DNA of 64,000 nucleotides, from the NCBI RefSeq assembly GCF_041583195.1, contig NZ_JBFHGL010000002.1:248001-312000 (forward strand), in the 5' to 3' direction. This DNA comes from Sulfurimonas sp. (lineage in GTDB: Bacteria > Campylobacterota > Campylobacteria > Campylobacterales > Sulfurimonadaceae). The translations under genes were made by a program, and so were the position numbers. Under the pieces are notes generated by a model, which worked only from the letters and a program-made list of their open reading frames with translations, was not told where the DNA came from and ran no database searches. This document shows positions 1-64,000 of this stretch, piece after piece; position 1 is the first letter of the stretch; every line of letters begins with the position of its first letter.

Positions 1-1
1 T

Positions 2-595
2 ATGTGGTTATGGACTAACTCACCTGAAAAAGCTCCGGATCAAGCTGAGTACATCACAATAGGTTATAAAAACGGTGACCCTATCTCTATCAACGGTGAA
101 GAGATGTCACCTGCTACACTTTTAAGAACTCTAAATGAATATGGAAACAAACATGGTATCGGTAGAATAGATATTGTTGAAAACCGCTACGTTGGTATGA
201 AAGCTCGTGGATGTTATGAAACTCCAGGTGGAACTATTATGTTAAAGGCTCATAGAGCTATTGAATCAATTTGTCTTGATCGTGAAGAAGCTCACTTAAA
301 AGATGAGATGATGCCTCGTTATGCAAAACTAATCTACAACGGTTTTTGGTTTTCTCCTGAGCGTGAGATGCTTCAAGCTGCAATCGACACTACACAAAAA
401 TATGTTCAAGGTAACGTAAGACTAAAACTTTACAAAGGGAATGTTGAAGTAGTTGGACGTGAATCTGACATGTCACTATATTCTGAAGAGCACTCAACTT
501 TTGAAGAGGATGAAGTATACAACCAAAAAGATGCTGAAGGATTTATCCGCCTAAATGCACTTAGAAGAATAATAGCCGGTAAAAAAAGAGGTTAA
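2..595 (+). CDS. argG: Argininosuccinate synthase, C-terminal half (cut by window edge)
   Basis: This enzyme joins citrulline and aspartate with ATP to make argininosuccinate, the penultimate step of arginine synthesis in the cytoplasm. The visible 197 residues match the C-terminal half of the roughly 400-residue family, including the conserved stretch [16 protein letters not shown] and the following AHRAIE. The reading frame is open to the left edge, so the Met at base 2 is internal and the real start lies outside the window. The next gene begins one base after the stop, which suggests co-transcription. Assignment is secure; only the N-terminal half cannot be assessed. Confidence 0.96.
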
Positions 596-596
596 T

Positions 597-1334
597 ATGA
601 GTATGATTAGAATTGATATGGACTCTCCTGAATTTAAGGAGAGAATGGAAAAAACTATAAAATTTACTGATAAAGTTTGTGAATCTCGCGGATGGGTATA
701 TAACCCGCAAGAGGAAGTAAACGAGGGTGTACAGATGGGTCTTGCAAGAAACAAGATTATGTACAACAAACTTTTTTGTCCATGTTTCATGGTAGAAGAA
801 GTTGATGGAAAACCTCAAAGCGTTGACAATAGAATATGTCCATGTAAACCTGCAATTGAAAAAGAGATTCCTGAAGAGGGAAAATGTCACTGTGGAATTT
901 TTTGTACGCCTGAATATGCTGCTGAAAAAAGAATTGAACTTGGTATGGAAGAAGTTGTACATACTCATTCACGTGGTCTTACAAAAGAGGAATGTGAAGT
1001 TCTAGTAAAACAACCGGAACTTGATGGTGATGAGTTAACTGCACTTATTGAGGCTAGAGAACTTGGAATGGTTGAATTTACACTTATAGATGTTCGTGAA
1101 CACATGGAATGGCAAATGGGTCATATTAAGGGTGCAGACAAGCTTATTCCTACAAGTAGTTTTTATCAAGCGATTGAAGAAGCTAGTTTAGATAAAGATG
1201 CTCATAACATCGTTTATTGTCATGTTGGAAGTAGAAGTACACACGTAGCGATGATTATGAAAGATATGGGCTATACACAAGTTGGAAACTTAACTCACGG
1301 TATTGTTTCATACGGTGGAGAGATAGAGAGATAA
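597..1334 (+). CDS. Ferredoxin:thioredoxin reductase catalytic domain fused to a rhodanese domain
   Basis: Residues 1-115 carry the cysteine pattern of the ferredoxin:thioredoxin reductase catalytic (beta) subunit: CPC at 61-63, CPC at 81-83 and CHC at 97-99, which in the family hold a [4Fe-4S] cluster next to a redox-active disulfide. Cys103 is extra. Residues 130-245 form a rhodanese domain with the DVRE motif at 165-168 and a candidate sulfur-carrying Cys208 followed by HVGSRS. The rhodanese domain could carry persulfide to or from the Fe-S disulfide site, but that is inference. No FTR variable subunit is encoded nearby. The gene sits one base after argG, and its stop overlaps the rplI start (TAATG). 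Domain calls are confident; the physiological substrate is unknown. Confidence 0.85.
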   Translation: MSMIRIDMDSPEFKERMEKTIKFTDKVCESRGWVYNPQEEVNEGVQMGLARNKIMYNKLFCPCFMVEEVDGKPQSVDNRICPCKPAIEKEIPEEGKCHCGIFCTPEYAAEKRIELGMEEVVHTHSRGLTKEECEVLVKQPELDGDELTALIEARELGMVEFTLIDVREHMEWQMGHIKGADKLIPTSSFYQAIEEASLDKDAHNIVYCHVGSRSTHVAMIMKDMGYTQVGNLTHGIVSYGGEIER

Positions 1335-1783
1335 TGAAAGTACTTTTAATAAAAGATGTAAAAAGCTTAGGAAAAGCAGGCGAAGTTAAAGAGGTAAAAC
1401 CTGGTTATGGTCAAAACTTTTTAATAAAAAAAGGTTTTGCAAAAGCTGCAACAGATGAGATAATTGCACAACATAAAGAGGAAGAAGCACAAAAAGCACA
1501 AGATCTAAAAGATGAAATTGCTTCACTTCAAGATATGGCTAAAAAACTTGATAAACTTGAAATTGTCATAACTAAAAAAATTGGACAAAATGGACATCTG
1601 TTTGGTGCAGTTACAAAAGATGAAATAGCATCAGCACTGCAAGAGCAACACAATATAGAGATCGATAAAAAACACATAACTGACAAAATAGCTATAAAAA
1701 GTGTTGGTGAGCATGATGTTGATCTTAAACTAGGTCATGCTATTCATGCTACTCTTCACGTAGATGTACAAGGAGAAGAGTAG
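1334..1783 (+). CDS. rplI: 50S ribosomal protein bL9
   Basis: This is a component of the large ribosomal subunit that binds 23S rRNA near the L1 stalk base. The 149 residues have the family's normal length. The N-terminal rRNA-binding domain (MKVLLIKDVKSLGKAGEV, then GYGQNFLIKKGFA) is followed by a charged connecting helix at about residues 45-75 and a C-terminal domain with GHLFGAVT. The ATG overlaps the stop of the upstream gene in a TAATG arrangement, which indicates translational coupling. The order argG, rplI, hslV, hslU, era is typical of Campylobacterota, here with an added redox gene between argG and rplI. Confidence 0.96.
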   Translation: MKVLLIKDVKSLGKAGEVKEVKPGYGQNFLIKKGFAKAATDEIIAQHKEEEAQKAQDLKDEIASLQDMAKKLDKLEIVITKKIGQNGHLFGAVTKDEIASALQEQHNIEIDKKHITDKIAIKSVGEHDVDLKLGHAIHATLHVDVQGEE

Positions 1784-1786
1784 TAA

Positions 1787-2323
1787 ATGTTTGACGCTAC
1801 TACGATACTTGCTTATAAGGGTAAAAACAAAGCTGTTATAGGCGGTGACGGTCAAGTAACATTTGGCAATTCCATACTAAAAGGCAACGCTACTAAAATC
1901 AGAAAACTTCATCATGGAAAGATACTTGCAGGTTTTGCAGGTAGCACGGCTGATGCATTCAACCTTTTTGATATGTTTGAAGAGTTTTTAGAAGATAAAA
2001 AAGGTGATATTTTAAAAAGCGTTATCGAATTTTCAAAAGCTTGGAGAAAAGATAAAGTACTGCGCCGTTTAGAAGCTATGATGATCGTTTTAAATAAAGA
2101 TCATATTTTTATACTTACAGGTAACGGTGATGTAGTTGAACCTGAAGATGGAGAGATCGCATCTATAGGAAGCGGTGGAAACTTTGCAATTTCAGCTGCA
2201 CGCGCACTTAAAAAGCATGCCGATATGGATGAAGAAGATTTAGTAAAAGAATCTTTAATGATCGCAGGTGAGCTTTGTATATACACAAACCAAAATATAA
2301 AAACATTAACTTTAGAGGACTAG
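1787..2323 (+). CDS. hslV: HslV, proteolytic subunit of the HslVU ATP-dependent protease
   Basis: HslV is the threonine protease core of the cytoplasmic HslVU (ClpYQ) complex and degrades unfolded and regulatory proteins fed to it by HslU. The sequence shows the expected core, with [10 protein letters not shown] and [11 protein letters not shown] as in the family. The predicted catalytic threonine is Thr5 ([12 protein letters not shown]), so a four-residue leader must be removed to expose it, whereas in E. coli HslV the Thr directly follows the initiator Met. At 178 residues the length is normal. It lies three bases after rplI and three bases before hslU, consistent with one operon. Confidence 0.95.
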
Positions 2324-2326
2324 TGA

Positions 2327-3658
2327 TTGGATTTAACACCTAAAGAGATAGTTGAATATCTAGATAAATATGTAATTAGCCAAAAAGACGCTAAAAAAAC
2401 TATTGCCTTAGCACTTCGTACACGCTACAGACGTATGCAGCTAAGTGATGAACTTCAACATGAAATTACACCTAAAAATATTTTAATGATAGGATCAACC
2501 GGTGTAGGAAAAACAGAGATCTCTAGACGCTTGGCAAAAATGATGAAAGTTCCTTTTATAAAAGTTGAAGCCAGTAAATATACAGAAGTTGGATTTGTCG
2601 GTCGTGATGTTGAATCTATGGTTCGTGATTTAGTTATAAACTCAGTATCGATCGTAAAGGCTGAGAAAGAGGAAGAAAATAAAGAAAAGATTGAAAACTA
2701 TGTTATTAATAAAATAGTTGAAAAACTTCTTCCACCACTTCCTGAGAGTGCAAGCGAATCTAAAAAAGATGACTACCAAAGATTACTAGAAGGTATGGAG
2801 AAACGTGTTGAATCAGGTGAGATGGATGATAAGATAATTGAGATAGAAGTTGATTCAAATATTCAAGTAGAATTTGCAGACTCAAACCTGCCTCCTGAGA
2901 TGATCAAGGTTCAAGAATCTTTTACAAAAGTTTTTTCTCAATTAAACAAAGAAGACAAGAAAAAAGAGATAAGTGTAAAAGATGCTAAGATTATGCTGCG
3001 AGCAGAAGCAAGTGCAAAACTAATTGATAACAATTCTATAAATGCCGAGGCGCTTAGACGAGCTGAAAACGGTGGTATAATCTTTTTAGATGAGATAGAT
3101 AAAATCGCACTTAGTGAGAAGTCACAAGGGAGAAACGATCCTTCAAAAGAAGGAGTACAACGTGATCTACTTCCAATTGTTGAAGGAAGTTCTATTACTA
3201 CAAAATACGGTGTAATTAATACAGATCATATACTTTTTATAGCAGCCGGAGCATTTCATGTAAGTAAGCCTAGTGATCTAATACCAGAATTACAAGGGCG
3301 TTTTCCATTAAGAGTTGAGCTTGAGAGTTTAACTGAGGATTCACTATATCAAATACTTACACAAACGAAAAATTCGCTTTTAAAGCAATATCAGGCACTT
3401 TTATCAGTTGAAGGTATGGAGCTTATATTTGATGATGAAGCGGTTCGTGCTATTGCTGGGCTTGCACATCGTGCAAATGAAATAACTGAAGATATTGGTG
3501 CTAGACGCCTTCATACAGTATTAGAGAAAATCTTAGAAGACATTAGTTTTATTGCTGATGAGTATAAAGATAAAGAATTTGTAGTAACAAAAGAGTTAGT
3601 ACATGAAAAACTAGATATGGTTGTCGAAGATGATGACCTATCTCGTTATATATTATAA
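2327..3658 (+). CDS. hslU: HslU, ATPase and unfoldase subunit of HslVU
   Basis: This AAA+ unfoldase forms the hexameric ring that unfolds substrates and passes them to HslV. Walker A (GSTGVGKT) lies at residues 56-63 and Walker B (IIFLDEID) at about 251-258. The pore loop reads GFVG at 89-92 where E. coli has GYVG, so the translocating aromatic is Phe instead of Tyr. The C-terminal region with GARRLHTVLEKILEDISF is the HslV-docking part. The best start is TTG at 2327, placed 7 bases after AGAGGAC; no ATG or in-frame GTG fits better. Its position directly after hslV supports the assignment. Confidence 0.96.
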   Translation: MDLTPKEIVEYLDKYVISQKDAKKTIALALRTRYRRMQLSDELQHEITPKNILMIGSTGVGKTEISRRLAKMMKVPFIKVEASKYTEVGFVGRDVESMVRDLVINSVSIVKAEKEEENKEKIENYVINKIVEKLLPPLPESASESKKDDYQRLLEGMEKRVESGEMDDKIIEIEVDSNIQVEFADSNLPPEMIKVQESFTKVFSQLNKEDKKKEISVKDAKIMLRAEASAKLIDNNSINAEALRRAENGGIIFLDEIDKIALSEKSQGRNDPSKEGVQRDLLPIVEGSSITTKYGVINTDHILFIAAGAFHVSKPSDLIPELQGRFPLRVELESLTEDSLYQILTQTKNSLLKQYQALLSVEGMELIFDDEAVRAIAGLAHRANEITEDIGARRLHTVLEKILEDISFIADEYKDKEFVVTKELVHEKLDMVVEDDDLSRYIL

Positions 3659-3669
3659 AAAGGGAAAGT

Positions 3670-4548
3670 ATGACAAAAGCAGGATTTGTTTCTTTAATTG
3701 GAAGACCAAACGCAGGTAAAAGTACCCTAATGAACTCACTTTTAGGTGAAAAGATTGCTATGGTTAGCCAAAAAGCAAATGCTACTAGGAAAAGATCTAA
3801 TGCTATTGTTATGCATGGAGACTCACAAATAATCTTTGTAGATACTCCTGGACTTCATGAAAAAGAGAAAGTACTAAACCAATTTATGCTTGACGAAGCT
3901 CTAAAAGCTATGGGAGACTGTGACTTAATTGTATATCTTGCACCTGTTACTGATTCAACTGAACACTATGAAAAATTTTTAAAACTTAATGAGAAGAAAG
4001 TTAAACACATAATTGTTTTAAGTAAGATAGATCAAGTAAGCCAAGAGAAGTTATTTAAAAAAATTGCTCAATACAACAAATTTTCTGACGAATTTGAAGC
4101 TCTTATTCCAACTGCTATTTCACGTCAAGTTGGTCATGATGATCTTCTTGATACTATAAGTAAAAATCTACCTGATTCTCCGTATCTTTATGATCCTGAT
4201 GATCTAACAAGTGAACTTGTACGTGATATATATGCAGGTTTTATACGCGAAGGAATTTTTGAAAACATAAGTGATGAAATTCCATATGAAAGTGATGTTT
4301 TGATAGATAAAATAGAAGAAGACGGAAAAGTTGATCATATTTACGCTTCTATTATCGTTGAAAAAGAGAGCCAAAAAGGTATCATTATTGGAAAAGGCGG
4401 TGAAGCTATTAAAAGAATAGGGATTTACTCTAGGAAAAAAATAGAAATACTTAGCGGAAAAAAGGTATTTTTAGATCTGCAGGTAATTGTAAAAAAAGGC
4501 TGGTCTAAAGATAAAGAATATTTAAAAGAGATAGGTTATACATCATGA
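3670..4548 (+). CDS. era: GTPase Era, 16S rRNA-binding ribosome assembly factor
   Basis: Era is a GTPase that binds the 3' end of 16S rRNA and helps mature the 30S subunit. The G1 loop GRPNAGKS is at residues 11-18, the G3 motif DTPG at 58-61, and the G4 motif reads SKID at 118-121 instead of the usual NKxD. The C-terminal KH RNA-binding domain shows GIIIGKGGEAIKRIG. At 292 residues the length is normal. The gene follows hslU by 11 bases with an AGGGAAAG ribosome binding site, and its stop overlaps the next start by four bases. Confidence 0.96.
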   Translation: MTKAGFVSLIGRPNAGKSTLMNSLLGEKIAMVSQKANATRKRSNAIVMHGDSQIIFVDTPGLHEKEKVLNQFMLDEALKAMGDCDLIVYLAPVTDSTEHYEKFLKLNEKKVKHIIVLSKIDQVSQEKLFKKIAQYNKFSDEFEALIPTAISRQVGHDDLLDTISKNLPDSPYLYDPDDLTSELVRDIYAGFIREGIFENISDEIPYESDVLIDKIEEDGKVDHIYASIIVEKESQKGIIIGKGGEAIKRIGIYSRKKIEILSGKKVFLDLQVIVKKGWSKDKEYLKEIGYTS

Positions 4549-5513
4549 GATTAATTTTTTTAGTATTTATTACACTAGTGCATCTGAATGCAAATACAAT
4601 TTTAGACAACTACAGATTAAATGGCATTGATAGTATTGAAAAACAGCTTGATCTGGAACTTACTAAAAAAGAGTACTGGGACAGAGTTTTAAAAACTAAA
4701 GATACACGTTTTGGTTACTCTGAACTTTATTCTTCTTTTTTAATATGTGATAAAAACAGCTCAACTCTCACCATATACAAACAAGATGCAAACAACACCT
4801 ACGTACAGAAAAAAGTTTATAATGCTTTTACAGGTAAAGTTAATGGTGATAAGCAAAGAGAAGGTGATCTTAAAACTCCTGTAGGTATCTATTTAATAAA
4901 TGACAGATTAAGTAAAGAGACTAAACTAGACCCTTTTTATGGTCCACTTGCTTTTGTTACAAACTACCCGAATCTATACGATAGAATGCGTGGTAAAAAC
5001 GGAAGTGGTATCTGGTTACACGGTCTTCCAATAAATCAAGAACGTGACGATTTTACAAAAGGGTGTATTGCAATTGATAATCAAAGCATTGAATGTTTAG
5101 ATAGAAATATCAAAATGGATAAGACTGCTATAGTTATTTATCCTAGTAAGCCTAACTTTGCATCTAAAGATAAACTATCCTTTATATTATCTCAACTCTA
5201 CGAATGGAGATACTCTTGGTTATATAATGATGTAGAAAAATACCTGTCATACTATTCCGATGACTTTACTAGGTTTGATGGTATGCAAATAGATACGTTT
5301 AAAAAATATAAAACAAGAGTTTTCAAAAAAGATGAGAAAAAAACTATCATTTTTTCAGATATAAGTGTTATAGCTTATCCTGCAAGTCAAGATGTTTACC
5401 AAGTTACTTTTAAAGAGTATTATAAATCAAGAACATTTGAATTTAATGGGGATAAAACGCTTATAGTAAGGCTTGATGATATGAACAAGCTAAAAATCTT
5501 TATTGAAAAATAG
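4545..5513 (+). CDS. pgp2: Periplasmic YkuD-fold L,D-carboxypeptidase, Csd6/Pgp2-like, cell shape
   Basis: The protein has a signal peptide (cleavage near residue 16, after HLNA) and a YkuD catalytic domain with His159 in WLHGLP and Cys174 in TKGCIAI, positions close to the His and Cys of H. pylori Csd6. The remaining C-terminal region of about 110 residues resembles the NTF2-like domain of Csd6/Pgp2. In Campylobacter and Helicobacter these enzymes trim peptidoglycan tetrapeptides to tripeptides and are needed for helical shape. It overlaps era by four bases and directly abuts the Pgp1-like gene, whose enzyme would act on the tripeptide product. The family call is firm; trimming rather than transpeptidase activity is inferred from the architecture. 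Confidence 0.82.
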   Translation: MRLIFLVFITLVHLNANTILDNYRLNGIDSIEKQLDLELTKKEYWDRVLKTKDTRFGYSELYSSFLICDKNSSTLTIYKQDANNTYVQKKVYNAFTGKVNGDKQREGDLKTPVGIYLINDRLSKETKLDPFYGPLAFVTNYPNLYDRMRGKNGSGIWLHGLPINQERDDFTKGCIAIDNQSIECLDRNIKMDKTAIVIYPSKPNFASKDKLSFILSQLYEWRYSWLYNDVEKYLSYYSDDFTRFDGMQIDTFKKYKTRVFKKDEKKTIIFSDISVIAYPASQDVYQVTFKEYYKSRTFEFNGDKTLIVRLDDMNKLKIFIEK

Positions 5514-6800
5514 ATGTTGAAATTATTTTTTTTACTAACACTATCTTTCTCCTTAGCCTTATCTGATATTCAACTTCTAAAAAAACAAAATAATGATTCA
5601 AATACTACACTTTTAGTAATAGGTGGTATTCACGGCGATGAACCAGGTGGTTATTTCGCTGCTTCGCTTTTAGCTACTAATTATGAAATAACTTCAGGCA
5701 ATTTATGGATAGTTCCAAATCTAAACAAAAAAAGTATTCAAAAAGACGTTCGTGGAATTAATGGTGATATGAACAGAAAATTTTCCATCATTAATCAGGA
5801 CGACAAAGATGCTGCAATTATTAAAGAGATAAAAAACATCATACTTTCTAAAGATGTATCCCTTGTTTTAAATCTACACGACGGACACGGGTTTTATAGA
5901 AAAGAAGATCAGGGTAGAATTTTCAATCCAAATTCATGGGGTCAAACTTGTGTAATTGATCAATGTCAATTAAGCCAAGACCAACCGTTTGGAAACTTAA
6001 ACGATATAGCTTTAACTATTAAAAATAGTATGAATAAAAAGCTTATACAATCTCACCATAGTTTTGATGTTAGAAATACTAAGACAAAATTTGAAGATGA
6101 AGCTATGCAATTATCTCTTACTTATTTTGCCGTAACAAATAACAAACCTGCATTTGCAATTGAGACTAGTAAAAACTTGTCTTCTCTAGCCCAAAAAGTT
6201 TTTTATCAGCTCCTTGCCATTGAAGAATTTATGAAAATAATGGATATAAAATATCAAAGAAACTTTGAATTGACCGTACAAAATGTTGAAAAAACATTAA
6301 AAGAATATGGAAATTTAATAATAAATGACAATATTTCATTTAATTTAAACAATATAAAAAAATATTTAAGCTATATTCCGTTAAAATCAAAGCATAATGT
6401 ATTCGATTTCTCTCATCCTTTAGGTAGTTTCATAAAGGTAGATGATAGATATATCGTACTTATAGGTAATAAAAAAGTCACGACATTAAAAGCTCAGTAT
6501 TTTGAAAAAGAGCAAAAATGTCCCGAATATTTCAAAATTTCAGTTGATGGAAATGTGAAGAAAATTAAAAAAACTTCAGAATTTTATGTAACTGACGATT
6601 TTAAGGTATTACAAAACAATTCAGTGAGAGTTAATGTTATTGGATATAAAAGTAAAAATCCAAAAACTGAAGCTGGAATTGATATTGCTTATAGTTCTAT
6701 TGAAAAAAGATTTTCTATCGATAATGATGGTAAAATTTTCAGGATTGAACATTATAAAAATAATAAATTTTGTTCCATGAATATGGTTCATTTTAAATAG
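5514..6800 (+). CDS. pgp1: Periplasmic M14 D,L-carboxypeptidase, Csd4/Pgp1-like, cell shape
   Basis: A signal peptide of about 17 residues precedes an M14-type zinc carboxypeptidase domain. Likely zinc ligands are His40 and Glu43 (GGIHGDEPGG) and His122 (NLHDGHGF), and Glu217 (FAIETSK) is the likely catalytic base. The H. pylori homologue Csd4 is reported to use an atypical Gln as first ligand, whereas here the canonical His is present. After the catalytic domain come roughly 200 residues that fit the extra domains of Csd4. The family cuts the muropeptide tripeptide to a dipeptide. It starts on the base after the Pgp2-like stop, so the two trimming enzymes are co-transcribed. Confidence 0.82.
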   Translation: MLKLFFLLTLSFSLALSDIQLLKKQNNDSNTTLLVIGGIHGDEPGGYFAASLLATNYEITSGNLWIVPNLNKKSIQKDVRGINGDMNRKFSIINQDDKDAAIIKEIKNIILSKDVSLVLNLHDGHGFYRKEDQGRIFNPNSWGQTCVIDQCQLSQDQPFGNLNDIALTIKNSMNKKLIQSHHSFDVRNTKTKFEDEAMQLSLTYFAVTNNKPAFAIETSKNLSSLAQKVFYQLLAIEEFMKIMDIKYQRNFELTVQNVEKTLKEYGNLIINDNISFNLNNIKKYLSYIPLKSKHNVFDFSHPLGSFIKVDDRYIVLIGNKKVTTLKAQYFEKEQKCPEYFKISVDGNVKKIKKTSEFYVTDDFKVLQNNSVRVNVIGYKSKNPKTEAGIDIAYSSIEKRFSIDNDGKIFRIEHYKNNKFCSMNMVHFK

Positions 6801-6811
6801 GATCTTACTTA

Positions 6812-8350
6812 ATGAGTGAAAGTACTGGACAAACATTTACAAATGTAATCTCACTTAATCCTTATGAGGGTGATTACGTTAGCGGTATATCTAGTTTTTT
6901 AGCATATGACAATAACATTGCTTTCAAAAAAGATCAATTTAGTATTTCATATATCGATACAAACAGTTATATAAATGCTCAAATAACAATTAGTAAAAAT
7001 ATTCCTGAAGAAGATGTATATGATGCGATACTTAGTAAAACATATGATGAGTTAGCCTTAGATCAAGCGGTATCATATGAAATAGAGTATATAGAACTTT
7101 ATAATGCTCTAGATGCTGAGAACAAATACTTTAATGTTTTTGTTGTCGATCCTTTGGTTATTGAGGAAAGTTTTGAAGAGAGTATCAAACAAATTAAATA
7201 TATTGATACTATTATCCCTTCACCATTACTATTTAAATCACTTTACTCTAAAGAATTAATCACAAACTCTGATGCACATGTATTTATATATTTTGAAAAA
7301 ACAAATGCATTCATAGCTATATATAATGAAAAAGAATTTATCTTCAGTAAAACTATAGAGTATTCATATGAAAATCTTTACGAGCAATTTTGTGAACTTT
7401 ATGGTGAGCGTATAGAGTTTGAAGACTTTTTAAATTTTATGGAGTTTGAGGACTTAAAAACAACAGACAGTCCATATAAAGAGTTCTTTATAAAATTATA
7501 CAAAGATGTTTTTTATAATATCAATGATGTATTAACATATGTAAAAAGAGCATATGATATTAAAAAGTTTGAACATATATATATTGGTACTCAACGTCCT
7601 ACTGCATCAAAACTTGATGAAATATGTGAGTTTGAACTTAATATTAAATCTAGCGTTATAGATTTTGATTTTGGATTTGAAGAAGCTGAAGATGAAAACA
7701 TAAGCTTACTTCATTCATTAATGCAGCTATATGTAATTCTTCCTGATGAAGAAAAATACATTTGTAACTTTACAAAATATGAAAGACCTCCAAAATTTAT
7801 TCAAAGAGATAGTGGTAAACTTATACTAATTGCTGCTGCTTCATTAATACTTGGATTTGCTTATCCTGTTGGTAACTGGGTTGCTTCTTATGCCCAACAA
7901 CTTCAAAAAGATATTTTAAACAACGAATATGTTGAAGTGCATAACAAAAAAATTACAAGACAAGCTACTATTAAAAACAGAAAAGCTGATAAAGAGAAAG
8001 TTATAAAACTATTAAATGAAGAAAAAAATGCTTTCTTAGATAAAAAAGGAACATTGATTAAGATACATGACGTAAAAGTTAATTATCTTATGAAAGCAAA
8101 AATTTTAACAGCTCTAACTAAAAACCTTAATACTTTTAATGTAAAACTAGAATCAGTCAACTACCTTCAAAAAGATAAAAACAATAAGTTTGAACTAGGT
8201 CTGGTATCTTATAGAGATATTAGAATAACCAAGCTTATAAAACATCTTACAAAAGTTCATGAGGGGAGTATAAAATTCTCTATAGACAAAATCATTTATG
8301 ATGATGAAGAAAAAAAATATTTTAGTACATTAAAGGTGGAAGTATTATGA
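6812..8350 (+). CDS. GspL/PilM-PilN-like inner-membrane assembly platform protein
   Basis: Residues 1-330 look like a soluble cytoplasmic domain, followed by one transmembrane helix at about 336-354 and a periplasmic part that starts with a charged, probably coiled-coil stretch. This layout is that of GspL or of a PilM-PilN fusion (MshI type), which links the secretion ATPase to the periplasmic ring. The sequence alone is weakly conserved, so the call rests mainly on topology and position: it is the first gene of a cluster whose next genes are PilO-, PilP- and secretin-like. An AGGAT ribosome binding site lies upstream, and its stop overlaps the next start (ATGA). I do not recognise a precise named homologue. 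Confidence 0.6.
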   Translation: MSESTGQTFTNVISLNPYEGDYVSGISSFLAYDNNIAFKKDQFSISYIDTNSYINAQITISKNIPEEDVYDAILSKTYDELALDQAVSYEIEYIELYNALDAENKYFNVFVVDPLVIEESFEESIKQIKYIDTIIPSPLLFKSLYSKELITNSDAHVFIYFEKTNAFIAIYNEKEFIFSKTIEYSYENLYEQFCELYGERIEFEDFLNFMEFEDLKTTDSPYKEFFIKLYKDVFYNINDVLTYVKRAYDIKKFEHIYIGTQRPTASKLDEICEFELNIKSSVIDFDFGFEEAEDENISLLHSLMQLYVILPDEEKYICNFTKYERPPKFIQRDSGKLILIAAASLILGFAYPVGNWVASYAQQLQKDILNNEYVEVHNKKITRQATIKNRKADKEKVIKLLNEEKNAFLDKKGTLIKIHDVKVNYLMKAKILTALTKNLNTFNVKLESVNYLQKDKNNKFELGLVSYRDIRITKLIKHLTKVHEGSIKFSIDKIIYDDEEKKYFSTLKVEVL

Positions 8351-8970
8351 ATATAGAAGATTTATTACATAAAATAGACTCATCTTTAAAAGATAAAAGT
8401 GAAAAAGATGTAAAACTGACATATGCAATGGTTGCATTTGCCATCTTTGGATTTGCTTATCTTTTTTGGGATAGTTCGGCAAATGATTTTACTAAAGTTC
8501 AAAATGAGATTAAGTCTATACAGTCAAAAATAAATACAGATAAAGCTTATTTAGCTGCAAATCCTCAAGCTGTTATAGTACAACTTGAGAGTGATATCAG
8601 AAAAACTCAAACTGAGATGTTAGACTATAAAGATAAAAATAACTATATAAAACATAAGATCGAAACTATTTCATCACTTATATATGATGAGAGAACATGG
8701 GGTAAGTATATAAACTCTATAGCATATAATGCGAAGATTTACAATGTTAAGATTAAAGAATTCTCTAATGAATATGTTAATAGCAATGAATCTTTTGGTC
8801 ATATGCTTAACCTAGACATAAGTCTGACAGGTACTTTCAAAAATACTCTTAAGTTTATTAACTCACTTGAAAAAAGTGAACTCGTTGTAGATATTCATGA
8901 CTTAGAAATTAAAGCTAAGGATACTTTAGATACAAATATCAAACTTTCTGTATGGGGGATCACTTACTAA
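8347..8970 (+). CDS. PilO/GspM-like inner-membrane protein
   Basis: The 207-residue protein has a short cytoplasmic N-terminus, a single transmembrane helix at about residues 24-43, a periplasmic coiled coil (about 50-110) and a C-terminal alpha/beta region. This is the architecture of PilO and GspM, which form the periplasmic side of the assembly platform together with PilN/GspL. Its order between the GspL-like gene and a PilP-like gene supports the role. The start overlaps the upstream stop (ATGA), and its own stop overlaps the next start (TAATG). Sequence similarity is too low for a precise name. Confidence 0.6.
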   Translation: MNIEDLLHKIDSSLKDKSEKDVKLTYAMVAFAIFGFAYLFWDSSANDFTKVQNEIKSIQSKINTDKAYLAANPQAVIVQLESDIRKTQTEMLDYKDKNNYIKHKIETISSLIYDERTWGKYINSIAYNAKIYNVKIKEFSNEYVNSNESFGHMLNLDISLTGTFKNTLKFINSLEKSELVVDIHDLEIKAKDTLDTNIKLSVWGITY

Positions 8971-9449
8971 TGAAAAAAATATATATGCCCTTACTTATAC
9001 TATCAGCTGTACTATCTGCTAACAATGATGATCTATCATGGGTAGATAAACAAGTAAATGCAATTAAACCACCTAGAGATGGTGAAAGTATGAGAAATAT
9101 CTCTAGTATTAGAAATCCTTTTGTTTTTTTAAAGAAAAATTTAACTAACAAAGATGATAAAAATACAAAGGCTACTCCAAGAACAATTGTAACTGCAAAT
9201 AAAGATAAAGACAGTAAAACTAACTCTAGTTTGGAAAAAACACCTGTATTTACTACACATTCATTTATACTTGGTGCTATAATCAATAATACAGCACTGA
9301 TAAATGGTAAATGGCATAAAATAGGTGAAACTATAAATGGATATAAGATCACTAAAATTAATAAAAAAACAGTTAATTTACAAAGTGGTTCAAAAACTAA
9401 GGTGCTCTCAACAGCAACTGAAAATCCAAAACTAAAATTTAAAAAATAG
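8970..9449 (+). CDS. ctsR: PilP/GspC-like periplasmic protein, CtsR-like
   Basis: I place the start at ATG 8970, in a TAATG overlap with the previous stop, because it gives a clean signal peptide (MKKIYMPLLILSAVLSA). Residues 20-95 are a low-complexity Lys/Asn/Thr-rich linker. The C-terminal 55 residues (FILGAIINNTALING then WHKIGETINGYKITKI) form the HR/PilP-type domain that contacts the secretin. Position just before the secretin matches C. jejuni ctsR, needed for natural transformation. An alternative ATG at 8952 would add six residues and spoil the signal peptide. The role is inferred from domain and gene order. Confidence 0.65.
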   Translation: MKKIYMPLLILSAVLSANNDDLSWVDKQVNAIKPPRDGESMRNISSIRNPFVFLKKNLTNKDDKNTKATPRTIVTANKDKDSKTNSSLEKTPVFTTHSFILGAIINNTALINGKWHKIGETINGYKITKINKKTVNLQSGSKTKVLSTATENPKLKFKK

Positions 9450-9462
9450 GTAGGTTAAAAAT

Positions 9463-11058
9463 ATGAAATTACTACAGAAAATTGCATTCAGTGCTCTACT
9501 AAGTACACTCTTGTCACTACAGGTAAATGCTGATTGTTCTTATGAACTTTTTAGTGTTAGCTCTGCTAAAGATACAAAGATTGCAGACTTTATTGATCAA
9601 CTAAGTGATCAATGTGAATTCAGTGTTATTGTATCAGACCCGCATGCGCAAAAGTTTATGGATACACCATTAAATAAAACACATCTAAAAAATCTAACTA
9701 TAACAGAAGTGCTAGATATAATATTATTAGAAAACAACCTATCATATAAATTAGAAAACAACCTACTAAAAATTTCATATCTAACTACAAAAGTTTTTCC
9801 AATAGACTATATTTTATCACAAAGAAAAGCAACAGCTTCAACTGATGTTACACTTAGTTCATCAAACTCTCAAGCTTCAGGTGGCGGGCAATCAGGTGGT
9901 CAAGAAGGAGTTGCAGGTGGTACATCATCTACAGCCCAATCTGGTATTAAAATTGAGACAAATGATGAAGTTAAATTCTGGGAACAACTTGATTTAGAAT
10001 TACAACAAGTTCTAAACCGCCCTGAAGATCTATATATCGCATCTTCACCAATCATCAATAAAAATGCAGGTCTAATTACAGTAACTGCCACGGCTAAGCA
10101 GATGAAAAGGCTTGAATCATATCTTAAAAAATTACAAGAAAAAGTACAATTACAGGTTTTAATCGATGTTCAACTTTTATCTGTAACAATGAGTGAAGGT
10201 AAAACTACCGGTGTAGATTGGTCACAACTATATAAATTACAAAATATAGATATATCTCTTGATACTAAACATATAAGAAATGTTACAAAATTTGATCAAG
10301 ACTCGAATCAGATAACTGAAGGTGCATATAATCTAGGTAAGGATATAGCTAGTATAATTAGTATTGAAGCTGATGTAAGTCTAAATGAAGTTGTAAAATT
10401 TTTACAAACTCAGGGTGATGTAAGCTCAATTTCAAATCCTAAAGTTTTAACGCTTAATAATCAGCCGGCTCTTATTACAGCTGGTACTGAGTACTTTTAT
10501 AAAGTAAAATCATCGACTAACCAACAAGGTTCTGGTGGTGGAGTTGCTGCAACAACGCAAGAAGAGTCTGTGGAATCCGTATTTGCCGGTGTATTATTAA
10601 ATATTACTCCTGAAATCTCAGACGATGACACAATTACATTAAAAATAAATCCTTCATTATCTGAGACTAGGTCTGATCTTAGTCAAAGCACTTCTGTAGA
10701 TAGGGTTATGCCACCGGATTTAAATAGACGTCAATTATCATCCGTTGTAACTGTTAAAAGTGGAAACAGAATTATTTTAGGCGGTTTAATAAACACTAGA
10801 AATAACCAAGATTCAAACAAAGTTCCTATATTAGGTGATATCCCTGGTTTATCTTATCTATTTAGATATGAATCTAGTTCTAAACAAGTGGAAGAGCTTG
10901 TAATTGTTATCGAAACTCATATTATTGAAAAATCAAACAATGATCTATCTCTTGCAGACCTTGGATATCAAGGTATTACAAACGAACTTGTTAATGATAG
11001 TAGAAAATCAATAACTAAAGAGATTGATTCTTTAGAAAAAGAAGAAAATGAAATCTAG
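9463..11058 (+). CDS. ctsD: Outer-membrane secretin, CtsD/PilQ/MshL family
   Basis: Secretins form the outer-membrane channel through which pseudopili or DNA pass. A signal peptide (about residues 1-23) is followed by N-domains, a Gly/Ser/Gln-rich linker at about 128-160, and the secretin domain from about 310 with VSSISNPKVLTLNNQPALI and the signature LGDIPGLSYLF at about 457. At 531 residues it is of MshL/PilQ size. An AGGTAGG ribosome binding site precedes the ATG. In C. jejuni the orthologous position is ctsD, essential for DNA uptake. The last 11 bases overlap ctsP. The family is certain; the transformation role is inferred from gene order. Confidence 0.88.
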   Translation: MKLLQKIAFSALLSTLLSLQVNADCSYELFSVSSAKDTKIADFIDQLSDQCEFSVIVSDPHAQKFMDTPLNKTHLKNLTITEVLDIILLENNLSYKLENNLLKISYLTTKVFPIDYILSQRKATASTDVTLSSSNSQASGGGQSGGQEGVAGGTSSTAQSGIKIETNDEVKFWEQLDLELQQVLNRPEDLYIASSPIINKNAGLITVTATAKQMKRLESYLKKLQEKVQLQVLIDVQLLSVTMSEGKTTGVDWSQLYKLQNIDISLDTKHIRNVTKFDQDSNQITEGAYNLGKDIASIISIEADVSLNEVVKFLQTQGDVSSISNPKVLTLNNQPALITAGTEYFYKVKSSTNQQGSGGGVAATTQEESVESVFAGVLLNITPEISDDDTITLKINPSLSETRSDLSQSTSVDRVMPPDLNRRQLSSVVTVKSGNRIILGGLINTRNNQDSNKVPILGDIPGLSYLFRYESSSKQVEELVIVIETHIIEKSNNDLSLADLGYQGITNELVNDSRKSITKEIDSLEKEENEI

Positions 11059-11857
11059 CATTTACAGTAACTCTAAAGATGTTTTTCTTGATACTGTAAA
11101 TCCTAAGGATTACGTTCAACTAGATCGCGTATCTACGATTTATCAGTCACTAAAAAACTCCGTTAAAAAGCCTCTTAAGATGATCTTATTATACGGAAAA
11201 CCGGGGACTGGTAAAAGTATGTTTCTATCAAAACTTTACCAAGACCTCTCAAAAACTCAAGAGATCCATTTTTATCAAACACCAATCGTAGATGAGAGTG
11301 AATTTTATAGAGTTTTAGCTCATGATCTGTATGGTTTTAATGAAGAAAAAGAGTTAAACTTCACACAGATGATGAAAATAATTCAAACAAAAGAATCAGA
11401 GGAAGTTCCACTAATTCTACTTGATGAAGCACAACTTTACTCAGACCCTTTGATGGAAAAAATCAGGCTGTTATCAGACACTAGAAAAGTAAAGTTTGTA
11501 ATAGCGCTACATAAAACTCAAACAGAAGATCTTATAGCAAAAGAACATTTTCAAACTAGAATATGGGAATCAATAGAGCTAAAAAATGCTTCTTTAGCTG
11601 AGATAAAAATATATATTCAAAAAAAACTAATGAAAGCAAACTGCTTTGATACGGCGAATATGTTTCATAATAATTCCGTTAAACTAATCTACAACCTAAC
11701 TAATGGTAACTATAGAGATACAAACAAATTACTTTATAGTGTGTTTGAAATATATGATCATTACTATAATAATAATATGTCAAAAATAAGCATGGATAAG
11801 GTATCCAATAAAATTATAGAGATGTCTGCAATACATACAGGACTTATTGATGCATAA
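11048..11857 (+). CDS. ctsP: AAA ATPase, CtsP/MshM/ExeA-like
   Basis: The protein is an AAA-type ATPase with Walker A GKPGTGKS at residues 50-57 and Walker B LILLDEAQ at about 122-129, the ExeA/MshM type of ATPase found next to secretins. C. jejuni CtsP, in the same position, is a membrane-associated nucleotide-binding protein needed for transformation. No transmembrane segment or C-terminal peptidoglycan-binding domain is seen, unlike Aeromonas ExeA. The ATG overlaps the secretin stop by 11 bases, and the next gene starts within its last 8 bases. The family assignment is firm; the exact action on DNA or on secretin assembly is not shown by sequence. Confidence 0.8.
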   Translation: MKSSIYSNSKDVFLDTVNPKDYVQLDRVSTIYQSLKNSVKKPLKMILLYGKPGTGKSMFLSKLYQDLSKTQEIHFYQTPIVDESEFYRVLAHDLYGFNEEKELNFTQMMKIIQTKESEEVPLILLDEAQLYSDPLMEKIRLLSDTRKVKFVIALHKTQTEDLIAKEHFQTRIWESIELKNASLAEIKIYIQKKLMKANCFDTANMFHNNSVKLIYNLTNGNYRDTNKLLYSVFEIYDHYYNNNMSKISMDKVSNKIIEMSAIHTGLIDA

Positions 11858-12662
11858 TATTCATGAACTAGAACAAAGATGGTTAAAGTATAAAATTAAG
11901 TTTTTTCTACCTTATTTTATAACTGTATTTTTCTTAATAATTTTAGCAATTACTTTATATTTTATATTTGATTCTAAAAAAGAAAACAATATTTTAACTA
12001 AACAGGAAATCAAAAAAGAGGAACCATTACTAACAGTTAAAAAAGAGATTACAGAAACAATAAAAGAAGTACCAGTACAAAATATTCAAGTTAAACTACA
12101 AGAACCTACTCTGATAACAGAACCTACTAAAATTGAAGAAAAAACAACTTCTAATAAAAATATAATTCTAACACCATCTCTGGATTTTATGAAAAAGCTT
12201 AGAACAGATTCCTTTAATTCATATAACGATCAAGTTGATAGGGAATATCAACAAAGTTCACAGAAAATATATAAAAACAAAGAAGACCTGATTGAAGAAG
12301 ACAATCTAGAAATTGAACAAAATACAGAAAAACCAAAAATCAGCATTACAAGACAAGAAGATCATAATGATATAAAAGATGTTATTAAAAGGTTCAAAAA
12401 AAACAACAACCCTACACTTAGTTTATTTGTAGCTAAGAAATATTATAAACTTGGTGAGTATCAAAAAGCTTATAATTATGCATTAATTACGAATGAAATA
12501 AACAATGAAATAGAAGATAGTTGGATAATATTTGCGAAATCTTTAGTAAAATTAAACAAAAGAGACAAAGCTATACAAACATTAACAAAGTATGTAAACC
12601 ATTCTGGTTCAGGTAATGCAAAAGTATTACTAGATGATATAAAAGCGGGAAAATTTAAATGA
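11850..12662 (+). CDS. MshN-like membrane-anchored TPR protein of the Cts cluster
   Basis: I choose ATG 11850, eight bases inside the ctsP end, over the TTG at 11847. Residues 15-41 form one transmembrane helix, 45-180 are a highly charged low-complexity region, and the C-terminal 90 residues show helical repeats (YYKLGEYQKAYNYAL and SLVKLNKRDKAIQTL) typical of TPR units. This is the layout of MshN, which is encoded between the ATPase and secretion genes of MSHA pilus clusters. A gene at the same position exists in the C. jejuni cts operon. The biochemical role is unknown; scaffold or partner binding is the usual TPR function. Confidence 0.62.
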   Translation: MHNIHELEQRWLKYKIKFFLPYFITVFFLIILAITLYFIFDSKKENNILTKQEIKKEEPLLTVKKEITETIKEVPVQNIQVKLQEPTLITEPTKIEEKTTSNKNIILTPSLDFMKKLRTDSFNSYNDQVDREYQQSSQKIYKNKEDLIEEDNLEIEQNTEKPKISITRQEDHNDIKDVIKRFKKNNNPTLSLFVAKKYYKLGEYQKAYNYALITNEINNEIEDSWIIFAKSLVKLNKRDKAIQTLTKYVNHSGSGNAKVLLDDIKAGKFK

Positions 12663-13201
12663 AAATAATTTATTTACTATTACTATCAACTATATTATTT
12701 GCAGATGTTAAAGATGACATGTTTAATCTATATCAAAATGAAAAGTATGAAGATGTGTGTAATTTAGGTCACTCTTGGTTAGACAGTAATATCAGAGATG
12801 AAGAGTTTGTATCTTTATATGCATTTAGTTGTCTAAAATCTGACTATATAGATAGGCTCTCTATTCCTATTTCAGTGCTAAAATTTTCAAAAGAATCAAG
12901 ATCAAATTCGGCATATTTTTCTGTTATATTGATGCAGAAAAAACTACTATATCACGCTCTAGTTGATAACTATGATCTATCAAAATTGCATCTTCCTAGT
13001 ACAGACTATATACTATCAAAAGTATTTGATCTATATTCTAAACTAGGTACACATGAAAGAAGAAATGTATATTTTTTTAATGATGAGGAGAATCCAAGAG
13101 TAAACTACAAACTCTATCTTGTACAAGATGATAAACTTAGTAAAATTGTAATTGAAGAGTTTTTTGATAAAATATCAATACAACGTCATGTTTATTGGTA
13201 A
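12659..13201 (+). CDS. Secreted protein of unknown function in the Cts cluster
   Basis: I do not recognise this 180-residue protein. It begins with a signal peptide (MKIIYLLLLSTILFA) and continues as a mostly helical mature domain, with MFNLYQNEKYEDVCNLG near its start resembling a TPR-type helix pair and two cysteines at about residues 33 and 56. The start overlaps the stop of the TPR gene (ATGA), and ctsE follows 13 bases later, so it belongs to the same transcript. A periplasmic helper for secretin or pseudopilus assembly (pilotin-like) is possible but unproven. It lacks a lipobox, which argues against a classical pilotin. Confidence 0.6.
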   Translation: MKIIYLLLLSTILFADVKDDMFNLYQNEKYEDVCNLGHSWLDSNIRDEEFVSLYAFSCLKSDYIDRLSIPISVLKFSKESRSNSAYFSVILMQKKLLYHALVDNYDLSKLHLPSTDYILSKVFDLYSKLGTHERRNVYFFNDEENPRVNYKLYLVQDDKLSKIVIEEFFDKISIQRHVYW

Positions 13202-13214
13202 TGGAGTGAACTAA

Positions 13215-14948
13215 ATGGATAGGATAACTAAAGATTTACTAGAAAGTGGTCTTATAATGAAAGGCCAAGTTGACAGACTTAAGGCCAAAGGTGTTACTTC
13301 AACTCTAATTTTAAAACATATTACACAGTCTGGTTTTATGACTATGGATAGGCTTGTGCGCTATATAGTAGATAAAATTAGAAAAGGTGTGTATGACCTT
13401 TCTATAATTTCAGATTATGATTATATTCGTGAAGATGTAGTGTTAAAAAAACTATCAGAGGGATTAGGTTTAGAGTTTATAGATCTGGATAATATAGATG
13501 TTGATCACGATTTAACAAATAAAATACCACTTCATCAGTTGCAAAAATATCATGCACTACCATTGTATCAAGATGATCTAAATGTATATATAGCTATTAA
13601 TGATCCATTAGATATTGAAGCCAAAGAATCACTTCAAAGACTATTTCCAAGAAAGCCTATTAAATTAAAAGTTGCAGTTAACAAACAGATACAAAACAAC
13701 TTATTTAAAGTTGAGTTAAAAGATAAAGAAAAAGTACTTGTTAAAAAAGTAAGAGATGAATTAAACTCTATAAGTTCTATTGAAGAACAACAAGAAGCTT
13801 CATCTATCTTACTTTTAATTGACGTAATTTTAAATGCATGTATTAAAGGTCGTGCAAGTGATATTCATATTGAACCTAGTGAGAGAAACTGTTCGGTACG
13901 CGGTCGTATAGATGGTAAACTGTCTGAAATATTTATTTTTCCAAAAGATATTTTTGCACCGCTCACTTCTCGTTTAAAACTACTGGCAAACCTAGATATA
14001 GCAGAGAAAAGAAAACCACAAGATGGTCGTTTTTCTACTGAAGTAGGAAAACTAGAATACGATTTTCGTATCTCAACCCTACCTACACTTTACGGTGAAT
14101 CTATTGTTATGCGTGTACTTGATAAACAAAAAGCCCTTGTAAAGCTTGAAGAAGCTGGTATGGATAGTGAAAGCTATCACAAACTTCTTAAAGGCCTGGC
14201 TGCACCGTATGGTATTATATTGGTAACTGGTCCAACGGGAAGTGGTAAGACAACAACTCTTTACGGTGCACTTAATGAACTAAAAGATCCTGCCGATAAA
14301 GTAATTACGGTTGAGGATCCTGTTGAGTATAGAATGAACTTAATTCAGCAAGTTCAGGTAAATGCTAAAGTTGGTTTAGGATTTGCCGATGCTCTTCGTT
14401 CAATACTTCGTCAAGATCCTGATAAAATTATGATTGGTGAGATTCGCGATCAGGAAACGTTAGAAATTGCAATCAAAGCGGCCCTTACTGGTCACTTAGT
14501 AATCTCAACACTCCACACTAATGATTCAATTTCGGCAATTCCTCGTATGGCAGATATGGGTATACAACACTATTTAATATCTGGTGCATTGGTTGCTATT
14601 CAGGCACAAAGACTTGTTAGAAAAATATGTCCAAACTGTAAAGTGGAAGAGGAAATATCTGCTTCAACACTTGAAGAATTACACGAATTTATTCCTGAAG
14701 GATCTAAATTTTATACAGGTGCCGGATGTAAGGAGTGTAATGAAACGGGATATTCTGGTAGAGAGATGATTTGTGAAGTATTAAATATTAGTGAGGAGTT
14801 ATCTTCTCTAATTGCAAAAGGTGCTTCAAAAGACGACATGACAAGACAAGCTGAAGAAGATGGTTTTATTAGTATATTTGAAAACGGTATACAAAAAGCA
14901 TTATCAGGTATAACAAGTCTTGGAGAAATATTAAGGGTGGCAAAATAA
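13215..14948 (+). CDS. ctsE: Secretion/pilus assembly ATPase, CtsE (GspE/PilB/MshE family)
   Basis: This hexameric cytoplasmic ATPase would drive pseudopilus assembly. An N-terminal MshE/GspE-N type domain (about residues 1-150) precedes the ATPase core with Walker A GPTGSGKT at 339-346, the Asp box around 362-371, Walker B IMIGEIRD at 405-412 and the His box around 427-435 (GHLVISTLHTND). A four-cysteine zinc site follows (CPNC, then CKEC). At 577 residues it is full length. It sits directly before the GspF-like gene, with overlapping stop and start. C. jejuni CtsE is the equivalent and is needed for DNA uptake. Confidence 0.9.
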   Translation: MDRITKDLLESGLIMKGQVDRLKAKGVTSTLILKHITQSGFMTMDRLVRYIVDKIRKGVYDLSIISDYDYIREDVVLKKLSEGLGLEFIDLDNIDVDHDLTNKIPLHQLQKYHALPLYQDDLNVYIAINDPLDIEAKESLQRLFPRKPIKLKVAVNKQIQNNLFKVELKDKEKVLVKKVRDELNSISSIEEQQEASSILLLIDVILNACIKGRASDIHIEPSERNCSVRGRIDGKLSEIFIFPKDIFAPLTSRLKLLANLDIAEKRKPQDGRFSTEVGKLEYDFRISTLPTLYGESIVMRVLDKQKALVKLEEAGMDSESYHKLLKGLAAPYGIILVTGPTGSGKTTTLYGALNELKDPADKVITVEDPVEYRMNLIQQVQVNAKVGLGFADALRSILRQDPDKIMIGEIRDQETLEIAIKAALTGHLVISTLHTNDSISAIPRMADMGIQHYLISGALVAIQAQRLVRKICPNCKVEEEISASTLEELHEFIPEGSKFYTGAGCKECNETGYSGREMICEVLNISEELSSLIAKGASKDDMTRQAEEDGFISIFENGIQKALSGITSLGEILRVAK

Positions 14949-16195
14949 TGGAATTCTTTCAAGCTACGGTACTTACACAAGGTAAAAAGAAAACTCATGG
15001 TTTTTATGCAAAAGACAGAAAAGATGCTTCCGATATAGCTAAAATTAAATACTCAGGCCTTTTAATAAAAGTTGAAGAAGCTACAGAACCAATTGATCTT
15101 AAATTTAAAAGAATTAAGACAGAACTTCTTCAAAATGTTAAAAAGCGTAAAGTTAAACCAGATGCACTTATTGCAGCAATTAGACAGATGGCAGTTATGA
15201 CAAATGCCGGTATATCTATTCACGATTCTATTACAGAAGTTGCTGCTTCAACGCCTGATGAAAATCTTCAATATGTTCTTGATAAACTTGCAGATGATAT
15301 AAATGCAGGTAATGCTCTTTCAAAAGCAATGGAGAATTTTAGATTTGAGCTTGGTAATCTTACAATTGCCATGGTAAAACTTGGAGAGAAAACTGGTAAC
15401 CTTGATGACGCACTAAATTCATTAGCAGAGATGTTAGAAGAGATTAGATCAAATGTTGTTAAATTTAAAAAAGCAATGGCATACCCAAGAAACGTTATGA
15501 TAGCCATGGCTATTGCTTTTACAGTTTTAATATCTTATGTTGTACCACAATTTAAAGATATTTTTGAAAGTTTAAATGCAGAATTACCAATGCCTACTCA
15601 AATATTATTAACACTTGAGTATGTTTTTAATAATTACGGTCCATATGTATTAGCTATCTTAGCTATATCTTTTTTTACACTAAACTATCTAATAAATAAC
15701 TATAAACACATACGATTTGGTTGGCATAAACTACTTCTAAGAACTTATCTAATAAAAAATATTATCAAATATGCTACACTTAATAGGTTTACACTAGTAT
15801 TTTCAGAACTTGTTCGTGCGGGTATTCCTATCGCTGAAGCCTTAGATACAGCAATAGATATGATTGACAACCTACCTTTAAAAACAAAGCTAGCACAGGT
15901 TAGGATATCTGTTGAAAAAGGTGCTATGCTTAATGATGGTCTGCGTGAAACAGAACTTTTTGAAAGTATGATTACTCAAATGGTTAAAGCAGGTGAAGAT
16001 GGTGGTGCTCTTGATAAGATGATGGAGAAAGTTGCAGATTATTATAAGATGCGTTTCGATGCTATTATTGACAACTTATCATCTGCAATTGAGCCTATTA
16101 TGCTTTTATTAATAGCTGGTATGGTTATTCTCTTAGCACTTGGTATATTCTTACCTATGTGGGATATGGGTAATGCTGTTCAAGGTAGACATTAA
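14948..16195 (+). CDS. ctsF: Inner-membrane platform protein, CtsF (GspF/PilC family)
   Basis: This polytopic platform protein transmits work from the CtsE ATPase to the growing pseudopilus. It has two copies of the GspF domain (about residues 70-195 and 270-395), each with the family pattern MTNAGISIHDSI and LVRAGIPIAEAL, and three hydrophobic segments near 180-200, 230-255 and 382-405. Its 415 residues are normal for the family. The start overlaps the ctsE stop by one base. The stop is immediately followed by the convergent stop of yigZ, with no room for a separate terminator. Confidence 0.9.
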   Translation: MEFFQATVLTQGKKKTHGFYAKDRKDASDIAKIKYSGLLIKVEEATEPIDLKFKRIKTELLQNVKKRKVKPDALIAAIRQMAVMTNAGISIHDSITEVAASTPDENLQYVLDKLADDINAGNALSKAMENFRFELGNLTIAMVKLGEKTGNLDDALNSLAEMLEEIRSNVVKFKKAMAYPRNVMIAMAIAFTVLISYVVPQFKDIFESLNAELPMPTQILLTLEYVFNNYGPYVLAILAISFFTLNYLINNYKHIRFGWHKLLLRTYLIKNIIKYATLNRFTLVFSELVRAGIPIAEALDTAIDMIDNLPLKTKLAQVRISVEKGAMLNDGLRETELFESMITQMVKAGEDGGALDKMMEKVADYYKMRFDAIIDNLSSAIEPIMLLLIAGMVILLALGIFLPMWDMGNAVQGRH

Positions 16196-16765
16196 TTAAT
16201 TAATTATTAGTCTATCTGCTTTATTAAAAAAATCATCTAAGTTTTTCTTAGTTGATTTTATTCTAAATTTTGCATCTTTCTCAAATTCTTTATCAATTAT
16301 TTTTATATCGTATTCAGAACATAAATGTTCAATTTTTCCTATATTAGCATAGCTTAAAGTGATCTCTTTAAGTATTTCATCTTTATACTCAAGTTTTTCC
16401 GCTTCATCAAGTACTAAATTTACGGCATCACTGTAAGCTCGAACTAAACCACCTGTTCCAAGTTTTGTTCCTCCAAAATATCTTACAACGATAACACCTA
16501 TATTCACTATATCAGCACCTTGAAGCACCATTAAAGATGGTTTTCCTGATGTTCCTTTTGGTTCACCGTCATCACTAGAAGACTCTACTATTTGATTGTA
16601 TTCATTTAGATACCTTGATGCAGTTACAAAATGTCTTGCTTTTGGATGTTGCTGTTTAAGCGATGCAAGAGTTTTTTCAAACTCTGCATATGGAGTAAGG
16701 TAAGTTATAAACTTAGATTGTTTAACTTCTAAAGTGTTTGTATATATTTTGTTTATATATTGCAT
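16196..16765 (-). CDS. yigZ: YigZ/IMPACT family protein
   Basis: The 189 residues match the UPF0029/IMPACT family, with the core motifs SSDDGEPKGTSGKP and VVRYFGGTKLGTGGLVRAYSDA, followed by a small C-terminal ferredoxin-like domain. The family is related to eukaryotic IMPACT, which regulates the Gcn2 kinase, and bacterial members have a fold related to ribosomal S5 domain 2. The bacterial function is not established. Its stop codon directly abuts that of ctsF on the other strand. It lies just downstream of yebC with no gap. Confidence 0.9.
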   Translation of the reverse strand: MQYINKIYTNTLEVKQSKFITYLTPYAEFEKTLASLKQQHPKARHFVTASRYLNEYNQIVESSSDDGEPKGTSGKPSLMVLQGADIVNIGVIVVRYFGGTKLGTGGLVRAYSDAVNLVLDEAEKLEYKDEILKEITLSYANIGKIEHLCSEYDIKIIDKEFEKDAKFRIKSTKKNLDDFFNKADRLIIN

Positions 16766-17476
16766 CTAAGCTATATTTGTAAATACCTTTTGAACATCTT
16801 CATCATCTTCAAGACGCTCTAAAATTTTATCTACATCGGCTTGCTGCTCTTCAGTAATAGATACTGGTGAATTAGCCATACGCTCTAATGTAGCTTTTTT
16901 GATCTCTACACCCATACCTTCTAGGGCTTCATTTAGAGTTCCAAAACTTGTGTAATCAGCTGTAACTAAAACCTCACCGTCTTCTACTTCAATCTCTTCA
17001 AGACCTGCATCTATTAATTCTAACTCTAACTCTTCAGGATCCATATCCTCTTTTAAGTCAAATTCAAAAAGTGCTTTTCTGTCAAACATAAACTCTAACG
17101 ATCCGTTTGTCAGCATTTCGCCATTATTTTTATTTAAAATACTTTTTACGTTTGCAACTGTACGTGTGTTGTTATCTGTAGCACATTCTATAAAAAGAAG
17201 TACACCATGAGGAGCTTTACCTTCAAAAGTAACTTCTGCCATGTCTGCAACATTTTTCTCAGTAGCTCTTTTAATAGCAGCTTCAATATTATCTTTTGGC
17301 ATATTTTCAGCTTTTGCATTTAATATAGCCGTACGAAGTTTAGGGTTTAGATCAGGGTCCCCTCCTCCTTCTTTTGCTGCCATAGTAATAACTTTTCCAA
17401 GTTTTGGAAACAACTTAGACATTGCTCCCCATCTTTTTAATTTTGATGCTTTTCTATATTCAAACGCTCTACCCAT
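16766..17476 (-). CDS. yebC: YebC/PmpR family protein
   Basis: This is a widely conserved 236-residue protein with the N-terminal signature [20 protein letters not shown] and the central [12 protein letters not shown] and [18 protein letters not shown] motifs. Family members were described as DNA-binding transcription regulators (PmpR), and some YebC proteins are now linked to translation of difficult polyproline sequences. Both roles are family knowledge, and nothing here decides between them. The gene starts 9 bases after the stop of an unknown upstream gene, with a GGAG-type ribosome binding site. Confidence 0.94.
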
Positions 17477-17485
17477 AAATTTCTC

Positions 17486-17833
17486 CTAACTAACTTGTAT
17501 AATGCTTATTGCATCATCTTCACTATAATCTACTTTTATTTCACTTACATTATCATCTTTGATCAATTTTAAATTTAATTCTCTCTCATTAATTGATATC
17601 ATACTTTTTAATTCAACACTATAACCATCTAGTACTCCATCAAGTGCATCTACTATTTTTACACTTAACTTTAACCAATGACGCTTTAGTGTATCTTCTT
17701 CTTCAGCATACATACCACTTTCATCATATTCTAACTCATCAGCTTGATTAGCCACATTATTTAACTTGTTAAATAATCTTTGAGAATCAATAAAACTCAT
17801 CTTTAACTTTTCGTAATCTTCTTCAATTAACAT
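17486..17833 (-). CDS. Conserved-looking hypothetical protein, 115 residues
   Basis: I do not recognise this small acidic protein. It has no signal peptide or membrane segment. The first 70 residues are predicted helical, with an acidic linker (DELEYDESGMYAEEED), and the C-terminal 35 residues look like beta strands rich in Asp and Glu. It is the first gene of a minus-strand unit with yebC and yigZ and is driven by one half of the divergent dyad promoter upstream. Coding is supported by good codon use, tight spacing to yebC and the lack of a competing frame. Confidence 0.65.
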   Translation of the reverse strand: MLIEEDYEKLKMSFIDSQRLFNKLNNVANQADELEYDESGMYAEEEDTLKRHWLKLSVKIVDALDGVLDGYSVELKSMISINERELNLKLIKDDNVSEIKVDYSEDDAISIIQVS

Positions 17834-17873
17834 ATGATCTCTTAAGTAAAAATTTAATCGTATAATACCATAA

Positions 17874-17910
17874 GAATATTATAGCTAGCATTTTTTCTGC
17901 TATAATATTC
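17874..17910. promoter_or_regulatory. Divergent promoter with perfect 12-bp dyad symmetry
   Basis: The arms gaatattatagc (17874-17885) and gctataatattc (17899-17910) are exact inverted copies separated by 13 bases. Each arm holds a TATAAT -10 box facing outward: 17901-17906 on the + strand, preceded by TG plus one base as in extended -10 promoters, and 17878-17883 on the minus strand. They would serve the kinase-like gene at 17933 and the unknown gene ending at 17833. The -35 zone of each promoter falls on the -10 box of the other, so the two directions may exclude each other. The sequence is seen directly; promoter activity is inferred. Confidence 0.5.
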
Positions 17911-17932
17911 AAAAAAATTAATAAGTGCATAT

Positions 17933-18637
17933 ATGGATAACTACAAAGATCAATTTATCTCACATATGGTAGATGAGCTGCAAACTCCCCTAAAAGCTAT
18001 TTTAAAATTTTCAGATACATTGATTAAAAACAAAAGCGATATTGCCTCACAGGAAAAGTATTTAAAACTAATCCATCTTAGTGCTAAAAATTTAGAAAAT
18101 ATAATAAAAGATGTATCTGATATGTCAAACCTTCAAAACAATACAATTTCCATAGAATTAAATAAAGTCAATCTTAGAGATTTATTATCACAAAACTTTG
18201 AAATATTTCGCTCCAAAGCTAGAGAAAAAACAATCCGTTACTCTATTACATTTGGAAAAAATCTCCCAAAATTTATAGAAACAGATGGAAATAGACTATC
18301 TCAGGTTATATCAAACTTACTTAGCAATGCTATTAAGTTTACACCAAAAGACGGCGCTGTAAAACTAGAAGTCATATTTGATCAAGACAAATCTGTCTTA
18401 AAAGTTTTTGTAGATGACAATGGCCCTGGAATACCGGATTCAAAAAAAGCAGATATCTTTAAACCGTTTATTAAAGATAAAACAAACGTTACCTTTGAAG
18501 ATACTAGAACTGGTCTAGGACTATCAATATCATTATCTATTATAGAGTTATTAAATGGTAAAATAACGTTTGAGTCTTCAGAAGAAAAAGGAAGTACCTT
18601 TAATTTTGAAATACCTGTAAAAACATATGATGATTAG
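17933..18637 (+). CDS. Histidine-kinase-like protein lacking the phosphoacceptor histidine
   Basis: The 234 residues consist of a DHp-like helix hairpin (about 1-75) and a complete ATP-binding domain, with the N box around Asn128-Asn132 (SNLLSNAIKF), G1 DNGPG at 162-166 and G2 GLGLS at 194-198. There is no sensor, HAMP or transmembrane part. In the H box the usual SHELRTPL reads VDELQTPL: the phosphorylated His is Asp14. His11 lies three residues earlier, one turn out of register. It may therefore bind ATP without autophosphorylating, or act as a regulator of another kinase. No response regulator is adjacent. It is followed 9 bases later by an unknown gene on the same strand. Confidence 0.8.
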   Translation: MDNYKDQFISHMVDELQTPLKAILKFSDTLIKNKSDIASQEKYLKLIHLSAKNLENIIKDVSDMSNLQNNTISIELNKVNLRDLLSQNFEIFRSKAREKTIRYSITFGKNLPKFIETDGNRLSQVISNLLSNAIKFTPKDGAVKLEVIFDQDKSVLKVFVDDNGPGIPDSKKADIFKPFIKDKTNVTFEDTRTGLGLSISLSIIELLNGKITFESSEEKGSTFNFEIPVKTYDD

Positions 18638-18646
18638 GTTAAAATA

Positions 18647-19153
18647 ATGGCTATACTATCAAGTTTTAAACATAAGTTTTTTAGTGCTTTTCGTGAAATA
18701 TTTGTACATCACCATGGTTCTTTAGAATTCAGAGCTAAAATATTTGCTTTAGTTATCGCTTCTTTTGAGAATAAAATGGATGATAATAAAGAGTTCTTCA
18801 AAATAGTAAAAGAGTATGGATTAGAATTATATAAAGATGAACATAGAGCCCATCTGTTAACTATAACTACTCAGGAACTAGTAAAAAAAGTTTATGATAA
18901 TAACGGTTTGGATATTGATATATTAATAACGAATATCCAAAAAGAATTAAAAATAGTACCTAGATATGCAAAAAAAATAGATGTAGATGCTCTTAGACCA
19001 CTACTTTCATTTACACAAGACCCAGAACTGCTATCTTATCAAGAAAATATACTGGAATTTTTAGAAAACCTAAAGAATGAAACTATTAAAACTCAACAGA
19101 ATAAGATAGAAAAATCTGAAGAAAACATAGTCTCAAAATATACTTCTAGATAG
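18647..19153 (+). CDS. Hypothetical cytoplasmic protein, 168 residues
   Basis: I do not recognise this protein. It is predicted to be all helical and soluble, with no signal peptide. The N-terminal 20 residues are basic and aromatic (FKHKFFSAFREIFVHHHG) and contain a run of three His. The C-terminal 30 residues are a charged Lys/Glu tail. It starts 9 bases after the kinase-like gene, so the two are probably co-transcribed and may work together. Its last 8 bases overlap the convergent end of ttcA. Confidence 0.6.
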   Translation: MAILSSFKHKFFSAFREIFVHHHGSLEFRAKIFALVIASFENKMDDNKEFFKIVKEYGLELYKDEHRAHLLTITTQELVKKVYDNNGLDIDILITNIQKELKIVPRYAKKIDVDALRPLLSFTQDPELLSYQENILEFLENLKNETIKTQQNKIEKSEENIVSKYTSR

Positions 19154-19910
19154 AAAATTTTTCCTTGTCAAAAAAACTATCATATGATATGTTTTTAAAT
19201 GCGGCATTTAAAGATGTAAAAAGCTGAGGGTGTTCTTTCTCCATATTTCTTAACATCTCTTTTGTGTTAGCTCTAGCATGTGGCATTTTTACATCAAATC
19301 TCATTGCAGGACAAGCTTCATCACCAATAGCATTTAATTCATTGTCATCAACAAATGCACGTAGTTGACGCTCACGCATCTGAATTAGCGGACGGATAAC
19401 AATAAGACCATTTTCAGCTTTATATTTTGGTGCTAAACTTCTCATTTGACCGTTATATATAAAGTTCATAAAAAAGCTCTCAGCGGCATCATCCATATGA
19501 TGACCAAGTGCTACTTTATTACAACCTCTCTCTAACGCAGCTGTATACAAATACCCTCTTCTCATACGTGAAAAGAAACTACAAAAAGATGAATTTTTAC
19601 GAATTTTGTCTTTTGCTAATTCATATGTTTGAGTATCAACAACTTCGTAAGGTATATCATATTCTTTACAGTGCTGTGCTAACTCACTATAGTCCTCACC
19701 CATACCGTAAGAGATCGTTACAGCTAAAAATTCAAACTTAAATGGAGCGCGGCGTTGCTGTTCTTTCATAGCATGGATCATAGTTAGTGAATCTTTTCCG
19801 CCACTTAATCCTACAAGTATTTTATCACCCTCTTCTATAAGTTCAAACTCGGCATTAGTCTTACCAAGTTTAGACATTATTTTTTTAGAAGGTACTATAG
19901 ATTTACTCAT
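19146..19910 (-). CDS. ttcA: TtcA-family tRNA 2-thiolation enzyme with altered cysteine motifs
   Basis: TtcA is an ATP-dependent PP-loop enzyme that makes 2-thiocytidine at tRNA position 32. The PP-loop SGGKDS is at residues 36-41, and the family motif SRMRRGYLY and the GHHMDD segment (136-141) are present. The usual CxxC before SRxRRG is reduced to Cys110-Ser-Phe-Phe113, and the second CxxC region keeps only Cys200 (EACPAM). Classical TtcA uses cysteines from these motifs for an Fe-S cluster, so cluster binding may differ here. It ends convergently over the unknown gene at 18647. A related PP-loop tRNA thiolase with another target is possible. Confidence 0.78.
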   Translation of the reverse strand: MSKSIVPSKKIMSKLGKTNAEFELIEEGDKILVGLSGGKDSLTMIHAMKEQQRRAPFKFEFLAVTISYGMGEDYSELAQHCKEYDIPYEVVDTQTYELAKDKIRKNSSFCSFFSRMRRGYLYTAALERGCNKVALGHHMDDAAESFFMNFIYNGQMRSLAPKYKAENGLIVIRPLIQMRERQLRAFVDDNELNAIGDEACPAMRFDVKMPHARANTKEMLRNMEKEHPQLFTSLNAAFKNISYDSFFDKEKFSI

Positions 19911-19919
19911 TTTAACTCT

Positions 19920-20618
19920 TTACTTTTTAATAAGTTCATCTACCATATTCATAACAAATTCAGCAGATATAATAGCACTTGACTCTAAAAACTCATCAAA
20001 AGAAAAACTTGCATCCATATCTGCTGCATCACTTATTGAACGAAGGATGAAAAAAGGTACATTTAGCGCATTACATACAACAGCAACAGAACCACCTTCC
20101 ATCTCCAATGCCGATGCATTAAATGTATCTAGTATCCAATTTTTACGCTCTTCATTTGCAACAAACTGATCACCTGTAGCTATAATTCCCTCTTTAACGC
20201 TCTTATCCATTTTAGAAGCTACTTTTTTCGATAGCTCTATCATATCTTTATCAGCTTCTACAAAAACAGAACCTTCAGGCACATATCCATATGGATGACC
20301 AAAAGCAGTAATATCTAAATCATGTTGAGAAAGCTTTGTAGCAACAACAAGATCACCAACTTTAAGATCAGGTGAAACAGCTCCTGCTACACCTGAGAAC
20401 AGAAGTCTATCACATCCAAAATGCTCAATCATAGTAGTAGCAGTTAATGTAGAAAATACTTTACCAATCTTTGAATAAGCTACAACTACATCAACACCGT
20501 TATATGTAGCTTCATAATATTTATTCCCTGCATATTCAGTAGTTTTATAAGAACCTAGTTTTTCTAAAATCGGAGCCACTTCTTCTGGCATTGCACCCAT
20601 AATTGCTATCTTACTCAT
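19920..20618 (-). CDS. mtnN: 5'-methylthioadenosine/S-adenosylhomocysteine nucleosidase
   Basis: The enzyme cleaves adenine from MTA and SAH. In Campylobacterota the homologue also acts on 6-amino-6-deoxyfutalosine in menaquinone synthesis (family knowledge). The sequence shows the family start MSKIAIMGAMPEEVAPIL, the substrate-binding SALEMEGGSVA stretch and the catalytic-loop RSISDAADMDA with its Asp. At 232 residues it is full length. It lies between the nitrilase and ttcA genes in a tightly packed minus-strand run, 10 bases from each. Confidence 0.94.
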   Translation of the reverse strand: MSKIAIMGAMPEEVAPILEKLGSYKTTEYAGNKYYEATYNGVDVVVAYSKIGKVFSTLTATTMIEHFGCDRLLFSGVAGAVSPDLKVGDLVVATKLSQHDLDITAFGHPYGYVPEGSVFVEADKDMIELSKKVASKMDKSVKEGIIATGDQFVANEERKNWILDTFNASALEMEGGSVAVVCNALNVPFFILRSISDAADMDASFSFDEFLESSAIISAEFVMNMVDELIKK

Positions 20619-20628
20619 ATTATTTTCC

Positions 20629-21345
20629 CTATATATTAAATGTTTTTATTTCTTCTTTAAAAAGCGATAATTTTTCTGTTATCTTGCCATGGTTATCTAC
20701 TAAACAAGAGCCACCCCAAAACCCTAGTCCGTCTTCAAATCCAACACGATTAACGAATACAACTTTTGCGTTACATTCTAATGATACTTTATTTAAAATA
20801 TCGTACCACTTCTCCTCTATTGCTAAACCATCATCGCTAAATCCGCGTGCAGGTGAAGCAACTAATGCTATAACATAATCTGGGTTTTCATTTTTCAAAC
20901 CCTTATGTACATTTTCATGCCACATATCTTCGCAAACTATCATAGATACTTTGCCAAATTTTGATTTAAAACTCTCAAAAACATCACCCGCTTCAAAATA
21001 ACGAGCTTCTTCAAACATACCATAGTTTGGTAAGTGAACTTTATTATGTTGAGATAACAGTTCACCTTTTGAGAAATAAAGTCCTGCGTTTCTAAAAAAA
21101 CTTCCATCTCTCATAGCTGCACCAACAACAATATCTACATCTGTACTCAAACTTTTTAATCGTTCTAACTCATCTATATCCCAAGCATCTTCATATAGTT
21201 TATCTTGTAATAGATACCCATTTAATGCCAATTCTGGAAAAACAATAATGTCACTATGCTCTTTATTGCTTTCTACTATAGATATGATATCATCGAGGTT
21301 AGTTCTATTTAACTTGGGTGATATTTGAGCTAAAGTAACTCTCAT
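20629..21345 (-). CDS. Carbon-nitrogen hydrolase (nitrilase superfamily)
   Basis: This is a cytoplasmic amidase-type hydrolase with the Glu-Lys-Cys triad: Glu38 in FPELALNGY, Lys102 in NKVHLPNYG and Cys138 in VCEDMWHE. At 238 residues it is a compact single-domain member. The substrate cannot be read from sequence; the GMFEEARYFEAG stretch resembles the related domain of NAD synthetases and of amidases acting on small amides. It directly abuts the fabD stop and precedes mtnN, which does not point to one pathway. Confidence 0.85.
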   Translation of the reverse strand: MRVTLAQISPKLNRTNLDDIISIVESNKEHSDIIVFPELALNGYLLQDKLYEDAWDIDELERLKSLSTDVDIVVGAAMRDGSFFRNAGLYFSKGELLSQHNKVHLPNYGMFEEARYFEAGDVFESFKSKFGKVSMIVCEDMWHENVHKGLKNENPDYVIALVASPARGFSDDGLAIEEKWYDILNKVSLECNAKVVFVNRVGFEDGLGFWGGSCLVDNHGKITEKLSLFKEEIKTFNI

Positions 21346-22284
21346 TTAGATGCAGATTTCCTCTTTAACTTTATCAAGTGAAGCCATATCAGAGATATTT
21401 AATGTTTTCATATCTTTAGCAATTCTACGGTTTAGTCCTTTTAATACTACACCTTGCCCAAATTCTATAGCCATATCAACTTCACCAGCAATCGCTTCTA
21501 TAGACTGCTTATATTTTACAGGCTTGATTAATTGATCTTTTAATAGTGCTACAGCATCACCCTTTGATGAATATTTATCAGTAGTTACGTTTGATACAAT
21601 AGGTGCTTCAAAAGTGTCATTAACCATGCTTGACATCAACTCTGCTAGAGGCTCTTGAGCCGAAGCTAATAGTTCACAGTGTGAAGCTACTGACATATTT
21701 AAAAGTAATGCTCTTTTAGCACCAGCTTCTTTGAATGTATCTTCTAAAGATACTAAATCAGCTTTCATACCAGCTACAACTAATTGACCATCTTGGTTAT
21801 AGTTAGCAGGCCATACTTTTTTACCCGCAGCTTGTGCATCTGCACATATTTTCTCAACAGACTCATCATCAAGACCAACAATAGCCATCATACCAGCTTC
21901 TATAGACTCACAAGCTCCTTGCATAAATGCACCACGTTTGTGTACTAATTCAACTGCATCTACATAATCAATAGCACCAGATGCACAAAGAGCTGAAAAT
22001 TCACCTAAAGAGTGTCCTAAAAAAAGTTCTGCTTTAACACCTGGGCAAGCATCTTTAAATAGCTTATAAGCTATCATTTGCACAAGTAGAATTGCTGGTT
22101 GAGTGAAAGCAGTTTGACCTAATTTTTCATTCTCTTCAAACATTAACTCTTTAAAGTCAACACCTATTCTCTCACCCGCTTTTTCAAACATCTCACGTGC
22201 AACTTCAGAATTTTCGTAAAAATCTTTTCCCATTCCTACAGCTTGAGAACCTTGCCCTGCAAATATCATTGCTATTTTATTCAT
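21346..22284 (-). CDS. fabD: Malonyl-CoA:ACP transacylase
   Basis: FabD moves malonyl groups from CoA to acyl carrier protein to start fatty acid elongation in the cytoplasm. The N-terminal FAGQGSQ motif (residues 8-14), the nucleophile elbow GHSLG (90-94, Ser92) and the catalytic His in SVASHCELL are all present, and the length of 312 residues is normal. It stands apart from other fab genes here, between a Fis-like regulator and a nitrilase, with short gaps on both sides. Confidence 0.96.
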   Translation of the reverse strand: MNKIAMIFAGQGSQAVGMGKDFYENSEVAREMFEKAGERIGVDFKELMFEENEKLGQTAFTQPAILLVQMIAYKLFKDACPGVKAELFLGHSLGEFSALCASGAIDYVDAVELVHKRGAFMQGACESIEAGMMAIVGLDDESVEKICADAQAAGKKVWPANYNQDGQLVVAGMKADLVSLEDTFKEAGAKRALLLNMSVASHCELLASAQEPLAELMSSMVNDTFEAPIVSNVTTDKYSSKGDAVALLKDQLIKPVKYKQSIEAIAGEVDMAIEFGQGVVLKGLNRRIAKDMKTLNISDMASLDKVKEEICI

Positions 22285-22300
22285 TGTTTTCCTTTAAATA

Positions 22301-23044
22301 TTATTTATTATCTGCTATTTTTTTTCTTAAAGTATTTCTATTTAACCCTAATCTATCAGCTAATTGTAATTGAGATTTAAACTTCTCTAAACCAGCTTCA
22401 ATCAAAGGTACTTCGTAAAGATGTAGAAACTTTCTATAGTCATTGTTTGAGCCAAGTCTATCTGCAAGATAATTATGCATAATACTCATAAGTTCATCCT
22501 CACTAATATCAGCAAAAAGTGAACTGATAATTATTTGTCTTTTTAAAGAGTTTGAGTTTGTAGAGAGATCAGGCTTAAAACTATCAAAATTTATTTTATT
22601 GGATGTATTAAATAATTTTGATGCTTCATCTGCATAAATCTTAATTAGTTCATTTACATCTTCTGGTCTTTGACTTAATGGCGGTATATCAAACTTTATA
22701 CTACATACTTCATCAATATACTCACTATAAAAAGAGCTTTTAGCCGTAGCTATTAATCTAATTGATTTTTCTACAATTTTATCTAAAACTATTTTTATAT
22801 TAGGTACATTTTCTAAATTTACAATTATTATTTGATTTGTACTTTCTAGTGTAGATAAAATATCTTCGTAATCTTTGCCATCAAGGATTGGAGCATCATT
22901 TAATATATATCTAGCTAACGTTTTTTTACCAACACCAACTTCACCACTTATTAGGGCATTTACATTAAGTGTTTTTAATAATGTAGCTGTTTTATATGCC
23001 TGTGCACTAGATGCACAAGCAGTTACGAAATTAGTGGCATCCAC
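22301..23044 (-). CDS. Truncated sigma-54-activator-like ATPase with Fis-type DNA-binding domain
   Basis: The protein has a small AAA+ core with Walker A GEVGVGKKT (residues 34-42) and a Walker B-like IIIVNLENV lacking the usual acidic pair. The sigma-54-contacting GAFTGA loop is missing. The C-terminus is a Fis-type helix-turn-helix (LADRLGLNRNTLRKKI). It therefore looks like a DNA-binding protein derived from a sigma-54 activator but unable to activate sigma-54. I prefer GTG 23044 (VDATNF), which overlaps the slyD stop by 14 bases, over the in-frame ATG at 23080, whose extra residues only read through the slyD Gly/Cys tail. Regulatory targets are unknown. Confidence 0.72.
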   Translation of the reverse strand: MDATNFVTACASSAQAYKTATLLKTLNVNALISGEVGVGKKTLARYILNDAPILDGKDYEDILSTLESTNQIIIVNLENVPNIKIVLDKIVEKSIRLIATAKSSFYSEYIDEVCSIKFDIPPLSQRPEDVNELIKIYADEASKLFNTSNKINFDSFKPDLSTNSNSLKRQIIISSLFADISEDELMSIMHNYLADRLGSNNDYRKFLHLYEVPLIEAGLEKFKSQLQLADRLGLNRNTLRKKIADNK

Positions 23045-23552
23045 AGCCAGAGCCGCCGCCAGAACCACAACAACCATCATCAGACGGTTTGTTTTCAGCC
23101 GGTATTCCTGTCATTGCTTCTTCAGCTGTTGCTTCACGTACGTTATTGATTGTAACAGTAAACATTAAATCTTTTCCAGCTAAAGGGTGATTAAAATCGA
23201 TAATTACACTTTCAGCACCGATCTCATTTACAACAACTTGAACAGTTCCTCCATCTTCACCTTGACCATATAGAGTCATACCAACTTCTAAATCAATTCC
23301 TGCAAACTGCTCTTTTGGAACTTCTTGTTTAGCTTCAGCATTGTACTCACCGTAAGCATCTGCTGCTTTTACAAGTACATCACCTTTTTCTCCAATAGCC
23401 ATCTCTTTAATTCCATTCTCTAAACCTGGAATTATTTGACCTTTTCCAAACATAAATACAAGTGGAGCTCCACCTACATTTCCATCAACTAATTTTTCAC
23501 CATCACGTACTTCGTATTCAATAGATACGATTTGATTTGCTTCAATTGCCAT
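23031..23552 (-). CDS. slyD: FKBP-type peptidyl-prolyl isomerase, SlyD-like, with Cys/Gly/His metal-binding tail
   Basis: SlyD is a cytoplasmic prolyl isomerase and chaperone whose C-terminus binds nickel. In E. coli it works with HypB in nickel delivery to hydrogenases. The 173-residue sequence has the split FKBP domain (GQIIPGLENGIKEMAIGEK) around an insert-in-flap chaperone domain at about 70-120. It ends in CCGSGGGSGCGCH, four Cys and one His likely to bind metal. An AAGGAAAG ribosome binding site supports the start. The two hydrogenase operons in this window make a nickel-supply role plausible, but this is inference. Confidence 0.88.
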   Translation of the reverse strand: MAIEANQIVSIEYEVRDGEKLVDGNVGGAPLVFMFGKGQIIPGLENGIKEMAIGEKGDVLVKAADAYGEYNAEAKQEVPKEQFAGIDLEVGMTLYGQGEDGGTVQVVVNEIGAESVIIDFNHPLAGKDLMFTVTINNVREATAEEAMTGIPAENKPSDDGCCGSGGGSGCGCH

Positions 23553-23598
23553 ATTACTTTCCTTATTTTGTTATTGCGATTTTATCATCTTAATCTTA

Positions 23599-24528
23599 CT
23601 ACTTGATTAACTCAACTTGTTTCTTAGCTTCTGAAATATATTTTGAATTTGGATACTTTGTAATTAAAGCCCTAAAAAATGTCTTAGCATTCTTATTATC
23701 ACCTGTATATTTCATTGCAAATGCAGTATGATACATAAGTGTAGGCATATACGAAGCTTTTGAATATAACTCAGCACTTTTTTTAAAGTATGCTATAGCA
23801 TCAGAATAGTTTTTTCTATAGTATTTCATCTCACCAATCATATAATGTGCATACGCTGGTTTATAATTTTTTTCTATTAAATATGTATACATATTTATAG
23901 CTTTTGTATAATACTTTTTGTCATAATTCTTTTTTGCGTCTTTTGCCACTTGTGCATTGCTTTGTGATCTAAAATCATCAGTTTTAGTATTGTTTTTATT
24001 TGTAACTTTAAGTTCTTTTGATACCAAATCTTTAAAAGAATTTACATTTTTAACTAAAGTATTGAATTCATTTTTAGTGACATAATTTTTATTAATTTCA
24101 TCAATTAGTGCGCTTAACTCTTTAATAATCAGTTTTAAATTTTCTATCTCTTTTTGATTTTGACTAGAGATATCCAATAAGCGATTTTCAAACTCTTTTG
24201 AGCTGTTTTGTTCATCTTCGTTTAACTTATTTAACTTATTTAAATCTATCGTGTTTTCATGCGATTTACGACTCAAATTTTCTATAATAGTTTGAATCCC
24301 ATCAATCCTGTCTCTTAAAGACTCAAGCTCATTTGACTGATTATTACTTTTTACTGTAACTTTTTTAAGTTTTTGATTATTTTGTAGAAGAAGTTGTTCC
24401 TCTTTTGTTAGGCCGTAAGGAGAAGGATTATTTAGATCTCCAGCTCCAAATGCAGATGGTTCATCTGCATTTAAAACTAAAGTAAATAAGAAAGTAGTTA
24501 AAGATAATACTAGTAATCTATCTTTCAT
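23599..24528 (-). CDS. cpoB: CpoB/YbgF, periplasmic TPR protein of the Tol-Pal system
   Basis: A signal peptide (about 21 residues, ending VLNA) precedes a coiled-coil region at about 55-165 and a C-terminal set of three TPR repeats (AINMYTYLIEKNYKPAYAHY and following). In E. coli CpoB links peptidoglycan synthesis to outer-membrane constriction at the division site. The gene is the last of the tolQ-R-A-B-pal-cpoB series, 15 bases after pal. The family and role fit well by position and layout. Confidence 0.85.
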   Translation of the reverse strand: MKDRLLVLSLTTFLFTLVLNADEPSAFGAGDLNNPSPYGLTKEEQLLLQNNQKLKKVTVKSNNQSNELESLRDRIDGIQTIIENLSRKSHENTIDLNKLNKLNEDEQNSSKEFENRLLDISSQNQKEIENLKLIIKELSALIDEINKNYVTKNEFNTLVKNVNSFKDLVSKELKVTNKNNTKTDDFRSQSNAQVAKDAKKNYDKKYYTKAINMYTYLIEKNYKPAYAHYMIGEMKYYRKNYSDAIAYFKKSAELYSKASYMPTLMYHTAFAMKYTGDNKNAKTFFRALITKYPNSKYISEAKKQVELIK

Positions 24529-24543
24529 ATATTTTTTGTTAGA

Positions 24544-25110
24544 TTATGGAAGTAGTTTGTAATCTACACGACGGTTTTTAGCCCAGCAGTCTTTTGTTTT
24601 ATCAGTACATACTGGATTAGATTCACCATAACTTACCATTGTAATACGGTTAGCATCTACACCTTCAGCTACTAATGCTTTTTTAACAGCGTCAGCACGT
24701 TTAAGACCTAGTGCAAAGTTGTACTCATCACTACCCCACTCATCACAATTACCTTCTAACTTGATCATATATGAGCTTGCAGATGAATTAGCAGTTGAAG
24801 CATTTTTTGAAATGCTATCTTTTGCTTCAGCATCTAAACTATACTGATCAAATGCAAAATAAGCAGAAGTTAATTCACCTTCTAATGAAGCAATATTCAT
24901 CTCATTAGTGTCAGCTATGTTTGAAGCATTTTCACTCATTGCATTTTCACCTGCAACATTTGCTTTGTCTTCAGATACTGTTTCAGTTTTAACTGCTTCT
25001 ACCTCTTTAGCATCTTTATTAGTTTCATCAACTTGAGGCTCTCCCGAACCGCTACAACCACTTAAAATAAGTGCTAATATTGCACCAGAAAGAATTGCTT
25101 TTTTCATCAT
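24544..25110 (-). CDS. pal: Peptidoglycan-associated lipoprotein Pal
   Basis: Pal is an outer-membrane lipoprotein that binds peptidoglycan and TolB. The signal peptide ends in the lipobox ILSG-Cys19. Residues 20-80 are an acidic Glu/Ala/Asn-rich linker, and 85-188 form the OmpA-like domain with FDQYSLDAEAK, EGNCDEWGSDEYN and NRRVDYKL. Two neighbouring ATG codons can serve as start; the second (25107) gives MKKAIL and better spacing to the AAGG site. An AT-rich hairpin separates it from tolB. Confidence 0.93.
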   Translation of the reverse strand: MMKKAILSGAILALILSGCSGSGEPQVDETNKDAKEVEAVKTETVSEDKANVAGENAMSENASNIADTNEMNIASLEGELTSAYFAFDQYSLDAEAKDSISKNASTANSSASSYMIKLEGNCDEWGSDEYNFALGLKRADAVKKALVAEGVDANRITMVSYGESNPVCTDKTKDCWAKNRRVDYKLLP

Positions 25111-25142
25111 CTTACCTTTTATGAATTTTTATAACCATGATT

Positions 25143-25176
25143 GTAGCAAAATAATATTAATAATATATTATGCTAC
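25143..25176 (-). other. AT-rich hairpin between tolB and pal
   Basis: GTAGCA (25143-25148) and TGCTAC (25171-25176) are inverted copies, and the AT-rich sequence between them is also largely self-complementary. The hairpin covers the tolB stop codon and lies just before the pal start on the minus strand. There is no U-rich tail, so it is not a standard terminator. A role in differential mRNA stability of tolB and pal is possible. Confidence 0.35.
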
Positions 25177-26420
25177 CAATCCATTGCTTGTAGTTTTCCG
25201 TATTTTAACGGGAAAAGATAGTTTTTATTGTGATTTAATCTTATGATACCAATTGAACTTTGGTTTTTATAGTTTTTTATAAAAAGTACAGCGTCTGAAT
25301 CTTTTGAGAATCTTGGAAATTCGTTTACACCGCTAGCTGTTAAGCGTCTAATAAAATCTGTTTTAGTTGATATCATATGTAAATTAAATGTATTTCTTGA
25401 AAAAGCATTTGAACTCTCACGTGCCTTGTAAATCACATATTCACCGTTTGCACTACATGCAGAGTTGTTTTTACCATAATATACCATTTGTTCCACATAG
25501 CCTGTTTTTAAATCTTTGGAAAAAATGTTTGGATACCCTAGTCTATTAGAAACAAAAGCAACTTTATCGTTACCCATAAACTGTGCACCTACATCGATAC
25601 CTTTAAAGTTAGTTAGTTTAGAATATATTTTAGTTGCAACATCATATATATAAATATCAGGTTGAGAATCAGGTGCCATTGTTAAAAGAAGTTTAGAACC
25701 GTCTAAACTAACATCAGAACATGTCATCATACCTTCTGAAGATATAATATTTTTTATTGAGCCTTTTCTTATATCAACATATTTTAATGTAGGTTTTTCT
25801 TCATTTAAAGAAGTATAATAAAATCCATTTTGTTCTTGAGAAGCCCATTTTGGGAATAGATTAAATCCGCCTTTAATAACTATATGCTGATAATTTAAAG
25901 TATAATCAGCAATCACTATTTCACTTCTTTTAGGTCCCACAACGCGAGAAAAAACAACTTTCTTCTTCATCCATTCTATTGATGGTTGTCCCATAAATTC
26001 ATTTATTTCATAAGCGATCGTATGTGCAACAAACATGTACTTTTTAGAATCACTGATTTTATATTTTTTCCCTAAAACAATATTTTCTTTTTCAATTAGC
26101 TTCATCTCTAGAAAGAAGCCCTCATCACTATCTTCAATGTTATACTTTAAAACATAATTCATATCTTTATTTCTTACATCTACAGTATTAGTTTCATAAT
26201 CAGTTATTACATGATGTCTATCTACATTAAAAATTGAAAGTACATTTAGATCAGCTATTAATGTTTTAAAAAACTTTAGTTTAAATGTTTCATCTTCATG
26301 TTCTGAAGAGTCCTCAACAGCTAATGTAGGCAATGAATCAACTTTTTTAATAACCTCAATTGTTGCATCACTTGCAAATAAAAATGTTATCGATATTAAT
26401 ATAGAAAATAGTATTTTCAA
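25173..26420 (-). CDS. tolB: TolB, periplasmic beta-propeller protein
   Basis: TolB links TolA and Pal across the periplasm. A 16-residue signal peptide is followed by an N-terminal alpha/beta domain (about 17-160) and a WD40-like beta-propeller with repeats around DGSKLLLTMAPDSQPDIYIYD and FPRFSKDSDAVLFI. Its 415 residues are a normal length. It starts 2 bases after the tolA stop, and the gene order tolQ-R-A-B-pal confirms identity. Confidence 0.92.
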   Translation of the reverse strand: MKILFSILISITFLFASDATIEVIKKVDSLPTLAVEDSSEHEDETFKLKFFKTLIADLNVLSIFNVDRHHVITDYETNTVDVRNKDMNYVLKYNIEDSDEGFFLEMKLIEKENIVLGKKYKISDSKKYMFVAHTIAYEINEFMGQPSIEWMKKKVVFSRVVGPKRSEIVIADYTLNYQHIVIKGGFNLFPKWASQEQNGFYYTSLNEEKPTLKYVDIRKGSIKNIISSEGMMTCSDVSLDGSKLLLTMAPDSQPDIYIYDVATKIYSKLTNFKGIDVGAQFMGNDKVAFVSNRLGYPNIFSKDLKTGYVEQMVYYGKNNSACSANGEYVIYKARESSNAFSRNTFNLHMISTKTDFIRRLTASGVNEFPRFSKDSDAVLFIKNYKNQSSIGIIRLNHNKNYLFPLKYGKLQAMDW

Positions 26421-26422
26421 CT

Positions 26423-27139
26423 TTACTCCTTGTCAGATATTATATATGTTCTTAACGTATAGTTTTTGTTATTTGGATTTTTCGGAAAAACTACGTTTTT
26501 CAATCTATTTTTTATTTTTTTTAGCTCATTATTAAAACTAACGTTATCTGAAAATTTTAATATTCTAAAATCTATCATTTTACCTATTGCACTTAACTCA
26601 ATAATAACCTCTGCAGATTTTCCTTGAGTATTTTGAGGTGGTTCAAAATGATTATATATTGTAGCTTGAATTTTAGCTAAATATTCATTAACTTCATCAG
26701 CACCAGAATCTGAAGAACTTTTATCAGAGTTGTTTGAAGAGTCGATACTTTTTATTTTTTCACGAATAGATTCAACTTCGTTTATTTTAGAAGTTTTTAC
26801 TTTTTTTGCTATCTCGTTGTATCTTTTATTATCCGTTTTTTCTTTAATTTTTTTAGGTTTTGAAATATTTTTTGTCCAAACATCACTAAAGAGATCATCT
26901 ATATTTACATTTTCTTCAATCTTATCAGGCATAGTAATATCTTGTGTCTGTGCAGGTTTAACTTTAAATTTCGAGATATCTGTACTTAGAGAAACAGATA
27001 TAAAATCTTTTTTATTTAAAGCATAAGATTTTATATCTGAAGCACTAAATAACATATAGGAGAAACTTAGCGTTACAACTAAAAAAAGGAAAAGTGATAT
27101 AGCACCACTTATATAGAAGTAGTAATCGTTTTTAACCAT
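26423..27139 (-). CDS. tolA: TolA/TonB-like energy transducer
   Basis: The protein has one N-terminal transmembrane helix (about residues 10-32), a charged periplasmic region (about 75-145, Lys/Ser/Asp-rich) and a C-terminal TonB/TolA-type domain at about 150-238 (EVIIELSAIGKMIDFRILKF). It is expected to carry energy from TolQR to TolB-Pal at the outer membrane. It overlaps the tolR end by eight bases. At 238 residues it is shorter than E. coli TolA because the long helical domain II is reduced. Position strongly favours TolA over TonB. Confidence 0.85.
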   Translation of the reverse strand: MVKNDYYFYISGAISLFLFLVVTLSFSYMLFSASDIKSYALNKKDFISVSLSTDISKFKVKPAQTQDITMPDKIEENVNIDDLFSDVWTKNISKPKKIKEKTDNKRYNEIAKKVKTSKINEVESIREKIKSIDSSNNSDKSSSDSGADEVNEYLAKIQATIYNHFEPPQNTQGKSAEVIIELSAIGKMIDFRILKFSDNVSFNNELKKIKNRLKNVVFPKNPNNKNYTLRTYIISDKE

Positions 27140-27524
27140 TTGTAGCTAATGATACTTCAGTAAATCCTGACTGTTTAACAGCACCTAATACACTCATTAC
27201 AACTCCATAATCCAAACTTTTATCTGCACTTATTAAAACTGTAGCTTTAAGATCTAATTTTCTTGAATATTTATAAAAATTGTCTTCAAATGAGTTTATG
27301 TCAAAATTGTCTTTATTAACTTTTAGAGTCAAATCTTTTCTTATAGTTATATGTATAGGTGGAATACTCTCTAGCTGTTTAGAAGTTGAGCCCTGAGGTA
27401 GCTTTATATTTTCCTCAAATACTATATTGGGTGCTATAACCATTAATATAGCTAGTAACACAAGCATTATATCAACTAAAGGAGTTATATTTAACTCTGG
27501 TTTTTCTTCCCAATCATAGTACAT
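27132..27524 (-). CDS. tolR: TolR/ExbD family proton-channel subunit
   Basis: A single transmembrane helix (about residues 13-33) carries the proton-path aspartate in the motif LNITPLVDIMLVLLAI. The periplasmic domain of about 95 residues is typical of ExbD/TolR. With TolQ it forms the motor that energises TolA. It starts 2 bases after the tolQ stop and overlaps tolA. The 130-residue length is normal. Confidence 0.92.
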   Translation of the reverse strand: MYYDWEEKPELNITPLVDIMLVLLAILMVIAPNIVFEENIKLPQGSTSKQLESIPPIHITIRKDLTLKVNKDNFDINSFEDNFYKYSRKLDLKATVLISADKSLDYGVVMSVLGAVKQSGFTEVSLATNG

Positions 27525-27526
27525 AA

Positions 27527-28093
27527 TTAATCTTTTTTCGAAAGTAGTGCATCACTCTGCATCTGCAAAAAATTTATAATCTCATAAGATTTTCTCTTTA
27601 AGATTTGATGATAAGTATAAGCAAAAATAGCTACAAATATACCAGCAGCTGTAGCAATAAGTGCATCTGATACACCACTACTTATTATTGACATACTACC
27701 GCTACTTTGACCAATATGTGTAAAAGTATCTAAAATTGACACAACAGTACCAAAAAGTCCTATAAATGGCGTAGTAGATGAAAATACTGATAATATTGCC
27801 AAACCTTTTGTGGCTTTTTTTGTAGCAGATAGCAAACCTAGTTGCAATACTTCTTTTTTTGTTGAAGATGATATTCTTAAAAATTTATACAGATAAGAGG
27901 ATTCACTTACAGTTGATGAGCCTAGTAACAACGCTTCAAAAGATTCGTTTTCATTTTTCAGCCAACTATCAAGTGTAAAATAACGATAAAAAAACACCCA
28001 ATTAAGTACAATGAAGTATATAGCAAGAATTGCTAATACCCCAAGTGTAACTGGATGGCTTTTTAGATAAAAATCTAATATTTCATTAAACAT
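27527..28093 (-). CDS. tolQ: TolQ/ExbB family proton-channel subunit
   Basis: The 188-residue protein has three hydrophobic segments (about 17-37, 96-120 and 140-160) and the MotA/TolQ/ExbB core GLFGTVVSILDTFTHIG followed by GVSDALIATAAGIFVAIFA. It forms the pentameric channel around TolR in the inner membrane. It is the first tol gene and follows atpC by 12 bases, so the tol genes may be read from the ATP synthase transcript. Confidence 0.92.
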   Translation of the reverse strand: MFNEILDFYLKSHPVTLGVLAILAIYFIVLNWVFFYRYFTLDSWLKNENESFEALLLGSSTVSESSYLYKFLRISSSTKKEVLQLGLLSATKKATKGLAILSVFSSTTPFIGLFGTVVSILDTFTHIGQSSGSMSIISSGVSDALIATAAGIFVAIFAYTYHQILKRKSYEIINFLQMQSDALLSKKD

Positions 28094-28105
28094 TATATTT
28101 TTTAT

Positions 28106-28498
28106 CTATAAAAGTTTTTGAGCTGCGTTCTCAAGCTTAGCTGATACAGTTGCAATAGCTGCACCTGAATCTTCAATACTTTTAACAAGTTCTTTAGCAT
28201 CTTCAAGAGCTTTTGCAACATCACTTTCGCTTTCACCACGAATAGCAACTGCACCCTCTACTAAAACAACTACTTTTTCTTCATCAACATTTACCACACC
28301 CCAGTTGATTAATACTGATTCAACATTTTTGTTTGTTTTTTCAATATCAACTACACCAGCATCAAGTAAAGTTGAGATAGAAGAGTGACCAGCTAAAACA
28401 CCAAATTCACCCTCTTGTCCCGGTAAAGTAACACTTAAAGCCTCATCTGAGAAGATAAGACCGTTAGGAGTTACAATTTCTAATTTGAACGTATCCAT
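28106..28498 (-). CDS. atpC: ATP synthase epsilon subunit
   Basis: This central-stalk subunit of F1 couples rotation and inhibits ATP hydrolysis. The N-terminal beta-sandwich (MDTFKLEIVTPNGLIFSDEA, then LPGQEGEFGVLAGHS) and the short C-terminal helical hairpin are recognisable. At 130 residues it is slightly short but complete. It is the last gene of the atp run, 19 bases after atpD. Confidence 0.95.
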   Translation of the reverse strand: MDTFKLEIVTPNGLIFSDEALSVTLPGQEGEFGVLAGHSSISTLLDAGVVDIEKTNKNVESVLINWGVVNVDEEKVVVLVEGAVAIRGESESDVAKALEDAKELVKSIEDSGAAIATVSAKLENAAQKLL

Positions 28499-28517
28499 TA
28501 GAGTCCTTTATTTAGGC

Positions 28518-30817
<2,300 letters not shown>

Positions 30818-30827
30818 AAAAAATTCC

Positions 30828-32345
30828 TTACGCTACTACGAAAGAAGCTTTGAACTCTTCAAGTGCTTTTAACATAAGTGCTTTAGTATCATCATCAACT
30901 TTAGACGCACTTCTAATGTTTTCAAAAATTTGAGGGTAAGAAGCCTCAATAAATGGATATAACTCATTCTCAAATCTTACAACGTTTGAAGCATCCATAT
31001 CATCTAGGAAACCTTCGTTACCAGCGAAGATGATAAGAACTTGTTTCTCAGCAGAAAGTGGAGAGAAAGGCCCTTGTTTTAGAACTTCTACCATTCTTTG
31101 ACCACGCTCTAGTTGTTTACGAGAAACTTCATCAAGATCAGATGCGAACTGAGCAAACGCTTGAAGCTCACGGTATTGTGCAAGATCAAGACGTAAAGTA
31201 CCAGCAACTTGCTTAGTAGCTTTGATCTGAGCAGCACCACCAACACGAGATACTGAAAGACCAACGTTAATTGCTGGACGAACACCTGAGTTGAATAGGT
31301 CAGTTTCTAGGAAGATTTGACCATCAGTAATAGAGATAACGTTTGTTGGAATATACGCAGCAACGTCACCAGCTTGAGTTTCAATGATTGGTAATGCAGT
31401 TAAAGAACCAGCACCGTTTTCATCACTTAACTTAGCTGCACGCTCTAAAAGACGAGAGTGAACATAGAAAACATCACCTGGGTATGCTTCACGACCTGGA
31501 GGACGACGAAGAATAAGTGACATCTCACGGTAAGCTACCGCATGTTTAGATAAATCATCATATACGATTAGACCATGTCTAGCGTTGTCACGGAAGTACT
31601 CACCCATAGTAACACCAGTATATGGAGCTAAGAATTGAAGTGCAGCAGCTTCAGCACCACTTGCAGATACAACGATAGTATTCTCCATTGCACCGTGTTC
31701 TTCTAAACGACGAACAACTTGTGCTACAGTTGATTCTTTTTGACCAACAGCAACATATATAGATACAACACCGTTACCTTTTTGGTTGATAATAGTATCT
31801 AGTGCAACAGTTGTTTTACCAGTTTGTCTATCACCAATGATAAGCTCACGTTGACCACGACCGATTGGCACTAGTGCATCAATAGATTTGATACCAGTTG
31901 CTAATGGTTCATGTACAGATTTACGCTCCATAATACCAGGTGCTTTTTCTTCAACGAAACGAGTCTCAGTTGTTTCAATTGGACCTTTACCATCGATAGG
32001 CTCACCTAGTGCATTTACAACACGACCTAAAAGAGCATCACCAACTGGTACACGTAAAAGTTTACCAAGTCTTTTTACACTCATACCTTCTTTAAGTCCT
32101 GTACCAGAACCAAGAATAACGATACCAGCACTTGCTTCTTCAAGGTTCATTGCTAAACCTTTAGTACCCTCTTCAAATTCTACCATCTCACCAGCCATGA
32201 TATTGCTTAGTCCGTAAACTTGTGCAACACCATCAGCGTAAGAAACGATCTTACCAGTTTCATTAATATCAACATTTAATTCAAAATTATCGATACGTTC
32301 TTTAATTATTGAGCTAATTTCATCAGCTTGTATTTTTGCTACCAC
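30828..32345 (-). CDS. atpA: ATP synthase alpha subunit
   Basis: This is the non-catalytic nucleotide-binding subunit of F1, with P-loop GDRQTGKT and the family stretch [30 protein letters not shown] represented at about residues 266-295. At 505 residues it is full length. The start is followed by [15 protein letters not shown], a typical N-terminus that binds the delta subunit. It is the fourth gene of the atp run. Confidence 0.97.
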
Positions 32346-32365
32346 TACTTATCTCCTCTCGAAAA

Positions 32366-32899
32366 TTATATTGCTTTTACAATATGTTCTATAATTTGGT
32401 CGTTGATTCTTGATTTTGAGAAGTTAATCTCAATACCTAAATCTTCAACATCTACTTTAACACCATCAAAATCACTTTTTACAAAATCCAGTGTGATTTG
32501 TGAATCATACTTTTTACCTAATCCATCACCTAAATTTTTAACAACAGAAGCGTCAATATCATTATCACTGTAAACTACACCGTGATATGTTTTTGTGCTT
32601 TGTGCAATATCTTTTTTAAGTGCTACTGATAAAGATGGAATAACATTTAAACGTTTATTCTCACCAAGTAGTTTTATAAAATTGTTAACTTTATCAGATT
32701 TTGCCGATTTAACTGCGTCTAATAAAATATTTGTTTTATCTGAATCAGAAATACTTGGATTTGAAATAACATTTTTAAAGTTTTCATCTTTAAAAGATAA
32801 AGCTAATTCTGAAAATATTTCACTTAAACTTATTAAAGAATCATTATCTAAATCACTCTTTAGAGCTTTTATATATCTTTTAGCTACTAATTCACTCAT
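32366..32899 (-). CDS. atpH: ATP synthase delta subunit
   Basis: Delta connects the peripheral b/b' stalk to the top of F1. The 177-residue protein has the helical N-terminal domain (ELVAKRYIKALKSDL) and the weaker C-terminal domain ending in a short helix. It starts on the base after the atpF stop. Sequence conservation is low, as usual for delta, but position makes the call safe. Confidence 0.93.
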   Translation of the reverse strand: MSELVAKRYIKALKSDLDNDSLISLSEIFSELALSFKDENFKNVISNPSISDSDKTNILLDAVKSAKSDKVNNFIKLLGENKRLNVIPSLSVALKKDIAQSTKTYHGVVYSDNDIDASVVKNLGDGLGKKYDSQITLDFVKSDFDGVKVDVEDLGIEINFSKSRINDQIIEHIVKAI

Positions 32900-33412
32900 C
32901 TATGCAACCTTCTTTAAGATAACGTTAGCCATAGCTTCTTTATCAAAGTCACTGCTTGAATCAGAAAGTAATTTAGTAATTGTATTTTCTACAACTTCTC
33001 TTACCATTTTGCGTTGTTCAAATTCCATGTGAGTTTTTTGAGATTTAGCTAAATTAACTAAATCTTTCTCACATTGTGCCATGATACTATCATTTAAGAC
33101 TTTATTCTCTTTTTTAGATGATTCTTGCAGGTCAGCAGCAAATTTCTCTGCTTCTTTAACTTTTGCAAGTGCCTCTTTTTTAAGTTCATCAGACTCTTTT
33201 AATCTGTCCTTAACTTTTTGCAATTCATCTGCAATTCCCTGACTTCTTCCCTTAAAGAAAGCTTTTGCAGGTTCTGCAATTAAATACCAAATAAGTCCAG
33301 CGAATAAAGCAAAGTTTACAGTTCTTTGAACTATATCTGTGCCACCTTCACCACCACCAGATGCTAATGCGTAAGTTGATACCATTAGCGATAACAGTAA
33401 AATTTTAATCAC
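32900..33412 (-). CDS. atpF: ATP synthase b subunit
   Basis: This peripheral-stalk subunit has an N-terminal hydrophobic region (signal-like segment, then a helix at about 28-48) followed by a long charged helix to the C-terminus. Translation most likely begins at GTG 33412, seven bases after AAGGA. The extra hydrophobic segment before FALFAGLIWYLIAEPAKAFF suggests a cleaved signal peptide, a feature I also associate with Campylobacterota b subunits. It pairs with the b' subunit encoded upstream. Confidence 0.92.
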   Translation of the reverse strand: MIKILLLSLMVSTYALASGGGEGGTDIVQRTVNFALFAGLIWYLIAEPAKAFFKGRSQGIADELQKVKDRLKESDELKKEALAKVKEAEKFAADLQESSKKENKVLNDSIMAQCEKDLVNLAKSQKTHMEFEQRKMVREVVENTITKLLSDSSSDFDKEAMANVILKKVA

Positions 33413-33421
33413 ATCACATCC

Positions 33422-33844
33422 TTATAGTTGACTAAATTTTGCATTTAGTGAATCTTTAAAAATTGGCATTTGAGAATCTAAATCTTTCCCTAATACCTCT
33501 TTAGCCTCATCTAAAGTTTTCTCAAACTCTAAATATTCATTAGCCAATTCGGCTCTCTTAGCTTCTAACTTACTTTCAGCTAACTCTTTAGCATCTGCAA
33601 TTACTTTTTCTCTTAAAGCTGCAGCTTCCAGTTTAGCATCCATAACTATTTTTTCAGCTTTAGCATGTAATTCGTTGATTTCATTATCATTAGTACCTGC
33701 TTTTTGCATGTCTTTTTTAATGTCATCATCTCTTTTGTTCATGTAAGCGAATAATGGGTTATATAGCCAACTGTTAAGAGTAGCGATTAGTGTAAGAAAT
33801 ACAACCAACGTAGCTATTAGCAATATTGGATTAACATCTAACAT
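33422..33844 (-). CDS. atpF': ATP synthase b' subunit
   Basis: This second peripheral-stalk subunit has one N-terminal membrane helix and a long charged coiled coil. I place the start at ATG 33844 (MLDVNPILLIATLVVF) because a perfect AGGAGGT ribosome binding site (33848-33854) lies directly upstream. The longer frame from 33868 would start inside the -10 promoter box and contain this site. Having separate b and b' genes is typical of Campylobacterota, cyanobacteria and alphaproteobacteria. It is the first gene of the atp run. Confidence 0.93.
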   Translation of the reverse strand: MLDVNPILLIATLVVFLTLIATLNSWLYNPLFAYMNKRDDDIKKDMQKAGTNDNEINELHAKAEKIVMDAKLEAAALREKVIADAKELAESKLEAKRAELANEYLEFEKTLDEAKEVLGKDLDSQMPIFKDSLNAKFSQL

Positions 33845-33866
33845 AGCACCTCCTAAAAGTTGCGCC

Positions 33867-33872
33867 ATTATA
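33867..33872 (-). promoter_or_regulatory. Probable -10 box of the ATP synthase operon
   Basis: TATAAT on the minus strand, preceded by TTG, lies in the gap between parB and atpF'. It is 22 bases upstream of the SD-supported atpF' start at 33844, which would give a short leader of about 15 bases. No convincing -35 hexamer is seen, as is usual for sigma-70 promoters in this lineage. Confidence 0.55.
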
Positions 33873-33921
33873 CAATGATAAAATTGAAATAATTGTTAAA
33901 GTAGAGAAAAATTTATAATTT

Positions 33922-34773
33922 TTATTGATTATCTAAATATGTGAGTAATTTTGCTATATCTTCTTCGTCTTCAAATTCGATAGTTAGCTTATTTTGAGAG
34001 GTTTTTACATTGAATCCAAGATCATAAAATCTTGTCTGAATATTAGCAAAATCAAGCTTTTTTGATTTTTCTTTGCTTATTGTATCATCAGTCAATTGCT
34101 TATTTTTTAAGCTTTTTATCATAGATTCTACTTCACGTACGCTTAGTTTTTGACCAATTATAGAATTTACAATCAGCTGCTGTTGGCGATCATCTAATCC
34201 TACTAAAACTTTTGCATGGCCTGCTGTTATCTTTCCATCTATCAAAGCTTTTTGTGTTTTTGATGATAATTGAAGCAGTCTTAAAGTGTTTGTAATATGT
34301 GTACGACTTTTATGAATTTTTCCTGCAAGTTCTTCTTGAGTTATTTTATGTAACTTTATAAGTTCACTATATGCATTAGCTAGTTCAATTGCATTTAACT
34401 CTTGACGTTGAATGTTCTCAATAAGTGCGAACTGACGCATTTTCTGTTCATCAGAATGTTGAATGATCGCACGTATAGTTTTTAGTTTTGCTAATTTAGT
34501 AGCACGGAATCTTCTCTCACCAGCTATTATTATATAACCATCTACATCTTCTGTAACAACAATTGGCTGAATAAGTCCATCATGCTTTATAGAATCAGAT
34601 AATTCTGCAAGTGATTCATCATCAAAATGTTTTCTAGGCTGGTATGGATTAGGACGTATATTCTTTACATCTAGCTCTACAACAGTATCTTTGTAAGAAC
34701 CTTCATTATCATATGCTTCATCTATCTCACCAAGAAGAGCATCTAAACCGCGACCTAACTTCTGTGATTTCAT
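33922..34773 (-). CDS. parB: Chromosome partitioning protein ParB
   Basis: ParB binds parS sites, hydrolyses CTP and spreads to organise the origin region. The N-terminal CTPase domain shows IRPNPYQPRKHF and the GERRFRA motif. A central helix-turn-helix (TQEELAGKIHKSRTHITNTLRLL) and a C-terminal dimer domain follow. The 283 residues are a normal length. Its ATG overlaps the parA stop (TAATG). I found no parS-like palindrome in the surrounding sequence. Confidence 0.95.
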   Translation of the reverse strand: MKSQKLGRGLDALLGEIDEAYDNEGSYKDTVVELDVKNIRPNPYQPRKHFDDESLAELSDSIKHDGLIQPIVVTEDVDGYIIIAGERRFRATKLAKLKTIRAIIQHSDEQKMRQFALIENIQRQELNAIELANAYSELIKLHKITQEELAGKIHKSRTHITNTLRLLQLSSKTQKALIDGKITAGHAKVLVGLDDRQQQLIVNSIIGQKLSVREVESMIKSLKNKQLTDDTISKEKSKKLDFANIQTRFYDLGFNVKTSQNKLTIEFEDEEDIAKLLTYLDNQ

Positions 34774-35555
34774 TATGCAATAACCGCCTGAGCTAGGTCT
34801 TGATATGCTATAGAACCTGCTGATTTTACATCGTATAAAATAGCAGGTTTTCCAAATGATGGTGATTCTGCAAGCTTTACATTTCTAGGAACTACAATTA
34901 TCTTATCTTCTAAGTCACGGAATAGCTTCGTTTTAAAATGTTGTCTAAGATCAGCAAACACCTGTTTTGAAAGGTTGTTTTGAGAAGAAAACATAGTTGG
35001 TACGAAACCTTTTATACTTAACTTAGGGTTTATAGACTTTCTAACAAGCTTAACTGTGTTTAAAAGTTGCGCTAAACCTTCTAGTGCAAAAAATTCACAT
35101 TGAATAGGAATAATTACAGAGTTTGAAGCCGATAGTGCATTAATTGTCATTGGTCCAAGTGCCGGAGGCGAATCAATAATAATATAGTCATAATCTTTTT
35201 TTACATTAGCTATAGCATTTTTTAAAACAAGCTCACGACCTTTTGTTTTATCAACATCGTAATACTCTTTCTCAATACCAACTAGACCTATATTTGAAGG
35301 TGCTAAGTGAAGTGTAGGAAGATCTGATTTTAAAATTATGTCTTTAAGTTTTTTGGTACCGATAAGGACATGATAAATATTAAACTCATAATCATTTCTA
35401 TGAAACCCTAAAGATGTAGTTGCATTTGCTTGAGGATCTGAGTCTATTAAGAGAACTTTTTTTTCTGCAACAGCAAGTGAGGCAGCAAGGTTCACGGCAG
35501 TAGTTGTTTTACCTACACCACCCTTTTGATTGGCTATTACTATTACTTCGCTCAT
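34773..35555 (-). CDS. parA: Chromosome partitioning ATPase ParA/Soj
   Basis: This is a Walker-type ATPase that moves ParB-origin complexes over the nucleoid. The deviant Walker A KGGVGKTT sits at residues 10-17 with the signature Lys, and the IIDSPPALG segment is the Walker B region. At 260 residues it is a chromosomal Soj type without an N-terminal HTH. The start overlaps the birA stop by four bases (ATGA), and the stop overlaps parB. Confidence 0.95.
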   Translation of the reverse strand: MSEVIVIANQKGGVGKTTTAVNLAASLAVAEKKVLLIDSDPQANATTSLGFHRNDYEFNIYHVLIGTKKLKDIILKSDLPTLHLAPSNIGLVGIEKEYYDVDKTKGRELVLKNAIANVKKDYDYIIIDSPPALGPMTINALSASNSVIIPIQCEFFALEGLAQLLNTVKLVRKSINPKLSIKGFVPTMFSSQNNLSKQVFADLRQHFKTKLFRDLEDKIIVVPRNVKLAESPSFGKPAILYDVKSAGSIAYQDLAQAVIA

Positions 35556-36187
35556 CTTAGACTATATATCCTTTCTCCGTCTATTTCTATAGACCCATCA
35601 TCTAGAAGTTCTGCTTTAGATAACGAAATCTTATCATTCTCATTGTGTGTAAAAAAGTTTTGATTACGATAAAATTCTAACTTATATTTTCTAAAAATTT
35701 GCTTCCATGATGAAAAATTTTCAATATTTTTAAAATATTTATTTAGTAGTGTACTTTTAGAAATATCTATATCTAACGTATTAAAATTTGTTGGTGATTT
35801 TACTAAGTTAATTCCAACTCCACAAATAAGAATATCTGATACAATATTAGTAATCATACCGCCTATTTTTTCATCACCTACATAAAAATCATTTGGCCAT
35901 TTTAACCAAACATTAGATTTCTCTTTTTCTAGAGTTTCTTTTAAAATATATGCAAAATAGATAGATGCGGACTCTAATTTTAAATCTTTGGGCAAATCTT
36001 TTAACTTTATAGCAAAAGATAAAAAAAGATTACCTTTATACCCGATCCATGAATTATTACGACTTCCAAGTCCATCAGTTTGCAGATCCGCACTTACGGC
36101 ATGTGGAAGTTCTATAGATGAGTTTTTTATAAGATTTTTTAAATAGGTTTGTGTTGAATCAACACTATCAAGATAAGTGATCTTCAA
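35552..36187 (-). CDS. birA: Biotin-[acetyl-CoA-carboxylase] ligase
   Basis: This ligase attaches biotin to the carboxyl carrier protein. The catalytic domain shows KWPNDFYVGDEKIGGM and the biotin loop DGLGSRNNSW, which replaces the usual GRGRRGRxW. There is no N-terminal DNA-binding domain, so this is a group I enzyme without repressor function. Translation appears to begin at TTG 36187, within the last 20 bases of fmt. At 211 residues it is compact, with only a short C-terminal domain. Confidence 0.88.
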   Translation of the reverse strand: MKITYLDSVDSTQTYLKNLIKNSSIELPHAVSADLQTDGLGSRNNSWIGYKGNLFLSFAIKLKDLPKDLKLESASIYFAYILKETLEKEKSNVWLKWPNDFYVGDEKIGGMITNIVSDILICGVGINLVKSPTNFNTLDIDISKSTLLNKYFKNIENFSSWKQIFRKYKLEFYRNQNFFTHNENDKISLSKAELLDDGSIEIDGERIYSLR

Positions 36188-37076
36188 GTGATAGTCTTTT
36201 ACCGTTTATATATGATAGTACATCCATCTCTTTTTTAGACTGTGGCTGAACTTTGTAAATTCGAATTATACCAACTGAACAAGAGACATCTATGCTGTCT
36301 TTATTTACAGATAAGATTTTTCCAGCCTCTCCAGCTTTTTCTTCATCAACTAACGATATATTTTTGATTTTAAGTCCGCTATCTAAGTATATTCCAGGCC
36401 ATGGTGTATACGCACGATATTTATTATATAAACCTCGTGCATTATCAAACTCTACTAAACCGTTTGATTTTGTAATCTTAGTACAATGTGTAGCACAAGA
36501 GTCATCTTGTTTTACAGGTGTATATGAATTAAAGTTTTTTAATACATCTACAGTAAGCTCAGCAGCAACAGTTGTTAATGCTTCAAAAAGCTCACCAACT
36601 ATCATATCTTTAGGAATTGTGAATTCTTCTATCTTTATAATATCACCTGTGTCTAAACCTACATCCATAAGCATTGCAGTAACACCTGTTTTATTATCAT
36701 TATTTAAAAGTGACTGCTGAATAGGGCTTGCACCGCGATAATCTGGGAGTATTGAAGCATGAAGGTTTATACAGGGAGCATGATCTAACACGGCTTTTGG
36801 TAAGATCTGACCGTATGCAGCTACTACTATATAGTCACATTTAATCTTTAAAAGCTCAGTTACTACATCTTCATCACGAAGTCTATCTGGCTGATATACA
36901 TCTATATTATTCTTTAATGCCAAAGTTTTTACAACAGGAGGAGTTAAAATTTTTTTACGCCCAACAGGTTTATCAGGCTGAGTATAAACAGCAACTACAT
37001 CAATATTTTCAGTATTAAGAAGTTTATCTAAAATAGCTTGGGCATAATCGGGTGTCCCCATAAAGATTACGCGCAT
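36168..37076 (-). CDS. fmt: Methionyl-tRNA formyltransferase
   Basis: Fmt formylates initiator Met-tRNA using 10-formyl-THF. The formyltransferase domain has INLHASILPDYRGASPIQ with the catalytic Asn/His and a conserved Asp further on (DVGLDTGDI). The C-terminal tRNA-binding domain starts near residue 205. At 302 residues it is normal. It overlaps obg by one base and birA by 20 bases, so the three are translationally linked. Confidence 0.95.
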   Translation of the reverse strand: MRVIFMGTPDYAQAILDKLLNTENIDVVAVYTQPDKPVGRKKILTPPVVKTLALKNNIDVYQPDRLRDEDVVTELLKIKCDYIVVAAYGQILPKAVLDHAPCINLHASILPDYRGASPIQQSLLNNDNKTGVTAMLMDVGLDTGDIIKIEEFTIPKDMIVGELFEALTTVAAELTVDVLKNFNSYTPVKQDDSCATHCTKITKSNGLVEFDNARGLYNKYRAYTPWPGIYLDSGLKIKNISLVDEEKAGEAGKILSVNKDSIDVSCSVGIIRIYKVQPQSKKEMDVLSYINGKRLSLEDHLS

Positions 37077-38182
37077 TAATAAGTCTTTCTGTCACTTTGA
37101 ACTAGATCAAATAAAGCGTGTTTAAGTGCATCTATATTTTTATGTGTAGCAGAAGATATTGGTGCTATGAAATAAGGTAGAGTTTTATCAAATCCTAAAG
37201 TCTCATCTGCACTTTCTTGAATGTAATATGGAATATTTTCGTCAAAGTTAAAATCACTCTTAGTATTTGCTTTAACACCCATAATATCTAAAAAGCTCTG
37301 AACCAAGTCATTTAACTCCTCAGGATTTATAATATCTGTACGAGTAAGAGCAATAGCGTATTTTGACTCTCCAAGTTTTTGGGAGAAAGATGCAACTTCA
37401 TCTTTAAGAACTTCTATCTGTTCTTTTAAATCCCTGTATGAAGCTAGGTCTATCATAAAAAGCAAAGTTTTTGTACGTTCAATATGTCTTAAAAATTTAA
37501 TTCCAAGACCCTTACCTTCATGTGCCCCACCAATTATTCCAGGAATGTCAGCCATAATGAAAGATTCATAATCACCTATGTTTACCTGACCAAGTTTTGG
37601 AGTAAGAGTTGTAAACTCGTAGTTAGCAATTTCTGGACGTGCATTTGATACTGTTGAGATCAAAGTAGATTTTCCTACATTTGGAAAACCTACCAAACCT
37701 ACATCTGCGATCAGTTTAAGATCAAGCTTTATCTCTCTTGTTTCACCCTTCTGACCAGGCTGTGCATAAGTCGGACGTTGTTTAGTAGAGCTTTTAAAGT
37801 GGGGGTTTCCAAGTCCACCCTTTCCACCTTCTAAAAACTTCTCTTCCTGACCGTCTTTTACCATATCAAAAAGAACTTCACCAGTCTCCATATCGATGAT
37901 CTGAGTTCCTGGAGGAACGATGATAACTTTTTTCTTTCCAGACTTACCGGTCATATTCGAACCTTCACCCGGCATACCGTTATCTGCTTTTATATGCATC
38001 TTGCGTTGGAAAGCTGAAAGAGTATGTGTGTTATTGTCACATTTAAAGTAGATGTCGCCGCCTTTGCCGCCATCACCTCCGTTTGGACCACCATTTAATA
38101 CAAATTTTTCTCTACGAAACGATACACACCCTGCGCCGCCTTTACCTGATGAAACTTTTAATTCGACACTGTCAGTAAACAT
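37076..38182 (-). CDS. obg: GTPase Obg/CgtA
   Basis: Obg is a ribosome-associated GTPase acting in 50S assembly and stress control. The glycine-rich Obg domain ([24 protein letters not shown]) covers residues 1-158, and the G domain with GFPNVGKST and [16 protein letters not shown] follows. At 368 residues it has the short C-terminus seen in many species. An AAGGATA ribosome binding site precedes the ATG. A terminator separates it from rpmA. Confidence 0.96.
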
Positions 38183-38251
38183 TGTATATCCTTGATATGA
38201 AAAATTTTTAGTAAATAGTGTAAGAGATTATACTCTAAATATTGAAAGAAA

Positions 38252-38276
38252 AATATTTGGGAAAAACCCAAATATT
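38252..38276 (-). terminator. Rho-independent terminator after rpmA
   Basis: On the minus strand a perfect 10-bp stem AATATTTGGG/CCCAAATATT encloses a five-T loop and is followed by TTTCTTTC. It lies 15 bases after the rpmA stop and before obg, so it ends the rplU-rpmA transcript and leaves obg needing its own promoter or read-through. Confidence 0.85.
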
Positions 38277-38290
38277 AAATGTATGAAGAA

Positions 38291-38548
38291 TTATGCAGCA
38301 GGAATGATTGAAACTTGTTGACGTTTTTTATCTTTACGCTCAAATTTCACTTCACCATCAACAAGAGCAAAAATAGTATGATCTTTACCCATACCAACAT
38401 TTTTACCTGGGTGAACTTTTGTCCCACGCTGACGAATAATGATGTTACCAGCTACTACTGACTCACCACCATATTTCTTAACACCAAGTCTTCTACCAGC
38501 TGAATCACGATTATTCTGTGTACTACCTTGACCTTTCTTATGTGCCAT
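38291..38548 (-). CDS. rpmA: 50S ribosomal protein bL27
   Basis: This large-subunit protein lies near the peptidyl transferase centre. It shows the typical [16 protein letters not shown] start and the [15 protein letters not shown] core over 85 residues. Here the N-terminus begins directly with AHKKG, without the cleavable extension found in Firmicutes. It follows rplU by 28 bases and is closed by a strong terminator. Confidence 0.97.
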
Positions 38549-38576
38549 TTTGTTTCTCCTTTATTTTATTTGCGAC

Positions 38577-38885
38577 TTACGCAGCAATTTTCGTGATACG
38601 AACACGAGTGAAGTCTCTTCTGAAACCTCTTTTAACTTTTGAGTCTTTACGACGACGTTTTTTGAAAATTACAACTTTCTTATCACGACCTTCATTAATA
38701 ACCTCAGCAGTAACTTTAGCACCATCTACATATGGAGCTCCAACTTTAAGCTCTCCAGCGTTAACTGCAAGAACTTCTTCGATTTCGATAGTAGCTTTTG
38801 GCTCTAAAGACATTTTATCTAATAATAAGATATCGCCCTCTTCAACCTTATATTGCTTACCACCATTTTTGATAATTGCGTACAT
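38577..38885 (-). CDS. rplU: 50S ribosomal protein bL21
   Basis: This large-subunit protein of 102 residues shows the family start [18 protein letters not shown] and the C-terminal [20 protein letters not shown] segment, which binds 23S rRNA. An AAGGAATT ribosome binding site and a -10 box upstream support its start. It forms a two-gene unit with rpmA, as in most bacteria. Confidence 0.97.
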
Positions 38886-38929
38886 TACAATTCCTTGTCA
38901 ATTCATAATTCTATTTTAAAAAGTTCGGA

Positions 38930-38935
38930 ATTATA
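38930..38935 (-). promoter_or_regulatory. Probable -10 box for rplU-rpmA
   Basis: TATAAT in the context TTGGGTATAATTCC on the minus strand lies in the 81-base gap between the hypA stop and the rplU start, giving an untranslated leader of about 38 bases. No clear -35 is present. It separates the ribosomal unit from the hydrogenase operon. Confidence 0.5.
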
Positions 38936-38966
38936 CCCAAATAAGCTTTAAGTTTTATTTAATCAG

Positions 38967-39308
38967 CTATTCTAATTCAAGTTGCATTAGATACATATCT
39001 TCGCCGTCAATGATTTTTAGATCATCACTTTTACAACTAGGACATAGATATTCAAGTTTTTTCAGCTCACTCTCTTTGGAACAATCATTACAGATTATTT
39101 TAATTGCTTGTATGTTCATGACAAACTCCGCCTGGGCACAAATGCTCTCTTCCTTAAAAGTATCAAATGCAGTTTTTAAAAGATCCGGCTCAACTCCACT
39201 CATTACACCAATTTTTACAACTACCTTTGTAACTTTATTAGCATCGTTTTGTTTCGCATAATCTTCGCAACTATCTAATAAAGCCTGTACTATTGAATAT
39301 TCATGCAT
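38967..39308 (-). CDS. hypA: Hydrogenase nickel insertion protein HypA
   Basis: HypA works with HypB to deliver nickel to the hydrogenase large subunit. The N-terminal MHEYSIV gives the nickel-binding amide/His2 site, and a zinc site is formed by CNDC and CPSC. At 113 residues it is normal. It starts on the base after the hypE stop and is the last gene of the long hydrogenase operon. In Helicobacter HypA also serves urease, but no urease is seen here. Confidence 0.96.
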
Positions 39309-40307
39309 CTAACATATCCTTGGAAGAAGCTCACCGGTAGGTGTATCTAAAAATCTTTTTGTACCCCACGAACTCTTTAGTATAACTTTTTGAATATGCT
39401 CATCTGAAACTTGTGCAATCTTAGACGCCATAGAATTATCTTTAAAACTTTTTAATACTTCTAAAGCTTTATCGGCATCATCTTTTTTAATTGCCAAAAC
39501 AAATGTTCCCTCATTTGCCAAAGATGTAGCTTCAAATCCAAGAATCTCACATACGCCCTTAACCTCATCACTGATGGGAATAGAATCTTCTTCTACTTCT
39601 ATACATATGTTTGACTGTTTTGCCCACTCATTTAAAACAGCTCCAACTCCACCGCGTGTAGCATCACGCATAGCTGTAATTTTAATACCGGCATCTATTA
39701 AAGCCTGCACTTGAGGATAAAGAGATTTGCAGTCACTTTTTAAAGACGACTCCATCTCAATACCTTCACGTGCTATAAAAATTGTAGCGCCATGCGCTCC
39801 TATGTCACGACTTACCAAAATTACATCATCGCTAGAAATATTGTTTGAACTGATCCCTTTTGTTTGGATCTCGCCTATACCTGTTGTATTTATAATTATT
39901 TTATCTACAGAGCCTTTTGGCATAACCTTTGTATCTCCGCTTACAACTACAGCCCCGTTTAATTCCAGCTCTTTTTTCATAGATGAAACTATGGTTTCTA
40001 GCTGTTCTGTCTCAAAACCCTCTTCTATGATTACGCTGCAAGTTAAATACTTAGGCTTAGCACCCATCATAGCAAGATCGTTACAAGTACCGCATACTGC
40101 TAATTTTCCTATATCAGCACCGTTAAAAAAAATAGGGCTTACAGTAAAACTGTCAGTTGAGAACGCAAGTTCACCGCCGTGTATAACAGCAGCATCTTCA
40201 CTTTTTTCCAGTATCTCATTTTTAAATGCCTTGTAAAAAACTTTTGAGATCAGTTCATTGTTCTCAACTCCGCCATTTCCCTGTGCTAAAGTTATTGTTT
40301 TGTTCAT
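39309..40307 (-). CDS. hypE: Hydrogenase maturation factor HypE
   Basis: HypE dehydrates the carbamoyl group supplied by HypF to form the cyanide ligand on its C-terminal cysteine. The sequence ends in PRIC with Cys332 as last residue, as required, and has the N-terminal AQGNGGVENNELI and GDTKVMPKG motifs of the PurM-like fold. At 332 residues it is normal. It lies between the aldo/keto reductase and hypA with gaps of 2 and 0 bases. Its partner HypF is encoded in the other hydrogenase operon. Confidence 0.96.
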   Translation of the reverse strand: MNKTITLAQGNGGVENNELISKVFYKAFKNEILEKSEDAAVIHGGELAFSTDSFTVSPIFFNGADIGKLAVCGTCNDLAMMGAKPKYLTCSVIIEEGFETEQLETIVSSMKKELELNGAVVVSGDTKVMPKGSVDKIIINTTGIGEIQTKGISSNNISSDDVILVSRDIGAHGATIFIAREGIEMESSLKSDCKSLYPQVQALIDAGIKITAMRDATRGGVGAVLNEWAKQSNICIEVEEDSIPISDEVKGVCEILGFEATSLANEGTFVLAIKKDDADKALEVLKSFKDNSMASKIAQVSDEHIQKVILKSSWGTKRFLDTPTGELLPRIC

Positions 40308-40309
40308 CT

Positions 40310-41329
40310 TTACCCCATCGGATACATTATATCGCTTTGGATATCTTGTATCTCTTTCATCGTTTCTTCACTTAAGTGCATATCTATTGCTGCAAATGAT
40401 TCGTCCAACTGTGAAGCAGTTCTAGCCCCTATTATAGTAGATGCCACAAAATCAAACTGTTTTGAGTAAGCTACAGCCAAAGTTACTGGCGAGATTTCAA
40501 GTTTTTTTGCAAGCTCCATATATTTTGCTGTAGCTGCTAATGTTTTTTCATTCACAAATCTCGTACCCTGAGCCTTTATGCGAGAATTACTGCTTTTTAA
40601 ATAATCAGAAAACCTTGCTACACTTGGCAAAAACTCGCCATTATACTTACCGCTTAAAACTCCTCCTGCTATTGGAGAGTAAGGTAAAAGTGATATATTT
40701 TCTTTTCTACATACATTTGCAAGCTCATCTAAAAACCTAGGATTGTTTAAAGAAAAATTGTTTTGAATAGATTCAAATCTTGCAATCCCAAGTCTTTTTG
40801 AAGTCTCGTTTGCTTTTGTAAGACCGTATGCCGTGTCATTAGATGTACCAAGATATCTAACTTTTCCCTCTTTAACTAACTCGTCAAAAGCTTTTAAAGA
40901 CTCCTCAATTGGTACTACGGTATCGGGCCAGTGCATCTGATAGAGATCTATATAATCAGTTCCTAAACGTTTAAGACTTCCTTCAATTGCAGTTTTTATA
41001 TGAAAAGAATCAATTGCAGTCATACCGTTACGAATAGGCGGGACAAACCATCCGTTTGCAGCTCCTGCTACTTTTGAAGCTATGATAAGATTTTCTCTTT
41101 TTTTACCCTTTAACCATTTTCCTATTATATGTTCAGTCTCACCTGCATATTCTGCCTTTGGAGGTATAGGATAAAGTTCTGCCGTATCGAAAAAATTTAT
41201 ACCAAAATCTACTGCTTTATCCATGATTTTGTAAGATTCTTTCTCATCACTCCATGAACCAAAGCTCATAGTTCCAAGACAGATTGGCGTTACTCTTAAA
41301 CCTGTTTTTCCTATATATCTATACTGCAT
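40310..41329 (-). CDS. Aldo/keto reductase
   Basis: This is an NADPH-dependent oxidoreductase of the AKR superfamily with the tetrad Asp and Tyr in FFDTAELYP, Lys in IIASKVAG and His in QMHWPD. At 339 residues it resembles the YajO/Tas subfamily. The substrate cannot be predicted. It is embedded in the hyp operon, 2 bases before hypE and 13 after the DUF2279-like gene. It may be a passenger, since no AKR is known in hydrogenase maturation. Confidence 0.9.
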   Translation of the reverse strand: MQYRYIGKTGLRVTPICLGTMSFGSWSDEKESYKIMDKAVDFGINFFDTAELYPIPPKAEYAGETEHIIGKWLKGKKRENLIIASKVAGAANGWFVPPIRNGMTAIDSFHIKTAIEGSLKRLGTDYIDLYQMHWPDTVVPIEESLKAFDELVKEGKVRYLGTSNDTAYGLTKANETSKRLGIARFESIQNNFSLNNPRFLDELANVCRKENISLLPYSPIAGGVLSGKYNGEFLPSVARFSDYLKSSNSRIKAQGTRFVNEKTLAATAKYMELAKKLEISPVTLAVAYSKQFDFVASTIIGARTASQLDESFAAIDMHLSEETMKEIQDIQSDIMYPMG

Positions 41330-41342
41330 CTGTTTTTTGACC

Positions 41343-42134
41343 TTATCTGTTTCTTAAATATATATCAGGAACCTGATAATATTTGAAAATTTTTGTATCA
41401 AATACTTTTGAGAGGTTAATTCCAAAACCGACAAATGTATTTCTCTCTTTTTTAGCACCGATCTTAGCATAACCTCTTGAATAATACCCAACATAAAGTT
41501 CTAAATATTTTAAATATTCATAATCTTCGAATATATCAAATCCGTCTGCTTTAAATGCCAGTAAATATTTCATATTTTCATAATCTGTTACAAAGTCTCC
41601 GCTAAGTTCACTCTTGTCTATTTTATATTCTGTTCTATAGTCTATTTTTCTGCCAATACTAGGATACTTGTATGTTACATATCCTAAAAAAGTCCCTAAT
41701 ACGTTTGCTGTCATATCTTCATATGAGAAACCATAATCACTAAAAGAATCCCCTACTTCCATTAGTCCAGTTAAAAACAAAGATGAGAACGCTCCGTATA
41801 AAGGCACATCATCACCTTCATATCCGATCTCTTTATAAAAATATGAAAACAGATGTGTAAGTCCATAACTTATATACATATGCCCAAACTTATCAGAACC
41901 TCCCTCATCCGTATCATGTTGAAACCAACCCTCAGATTCAGTGTGCATATCGTTATCTATACTATAATCCCAATGAAGAACACCCCACGTAATAATACCT
42001 AAGCCTACGGCACTGTTTAACATGACTGCTTTTTCTTCTTTTGAAAACTCTGAAGTATCTGTTATTGTTGAATTGTTATCGTTTGCATAAACAACCTGAA
42101 ACATTAAAACTAATAGCAAAATCAACTTTTTCAC
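41343..42134 (-). CDS. DUF2279/YfiM-like predicted envelope protein
   Basis: A likely start is GTG 42134, which gives a clean signal peptide (KKLILLLVLMFQVVYA). The longer frame to 42215 only reads through the sixA end, and ATG 42161 is a second possibility. The mature protein resembles DUF2279: GGSDKFGHMYISYGLTHLFSY and GLMEVGDSFSDYGFSYEDMTAN, a pattern with conserved His, Asp and Glu as in YfiM-type proteins. Function is unknown, and an outer-membrane or periplasmic site is likely. It overlaps or abuts sixA, so it belongs to the CHAD-SixA block. Confidence 0.68.
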   Translation of the reverse strand: MKKLILLLVLMFQVVYANDNNSTITDTSEFSKEEKAVMLNSAVGLGIITWGVLHWDYSIDNDMHTESEGWFQHDTDEGGSDKFGHMYISYGLTHLFSYFYKEIGYEGDDVPLYGAFSSLFLTGLMEVGDSFSDYGFSYEDMTANVLGTFLGYVTYKYPSIGRKIDYRTEYKIDKSELSGDFVTDYENMKYLLAFKADGFDIFEDYEYLKYLELYVGYYSRGYAKIGAKKERNTFVGFGINLSKVFDTKIFKYYQVPDIYLRNR

Positions 42135-42138
42135 AAAA

Positions 42139-42624
42139 TCAACTTTTTTTAGGATAATCATACGAGACAAACTTGGCATTCTCGCTACCGATCTCGCCCC
42201 ACTTGTCACACTCAAACTCTATCTCTAAAATTCCACATGTAACTATATTTTCATTAAAACCTATATAATCTGATGCAAGCATATTTAATTCTGGATTATG
42301 ACCTATAACAAAAGCAGTGTTATGCTTATTCTTTATTTTTTTTATTTTTGAGTGTAGTTTGCTTGGCAGTACATCGTATAAAGAATCTTCAAATTTTACC
42401 TTTTTAGAAAACCCTATTACATCAGCAATAATCTTTGCAGTTTTTTTAGCACGCTTCGCACTACTTGATAAAATAACATCAGGTATAACGCCTCTATCTT
42501 TAAGGCGTAATGCCATCATAGGTGCATCTAAACGACCGCGTTTGTTTAAACCTCTGTCAAAATCATCAATTCCCATATCACTCCAAGATGATTTAGCATG
42601 TCTTATGATATATAATCGCTTCAT
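42139..42624 (-). CDS. sixA: SixA-type phosphohistidine phosphatase
   Basis: This is a small histidine phosphatase of the phosphoglycerate mutase fold with IIRHAKSSW at the N-terminus (catalytic His) and VIGHNPELN in the second half. SixA proteins remove phosphate from His-phosphorylated phosphotransfer proteins. The start at ATG 42624 overlaps the CHAD stop (TGATG) and has AAGGAAG seven bases upstream. The CHAD-SixA pairing is frequent in bacteria and suggests a phosphate or polyphosphate-linked function. Confidence 0.88.
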   Translation of the reverse strand: MKRLYIIRHAKSSWSDMGIDDFDRGLNKRGRLDAPMMALRLKDRGVIPDVILSSSAKRAKKTAKIIADVIGFSKKVKFEDSLYDVLPSKLHSKIKKIKNKHNTAFVIGHNPELNMLASDYIGFNENIVTCGILEIEFECDKWGEIGSENAKFVSYDYPKKS

Positions 42625-43313
42625 CACTCTACTTCCTTGTTAAAAGTTTTAAACTTATCAAAAAGTATACCATTTTGCTTTTTTGTATATATATCTATAT
42701 CTTCTAAAACACTCTCATCTATATTATATGTTTGTAACCTCTTAAAGCCGTTACTATTATCGTTTATATTTCCTAAAATATCTTTTATATCGGTTAAAAG
42801 CTTTATCTTCTTTTTATTTAGCGGATAGCTATTTTTCTCTTTAAAGAGTCTTTTCTTTATATAGATCCTGTACTTATGCAACTCTTTTGGATTGAATTCT
42901 AGATCATCTATTTTAGACTTATCAAACTCTTTTTCTTCATATTTGAAATTTACACTCTCTGGAATATCTAAAAACATTTTCAAGTAAGTATGAAGTTTCT
43001 CTATATTTTCTACTCTTATTAAATTATTGTATCTCTCAATAGTTTTCAAATCAAGTTTTTTAATTAGTTTTTTTGGTAGTGACTGAATATATTCTTCATA
43101 AAACACATCAAGATCCCTTACTTTATTACTAAGTTTAATAACTTTTTTAATACGTTTAAAAAAAGGATCTTCATGGTCTATTAGTGAAAATAGTTCCCTG
43201 CTTTTTAATCTGAGCTTATGTATATCTTCAACGCCATTTTTATTTTGCAGCGTAAACTCTTTGACAAACTTTTTATACTTTTTCAGTTTATCTCTTAGAG
43301 ACACAGTATCCAT
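42624..43313 (-). CDS. CHAD domain protein
   Basis: CHAD domains are helical bundles with conserved His/Lys/Arg that bind polyphosphate. This 229-residue protein has the two repeated helix motifs HKLRLKSRELFSLI (about residues 32-45) and HKYRIYIKKRLF (about 146-157) and many Lys/Arg residues. There is no CYTH domain. It lies 9 bases after hypD and overlaps sixA, inside the hydrogenase operon. Polyphosphate binding is family knowledge; the role here is open. Confidence 0.82.
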   Translation of the reverse strand: MDTVSLRDKLKKYKKFVKEFTLQNKNGVEDIHKLRLKSRELFSLIDHEDPFFKRIKKVIKLSNKVRDLDVFYEEYIQSLPKKLIKKLDLKTIERYNNLIRVENIEKLHTYLKMFLDIPESVNFKYEEKEFDKSKIDDLEFNPKELHKYRIYIKKRLFKEKNSYPLNKKKIKLLTDIKDILGNINDNSNGFKRLQTYNIDESVLEDIDIYTKKQNGILFDKFKTFNKEVE

Positions 43314-43322
43314 AATACTAGC

Positions 43323-44444
43323 CTATATTAGGTTCCCATATTTATAATATGCCGCACAGGCACCTTCACTACTTACCATACAACTTCCAACCGGACTTGA
43401 AGGTTTACATGCAGTTCCAAAGATACTACATTCAGGAGGATTTGCAAGCCCTTTTAAAATATCACCACATATACAAAGCTTATGATCATCTATTGTCTCT
43501 GAAAGCAGTATTTCTTTGTAGATGACCTCAGCATCATACTCTTTATATTCATCCTTTAATTTTAAAGCAGATTTTGGAATATCTCCAAGTCCTCGCCATC
43601 TAAAGTGTGAACGTTGTTCAAAATATTTTTCATTTAGATTTTGCGCTTTTATATTCCCATCATGACTTACAAGCCTGTTATACTCTATCTCTAGTTCACA
43701 TCTGTTCTCTATAAACTGTTTAACGATCATGCTTATAGACTGCATAACATCAACTGGTTCAAAACCTGATACTACTACAGGCTTATTATAATCTCTTGGA
43801 AACTCTTCATATATTTTACTACCGCTTATTACACTTACGTGAGATGGTCCTAAAAAAGCATCTATCTTGGAATTTTCATCCGAGATTAAAAGAGACATAG
43901 CTTCAGGAACAGTTACATGATTTATATGAAAAAATATGTTTTTTATGCCCTTCTTTACAACAACATCTAGTAAAGCAGCAGTCATTGGTGTCGTAGTTTC
44001 AAAACCAATAGCAAAAAATATAATTTTTTTATCTTGATTTTCACTTGCTATTTTTAAACACTCCATCGGAGAGTATACAAATCTTACATCCGCCCCTTTA
44101 CTTCTAGCATCTTGAAGGCTGCCGTTACTTCCGGGAACTTTGATCATATCACCTAGTGTTACAAGTATTACATCTTCTTCCATTGAGAGCATATATGCAT
44201 GATCAATCCTCTCTTTTGGCATTATACAAACTGGACAACCAGGACCGTGTATAAAATTTATGTTATTAGGTAAAAGCTGCGGTATGCCATATTTCATAAT
44301 CGTGTGGGTATGTCCACCACAAACTTCCATAATGTTTATAGGTTTTGTGAGCCCCTTTGCATCTTCGTTGATGATCTTCTGATAAGCTTTTATTGTATCT
44401 GCATTGCGAAAGTCATCATATAGATTTTTTAGCTCTAATCCCAT
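43323..44444 (-). CDS. hypD: Hydrogenase maturation factor HypD
   Basis: HypD carries a [4Fe-4S] cluster and, with HypC, assembles the Fe(CN)2CO group. Conserved motifs are CGGHTHTIMKYG, GPGCPVC and GFETTTPMTA, followed by the C-terminal cysteine cluster (CICGDILKG, ECSIFGTAC). At 373 residues it is full length. The ATG overlaps the hypC stop (TAATG). Confidence 0.96.
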   Translation of the reverse strand: MGLELKNLYDDFRNADTIKAYQKIINEDAKGLTKPINIMEVCGGHTHTIMKYGIPQLLPNNINFIHGPGCPVCIMPKERIDHAYMLSMEEDVILVTLGDMIKVPGSNGSLQDARSKGADVRFVYSPMECLKIASENQDKKIIFFAIGFETTTPMTAALLDVVVKKGIKNIFFHINHVTVPEAMSLLISDENSKIDAFLGPSHVSVISGSKIYEEFPRDYNKPVVVSGFEPVDVMQSISMIVKQFIENRCELEIEYNRLVSHDGNIKAQNLNEKYFEQRSHFRWRGLGDIPKSALKLKDEYKEYDAEVIYKEILLSETIDDHKLCICGDILKGLANPPECSIFGTACKPSSPVGSCMVSSEGACAAYYKYGNLI

Positions 44445-44734
44445 TACAAAGTCCTATTTTCACACTCATCAGCTTCAAGTATAGCTTTTTGTTTTTCCTC
44501 TTCATCCATAAGACTTATTATCTCTTTATAGGTATCTATAGATGCAAGTGCGTCCTCTTCATCTATTTTATTCATAATAAAACCGATATGAAGCAGTACA
44601 TAATCACCTATTTTTACATCGCCATCTTCCATAAGATCAAGTGATGCATCACGTTTAATACCCATAGTATCTACAGTTGCAACATTTTGTTCTTTATCTA
44701 TTTCAACAACTTTAGATGGAATTGAAAGACACAT
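44444..44734 (-). CDS. hypC: Hydrogenase maturation chaperone HypC
   Basis: HypC escorts the iron centre from HypD to the hydrogenase large subunit through its N-terminal Cys. The correct start is ATG 44734 (MCLSIPSKVVEI), in a TAATG overlap with the hypB stop, because Cys2 must follow the initiator Met. A longer frame from 44764 would bury it. At 96 residues it is slightly long, with an acidic C-terminal helix. It may serve both hydrogenases, since no second hypC is visible in the window. Confidence 0.95.
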   Translation of the reverse strand: MCLSIPSKVVEIDKEQNVATVDTMGIKRDASLDLMEDGDVKIGDYVLLHIGFIMNKIDEEDALASIDTYKEIISLMDEEEKQKAILEADECENRTL

Positions 44735-45504
44735 TATCTCATCTCCATTTTGAACTTGATCCAAGATGCAACTTTTTTAAGTGAGTCTTCATCTTTAGTA
44801 CTAACTTCTAAAATATCTACATTTGGTTTTAGTTTTCTGGCTACTTCTTTCTCTTTCTCAATATCGTATTCAAAGTAAGGAAGGAGATCTGTTTTAGTAA
44901 ATAAAATCAAGTCAGCCTTACGAAACATTACAGGGTATTTTGCAATTTTATCTTCACCCTCAGGTACTGATACTAAAACAATATTTAGATGGCTTCCAAC
45001 ATCGTATGAAGCTGGACATACTAGGTTTCCTACATTTTCAACAAAACACACATCGATCTTTTCAAGATCCATATGGTGAAGAGCTTTATGAACCATAAAC
45101 GCATCCAAATGACAAGCTGAACCTGTTTGAATTTGATGAGCTTCAATTCCTTTGGCTTTTAATCTATCTGCGTCACGACTAGTCTCCAGATCACCTTCAA
45201 CTACGCCGAATTTAAAATCAACTACATCTGCTAAATGCTCTAAAAGTGTTGTTTTTCCACTTCCCGGAGAGCTCATTAGATTTATACTAAGTACATTGTT
45301 TTTGTCAAAATGGGCTCTGTTATGAGAAGCCTCGTGATCATTCTTATCTAAAATTTTTGTAATAACATCTATAGTTTTTTTATCATTTAGTTGTGGGTTA
45401 TCATGTAAATGTGCATGAGCATGCTGATGCTCCTCACTGCTACCATGAGTATGAGCTACCGCTACTCCCGAATCTGTTATACTACAACCACAATCTGCAC
45501 ACAT
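44734..45504 (-). CDS. hypB: Hydrogenase nickel GTPase HypB
   Basis: HypB is the GTPase that drives nickel insertion. The N-terminus has a CADCGC high-affinity metal motif (residues 2-7) and a His-rich stretch (HTHGSSEEHQHAHAHLHD) that can store nickel. The G domain has SSPGSGKTTLL and ENVGNLVCPASYDVG. At 256 residues it is normal. Its ATG overlaps the stop of the EchF-like gene (TAATG), tying maturation genes to the Ech operon by translational coupling. Confidence 0.96.
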   Translation of the reverse strand: MCADCGCSITDSGVAVAHTHGSSEEHQHAHAHLHDNPQLNDKKTIDVITKILDKNDHEASHNRAHFDKNNVLSINLMSSPGSGKTTLLEHLADVVDFKFGVVEGDLETSRDADRLKAKGIEAHQIQTGSACHLDAFMVHKALHHMDLEKIDVCFVENVGNLVCPASYDVGSHLNIVLVSVPEGEDKIAKYPVMFRKADLILFTKTDLLPYFEYDIEKEKEVARKLKPNVDILEVSTKDEDSLKKVASWIKFKMEMR

Positions 45505-45905
45505 TAATTATTTCCTTTTTTCAAATTTTCTATTTCAAACCAATTATCGTTCACTCTATCTTCCTTTGTAGCTATGTTTGCTTTATTTTCACTTTGCCAA
45601 AGAGCCTCGCTCGGTTTTGGGCAAGCTCTTACACACTCTCCACAATATATGCAAAGCCATGGATTGTACTCATATTTTTGAGACTTTTTATTTTTCTCAT
45701 TATCACTTGGATTATCTGTAGGAACAAAAAGTATTGCACCTGGTGGACAAGCTTTTTCACATTTTAAACAATAGATACAATCTGGCTCTGAGTATTCAAT
45801 TAAACCACGATAATTTTTTGGCTTTTTAATCTCACTTACAGGATAAGATATAGTTTGAGGTTTTTTAAAAAGATTTGTAAATGCTTTTTTCAATGACTCG
45901 AACAT
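45504..45905 (-). CDS. echF: EchF-like two-[4Fe-4S] ferredoxin subunit of the group 4 hydrogenase
   Basis: The subunit passes electrons between the hydrogenase and ferredoxin. It has two CxxCxxCxxxCP motifs, CIYCLKCEKACP and CIYCGECVRACP, separated by about 35 residues. The N-terminal 30 residues are basic. At 133 residues it is like EchF/CooX/NuoI. It is the last of six structural genes in the order known from Ech hydrogenase, 9 bases after the large subunit. The symbol is given by gene order and domain content. Confidence 0.85.
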   Translation of the reverse strand: MFESLKKAFTNLFKKPQTISYPVSEIKKPKNYRGLIEYSEPDCIYCLKCEKACPPGAILFVPTDNPSDNEKNKKSQKYEYNPWLCIYCGECVRACPKPSEALWQSENKANIATKEDRVNDNWFEIENLKKGNN

Positions 45906-45914
45906 ATTATACCT

Positions 45915-47003
45915 TTATTTAGCCGTACACGACATACACGGATCAAAAGAAGCAAGAATTGCCGGAGCGTCTGCATATTCCTGACCTTCAAATATGTGCA
46001 TAAAAGCTGGTATTGATGAAAATGTCGGTGTTTTTATTCTAACTCTATCGAGTATCGGCTTACCACTGCCTTTAACATAATACATCAATTCTCCGCGAGG
46101 GGCTTCAAGACGAGTTACGATCTCACCGCTAGGCTTACCTTTTAGTTTTGTAAATATTTCACCCTCAGGCATAGCATCTATAATATTTTCACACATGCTT
46201 ATTGAATTTAACATCTCATATAAACGCACCATGTTTCTAGCATATATGTCACCGCCATCTTTTGTTACCATCTCAAAACCTATATCACCATAAGGCAGCA
46301 TTGAGCTCTCAGCCCTTACATCTGTTTTTATCCCAGTTGCACGTGCTAGTGGACCGATAGTATTAAACCTATATGCATCTTCTTGGCTTAGTGCACCAAT
46401 CCCTTTGTATCTTAGTGATAAACTCCAGTTGTTTTCAAATTCAGATATATAATCCTCTACTTTTAAACGCAGTTCTTTGAGAGTCTCTTTGACTTTAACT
46501 GCAACATCGCTCTCTATATCGCGATTAACTCCTCCGATACTTACATAATCAAACTGCACACGATTTCCACTGAGGGCTTCTTGCAGATCCATTACTGGCT
46601 CACGATCACCCATTATACGCATAAACATTGCTTCAAAACCTGCATTTTCACTAACATGAGATAGACACAACATATGTGAATGTAAACGATCAAGCTCAAC
46701 CATAAGCACTCTTAAATATTGTGCCCTTTTACTAACTTCACCTTCTAACATTGACTCAACAGCCATAGTATAAGAGAGTGAATGTGTTATTGCACAAAGC
46801 CCGCATATTCTGGCTACTACATAGCCGATTGCATCAAATTTAAACTTACTTGCACACGCCTTTTCAACCCCGCGATGTACAAAGCCTACATCGCTGTCAA
46901 TACCTATTATCTTTTCATTCTCACACGTAAACTTAAAACGGATAGGTTCTAGCAGTGAAATATGTTGTGAACCAAGAGGGATATTTACAGTTTTTTTACT
47001 CAT
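45915..47003 (-). CDS. echE: Group 4 [NiFe]-hydrogenase large subunit, EchE-like
   Basis: The catalytic subunit keeps both Ni ligand pairs: Cys67/Cys70 in RICGLCAITH and Cys356/Cys359 in FDPCMSC. It is therefore a true hydrogenase and not a NuoD relic. The chain ends only three residues after the last Cys (TAK), so there is no peptide for a maturation protease to remove. I choose ATG 47003, which overlaps the previous stop (ATGA); the frame to 47012 adds MCV. It is predicted to use H2 and the proton gradient to reduce ferredoxin, or the reverse. Confidence 0.9.
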   Translation of the reverse strand: MSKKTVNIPLGSQHISLLEPIRFKFTCENEKIIGIDSDVGFVHRGVEKACASKFKFDAIGYVVARICGLCAITHSLSYTMAVESMLEGEVSKRAQYLRVLMVELDRLHSHMLCLSHVSENAGFEAMFMRIMGDREPVMDLQEALSGNRVQFDYVSIGGVNRDIESDVAVKVKETLKELRLKVEDYISEFENNWSLSLRYKGIGALSQEDAYRFNTIGPLARATGIKTDVRAESSMLPYGDIGFEMVTKDGGDIYARNMVRLYEMLNSISMCENIIDAMPEGEIFTKLKGKPSGEIVTRLEAPRGELMYYVKGSGKPILDRVRIKTPTFSSIPAFMHIFEGQEYADAPAILASFDPCMSCTAK

Positions 47004-47350
47004 AACGCACATCCAAAACTTAGTGGTTTTTGCAGAGAATCTTCATCAAGATATAATCCCCTCTCACTATCTTCAACTTTGAGACCAAACATATCTACAA
47101 TTTCACGCTGAGATATAATGGCTGAAGGAATAACCTCAACTATTGATGGAATTACATCATCTTCAGTTACATCCACATAAAACACTATGATCTCGTCTTG
47201 TTTACCATATTCTGAAAAGATCCACTGAATCTCTGTAGTTTTTTCATCTATGGCAAGACCGTTTAATGTTAAGAAGTGATGTTTCTCAGGCTTGTAAAAC
47301 TCACGTATTACATTGACTACATTTTTTAGTGTTACTTCAATCTTCTTCAT
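47000..47350 (-). CDS. echD: NuoC-like subunit of the group 4 hydrogenase, EchD-like
   Basis: This small hydrophilic subunit of about 116 residues has the end of the NuoC (30-kDa) signature, IVDMFGLKVEDSERGLYLDED. I choose ATG 47350 (MKKIEVTLKN) over the upstream TTG. The gene overlaps the end of the small subunit by 14 bases. It is expected to dock the large subunit to the complex. Confidence 0.82.
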   Translation of the reverse strand: MKKIEVTLKNVVNVIREFYKPEKHHFLTLNGLAIDEKTTEIQWIFSEYGKQDEIIVFYVDVTEDDVIPSIVEVIPSAIISQREIVDMFGLKVEDSERGLYLDEDSLQKPLSFGCAL

Positions 47351-47867
47351 CTTCACCAACCTTTAATGCACTATCTCTAAGGTTTAATACACCCTCTTTT
47401 TCTGTAGGTTTTTTATACAGTTTTTTCGCATCTTCAAGCTCCTTAGTTTTATTCTCTAAAATATCTAAAGCCTGTACAACTCCGTCTATGATCAGCTCTG
47501 GAGTAACAGCACATCCTGGTATGTAAACATCTACCGGTATATATCTGTCTATGCCGTCTTCTACATTATACATCTCACGAAAAACACCACCTGTACATGT
47601 ACAAGATCCGACTGCAACAACAACTTTAGGTGAGGGCATCTGAGTGTAGAGCTCTACAAGTCTCTCACGCGAGCGATAAGTAACCGGTCCGGTTACTAAA
47701 AATATATCTGATTGTTTTGGATTTCCGGTATTTATAACCCCGAATCTCTCAAGGTCGTATTTTGGTGATAGTGCTGCAAGAATTTCGATATCACATCCAT
47801 TACAGCTACCTGCATTGTAATGAAGTATCCAAGGAGATTTTTTTCTGTATTTTTTTAGATCAAACAT
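47337..47867 (-). CDS. echC: NuoB-like small subunit of the group 4 hydrogenase, EchC-like
   Basis: The small subunit carries a single [4Fe-4S] cluster near the active site. Its likely ligands lie in SCNGCDIEIL, VGSCTCTGGVF and PGCAVTPE. At 176 residues it resembles EchC/CooL, with a charged C-terminal tail. The start overlaps the NuoH-like gene by eight bases. All ligands are present, so the subunit appears functional. Confidence 0.9.
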   Translation of the reverse strand: MFDLKKYRKKSPWILHYNAGSCNGCDIEILAALSPKYDLERFGVINTGNPKQSDIFLVTGPVTYRSRERLVELYTQMPSPKVVVAVGSCTCTGGVFREMYNVEDGIDRYIPVDVYIPGCAVTPELIIDGVVQALDILENKTKELEDAKKLYKKPTEKEGVLNLRDSALKVGEDEED

Positions 47868-48684
47868 AACTAAGTCCTAGAATATTTAAACACGAAAGTG
47901 TTAATCCAATACCCATTATTATCTTTATAGTTTGTACAATATTTACCCTTGAAGTTGAATTATCAACTAAGTTTACAATTAAAAAAACAGCAATAGCCAA
48001 GAAAACACCTAAGAGTATATTGTTTCCTGCAAAAAGTAAAAGGATCATATATACAAAAACATACTCAATCCATTTAGCCATATATAAAAATTCAAAATAT
48101 ATTCCACTGTACTCTATCTCTACACCACCCACTATCTCTTGGTGAGCTTCACAAGCATCAAAAGGCGATTTTTTAAGTTTAAGCGGCACCGTAAGTAAGA
48201 ATGCTGCAAACAAAAGTATCATAGATAATATCTGAGTATCTTCTTGACGAATTAAAGATATATCGTAAGAGCCGTTTATCATATAAAACCCGGTAGCTAT
48301 GAGTATAAAAATAGGCTCATATGCGAGCATAGCTAAAAGTTCACGGTTAGAACCTACATGTGAGTAAACTGAGCGAACGCTAAACCCTGCTAGAATTATA
48401 AATATAGTAGCTAAAAGATGTAAGAATATGACATATAAAAAGTTATACCCTAAAATCATTAATGCCACTACAGCCCACAAAGTTATAAAGTGAAGTATTG
48501 CCAGCACTATATGCATTGGATGCACTATTGATGAATTTTTATCTATAAGTTTATACATGTCGTAAAACGGTTGCAGAACAGGTGGACCTTGACGGTTTTG
48601 CATACGTGCGCGTACAACTCTTTCAAAACCGTAAAGCACTCCTCCAAATACAGGAGCCAGAACTATTAAAATATATTCGATCAT
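47860..48684 (-). CDS. echB: NuoH-like membrane subunit of the group 4 hydrogenase, EchB-like
   Basis: This polytopic membrane protein of about eight helices is related to NuoH, which links the Fe-S arm to the proton channel. The family motifs GFERVVRARMQNRQGPPVLQ and SPFDACEAHQEIVGGVEIEYSG are conserved. At 274 residues it is normal for EchB/CooK. It overlaps both neighbours by a few bases. Confidence 0.9.
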   Translation of the reverse strand: MIEYILIVLAPVFGGVLYGFERVVRARMQNRQGPPVLQPFYDMYKLIDKNSSIVHPMHIVLAILHFITLWAVVALMILGYNFLYVIFLHLLATIFIILAGFSVRSVYSHVGSNRELLAMLAYEPIFILIATGFYMINGSYDISLIRQEDTQILSMILLFAAFLLTVPLKLKKSPFDACEAHQEIVGGVEIEYSGIYFEFLYMAKWIEYVFVYMILLLFAGNNILLGVFLAIAVFLIVNLVDNSTSRVNIVQTIKIIMGIGLTLSCLNILGLSYV

Positions 48685-50438
48685 TTTAATATACCCCCCC
48701 CTATTGCCAGATGCAGAACAATCATAAAAATAGATATATACATCATTTTTTGGATTACATTTGAGCTTAGAGCATAATTATATACACCGACTTCAAAATC
48801 ACCTTTTTCACCGCAGTTATACTCTTTTACCCTAGGTGCACTTTTAAAACTAAAGTACTTAAGTAAAAACGGACTTATGAAGATCAGAATCACAGGTATC
48901 AATACCTCAACTACATTAAGGGCACTAACTAAAAATATACCTATAAATAGTGATATAAATAATATATTTGAGCCTAGTTTGTATTTAAAAGCTAATTTTT
49001 CTTTTAGAATATTTTTAAACGGCTCTTTAGTTAAAAGCTTCGTAATAATTTTAAAATATAAAATTACTAAAAATACACTACCAACAATAAGTCCCAAAAG
49101 AGTAAATATATAAAGAGGGTTTTGTGAGATGGCTTGAGTTATAGCTTCAATACCTAAAAATTTTCCTATAAATGCACCAAAAGGAGGAAGTGTTAGTGAA
49201 GCGAAACCTATAATAATAAAAAATACCGTTCTAGGGGCATGGTCAACCAGGTTGTCTATATCGCTTATATATTTTAGATGATAAACTTTTTCTAAAATTC
49301 CAGCCTGTAAAAATAGAAGTGCTTTTGATATAGCATGAAAAACTAAAAGAAGTATAGCTGTGTATCTAGCTTCTTCACTTGGTAGAGAAGCAAGTGCCAT
49401 CATAAGAGATAATAGAGCTATTGTTGATAAACCCAAAATCTCTTTAAAAAAATCACGATTTAGTGCCATTATAGATGCACCTACAAAAACAAAACTTGCA
49501 AATATAGACACCATAACACTTAAACTTGGACTAAAAGCAGTCGATAATTTCAATACGATAAAAGGAGCTATTTTCACCATAGTAGCACTATGCAGTATAG
49601 CACTCACTGGTGTTGGAGCCACCATAGCCCCAAGCAACCAGTTTTGAAACGGAAATGCCGCACCTTTTACATAAGCAGCTATAACTAAAAAAATTATTGG
49701 TATTAAAAAGCTATCATCTACTACTTTTAAAAGTTCAGAAAAATAGACAGTATTGTATGTGCTTATTGAGAATACTAAAGCCAGAAGTATTGCTACACCT
49801 CCGACTTGGTTCATCCATAAAGCTTTTAAAGAGTTTTTAACTGCTATATCATCACCGCGATAACGGATTAAAAGATATGAACAAAGTGTAGTTAATTCAA
49901 ATAATAAGAAGAAGATCTCTATATTGTTTGTACTTACAATGGCATTCATAACACCTAAAAAGAAGAGTAAAAGTGCTATAAACGAGTTCTTTTTCAAACG
50001 TGAAAAATTTTCCGCTTCAATATATTCAAGAGCGTATATTATAATAGCTCCGCCGACTACATTTATAACAAGGTACATAACACGTGAGAGTTCATCACTT
50101 AACAGATCTATACCATGCATAGAAGGTGCCAAGTATATAATACCAAGATATAAAATAAGTTGAACAAAAGCCAATGCATATACTAATTTACTTCTATATT
50201 TAATACCCTGAGCTAAAAAATATACTAGTAAAACAATATCTGCAACACATAAAAAAGTATGTATATCATGTGATAAAGTCAGAGAATACAGACGATCGTC
50301 TAAAAAAGTGGATATAGAAAACAAAGATAAAAGAACAACAAAAGATATGACAATCAGGTTTCTAATTTTAATTCCCGATACCGGGACTATAAGTGCCAGC
50401 AATAAAGGTAGAAAAATTAAAAGTTCCATAATGTTCAC
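48681..50438 (-). CDS. echA: NuoL/Mrp antiporter-like proton pump subunit of the group 4 hydrogenase, EchA-like
   Basis: This large membrane protein with about 15 hydrophobic segments belongs to the NuoL/M/N and Mrp antiporter family. It has the channel core YVKGAAFPFQNWLLGAMVAPTPVSAILHSATMVK. At 585 residues it is close to EchA and lacks the long C-terminal extension of CooM. The start is GTG 50438 or ATG 50429, both near the nicO stop. It would couple ion flow across the inner membrane to hydrogenase turnover. Confidence 0.88.
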   Translation of the reverse strand: MNIMELLIFLPLLLALIVPVSGIKIRNLIVISFVVLLSLFSISTFLDDRLYSLTLSHDIHTFLCVADIVLLVYFLAQGIKYRSKLVYALAFVQLILYLGIIYLAPSMHGIDLLSDELSRVMYLVINVVGGAIIIYALEYIEAENFSRLKKNSFIALLLFFLGVMNAIVSTNNIEIFFLLFELTTLCSYLLIRYRGDDIAVKNSLKALWMNQVGGVAILLALVFSISTYNTVYFSELLKVVDDSFLIPIIFLVIAAYVKGAAFPFQNWLLGAMVAPTPVSAILHSATMVKIAPFIVLKLSTAFSPSLSVMVSIFASFVFVGASIMALNRDFFKEILGLSTIALLSLMMALASLPSEEARYTAILLLVFHAISKALLFLQAGILEKVYHLKYISDIDNLVDHAPRTVFFIIIGFASLTLPPFGAFIGKFLGIEAITQAISQNPLYIFTLLGLIVGSVFLVILYFKIITKLLTKEPFKNILKEKLAFKYKLGSNILFISLFIGIFLVSALNVVEVLIPVILIFISPFLLKYFSFKSAPRVKEYNCGEKGDFEVGVYNYALSSNVIQKMMYISIFMIVLHLAIGGGILK

Positions 50439-50439
50439 G

Positions 50440-51081
50440 CTAACTTAAAATCATGTTTGAACCAACCACTAAGGATATAACTCCTGCGGTTGCAAATACT
50501 CTTCTTATATTTTGTTTTGAATTTAGTAAGTTCTTATTTATATAAAGAATAATACCACCAAATCCTACAAAAATAACCATTACACCTAAAGTAAAAGCTC
50601 CAACTAACATAAAGTCTACATTTTGGCTCTCAACGACACCTAAAGTAATAAGCATTCCGCGGACTCCGCCAATACCCATAAGAATCCCAATACTAAATGC
50701 ACTTGCACTGTCTTTTGAATCGTGCTTATGTTTATGTCCAAACCATATGTGAATATGCTCTTTATTGTCGTGCACGTGTTTTTTCAAATGTATCTTATCC
50801 GCAAATACCATATAGATAAGATATACACCCATACTTAATATTACAATAGAGGAGATTGTATCTCCATATCCAAGAACTGCATCACTAATATTATATGTTT
50901 GAAGTATTTTTGCAAATAAAAAGAGTGTAAGCCCATGCCCTATAGCGAAAAGCGTAGTTACGGTCATTGTTTTTTTCTTTGATTTACCGATTGAGAAATC
51001 AGCTATAGCTGTTAAATGATCAGGCCCAAAGGCATGTAGAATTCCGTACCAAAATATAATAGCCAAACCATATGTTTCCAT
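50440..51081 (-). CDS. Nickel/cobalt permease (NicO/RcnA/UreH-like)
   Basis: This inner-membrane transporter has about six hydrophobic segments and the metal motif HAFGPDHL with His16, Asp21 and His22 in the first helix. A cytoplasmic His-rich loop at about 97-122 (HVHDNKEHIHIW, GHKHKHD) could gather metal. A second motif, GILMGIGGVRGMLITLG, is conserved in the family. It stands one base before the EchA-like start, so it probably supplies nickel for both hydrogenases and is the first gene of the operon. An export role as in RcnA cannot be excluded from sequence. Confidence 0.82.
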   Translation of the reverse strand: METYGLAIIFWYGILHAFGPDHLTAIADFSIGKSKKKTMTVTTLFAIGHGLTLFLFAKILQTYNISDAVLGYGDTISSIVILSMGVYLIYMVFADKIHLKKHVHDNKEHIHIWFGHKHKHDSKDSASAFSIGILMGIGGVRGMLITLGVVESQNVDFMLVGAFTLGVMVIFVGFGGIILYINKNLLNSKQNIRRVFATAGVISLVVGSNMILS

Positions 51082-51141
51082 AATGCGGATCCTTTAAATA
51101 AACAATCTTTTACATTTTATAACTTTATATTAAAAATGAGT

Positions 51142-52299
51142 TTAAAGTGAATATATTATTTTGTCTCTACCGCTATTTTTTGCTTCATATAAAGCCAGAT
51201 CGGCAACCTTAAAAGCATCTGCAAAACTTTCTTGCTCATCAGGTCTTTTATTTACACCGATAGATGTCGTAACTTGTATATATTCTTCTTCATCTATATA
51301 GAACTTATGATTTTGAATCGTTTCAAAAATACGTTCAACTATACGAATGGCAATTTCTGAATTTTCAGATTTAGTTTTTATTAAAAGTACAAACTCTTCA
51401 CCACCGTAACGTATTGCCAAATCATCATCTAAACGTAATATATTAGTAAAAATCAGACCTAACTCTTTTAAAATCTTATCTCCTGCATCATGTCCGTACT
51501 TATCATTTATACCTTTAAAATGATCGATATCGAGTACTAATAAAATATATTCTGAAAGTTCTAAGCTATTTTCTATCTCGTGTAAATAGTTTCTATTATA
51601 AATATTTGTCAGCCTGTCGGTAAAAGATGATTTTTTCATATGCTTATATCTAAATAACTGAAAAACTAAAGTAAGTAAACTCAGAAAAATTATCAGAAGA
51701 ATTAAAACTACAGCTGTTTTCATCATAACTATTATATTGTTAATGTCTGATATCTTATCTACGGAAAAATCTATGGCTAATATAAGTTCAACGTTTTGTT
51801 TATTTATAATCGGTACTAAGTAGCTTATAGATAATTTTTGCAAAATATTATGTTTTATAACCACAGGCTCTTTTGTTGTATATACATCAAACCAACCGTT
51901 ATTTGCAATATCGAATTTTTGACCTAAAAAAGATTTTTCATCATCCTCTGAACCGTCTATCAAAAATCTGAAAACATCGTTTTTATCTTTGTATAGTATA
52001 TATGCATATTTTATATTGTCCGTTAAAAGATTTTTTACATTTTCTTCAAGTTGTTTTCTAAGAGCAGAATCAGATTTCACTTCATCTATATAGCTCTGGC
52101 TAGAACCTAAAATAGTTTTTATGTATGATGCTTTATGCTGAGTTATTTGAAAGATATCGGTAGTCGATATTTTAAAAATATCTTCTTCTATATTTTCTTC
52201 ATATCTAAAAATAAGTATTAGTAAAAATACTAAAGAAAATACTATAACAGAGCCAAATATGCTTAAAAAGAATCTGTGTTTTAATATATTTTTAATCAT
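51142..52299 (-). CDS. Membrane-bound diguanylate cyclase with periplasmic sensor
   Basis: Two transmembrane helices (about residues 9-31 and 193-213) flank a periplasmic Cache-like sensor of about 160 residues. A GGDEF domain follows with the active site RYGGEEF (GGEEF at 299-303). The inhibitory I-site is imperfect: the Arg is one position too far from the motif (RLDDDLAIRYGGEEF). It should make c-di-GMP in response to an external signal. The start overlaps the end of the small secreted protein gene, itself coupled to a TonB-dependent receptor. Confidence 0.88.
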   Translation of the reverse strand: MIKNILKHRFFLSIFGSVIVFSLVFLLILIFRYEENIEEDIFKISTTDIFQITQHKASYIKTILGSSQSYIDEVKSDSALRKQLEENVKNLLTDNIKYAYILYKDKNDVFRFLIDGSEDDEKSFLGQKFDIANNGWFDVYTTKEPVVIKHNILQKLSISYLVPIINKQNVELILAIDFSVDKISDINNIIVMMKTAVVLILLIIFLSLLTLVFQLFRYKHMKKSSFTDRLTNIYNRNYLHEIENSLELSEYILLVLDIDHFKGINDKYGHDAGDKILKELGLIFTNILRLDDDLAIRYGGEEFVLLIKTKSENSEIAIRIVERIFETIQNHKFYIDEEEYIQVTTSIGVNKRPDEQESFADAFKVADLALYEAKNSGRDKIIYSL

Positions 52300-52750
52300 T
52301 GAAATCTTCTATATACTGATTGTATTCGTTAGACAGATTAACACCGTTTTGTTTTAATCTACGTTTTACAAATACTATATTAGGTCTGCTTTTATTCCAA
52401 AAAAATGCACCGATATACCTAGAATTTGATACAAGTTTCTTATAATTATTCGTAAAATAAACTTTTTGCTTTAAACCACAATCATTTCCATCTAAACCTT
52501 TTTTATCGAAAATAAAATTTGCACTTTTACAGTTATTGCTTACATTACAGTATTTAGAATAGATCGCTTTCTCTTTTGCAGATATGTCAGGTATGTAAAT
52601 ATTTGGTTTTTCACCTAGCGAATCACTAGCTATTTTTGACACTATTTTGGCTTCTAATTCTACTTCTTTATCGTATTTATCCAGCATAAATACATTCTGT
52701 TTAGAATACATTAGTGAACAAAGCATTAGAAGCGATATAAGTATCTTCAT
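52292..52750 (-). CDS. Small secreted protein between receptor and diguanylate cyclase
   Basis: I do not recognise a family. The best start is ATG 52750, which overlaps the receptor stop (TGATG) and gives a signal peptide (MKILISLLMLCSLMYS). The mature protein of about 135 residues has three Cys (CNVSNNC and GNDCGL) and a C-terminal basic stretch ending in an acidic tail. It overlaps the diguanylate cyclase gene by 8 bases. A periplasmic adaptor between the receptor and the cyclase sensor is a reasonable guess from context, comparable in position to YfiR, but sequence does not prove it. Confidence 0.62.
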   Translation of the reverse strand: MKILISLLMLCSLMYSKQNVFMLDKYDKEVELEAKIVSKIASDSLGEKPNIYIPDISAKEKAIYSKYCNVSNNCKSANFIFDKKGLDGNDCGLKQKVYFTNNYKKLVSNSRYIGAFFWNKSRPNIVFVKRRLKQNGVNLSNEYNQYIEDFND

Positions 52751-54672
52751 CAAAATACCCACTCTGTGCTAAGAGTTATCTCTGGTTCATTGTCTTCTAG
52801 AGTAAAGTTACCTATGCTAGCATCAGCATTAATACCTTCTTTATATAAAGACTTTGTAGAATCATCCAAAATGTTTTCAGCTTTTACACTTACAGAAATA
52901 TCTTTAGTAACCTTATAAGTTACTCCGACATTTAAGTTATAACTACCATCCACATATTCATTGTAGTATTCGTAAGAGTTTCTATAAATTAACGATGAAA
53001 AATACTCAAATTTATCATATTCACCTGTAACTTTTACAAAACCACCTTTATTTGAATTATTAAGGTGCTCAGTAAGATTAGTTGTAAAATAATTAAGATG
53101 CAGTGTGTGTTTGTCAAAAAAATCATATTTTAGATCAAAAACCCAGTTATCTACTTCTATTGTATGGTTTACATTTATAAAACCGATAGGGGTATAATAT
53201 ATAAAGTCTTCTATTTTTATATTGTTAAAAAGTACACTTAACCTTAGGTCATCATCTGCATACACACTTTCAATATAGTAATACTTATATTTTTGATTTT
53301 TTAATTCAGGCGCAGATTTACTTGAAAAATCCACATTATAAAAAGAAGGCATAATACTTGTTTTTGTATAAAAAGTTTTAAAACCTATATTATCATTTGC
53401 AGTATATATAGCGCCAACTCTATAGTGTTCATTTTTTAATTTTACTAAATTACTATCTCTATCATATTTATCACGTTTTAAATTTAACACAACTAAAAAA
53501 TTATCAGCTATTCTATAATCGTCCTGCAGAAATGCACTGTATCTTTTCTCAGATTTGAAATTTGATAATTTATCTATATAATTTATGTTGTTTAAAAAGT
53601 TTACACTATAACTGTTATCTAGACTATATTTTTTGTATTGTGTATTTAATCCAATAAGAAGATTATTGTTTTGTGTAGAAAAACTCTTTGAAACTAAAGC
53701 ACTGCTTTTATTCACTTTAATATCACTATGATACTCTTTTGGTATTGTTAAACCTGCATTGGCAAAGTCAATTACAGGTATTAATGCTAAACCTTCATTG
53801 TTAAGTTCATCGTAATTTAGCCTGTTTAAATCATATGATAGATTTAACTTTAGTGAATTATCATCTAAAAAAGAACTTGAAAAATCTACAAACATATCTT
53901 CAGATAGATACTTTGCATCATCAGGATTTGCATCTAAAGACATACCTGCAAAATTATCTTTATCAACATATCCGTATCCTATATTTAATGCTGTACTTTC
54001 TTTCTCTAAATTTACATAAAGATATTTGGAATCTGAATCGTTTTTAAATTTTTTAAAATTGTAATTTCTATCATCGTTTACCTTTACATTACTAGCATAG
54101 GCTAAGTATGACCAGCCATTTTCTAAAATATCTGAATGAGCTACAGCCTCTGCATTAGATCCTTTATCTGTAACATGTGCAAAGAGCTTGGAAGAATTTT
54201 CTTTTGAACCTTTTTTAGTATAAATCCTTATAAAAAATATACCGTTTCCGCTACCTAAAGAAAAAGAGCTGTTTCCTCTATAAATCTCCACATAATCTAC
54301 AATATCCATAGGAAACTCCATCCATGGAGCAGATGGACTCATTGTATAGTTTGAACTTAATTCATGTCCATTTATAAATATTCTGAAAAAACCGCTTACA
54401 TCTGTTTTACTTCCCGGTAGTGACAAGTTCGATACACCGAATCTATTTTTATTTAGATTACTAATAGGGATCTCTTTAAGCAGATCGCTTAAAGTCGTAT
54501 ATTGCATAAATTGAATCTCTTTTTGGGAATATATGGTTACGTTTCCAAGCTTTTCATCAACTGTATTTAGAGATTTTTTCGTAGTAGTTTCATATTCTTG
54601 AAGAAGAACGTCTATATCTTGTGCAATTAATAAGTTTGTGATAAATAAACATATAACAATATATATTTTCAA
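52750..54672 (-). CDS. TonB-dependent outer-membrane receptor
   Basis: A signal peptide of 17 residues is followed by a plug domain (about 45-150, with TLSDLLKEIPISN and DIVDYVEIYRGNSSFSLGSG) and a beta-barrel ending in the terminal aromatic WVF. At 640 residues it is a typical size. Translation starts at TTG 54672, after AAGGAT. No ligand can be named; the neighbouring nickel and hydrogenase genes make a metal chelate possible. It is co-transcribed with a secreted protein and a diguanylate cyclase, pointing to signalling. Confidence 0.85.
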   Translation of the reverse strand: MKIYIVICLFITNLLIAQDIDVLLQEYETTTKKSLNTVDEKLGNVTIYSQKEIQFMQYTTLSDLLKEIPISNLNKNRFGVSNLSLPGSKTDVSGFFRIFINGHELSSNYTMSPSAPWMEFPMDIVDYVEIYRGNSSFSLGSGNGIFFIRIYTKKGSKENSSKLFAHVTDKGSNAEAVAHSDILENGWSYLAYASNVKVNDDRNYNFKKFKNDSDSKYLYVNLEKESTALNIGYGYVDKDNFAGMSLDANPDDAKYLSEDMFVDFSSSFLDDNSLKLNLSYDLNRLNYDELNNEGLALIPVIDFANAGLTIPKEYHSDIKVNKSSALVSKSFSTQNNNLLIGLNTQYKKYSLDNSYSVNFLNNINYIDKLSNFKSEKRYSAFLQDDYRIADNFLVVLNLKRDKYDRDSNLVKLKNEHYRVGAIYTANDNIGFKTFYTKTSIMPSFYNVDFSSKSAPELKNQKYKYYYIESVYADDDLRLSVLFNNIKIEDFIYYTPIGFINVNHTIEVDNWVFDLKYDFFDKHTLHLNYFTTNLTEHLNNSNKGGFVKVTGEYDKFEYFSSLIYRNSYEYYNEYVDGSYNLNVGVTYKVTKDISVSVKAENILDDSTKSLYKEGINADASIGNFTLEDNEPEITLSTEWVF

Positions 54673-54698
54673 ACAACTATCCTTATTAATTTTTGTAA

Positions 54699-54704
54699 AT
54701 TATA
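54699..54704 (-). promoter_or_regulatory. Candidate -10 box for the receptor/cyclase operon
   Basis: TATAAT on the minus strand lies 26 bases upstream of the TTG start of the receptor gene and directly after the hypF stop. It would separate this operon from the hyd operon. No -35 element is visible, and the region is AT-rich, so a chance match is possible. Confidence 0.4.
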
Positions 54705-54705
54705 A

Positions 54706-56865
54706 TTAAATTAACTTTAAAATATAATAATATATTTGTCCTAGTGATATACCTCCATCATTGATAGGTGTATCTTGTTGATAATAATATTTTATTTTTT
54801 CTTTTTTAAGCCCCTTAATTATTAGTTCTAATAATGTTTTATTTTGAAATACTCCACCGCTTAATATTACATCTAATTTTTCTTTTTTAGATATATCTAT
54901 CACAATTTTTACAAGTGTATTTATAAATTTTGAAACGAGATTTTCATCAAAAAAATCATACTCAATCTCAATTGCACCATTATCATCTATATTGTATTTA
55001 AAACTTTCATCTACATTTTGATCATAATTCATCTCACATATAAGTCCTGCTTCACCCTCATATGACTGAACTTGAATCAGATCAGCCAAAGAAGCGAGCC
55101 CGTCAAACAACCTTCCTACAGATGAACTAGTCGGTGCATTTAAATTTTTTACATAACTTTGATGAAGCATTTTAATATTTGATGACGAAAATTCTTTAAC
55201 ACATGCTAAATCTAATTCTAGAACTTCATCCAAATCATACTTCTGGAAAAGCAAACTCAATGCGATGCGTCTAGGTTCTTTAACAGCTTTTTCACCGCCT
55301 AAAAGTTTTATCGGTTTAAAATAATACTTTCTCAGATCACCTACAAAAATCTCCCCACCCCAAAGGTTTCTGTCGTCTCCAAAACCTGTTCCGTCAAAAC
55401 TAAATCCTAAATACTCTTCATCTAATCCAAACTCTGCCTTTGCAGCATATATATGTGATAGATGATGGGATGCTTCAACAAGCTCTATACCTTGCTGTTT
55501 AGCCCATTTTGTACTCTCATAAGACGGGTGTTTATCATGAATTATAATATCAGGTTTAAAATCGTAAAAACGCTTAAATGTTTCTATTGTTCTATTGAAA
55601 TATTCTAAACTCATTAAAGAGTCTAAATCTCCAATATGTGCAGATACAATAATAGTATCATCAAAACAAATCGATATCGTACTTTTTTGATTTGCCCCTA
55701 CTGCCAAAATCTTTTTATTTACTTTGAATGGTAATTTTATAACTTTTGGTGCGTAAGAGCGAGCAAGCCTTAAAATTTGCTCATAATCATCTACAACTTG
55801 AATAACAGAATCATCTACAGCATTTACAATTTCCCTGTTGAAATCCAATATAAAATCTATAAATGGGAGTTTCTCTTCTATAATCTCCTTTGTAGTGATT
55901 ATGGGTTCTCCTCCAAGATTTGCACTTGTAGCTACTATTGGAGAGTCTAGATGTTCAAATAATACATAATGCAAAGGTGTATAAGGCAACATACATCCTA
56001 TTCTGTCTATATTTGGAGCTATACTCTCAGATACCAGTGTATTTTTCTTTTTGTTTAAAACTATAATTGGTCTCTTGTTAGACTCTAACAGTTCTCTTTC
56101 CTTATTACTTACAAAAGCTAAACTTTCAATTTGCTCTAAATCTTTACACATAATGGCAAAAGGTTTTGAAGGACGATTCTTAAATTGACGAAGTTTACTT
56201 ACAGCCTCAAAATTACTTGCATCACAAACTATATGAAAACCGCCTATACCTTTAATAGCTATGATATTTCCGGCTTTTATATGCTTGATTGTATCTTCTA
56301 TTGTTTCACTAAGTTGTGGACCGCAATTTTTACATGAAATTGGTTGTGCATGATAGCGTCTATTTAAAGGATCGTTGTAATCTTTTTCACACTCATCACA
56401 CATTTTAAATTCACTCATTGATGTATTTTGTCTATCATATGGAAGTGTATTTATTATGGAGTATCTAGGTCCGCAGTTTGTACAATTTGTAGCAAAATAA
56501 TCTCTAAATCTACCATGTTTAAGATCATCTAAACAATCATCACATACAGCTATATCAGGAGAAATAAGTGTTGTTATTTGCTCGTTATTTTCACTTTGAA
56601 TAATTTCAAATTCTTTATTATTTTGTATAGTTTTTATATGTAAAGATTCTATCTTATCTACATGGGCTAGAGGTGGAAAATTTTCTAAAAATATTTTATC
56701 AAATTCCTTAATAGTTTCTATACAGCCTTGAAGTTCAATCTCAACCCCTTTAGGAGTGTTTTTGACAAAACCTGCAAGTCCTAAGGATACAGCTATTTTA
56801 TATACAAAAGGTCGAAATCCAACACCTTGGATCACACCCTCTATAAAATACCTTTTTCTAATCAT
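54706..56865 (-). CDS. hypF: Hydrogenase maturation carbamoyltransferase HypF
   Basis: HypF makes the carbamoyl group that becomes the cyanide ligands of the active-site iron. Domains in order are acylphosphatase (GVIQGVGFRPFVYKIA, about 1-90), two zinc-finger units (CDDC, CTNCGPRY, CDEC, CKNCGP, about 105-175), a YrdC-like domain (about 185-370) and a Kae1-like domain with HHLSHIYAAKAE. At 719 residues it is full length. It overlaps the HydE-like gene by eight bases and closes the hyd operon. Confidence 0.96.
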   Translation of the reverse strand: MIRKRYFIEGVIQGVGFRPFVYKIAVSLGLAGFVKNTPKGVEIELQGCIETIKEFDKIFLENFPPLAHVDKIESLHIKTIQNNKEFEIIQSENNEQITTLISPDIAVCDDCLDDLKHGRFRDYFATNCTNCGPRYSIINTLPYDRQNTSMSEFKMCDECEKDYNDPLNRRYHAQPISCKNCGPQLSETIEDTIKHIKAGNIIAIKGIGGFHIVCDASNFEAVSKLRQFKNRPSKPFAIMCKDLEQIESLAFVSNKERELLESNKRPIIVLNKKKNTLVSESIAPNIDRIGCMLPYTPLHYVLFEHLDSPIVATSANLGGEPIITTKEIIEEKLPFIDFILDFNREIVNAVDDSVIQVVDDYEQILRLARSYAPKVIKLPFKVNKKILAVGANQKSTISICFDDTIIVSAHIGDLDSLMSLEYFNRTIETFKRFYDFKPDIIIHDKHPSYESTKWAKQQGIELVEASHHLSHIYAAKAEFGLDEEYLGFSFDGTGFGDDRNLWGGEIFVGDLRKYYFKPIKLLGGEKAVKEPRRIALSLLFQKYDLDEVLELDLACVKEFSSSNIKMLHQSYVKNLNAPTSSSVGRLFDGLASLADLIQVQSYEGEAGLICEMNYDQNVDESFKYNIDDNGAIEIEYDFFDENLVSKFINTLVKIVIDISKKEKLDVILSGGVFQNKTLLELIIKGLKKEKIKYYYQQDTPINDGGISLGQIYYYILKLI

Positions 56866-58270
56866 CTAAAGCAAAAGCCTTAGAGAAGTATGGATTAGAT
56901 TGTGAAAATTTTGACATTATACGACTATGTAATACTGAGTTCTCAAACATACTACCCATCATAATAAAGTTACTTATTTTGTGTTTGTCTTTTAACTGAT
57001 TCATTACAGAGATACTCATATCACCAAGTGCTTCAAATATAGAATATGCAATATAATGATCCTCAGCACCAGCTAATTTAAAACTCATAACAGAACCTAA
57101 AAATGACATATAATCAAATCCGTCTTCTTTAAAAAAGGTATCTATTGTAAGTCCGCCGTTTCCATGAAACTCTAAGGACTTATCACTCACACTCTGATAA
57201 CTTCTACCATTTAGTTGCAGTATAACCGAGAGAGATTCAAAAAGCGTATACTCTGGATTTTCTTCAAACTCTTTTATAATATCAGGATATGCTTTTTGAA
57301 AGTTTTCTAAAAGTTTTTGCTTCTTAGCATCATTTTTCATACTCTTTAATACATCTCCAAGTATAAAAAAACCAAGTCTTAAAACAGTTGATGTCTCACC
57401 TTTATCTGTAGCTAAAAATGTAATACCGTTATCTACACTTAGGTTAACGCCTATAGCTCTACTTATACCTGCTTCTTTTGCTATGTTTAGGAACCTGTTT
57501 TTAACTCTGTCTTGATGTAGTTCGTCTAATATATTAGATATGTTTAGAGTATCTTTTATAATTAGAATTTGATTTTGAATAGTACTTACTTTAAAACTTT
57601 CTTCTTCTTTGAAAAATAGATATTCTAACCCACTCTCTTTTGCATTTAAAGCGCTTAATGTAGCTTTCATACTACTTGGAGATTTTATGTTTATAAAGTT
57701 TTTACCAGTTATATTTTTTAACTCTTCATCTTTAATAGTTACTTTTATTGTAGGTTTTTCAATAGATAGAAGTGCTTTTATCTCATCTTCTGTTACTAAA
57801 AAAAGTTTATTTATTTTTGAACTGTCTACTACTAAAACCGCATCGCCTTCACTGTAGTTAGCTGAATATGTATGATTGTCTTCTATTTTTAGAGTATCTT
57901 CATTGGAATAATGATCACAAACTATAGAATCATCCAAATAGGACTGGCTTGAAGGATTAGTAAGATTATTCAAGCACTGTGGACACAGCGATATTTTGTA
58001 GCTTTTAGATTTTAATGTTTTTTTTTGAACTATATCATCTACACTTTGAGTATCTATATCACCTAAAAATATTGAATGAGGTAAATACTTTTGGGTATTT
58101 TGAGAAAATCTCTCAAGTGCTTCTAAATCTGAATCATCCAACATTAGTGTCAGATTATTCTTTCCAATACTAACATATGCGTCAAGTTCACTTATATCTA
58201 TAATATGTTGTAAAAAACCTGCAAAATACTCAGAATCTGAGTTATAATTGATAGTTTGCTTGATGGCCAT
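56858..58270 (-). CDS. hydE: HydE-like hydrogenase accessory protein, a divergent HypF paralogue
   Basis: Position after hydABCD matches hydE of Wolinella and Helicobacter, needed for hydrogenase activity there. I see a reduced HypF layout: a CPQC plus CDHY remnant of the zinc finger (about residues 98-120), a short YrdC-like stretch, and a C-terminal segment ISNFIMMGSMFENSVLHSRI that aligns with the HypF motif LDVILSGGVFQNKTLLELI. The acylphosphatase signature is missing. I choose ATG 58270 over GTG 58282; both lie within the hydD end. Its biochemical role is not known. Confidence 0.78.
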   Translation of the reverse strand: MAIKQTINYNSDSEYFAGFLQHIIDISELDAYVSIGKNNLTLMLDDSDLEALERFSQNTQKYLPHSIFLGDIDTQSVDDIVQKKTLKSKSYKISLCPQCLNNLTNPSSQSYLDDSIVCDHYSNEDTLKIEDNHTYSANYSEGDAVLVVDSSKINKLFLVTEDEIKALLSIEKPTIKVTIKDEELKNITGKNFINIKSPSSMKATLSALNAKESGLEYLFFKEEESFKVSTIQNQILIIKDTLNISNILDELHQDRVKNRFLNIAKEAGISRAIGVNLSVDNGITFLATDKGETSTVLRLGFFILGDVLKSMKNDAKKQKLLENFQKAYPDIIKEFEENPEYTLFESLSVILQLNGRSYQSVSDKSLEFHGNGGLTIDTFFKEDGFDYMSFLGSVMSFKLAGAEDHYIAYSIFEALGDMSISVMNQLKDKHKISNFIMMGSMFENSVLHSRIMSKFSQSNPYFSKAFALDD

Positions 58271-58808
58271 TTTTGTACTCACTTTGCGGATTTGAATAAG
58301 ATAATATGATATCTTCTAAAGGATACTCTTCATCTTTTCTTTTGTATTTTATTCCTGCTCGATCTAGTTCTGCCATAGCTGCATCTACAAACTGAAAAAA
58401 CTTCTCTTTCATTTTATCACTCAAACCTATATGAACACTTATTATGTCTTCTGGAATAATACCTATAATATTAACTTCTGCCATCTTTTCAAGAACTGAA
58501 CAGATCTCAAGCATCTCAACGATCTCAACCTCATGGGCTGTTTGTTTGTAACTTCCAAGACCAAGCATCTCATTTGCGGGAAGATTGTATATAGAACCTA
58601 CTTCATCTTCCATGGTAATAGTGTCAAGAATCAAGACTTTATCATAGTCTTGATAATATGTCATAAGCTGAAATCCTAGAACTCCGCCATCAACTAGAGT
58701 TACATCGCTTTCAAACTCATAATTATTATCAATATATTTTTGAGCATAAACACCGACACCTTCATCTTTAAAGATGATTGTACCGGCACCTACAATGGCA
58801 ACTCTCAT
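58242..58808 (-). CDS. hydD: Hydrogenase maturation endopeptidase HydD
   Basis: The protease removes the C-terminal peptide of the large subunit HydB after nickel insertion. Nickel-sensing residues match the HybD family: Glu16 (KDEGVG), Asp62 (ILDTI) and His92 (AHEVE). At 188 residues it is normal, with a Lys/Glu-rich tail. Its ATG directly follows hydC, and its end overlaps hydE by about 29 bases. It is the only such protease in the window; the group 4 large subunit does not need one. Confidence 0.92.
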   Translation of the reverse strand: MRVAIVGAGTIIFKDEGVGVYAQKYIDNNYEFESDVTLVDGGVLGFQLMTYYQDYDKVLILDTITMEDEVGSIYNLPANEMLGLGSYKQTAHEVEIVEMLEICSVLEKMAEVNIIGIIPEDIISVHIGLSDKMKEKFFQFVDAAMAELDRAGIKYKRKDEEYPLEDIILSYSNPQSEYKNGHQANYQL

Positions 58809-59506
58809 TATTTGTCTTCTTTCACAAACTTACTTCCGCCAACTACGATATTAATATCACCCTCTTGCCAGAACATTGTACGCCATATTTGATAGTACAC
58901 ATGAAACATAACCCAACCGATTAATAAATACATCGTTTGGTGGTGAGATATTCTCACATCCATATATGTACCGCCAGTTACAACAACTGTCCAGTCAGTA
59001 GCAAAGTGTAGTAACCACGGCCACCAAGTACCAATAGAACTTTGTCCATGCGCTAATCCATGTACATATAACTGCAGTCCTGTAAGTAACATCCAAATTA
59101 ACAATAGATGGAATATTAAAAAGAACACAGAGTTATAACTGTCTGCATGTTCTGAACTAAAGTTTTTAGTACGATTTAATGTAATTAAATTCTTAAAAAC
59201 TTCAAAAAACTCTTTTATATTTTGCTGGTTTGGTATAACTTTTTTATATGCTTTATCAAATCTTGAAAAATAATAAAGATACGCAATCACTATACTACTA
59301 ACATCAAATATGATAGCCACCATAAGGTGACCCCATCTGTTCCAAGCCATAACATACTTGTCTACCGCAGGATCAGCTATAAATGTTTGATAGTAAGGAT
59401 GAGCTATGTATAGCCCCGTTGCAATTGCTGCAATCATACAAAAAACATTTAGCCAATGGTTCCAACGCATCCATATCGTCATACGTCTTATTCTTTTATA
59501 ACTCAT
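58808..59506 (-). CDS. hydC: Hydrogenase cytochrome b subunit HydC
   Basis: This di-heme membrane cytochrome b anchors the hydrogenase and passes electrons to menaquinone. Four to five hydrophobic helices carry candidate heme ligands in MRWNHWLNVF, NRWGHLMV, FHLLLIW, SHHQTMYL and FHVYYQ. At 232 residues it is of normal size. It lies between hydB and hydD with gaps of 10 and 0 bases. Confidence 0.93.
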   Translation of the reverse strand: MSYKRIRRMTIWMRWNHWLNVFCMIAAIATGLYIAHPYYQTFIADPAVDKYVMAWNRWGHLMVAIIFDVSSIVIAYLYYFSRFDKAYKKVIPNQQNIKEFFEVFKNLITLNRTKNFSSEHADSYNSVFFLIFHLLLIWMLLTGLQLYVHGLAHGQSSIGTWWPWLLHFATDWTVVVTGGTYMDVRISHHQTMYLLIGWVMFHVYYQIWRTMFWQEGDINIVVGGSKFVKEDK

Positions 59507-59516
59507 AACTGACCCC

Positions 59517-61262
59517 TTAAATAGAACAGCTTGTATTTACTTTGAACTTGCTAAGCTCTTTACCTTTTGTATCTACTATATGAACTGCACATGCTATACA
59601 TGGATCAAAACTGTGTACAGTTTTTAAAATCTCAATCGGTTGATTTACATCTGCAACTTTAGTACCGATTAGTGCTGCTTCATATGCACCCATTCTGTTT
59701 TTATGATCTCTTGGTGCCGCATTCCAAGTTGAAGGAACTACCGCTTGATAGTTCTCAATCTTACCATCTTTGATTTTCACCCAGTGACCAAGACCTCCAC
59801 GTGGAGCCTCAGCTAAACCGTGACCTTTAGCATCTTTACTTACTTTGTCAAAATCAAACTCTGTCCAAGTACTTAAATCACCTGAAGCAACATTTGCAGC
59901 TAATTCATCTACCCATTCAATCATAACATCAGCCATAAGCTCAGTCTCAATAGCACGAGCAGCTGTACGCCCTACGGTAGAGAAAAGAGCAGCAGTAGGA
60001 GCTGGTTTACCAAGTCCTAGTTTATCACCTAAAAGTGCTAAGAAGTTAGTAACGTATTTAGTAATACGCTCATCACCTGCAGCTACACCGACAACCATAC
60101 GTGCTAATGGTCCAACCTCAACACGGTTGTCATCGTAGATTGGAGACTTGATCCAAGAGTATTTTTCATCAGGTTTTATATATGCAAAACCATCAGCTTT
60201 TTTCTCTAAACCAGTATAGTTAGGATTAGTTTCACCATCATAAGGGTGTAGAGGCTTATCACCTGTATACCAAGAGTGAGTTACATCTTCTGCAACTTTA
60301 CTTTGGTCAAACGGGTGAAGTGTACTTAAATCACCGTTTAAAACTACACCTGCAGGAAATAGTAACTTAGAATTGTAAAAACCTGTATCATCAAGTCTAA
60401 AGTCACCGTAAGTCATAAAGTTTTTAAGTCCAGCTCCTGTACCATCAAGTGCTTCATCAACATACTTAACACCAGCCATTGCTAAATCTGGTAGATATGC
60501 AGTTTTAATAAAGTGTGTAAACTTTTTAAGAAGAGTTTTAAACTGAGCTATACGAGCAGGGTTTTGAATATCTTGAACACAAGTTACACCACCAACTACA
60601 AGTGACTGTGGGTGAGGCATCTTACCACCGAAAATCGCCATAAGTTTTGCAGCATCACGTTGAAGATCAAGTGCCTGAAGGTAGTGAGCAGTTGCAATAA
60701 GGTTTTGCTCAGGTGTTAGTTTATAAGCTTTGCTTCCCCAATATGCGTTTGAGAAAATCCCTAAACGACCTTGTTTTACAAACTTAGTTAAACGCTCTTT
60801 TACTTGAATTAGGTCTGATTCACTAACACCGTATGGAGTTTTACACCATTTAAAAGACTCTTCTTGTGCTTTTTTAGGGTCACCTTTTAGTGCATCAACT
60901 AAATCAACCCAGTCAAGACCATGAAGGTGATAAAAGTGTACAACGTGGTCATGGATATAAAGAGCACCCTGGATCAGGTTTCTTACAAGTCTAGCATTTT
61001 TAGGAATAGTAATATCAAAAGCATCTTCAACGGCTTCTATACTTCTTTGATAGTGTGTACCTGTACAAACACCACAAATACGCATAGCTAAAAGACCAGC
61101 GTCACGTGGATCACGACCTTTTAAAATTGTCTCAATCCCTCTAAACATTGTAGAAGATGCGTATGCATCTGTAATAATATTGTTCTCATCAATTACAGCT
61201 TCAACTCTTAAGTGTCCTTCAATCCTAGTAATAGGATCAACTATTATATGTTGTTTTGACAT
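59517..61262 (-). CDS. hydB: Uptake [NiFe]-hydrogenase large subunit HydB
   Basis: This is the catalytic subunit of a group 1 periplasm-facing hydrogenase. Ni ligands are Cys63/Cys66 (RICGVCTGTH) and Cys555/Cys558 (DPCIACAVH). The cleavage site after His561 leaves a peptide of about 20 residues for HydD to remove. At 581 residues it is full length. It is co-exported with HydA through the Tat signal of the small subunit, having no signal of its own. Confidence 0.97.
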   Translation of the reverse strand: MSKQHIIVDPITRIEGHLRVEAVIDENNIITDAYASSTMFRGIETILKGRDPRDAGLLAMRICGVCTGTHYQRSIEAVEDAFDITIPKNARLVRNLIQGALYIHDHVVHFYHLHGLDWVDLVDALKGDPKKAQEESFKWCKTPYGVSESDLIQVKERLTKFVKQGRLGIFSNAYWGSKAYKLTPEQNLIATAHYLQALDLQRDAAKLMAIFGGKMPHPQSLVVGGVTCVQDIQNPARIAQFKTLLKKFTHFIKTAYLPDLAMAGVKYVDEALDGTGAGLKNFMTYGDFRLDDTGFYNSKLLFPAGVVLNGDLSTLHPFDQSKVAEDVTHSWYTGDKPLHPYDGETNPNYTGLEKKADGFAYIKPDEKYSWIKSPIYDDNRVEVGPLARMVVGVAAGDERITKYVTNFLALLGDKLGLGKPAPTAALFSTVGRTAARAIETELMADVMIEWVDELAANVASGDLSTWTEFDFDKVSKDAKGHGLAEAPRGGLGHWVKIKDGKIENYQAVVPSTWNAAPRDHKNRMGAYEAALIGTKVADVNQPIEILKTVHSFDPCIACAVHIVDTKGKELSKFKVNTSCSI

Positions 61263-62500
61263 TACTCAGCTCCTTCTTTACATTCTTCTTTTTTACCACC
61301 AACTGCACTAGCAACTGCATGAATACCTATACCAACACCTGCTGCTGTTAATAAACCAAGACCAAATTCATCTACTGTTTTTTCAACTCCACCAGTTGGT
61401 GCTTTGATATTTGCATCTGCCATTGGACGCTCATATGCATATTTATCCCAGAACTGAGGCTCAGAACATCCGATACAACCATGCCCTGCACCAATCGGCC
61501 AGTTAACACCCTCGTTGTATCTAACTATAGAACAGTTGTTAAACGTCATAGGACCTTTACATCCCATTTTATATAAACAGAAATTGTTTTGAGCACCTAT
61601 ATCACCCCACTCTTCAACAAATTCACCTGCATCAAAGTGAGCACGTCTTTCACAGTTATCATGAATTCTGTATCCAAATGCAAATTTTGGACGGTTTAGA
61701 TGATCAAGTTCAGGAATTTGACCAGTTAATACAAAGTGTAAGATAGTACCAGTAATGTTTGCAGGGTTTGCAGGACATGCAGGGATATTAATTACAGGTT
61801 TACCTGTAATTACATCTTGAACACCAACAGCACCAGTTGGGTTTGGAGCAGCTGCCGGAACACCACCGAATGTAGCACAAGTACCAACTGCAACTAATGC
61901 AGCAGCATTATGAGACACATGTTTTAAATGTTCTTCAAAAGTTTCACCTTTAGCTCCAATTGTACACCACTCACGTCCTGGACCTACAGGAATAGAACCT
62001 TCAACAACACATAAGTATCTACCCTTAAATGTTTTCATAGCTTCTTCTAAATGCTCTTCAGCCTGATGACCGGCTGCAACCATAATTGTTTCGTTAAATT
62101 CTAGTGAAATTACTTCTAGGATAAGTTCATCGATAGTAGGTGCATCACTTCTTAGAATTGCTTCGGAGTTTCCGGCACAATCTTGAAGTTCAAGCCAAAT
62201 AACAGGAACACGGTTCATAAGTTCCGCTGCTTTTGCTACAAGTGGAGTAAAGTTAGAAGGAAGCATTAATGCTGCACAGGTAGCACTTGCCCATTTCATA
62301 AAATCTCTTCTAGTAAGACCCTCTGCTTCTAAAACATTCGCTATTGAATTTTTAGTAGCAACCTCAGTTTGTTCAAGTTCATTAAGTCTTTTAGTCATTG
62401 TATCAAATAAAGAATCATAATACTCAGCCCCACGGTTAGTATTAACTTTAGATCCCTTAGCTGTAAACATTTTTGCTAAAGCTTCTCTTCTTTCAACCAT
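61262..62500 (-). CDS. hydA: Uptake [NiFe]-hydrogenase small subunit HydA, Tat-exported, with altered proximal cluster motif
   Basis: The subunit carries three Fe-S clusters from the active site to HydC. A Tat motif RRDFMK lies unusually deep, at 64-69, after a hydrophilic extension. Distal (His280, Cys283, Cys308, Cys314) and medial (Cys323, Cys342, Cys345) ligands are intact. At the proximal site Cys108, Cys208 and Cys242 are present, but the CxxC partner is Asn111 (DCAGNSEA where most have CTGCSE). A C-terminal hydrophobic helix (380-402) anchors it. An AAGGGTGG ribosome binding site supports the start. It is the first gene of the hyd operon. Confidence 0.95.
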   Translation of the reverse strand: MVERREALAKMFTAKGSKVNTNRGAEYYDSLFDTMTKRLNELEQTEVATKNSIANVLEAEGLTRRDFMKWASATCAALMLPSNFTPLVAKAAELMNRVPVIWLELQDCAGNSEAILRSDAPTIDELILEVISLEFNETIMVAAGHQAEEHLEEAMKTFKGRYLCVVEGSIPVGPGREWCTIGAKGETFEEHLKHVSHNAAALVAVGTCATFGGVPAAAPNPTGAVGVQDVITGKPVINIPACPANPANITGTILHFVLTGQIPELDHLNRPKFAFGYRIHDNCERRAHFDAGEFVEEWGDIGAQNNFCLYKMGCKGPMTFNNCSIVRYNEGVNWPIGAGHGCIGCSEPQFWDKYAYERPMADANIKAPTGGVEKTVDEFGLGLLTAAGVGIGIHAVASAVGGKKEECKEGAE

Positions 62501-62638
62501 AATCCACCCTTTCAGATTTTTTAACTATCCTAAACTAGAATAATCTTTAAAGTGATTTTAAGACAATAAAACTTTAATATAACTTATGTTTATACTATGT
62601 TACAAAATTGAAACATTGAGATTATGGTTTTATAAAAA

Positions 62639-63019
62639 TTACACTATTGCAATTGCGTCAATTTCTACGAGTGCATTTTTTGGTAAAGTTTTTACAGCTA
62701 CGGTTGAGCGAGCAGGCTTATGTTCTCCAAAAGCTTCAGCATACATACCATTCACAGTTGTAAAATCATCCATACATGATAAAAATATAGTAGTCTTAAT
62801 TACCTTATCCATTGAACTGCCTGAAGCTTCTAAAACAGCTTTTAAATTTTCTAAAACCTGTTTTGTTTGTGGAGCAACTCCGTCTTTTAAAAGATCTTCA
62901 CTACCATCTGGTAATAATGCTATTTGACCTGAAGTATATACCATACCATTTACAACTACTGCTTGAGAGTATGGTCCTATTGCTGATGGTGCTTTCTCTG
63001 TTTGAGTTAATTTCATCAT
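62639..63019 (-). CDS. ridA: RidA/YjgF family imine deaminase
   Basis: RidA hydrolyses reactive enamine/imine intermediates from PLP enzymes. The sequence has QTEKAPSAIGPYSQAVVVNG, the central YTSGQIAL and the C-terminal stretch ARSTVAVKTLPKNALVEIDA, with the conserved Arg. At 126 residues it is normal. Its start overlaps the stop of the thioredoxin-like gene (ATGATG), so either Met may be used. Confidence 0.94.
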   Translation of the reverse strand: MMKLTQTEKAPSAIGPYSQAVVVNGMVYTSGQIALLPDGSEDLLKDGVAPQTKQVLENLKAVLEASGSSMDKVIKTTIFLSCMDDFTTVNGMYAEAFGEHKPARSTVAVKTLPKNALVEIDAIAIV

Positions 63020-63441
63020 TTTATTAATCCTTTTTTCTTTTTATCAATATATTGCCAATCTACATCATTTAAATAAGAAGTAAAATCTTCTACATTCCAA
63101 TAACCTAAAAATGTATAGATCACTTGAGCATCAGGTGTTAATATATAATGTCTAGGTACTCTTTTTGATTTATACGTTGAAGGCAGGTAATCTTTATCTC
63201 TGTCTAAATGTAAAAGAAGATAGTCTTCAAGTTTTTCAGCTACTGTCCAGTCAGTAAGAGTTTCATTTTCAAACTTTCTACACCAACCGCAAGAACTGCT
63301 AGTTATAAGCATATATACACGCCTGTTTTCCTTTTTTGCCTGAGCCATAATCTTTTTATAGTCATTTGAAAAATTTAAGTCGCCAATCTGTTCAGCAAAA
63401 AGTGAACTTACAAACAACAAAACTATTAATATATTTTTCAT
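63016..63441 (-). CDS. Periplasmic thioredoxin-like protein
   Basis: A signal peptide (ending SSLFA, about residue 16) precedes a thioredoxin fold with the active site CGWC (Cys51-Cys54) and the cis-Pro region RVPRHYIL. At 141 residues it resembles the DsbD-gamma/thioredoxin_7 type and SoxW-like proteins. It probably reduces or exchanges disulfides in the periplasm; partners are unknown. It starts one base after the dapE stop and is coupled to ridA. Confidence 0.85.
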   Translation of the reverse strand: MKNILIVLLFVSSLFAEQIGDLNFSNDYKKIMAQAKKENRRVYMLITSSSCGWCRKFENETLTDWTVAEKLEDYLLLHLDRDKDYLPSTYKSKRVPRHYILTPDAQVIYTFLGYWNVEDFTSYLNDVDWQYIDKKKKGLIK

Positions 63442-63442
63442 C

Positions 63443-64000
63443 TTACTCCCAATTCTCTATAAGTTTTTTAAACACTCTGTATAAACCTTCAACTTCTTTA
63501 GCCGAGGTTCTTTCATTTACTGCGTGTATAGTATCATTTTTTACCCCAAACTCTATAACATCTACGCCAAACTGAGCGACAAAGCGGGCATCACTTGTTC
63601 CGCCTGCAGTTGAGTGTTTAGGATTAATTCCAGTTACTTCTTTAATAGCATTACCTATATTTTTTACAATCTTTGTATCTGTATCTGTACAAAAAGGGTA
63701 TGAGCCTTGTGTCAGCTTTAGTTCATAATCAAATTCTTTAAGCTGTGCATCTACAAATTCACGAACCTCTTTTTGAGTAGTGAGTGTAGTGTTGCGTACA
63801 TTAAACATCATTTTAAGCTCATTAGGAGTTACATTTGTAACCTGCATACCGCTTCTTATGTCTGTTACTACAAACTTTGAGGGGCTGAAGAACTCATCAC
63901 CCTCATCAATGTTTACACCTGCTAAATTATGTAGTACAGAAGCTATGTTATGAATAGGATTAATAGCTTTTTCAGGATATGCCGCATGACCCTGCTTACC
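63443..64000 (-). CDS. dapE: Succinyl-diaminopimelate desuccinylase, C-terminal part (cut by window edge)
   Basis: DapE cleaves N-succinyl-LL-diaminopimelate in the lysine and cell-wall precursor pathway, as a dizinc M20 peptidase. The frame is open to the right edge: upstream of the Met at 63847 it continues through GKQGHAAYPEKAINPIHNIA, the conserved dimerisation-domain segment of M20 enzymes. The C-terminal part has STAGGTSDARFVAQFG. The start and first metal ligands lie outside the window. Confidence 0.93.
   Translation of the reverse strand, partial: GKQGHAAYPEKAINPIHNIASVLHNLAGVNIDEGDEFFSPSKFVVTDIRSGMQVTNVTPNELKMMFNVRNTTLTTQKEVREFVDAQLKEFDYELKLTQGSYPFCTDTDTKIVKNIGNAIKEVTGINPKHSTAGGTSDARFVAQFGVDVIEFGVKNDTIHAVNERTSAKEVEGLYRVFKKLIENWE

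What the first reader, a model, noticed from the sequence alone, without database searches (positions are those of the whole stretch)
17933..18637. Histidine kinase without its phosphoacceptor histidine
The H box reads VDELQTPL, so Asp14 replaces the conserved His, while the ATP-binding N, G1 and G2 boxes are intact. No sensor domain or response regulator is linked. Loss of His with retention of the ATPase fold suggests a pseudokinase that regulates other kinases or binds nucleotide as a switch. The following unknown gene (18647-19153) may be its partner.
Basis: seen in the sequence. Interest (0 to 1): 0.6.

Follow-up and report, generated by a model that had tools for sequence, protein, structure and literature searches.

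The report
Histidine kinase lacking its phosphoacceptor histidine
A small bacterial signalling protein found in three closely related Sulfurimonas-type species looks like a histidine kinase but has lost the histidine that defines such kinases, while keeping its ATP pocket and staying under selection, so it most likely regulates other signalling proteins rather than passing on phosphate itself.

Summary
Window 17933-18637 encodes a 234-aa HisKA + HATPase_c protein whose H box reads FISHMVDELQTPL; gap-free alignment to HK853 puts Asp14 at the phospho-His position. Only two orthologues exist among 135 genomes of the genus (Sulfurimonas-like). Both lie at the same locus and both have Ser there. 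None of the three has His, so loss of His is conserved, but Asp is not. The gene is not decaying: three intact ORFs, dN/dS about 0.10-0.16. Of positions at least 90% conserved in related kinases, all three proteins changed 10 of 25 in the DHp helices but 0 of 25 in the ATP-binding core.

By phylogeny the protein descends from the H-NOX-associated kinases (HnoK) of the same genus. Its hosts have no H-NOX, and it lacks the HnoK coiled coil. It was inserted between an old conserved gene (18647-19153) and that gene's promoter, so the two now probably form an operon. That neighbour normally lives without any kinase, so "partner" is only weakly supported.

Best reading: a DivL/RetS-like pseudokinase, a nucleotide-binding regulator of another kinase or regulator. 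Target unknown; nothing biochemical was tested.

The parts
17933..18637 (+). Pseudo-histidine kinase, 234 aa, DHp (HisKA) + CA (HATPase_c) only
   Evidence: Pfam; H-box alignment; orthologues L050/L079 and L051; purifying selection; AF2 model with HK853/RetS/GacS/DivL as structural matches
17951..17995 (+). Degenerate H box, residues 7-21 (QFISHMVDELQTPLK); Asp14 codon GAT at 17972-17974; His11 at 17963-17965
   Evidence: Sequence; Asp/Ser/Ser in the three orthologues against His in all scored relatives
18284..18601 (+). Intact nucleotide-binding core, residues 118-223 (N, G1, G2, G3 boxes), including an altered ATP-lid segment (residues 177-192)
   Evidence: 0 of 25 conserved CA-core positions lost in all three; 3 of 5 lid positions changed
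17861..17866 (+). TATAAT within GTATAATACCATA: the promoter-like element that precedes 18647-19153 homologues in kinase-less genomes; here upstream of the kinase
   Evidence: Motif counts, intergenic sequences; direction ambiguous because the 17486-17833 gene is divergent
17901..17906 (+). Second TATAAT 26 nt before the kinase start, present in all three species
   Evidence: Intergenic sequences; consensus match only, not reported by the two-hexamer scan
18647..19153 (+). Downstream conserved protein of unknown function, 168 aa, all-helical; co-directional 9 nt after the kinase
   Evidence: 144 of 200 family genomes; no Pfam or PDB sequence match; AF2 pLDDT 88.9
17486..17833 (-). Divergent conserved 115-aa protein of unknown function, left edge of the insertion site
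   Evidence: Synteny

Best explanation
This is a true pseudo-histidine kinase: a free-standing, soluble DHp-CA module derived from an H-NOX-associated histidine kinase (HnoK type). It lost its H-NOX sensor, its N-terminal coiled coil (and, if its ancestor had one, a receiver) and its phosphoacceptor His, but kept an ATP-binding CA domain. Shown here: absence of His in all three orthologues, selective degeneration of the DHp, preservation of the nucleotide core, purifying selection, origin inside an HnoK clade, and insertion in front of an old conserved gene, probably forming a two-gene operon. Inferred: it cannot autophosphorylate at the canonical site, it still dimerises and binds ATP, and it works by protein contact. 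Most likely it forms heterodimers with, or docks onto, one of the cell's hybrid kinases and raises or lowers that protein's activity according to nucleotide state, in the way RetS acts on GacS and DivL on CckA.
For: D/S/S at the His column against His in all 32 scored relatives. 10 of 25 conserved DHp positions lost in all three against 0 of 25 in the CA core, Fisher p = 6e-4. Intact ORFs with dN/dS 0.10-0.16. Tree: the trio lies with HnoK kinases at 98/99 and 99/96 support. H-NOX absent from all three hosts but present in the sister genome G077. The model matches full DHp-CA folds, including pseudokinase DivL (4q20) and RetS (6dk7/6dk8, and 7n0e with GacS). Literature: DivL regulates without kinase activity (PMC4211667); the RetS kinase core inhibits GacS autophosphorylation (PMC5992135).
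Against: No target kinase or regulator is identified and nothing biochemical was tested. Retention of ATP-pocket residues may partly reflect fold constraints. The ATP lid changed at 3 of 5 conserved positions, so nucleotide binding may be altered. Only three orthologues exist, so conservation statistics rest on few, related sequences. The trio sits on a long branch (1.4-1.6 changes per column), so its exact sister is unsure.
Confidence: 0.52

Rival explanations
1. The kinase-like protein and the 18647-19153 protein form a dedicated two-protein system, the kinase-like protein acting as a nucleotide switch for the helical protein.
For: Adjacent and co-directional in all three species, 9-13 nt apart; the downstream gene has lost its own -10-like site there.
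Against: The downstream gene is ancestral and present without this kinase in 18 of 18 genera; co-expression may be a by-product of the insertion site.
Confidence: 0.15
2. Trans-acting kinase: the CA domain is still catalytic and phosphorylates a His on another kinase in a heterodimer, or a Ser or other residue on a partner, so it is a kinase without its own acceptor rather than a pseudokinase.
For: Complete N/G1/G2/G3 boxes; Glu15 of the H box kept; two orthologues have a hydroxyl residue (Ser) at the site.
Against: DHp H-box and ATP-lid positions conserved in active relatives are changed; the acceptor residue differs between orthologues (D/S/S); no partner known.
Confidence: 0.13
3. Response-regulator docking module: like DivL, the DHp binds a phosphorylated regulator and reports its state, or acts as a sink; ATP binding only supports the fold.
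For: DivL precedent (PMC4211667); DHp fold retained in the model.
Against: Conserved DHp positions around the H box are the ones lost (R17Q, N21K, G25K/R). No regulator lies nearby and there are no PAS domains.
Confidence: 0.12
4. Relic: a truncated HnoK copy drifting towards loss, kept only because it carries the promoter of the downstream gene.
For: Restricted to three species; long branch; lost His, coil and sensor; TATAAT elements lie upstream of the kinase.
Against: Three intact ORFs of 234-235 aa in separate assemblies, dN/dS 0.10-0.16, and a fully kept CA core.
Confidence: 0.08

Closest known systems
HnoK-type H-NOX-associated histidine kinases
   Same: Closest relatives by tree (98/99 and 99/96) and by identity (about 40% to L052, L061); same DHp-CA core; soluble
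   Different: No H-NOX in the genome, no N-terminal coiled coil, no His, no receiver (present in L060/L061); different locus
DivL (Caulobacter pseudo-histidine kinase)
   Same: Phospho-His replaced (Tyr in DivL) with H, N, G1, F and G2 boxes otherwise kept; regulatory function without kinase activity (PMC4211667); structural match 4q20
   Different: DivL has PAS domains and conserves one residue (Tyr, once Ala); here no sensor, and D/S/S
RetS (Pseudomonas)
   Same: Kinase-like core that cannot autophosphorylate and inhibits another kinase by core-core contact (PMC5992135); structural match 6dk7/6dk8/7n0e
   Different: RetS keeps its H box and lost the HATPase G boxes; here the reverse. RetS is also a larger hybrid kinase with receivers
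Che-linked His-less kinase family of the same bacterial family (own genome G000:C22:3510-4412)
   Same: HisKA-like + HATPase_c with N/S/Y instead of His
   Different: Not an orthologue (22% identity); in chemotaxis operons; far more widespread

Membership tests
Orthodox HisKA sensor histidine kinase | Phosphoacceptor His in the H box | tested here: not met
   Asp14 here, Ser in both orthologues; His in all 32 scored relatives and in HK853
Orthodox HisKA sensor histidine kinase | HisKA (DHp) fold | tested here: met
   Pfam HisKA 46 bits; helices 2-32 and 38-68 in the model
Orthodox HisKA sensor histidine kinase | HATPase_c with N, G1, G2 boxes | tested here: met
   89 bits; all CA-core conserved positions kept
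Orthodox HisKA sensor histidine kinase | Linked sensor input and cognate response regulator | tested here: not met
   234-aa ORF without extra domain; neighbours are YebC, a 115-aa unknown protein, the helical protein, TtcA-like, MTAN-like
HnoK (H-NOX-associated kinase) | Groups with H-NOX-linked kinases in a tree | tested here: met
   98/99 and 99/96 support
HnoK (H-NOX-associated kinase) | Gene for H-NOX (PF07700) alongside or in the genome | tested here: not met
   No PF07700 hit in G000, G163 or G174; 12 of 135 genus genomes have one
HnoK (H-NOX-associated kinase) | N-terminal coiled coil (RERxARKEAExLLExKSLEL) as in the genus's HnoKs | tested here: not met
   The ORF starts at the H box; HnoK relatives carry about 50-60 further residues
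DivL family | Tyr (or Ala) in place of His, with PAS domains N-terminal to the DHp | tested here: not met
   Asp/Ser and no PAS
RetS-type inhibitory kinase | H box kept, HATPase G boxes degenerate | tested here: not met
   The reverse: H box degenerate, G boxes intact
Pseudo-histidine kinase (functional class) | Lacks catalysis, acts by binding | not testable with these tools
   Needs ATP-binding, autophosphorylation and pull-down assays
Transmitter phosphatase (HExxT/N-type motif) | Conserved acidic residue and Thr/Asn four positions after the His column | tested here: not met
   ELQT in the window, EIQT in G174, but EMQI in G163

The most novel reading that the evidence does not exclude
An NO-sensing kinase lineage that, once its hosts lacked the H-NOX sensor, was stripped to a sensor-less, His-less, nucleotide-binding module and wired by promoter capture to an old helical protein of unknown function, giving a new two-protein regulatory switch that carries no phosphate.
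Probability: 0.12. Interest if true: 0.65.

Novelty: new variant of a known kind. Interest (0 to 1): 0.42.

Why it matters
Few bacterial pseudo-histidine kinases are understood (DivL is the main case). Here the likely ancestor, the missing sensor, the insertion site and the still His-bearing sister kinases are all visible within one genus, so the step from kinase to pseudokinase can be studied by comparison and by swapping domains. The asymmetry (phosphotransfer half lost, ATP half kept) makes a clear, cheap prediction: it binds ATP but does not autophosphorylate.

Tried and rejected
His11 as a substitute acceptor: it lies three residues upstream in a gap-free alignment to HK853, and the next residue is Met rather than an acidic residue; considered unlikely, not disproved. 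Asp14 as a conserved phosphomimic: rejected, orthologues have Ser. Wider distribution: one genome-contig scan returned only the G174 record (L079, Sulfurimonadaceae MAG N3D-Bin_8) and one viral scan nothing. Fold of the 18647-19153 protein: Foldseek gave no match at E <= 0.001, and VIA-align gave best Z 6.1 with scattered helical proteins, including globins at Z 4-5; the tool's note says this level is uninformative for helical proteins, so no fold is assigned. Pfam over 21 homologues gave only one-off weak hits. Former HnoK position: in G077 H-NOX-HnoK sits next to prs; the prs loci of G000 and G163 show no trace of it. YN00 dN/dS failed for most pairs, so NG86 is quoted, with dS near or above 1. 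A first YebC tree used truncated rows and was replaced by a YebC + IMPACT + GspF tree. A first H-box table ignored locus strand and was redone. Literature searches for surveys of His-less kinases returned little.

Full report
What is there. ORF 17933-18637 (+) encodes 234 residues, HisKA followed directly by HATPase_c. The H box is FISHMVDELQTPLKAIL. Aligned without gaps to HK853 (FIANISHELRTPLTAI) and to kinases of the same genome and family, Asp14 stands where the phosphoacceptor His belongs. The AlphaFold model (mean pLDDT 80) is a two-helix DHp plus a CA domain, with the ATP lid at low confidence; its best structural matches are HK853, RetS, GacS and DivL. There is no room for a sensor, and no receiver or regulator gene lies next to it.

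Is the loss of His real and kept? A search of all 135 held genomes of the genus gives two orthologues at E <= 1e-50: G163 (72%) and G174 (76%); nothing else comes close. A genome-contig scan names the G174 record as a Sulfurimonadaceae MAG. Both read SHMVSE, i.e. Ser (AGT) at the site, against Asp (GAT) in the window. No orthologue has His; Asp itself is not conserved. The three genes are intact, and NG86 dN/dS is 0.10-0.16 between pairs, though dS is near or above 1. The gene is therefore under purifying selection without its phosphoacceptor.

Which parts are kept? Across 32 related kinases I listed positions at least 90% conserved and asked which are changed in all three proteins. DHp: 10 of 25 lost (N11H, S13V, H14D/S, R17Q, N21K, G25K/R, L55E/D, I61V, L62S, K66N/H/S). 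CA core: 0 of 25. ATP lid: 3 of 5 (Q181, G191, G192). The DHp versus CA-core difference has Fisher p = 6e-4; because the three share ancestry, the p-value is only a guide. Some of these positions vary in other kinase families (HK853 has Thr at 21 and Arg at 181), so the list is relative to the kinases of this bacterial family. The phosphatase motif is not conserved either (ELQT, EIQT, EMQI). The pattern is of a module that no longer does phosphotransfer but still needs its nucleotide-binding fold.

Where does it come from? In trees of HisKA-HATPase cores the trio is nested with L052, L060 and L061 (98/99). Each of these sits directly behind an H-NOX gene (PF07700, 123-124 bits for L052 and L061). 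Adding all recoverable H-NOX-linked kinases of the genus keeps the trio with four of them (99/96). These relatives have a normal His, an N-terminal RERxARKEAE coiled coil and, in L060 and L061, a receiver. The trio has none of these, and no H-NOX is found in the three host genomes (12 of 135 in the genus have one). The hosts are monophyletic (bootstrap 100), with sister G077, which still has H-NOX-HnoK next to prs. H-NOX proteins of other bacteria work by inhibiting HnoK autophosphorylation (PMC12329717). The simplest history is that an HnoK copy lost its sensor and its catalysis and moved. The trio's branch is long, so its exact sister is unsure.

How did it get here? The block YebC, 115-aa protein, [kinase], 168-aa protein, TtcA-like, MTAN-like is conserved in whole or part through much of the genus without the kinase (about 70 loci read). 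The 168-aa gene is in 144 of 200 family genomes and all 18 genera. In 64 of 67 kinase-less loci with enough upstream sequence a TATAAT lies within 130 nt of its start, in the genus mostly 24-36 nt away; in the three kinase-bearing species none does, and two TATAATs lie before the kinase instead (for sequences). The first of these is inside GTATAATACCATA, the same string seen upstream of the 168-aa gene in kinase-less relatives. The kinase was therefore probably inserted between this gene and its promoter. Kinase and downstream gene are 9-13 nt apart with no predicted terminator between. These are consensus matches; transcription was not measured, and the first element could also serve the divergent gene.

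What does it do? Not shown. Without His, canonical autophosphorylation and relay should be impossible. With a preserved ATP pocket and a dimerisation fold, the best-supported mode is regulation by contact: heterodimerising with or docking on one of the cell's hybrid kinases. Precedents are DivL (Tyr for His, regulates CckA without kinase activity; PMC4211667) and RetS (its core inhibits GacS autophosphorylation; PMC5992135). It is not a DivL (no PAS, different residue) and not a RetS (opposite half degenerate). A dedicated pair with the downstream protein, a trans-kinase role, a regulator-docking role and slow decay remain possible, in that rough order of weight.

The downstream protein. Its 21-sequence model is all-helical with good confidence (pLDDT 88.9), but no Pfam family, PDB sequence or convincing fold match was found. 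Its wide presence without the kinase argues against an obligate partnership.

Verdict. Observation confirmed; pseudokinase reading supported; Asp-specific reading not supported; partner reading weak. A new variant of a known kind, of moderate interest, chiefly because ancestor, sister kinases and insertion event are all visible.

Noticed in passing
Own genome G000:C22:3510-4412 (-), outside the window, locus L132; relatives L133-L146, L152-L180: A second, widespread His-less HisKA/HATPase family sits in chemotaxis operons (cheA-cheR-[this]-cheD-cheB). In 44 loci (a few fetched twice) the His position is Asn 35, Ser 8, Tyr 1, His 0; CheD is adjacent in 44 of 44, CheB found in 40. Present in 42 of 121 sampled family genomes, 4 of 18 genera. 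Possibly more interesting than the window's case.
   Followed up: partly
window 18647-19153: Family-wide conserved all-helical protein with invariant motif AFRExxxxxH..SLxFRAK, no Pfam family, no PDB match.
   Followed up: partly
window 17486-17833 (-): Conserved 115-aa protein of unknown function next to yebC, present in only part of the genus.
   Followed up: no
L027 (genome G131), upstream of the 168-aa gene: In another genome the same gap holds a tyrosine-recombinase-like gene and a small excisionase-like gene, so this spot may be prone to insertions (read from sequence only).
   Followed up: no
L120-L131: H-NOX genes are scattered in the genus (12 of 135 genomes); at least two separate kinase clades follow them, some with a receiver, and two are followed by other PAS-type signalling proteins.
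   Followed up: partly
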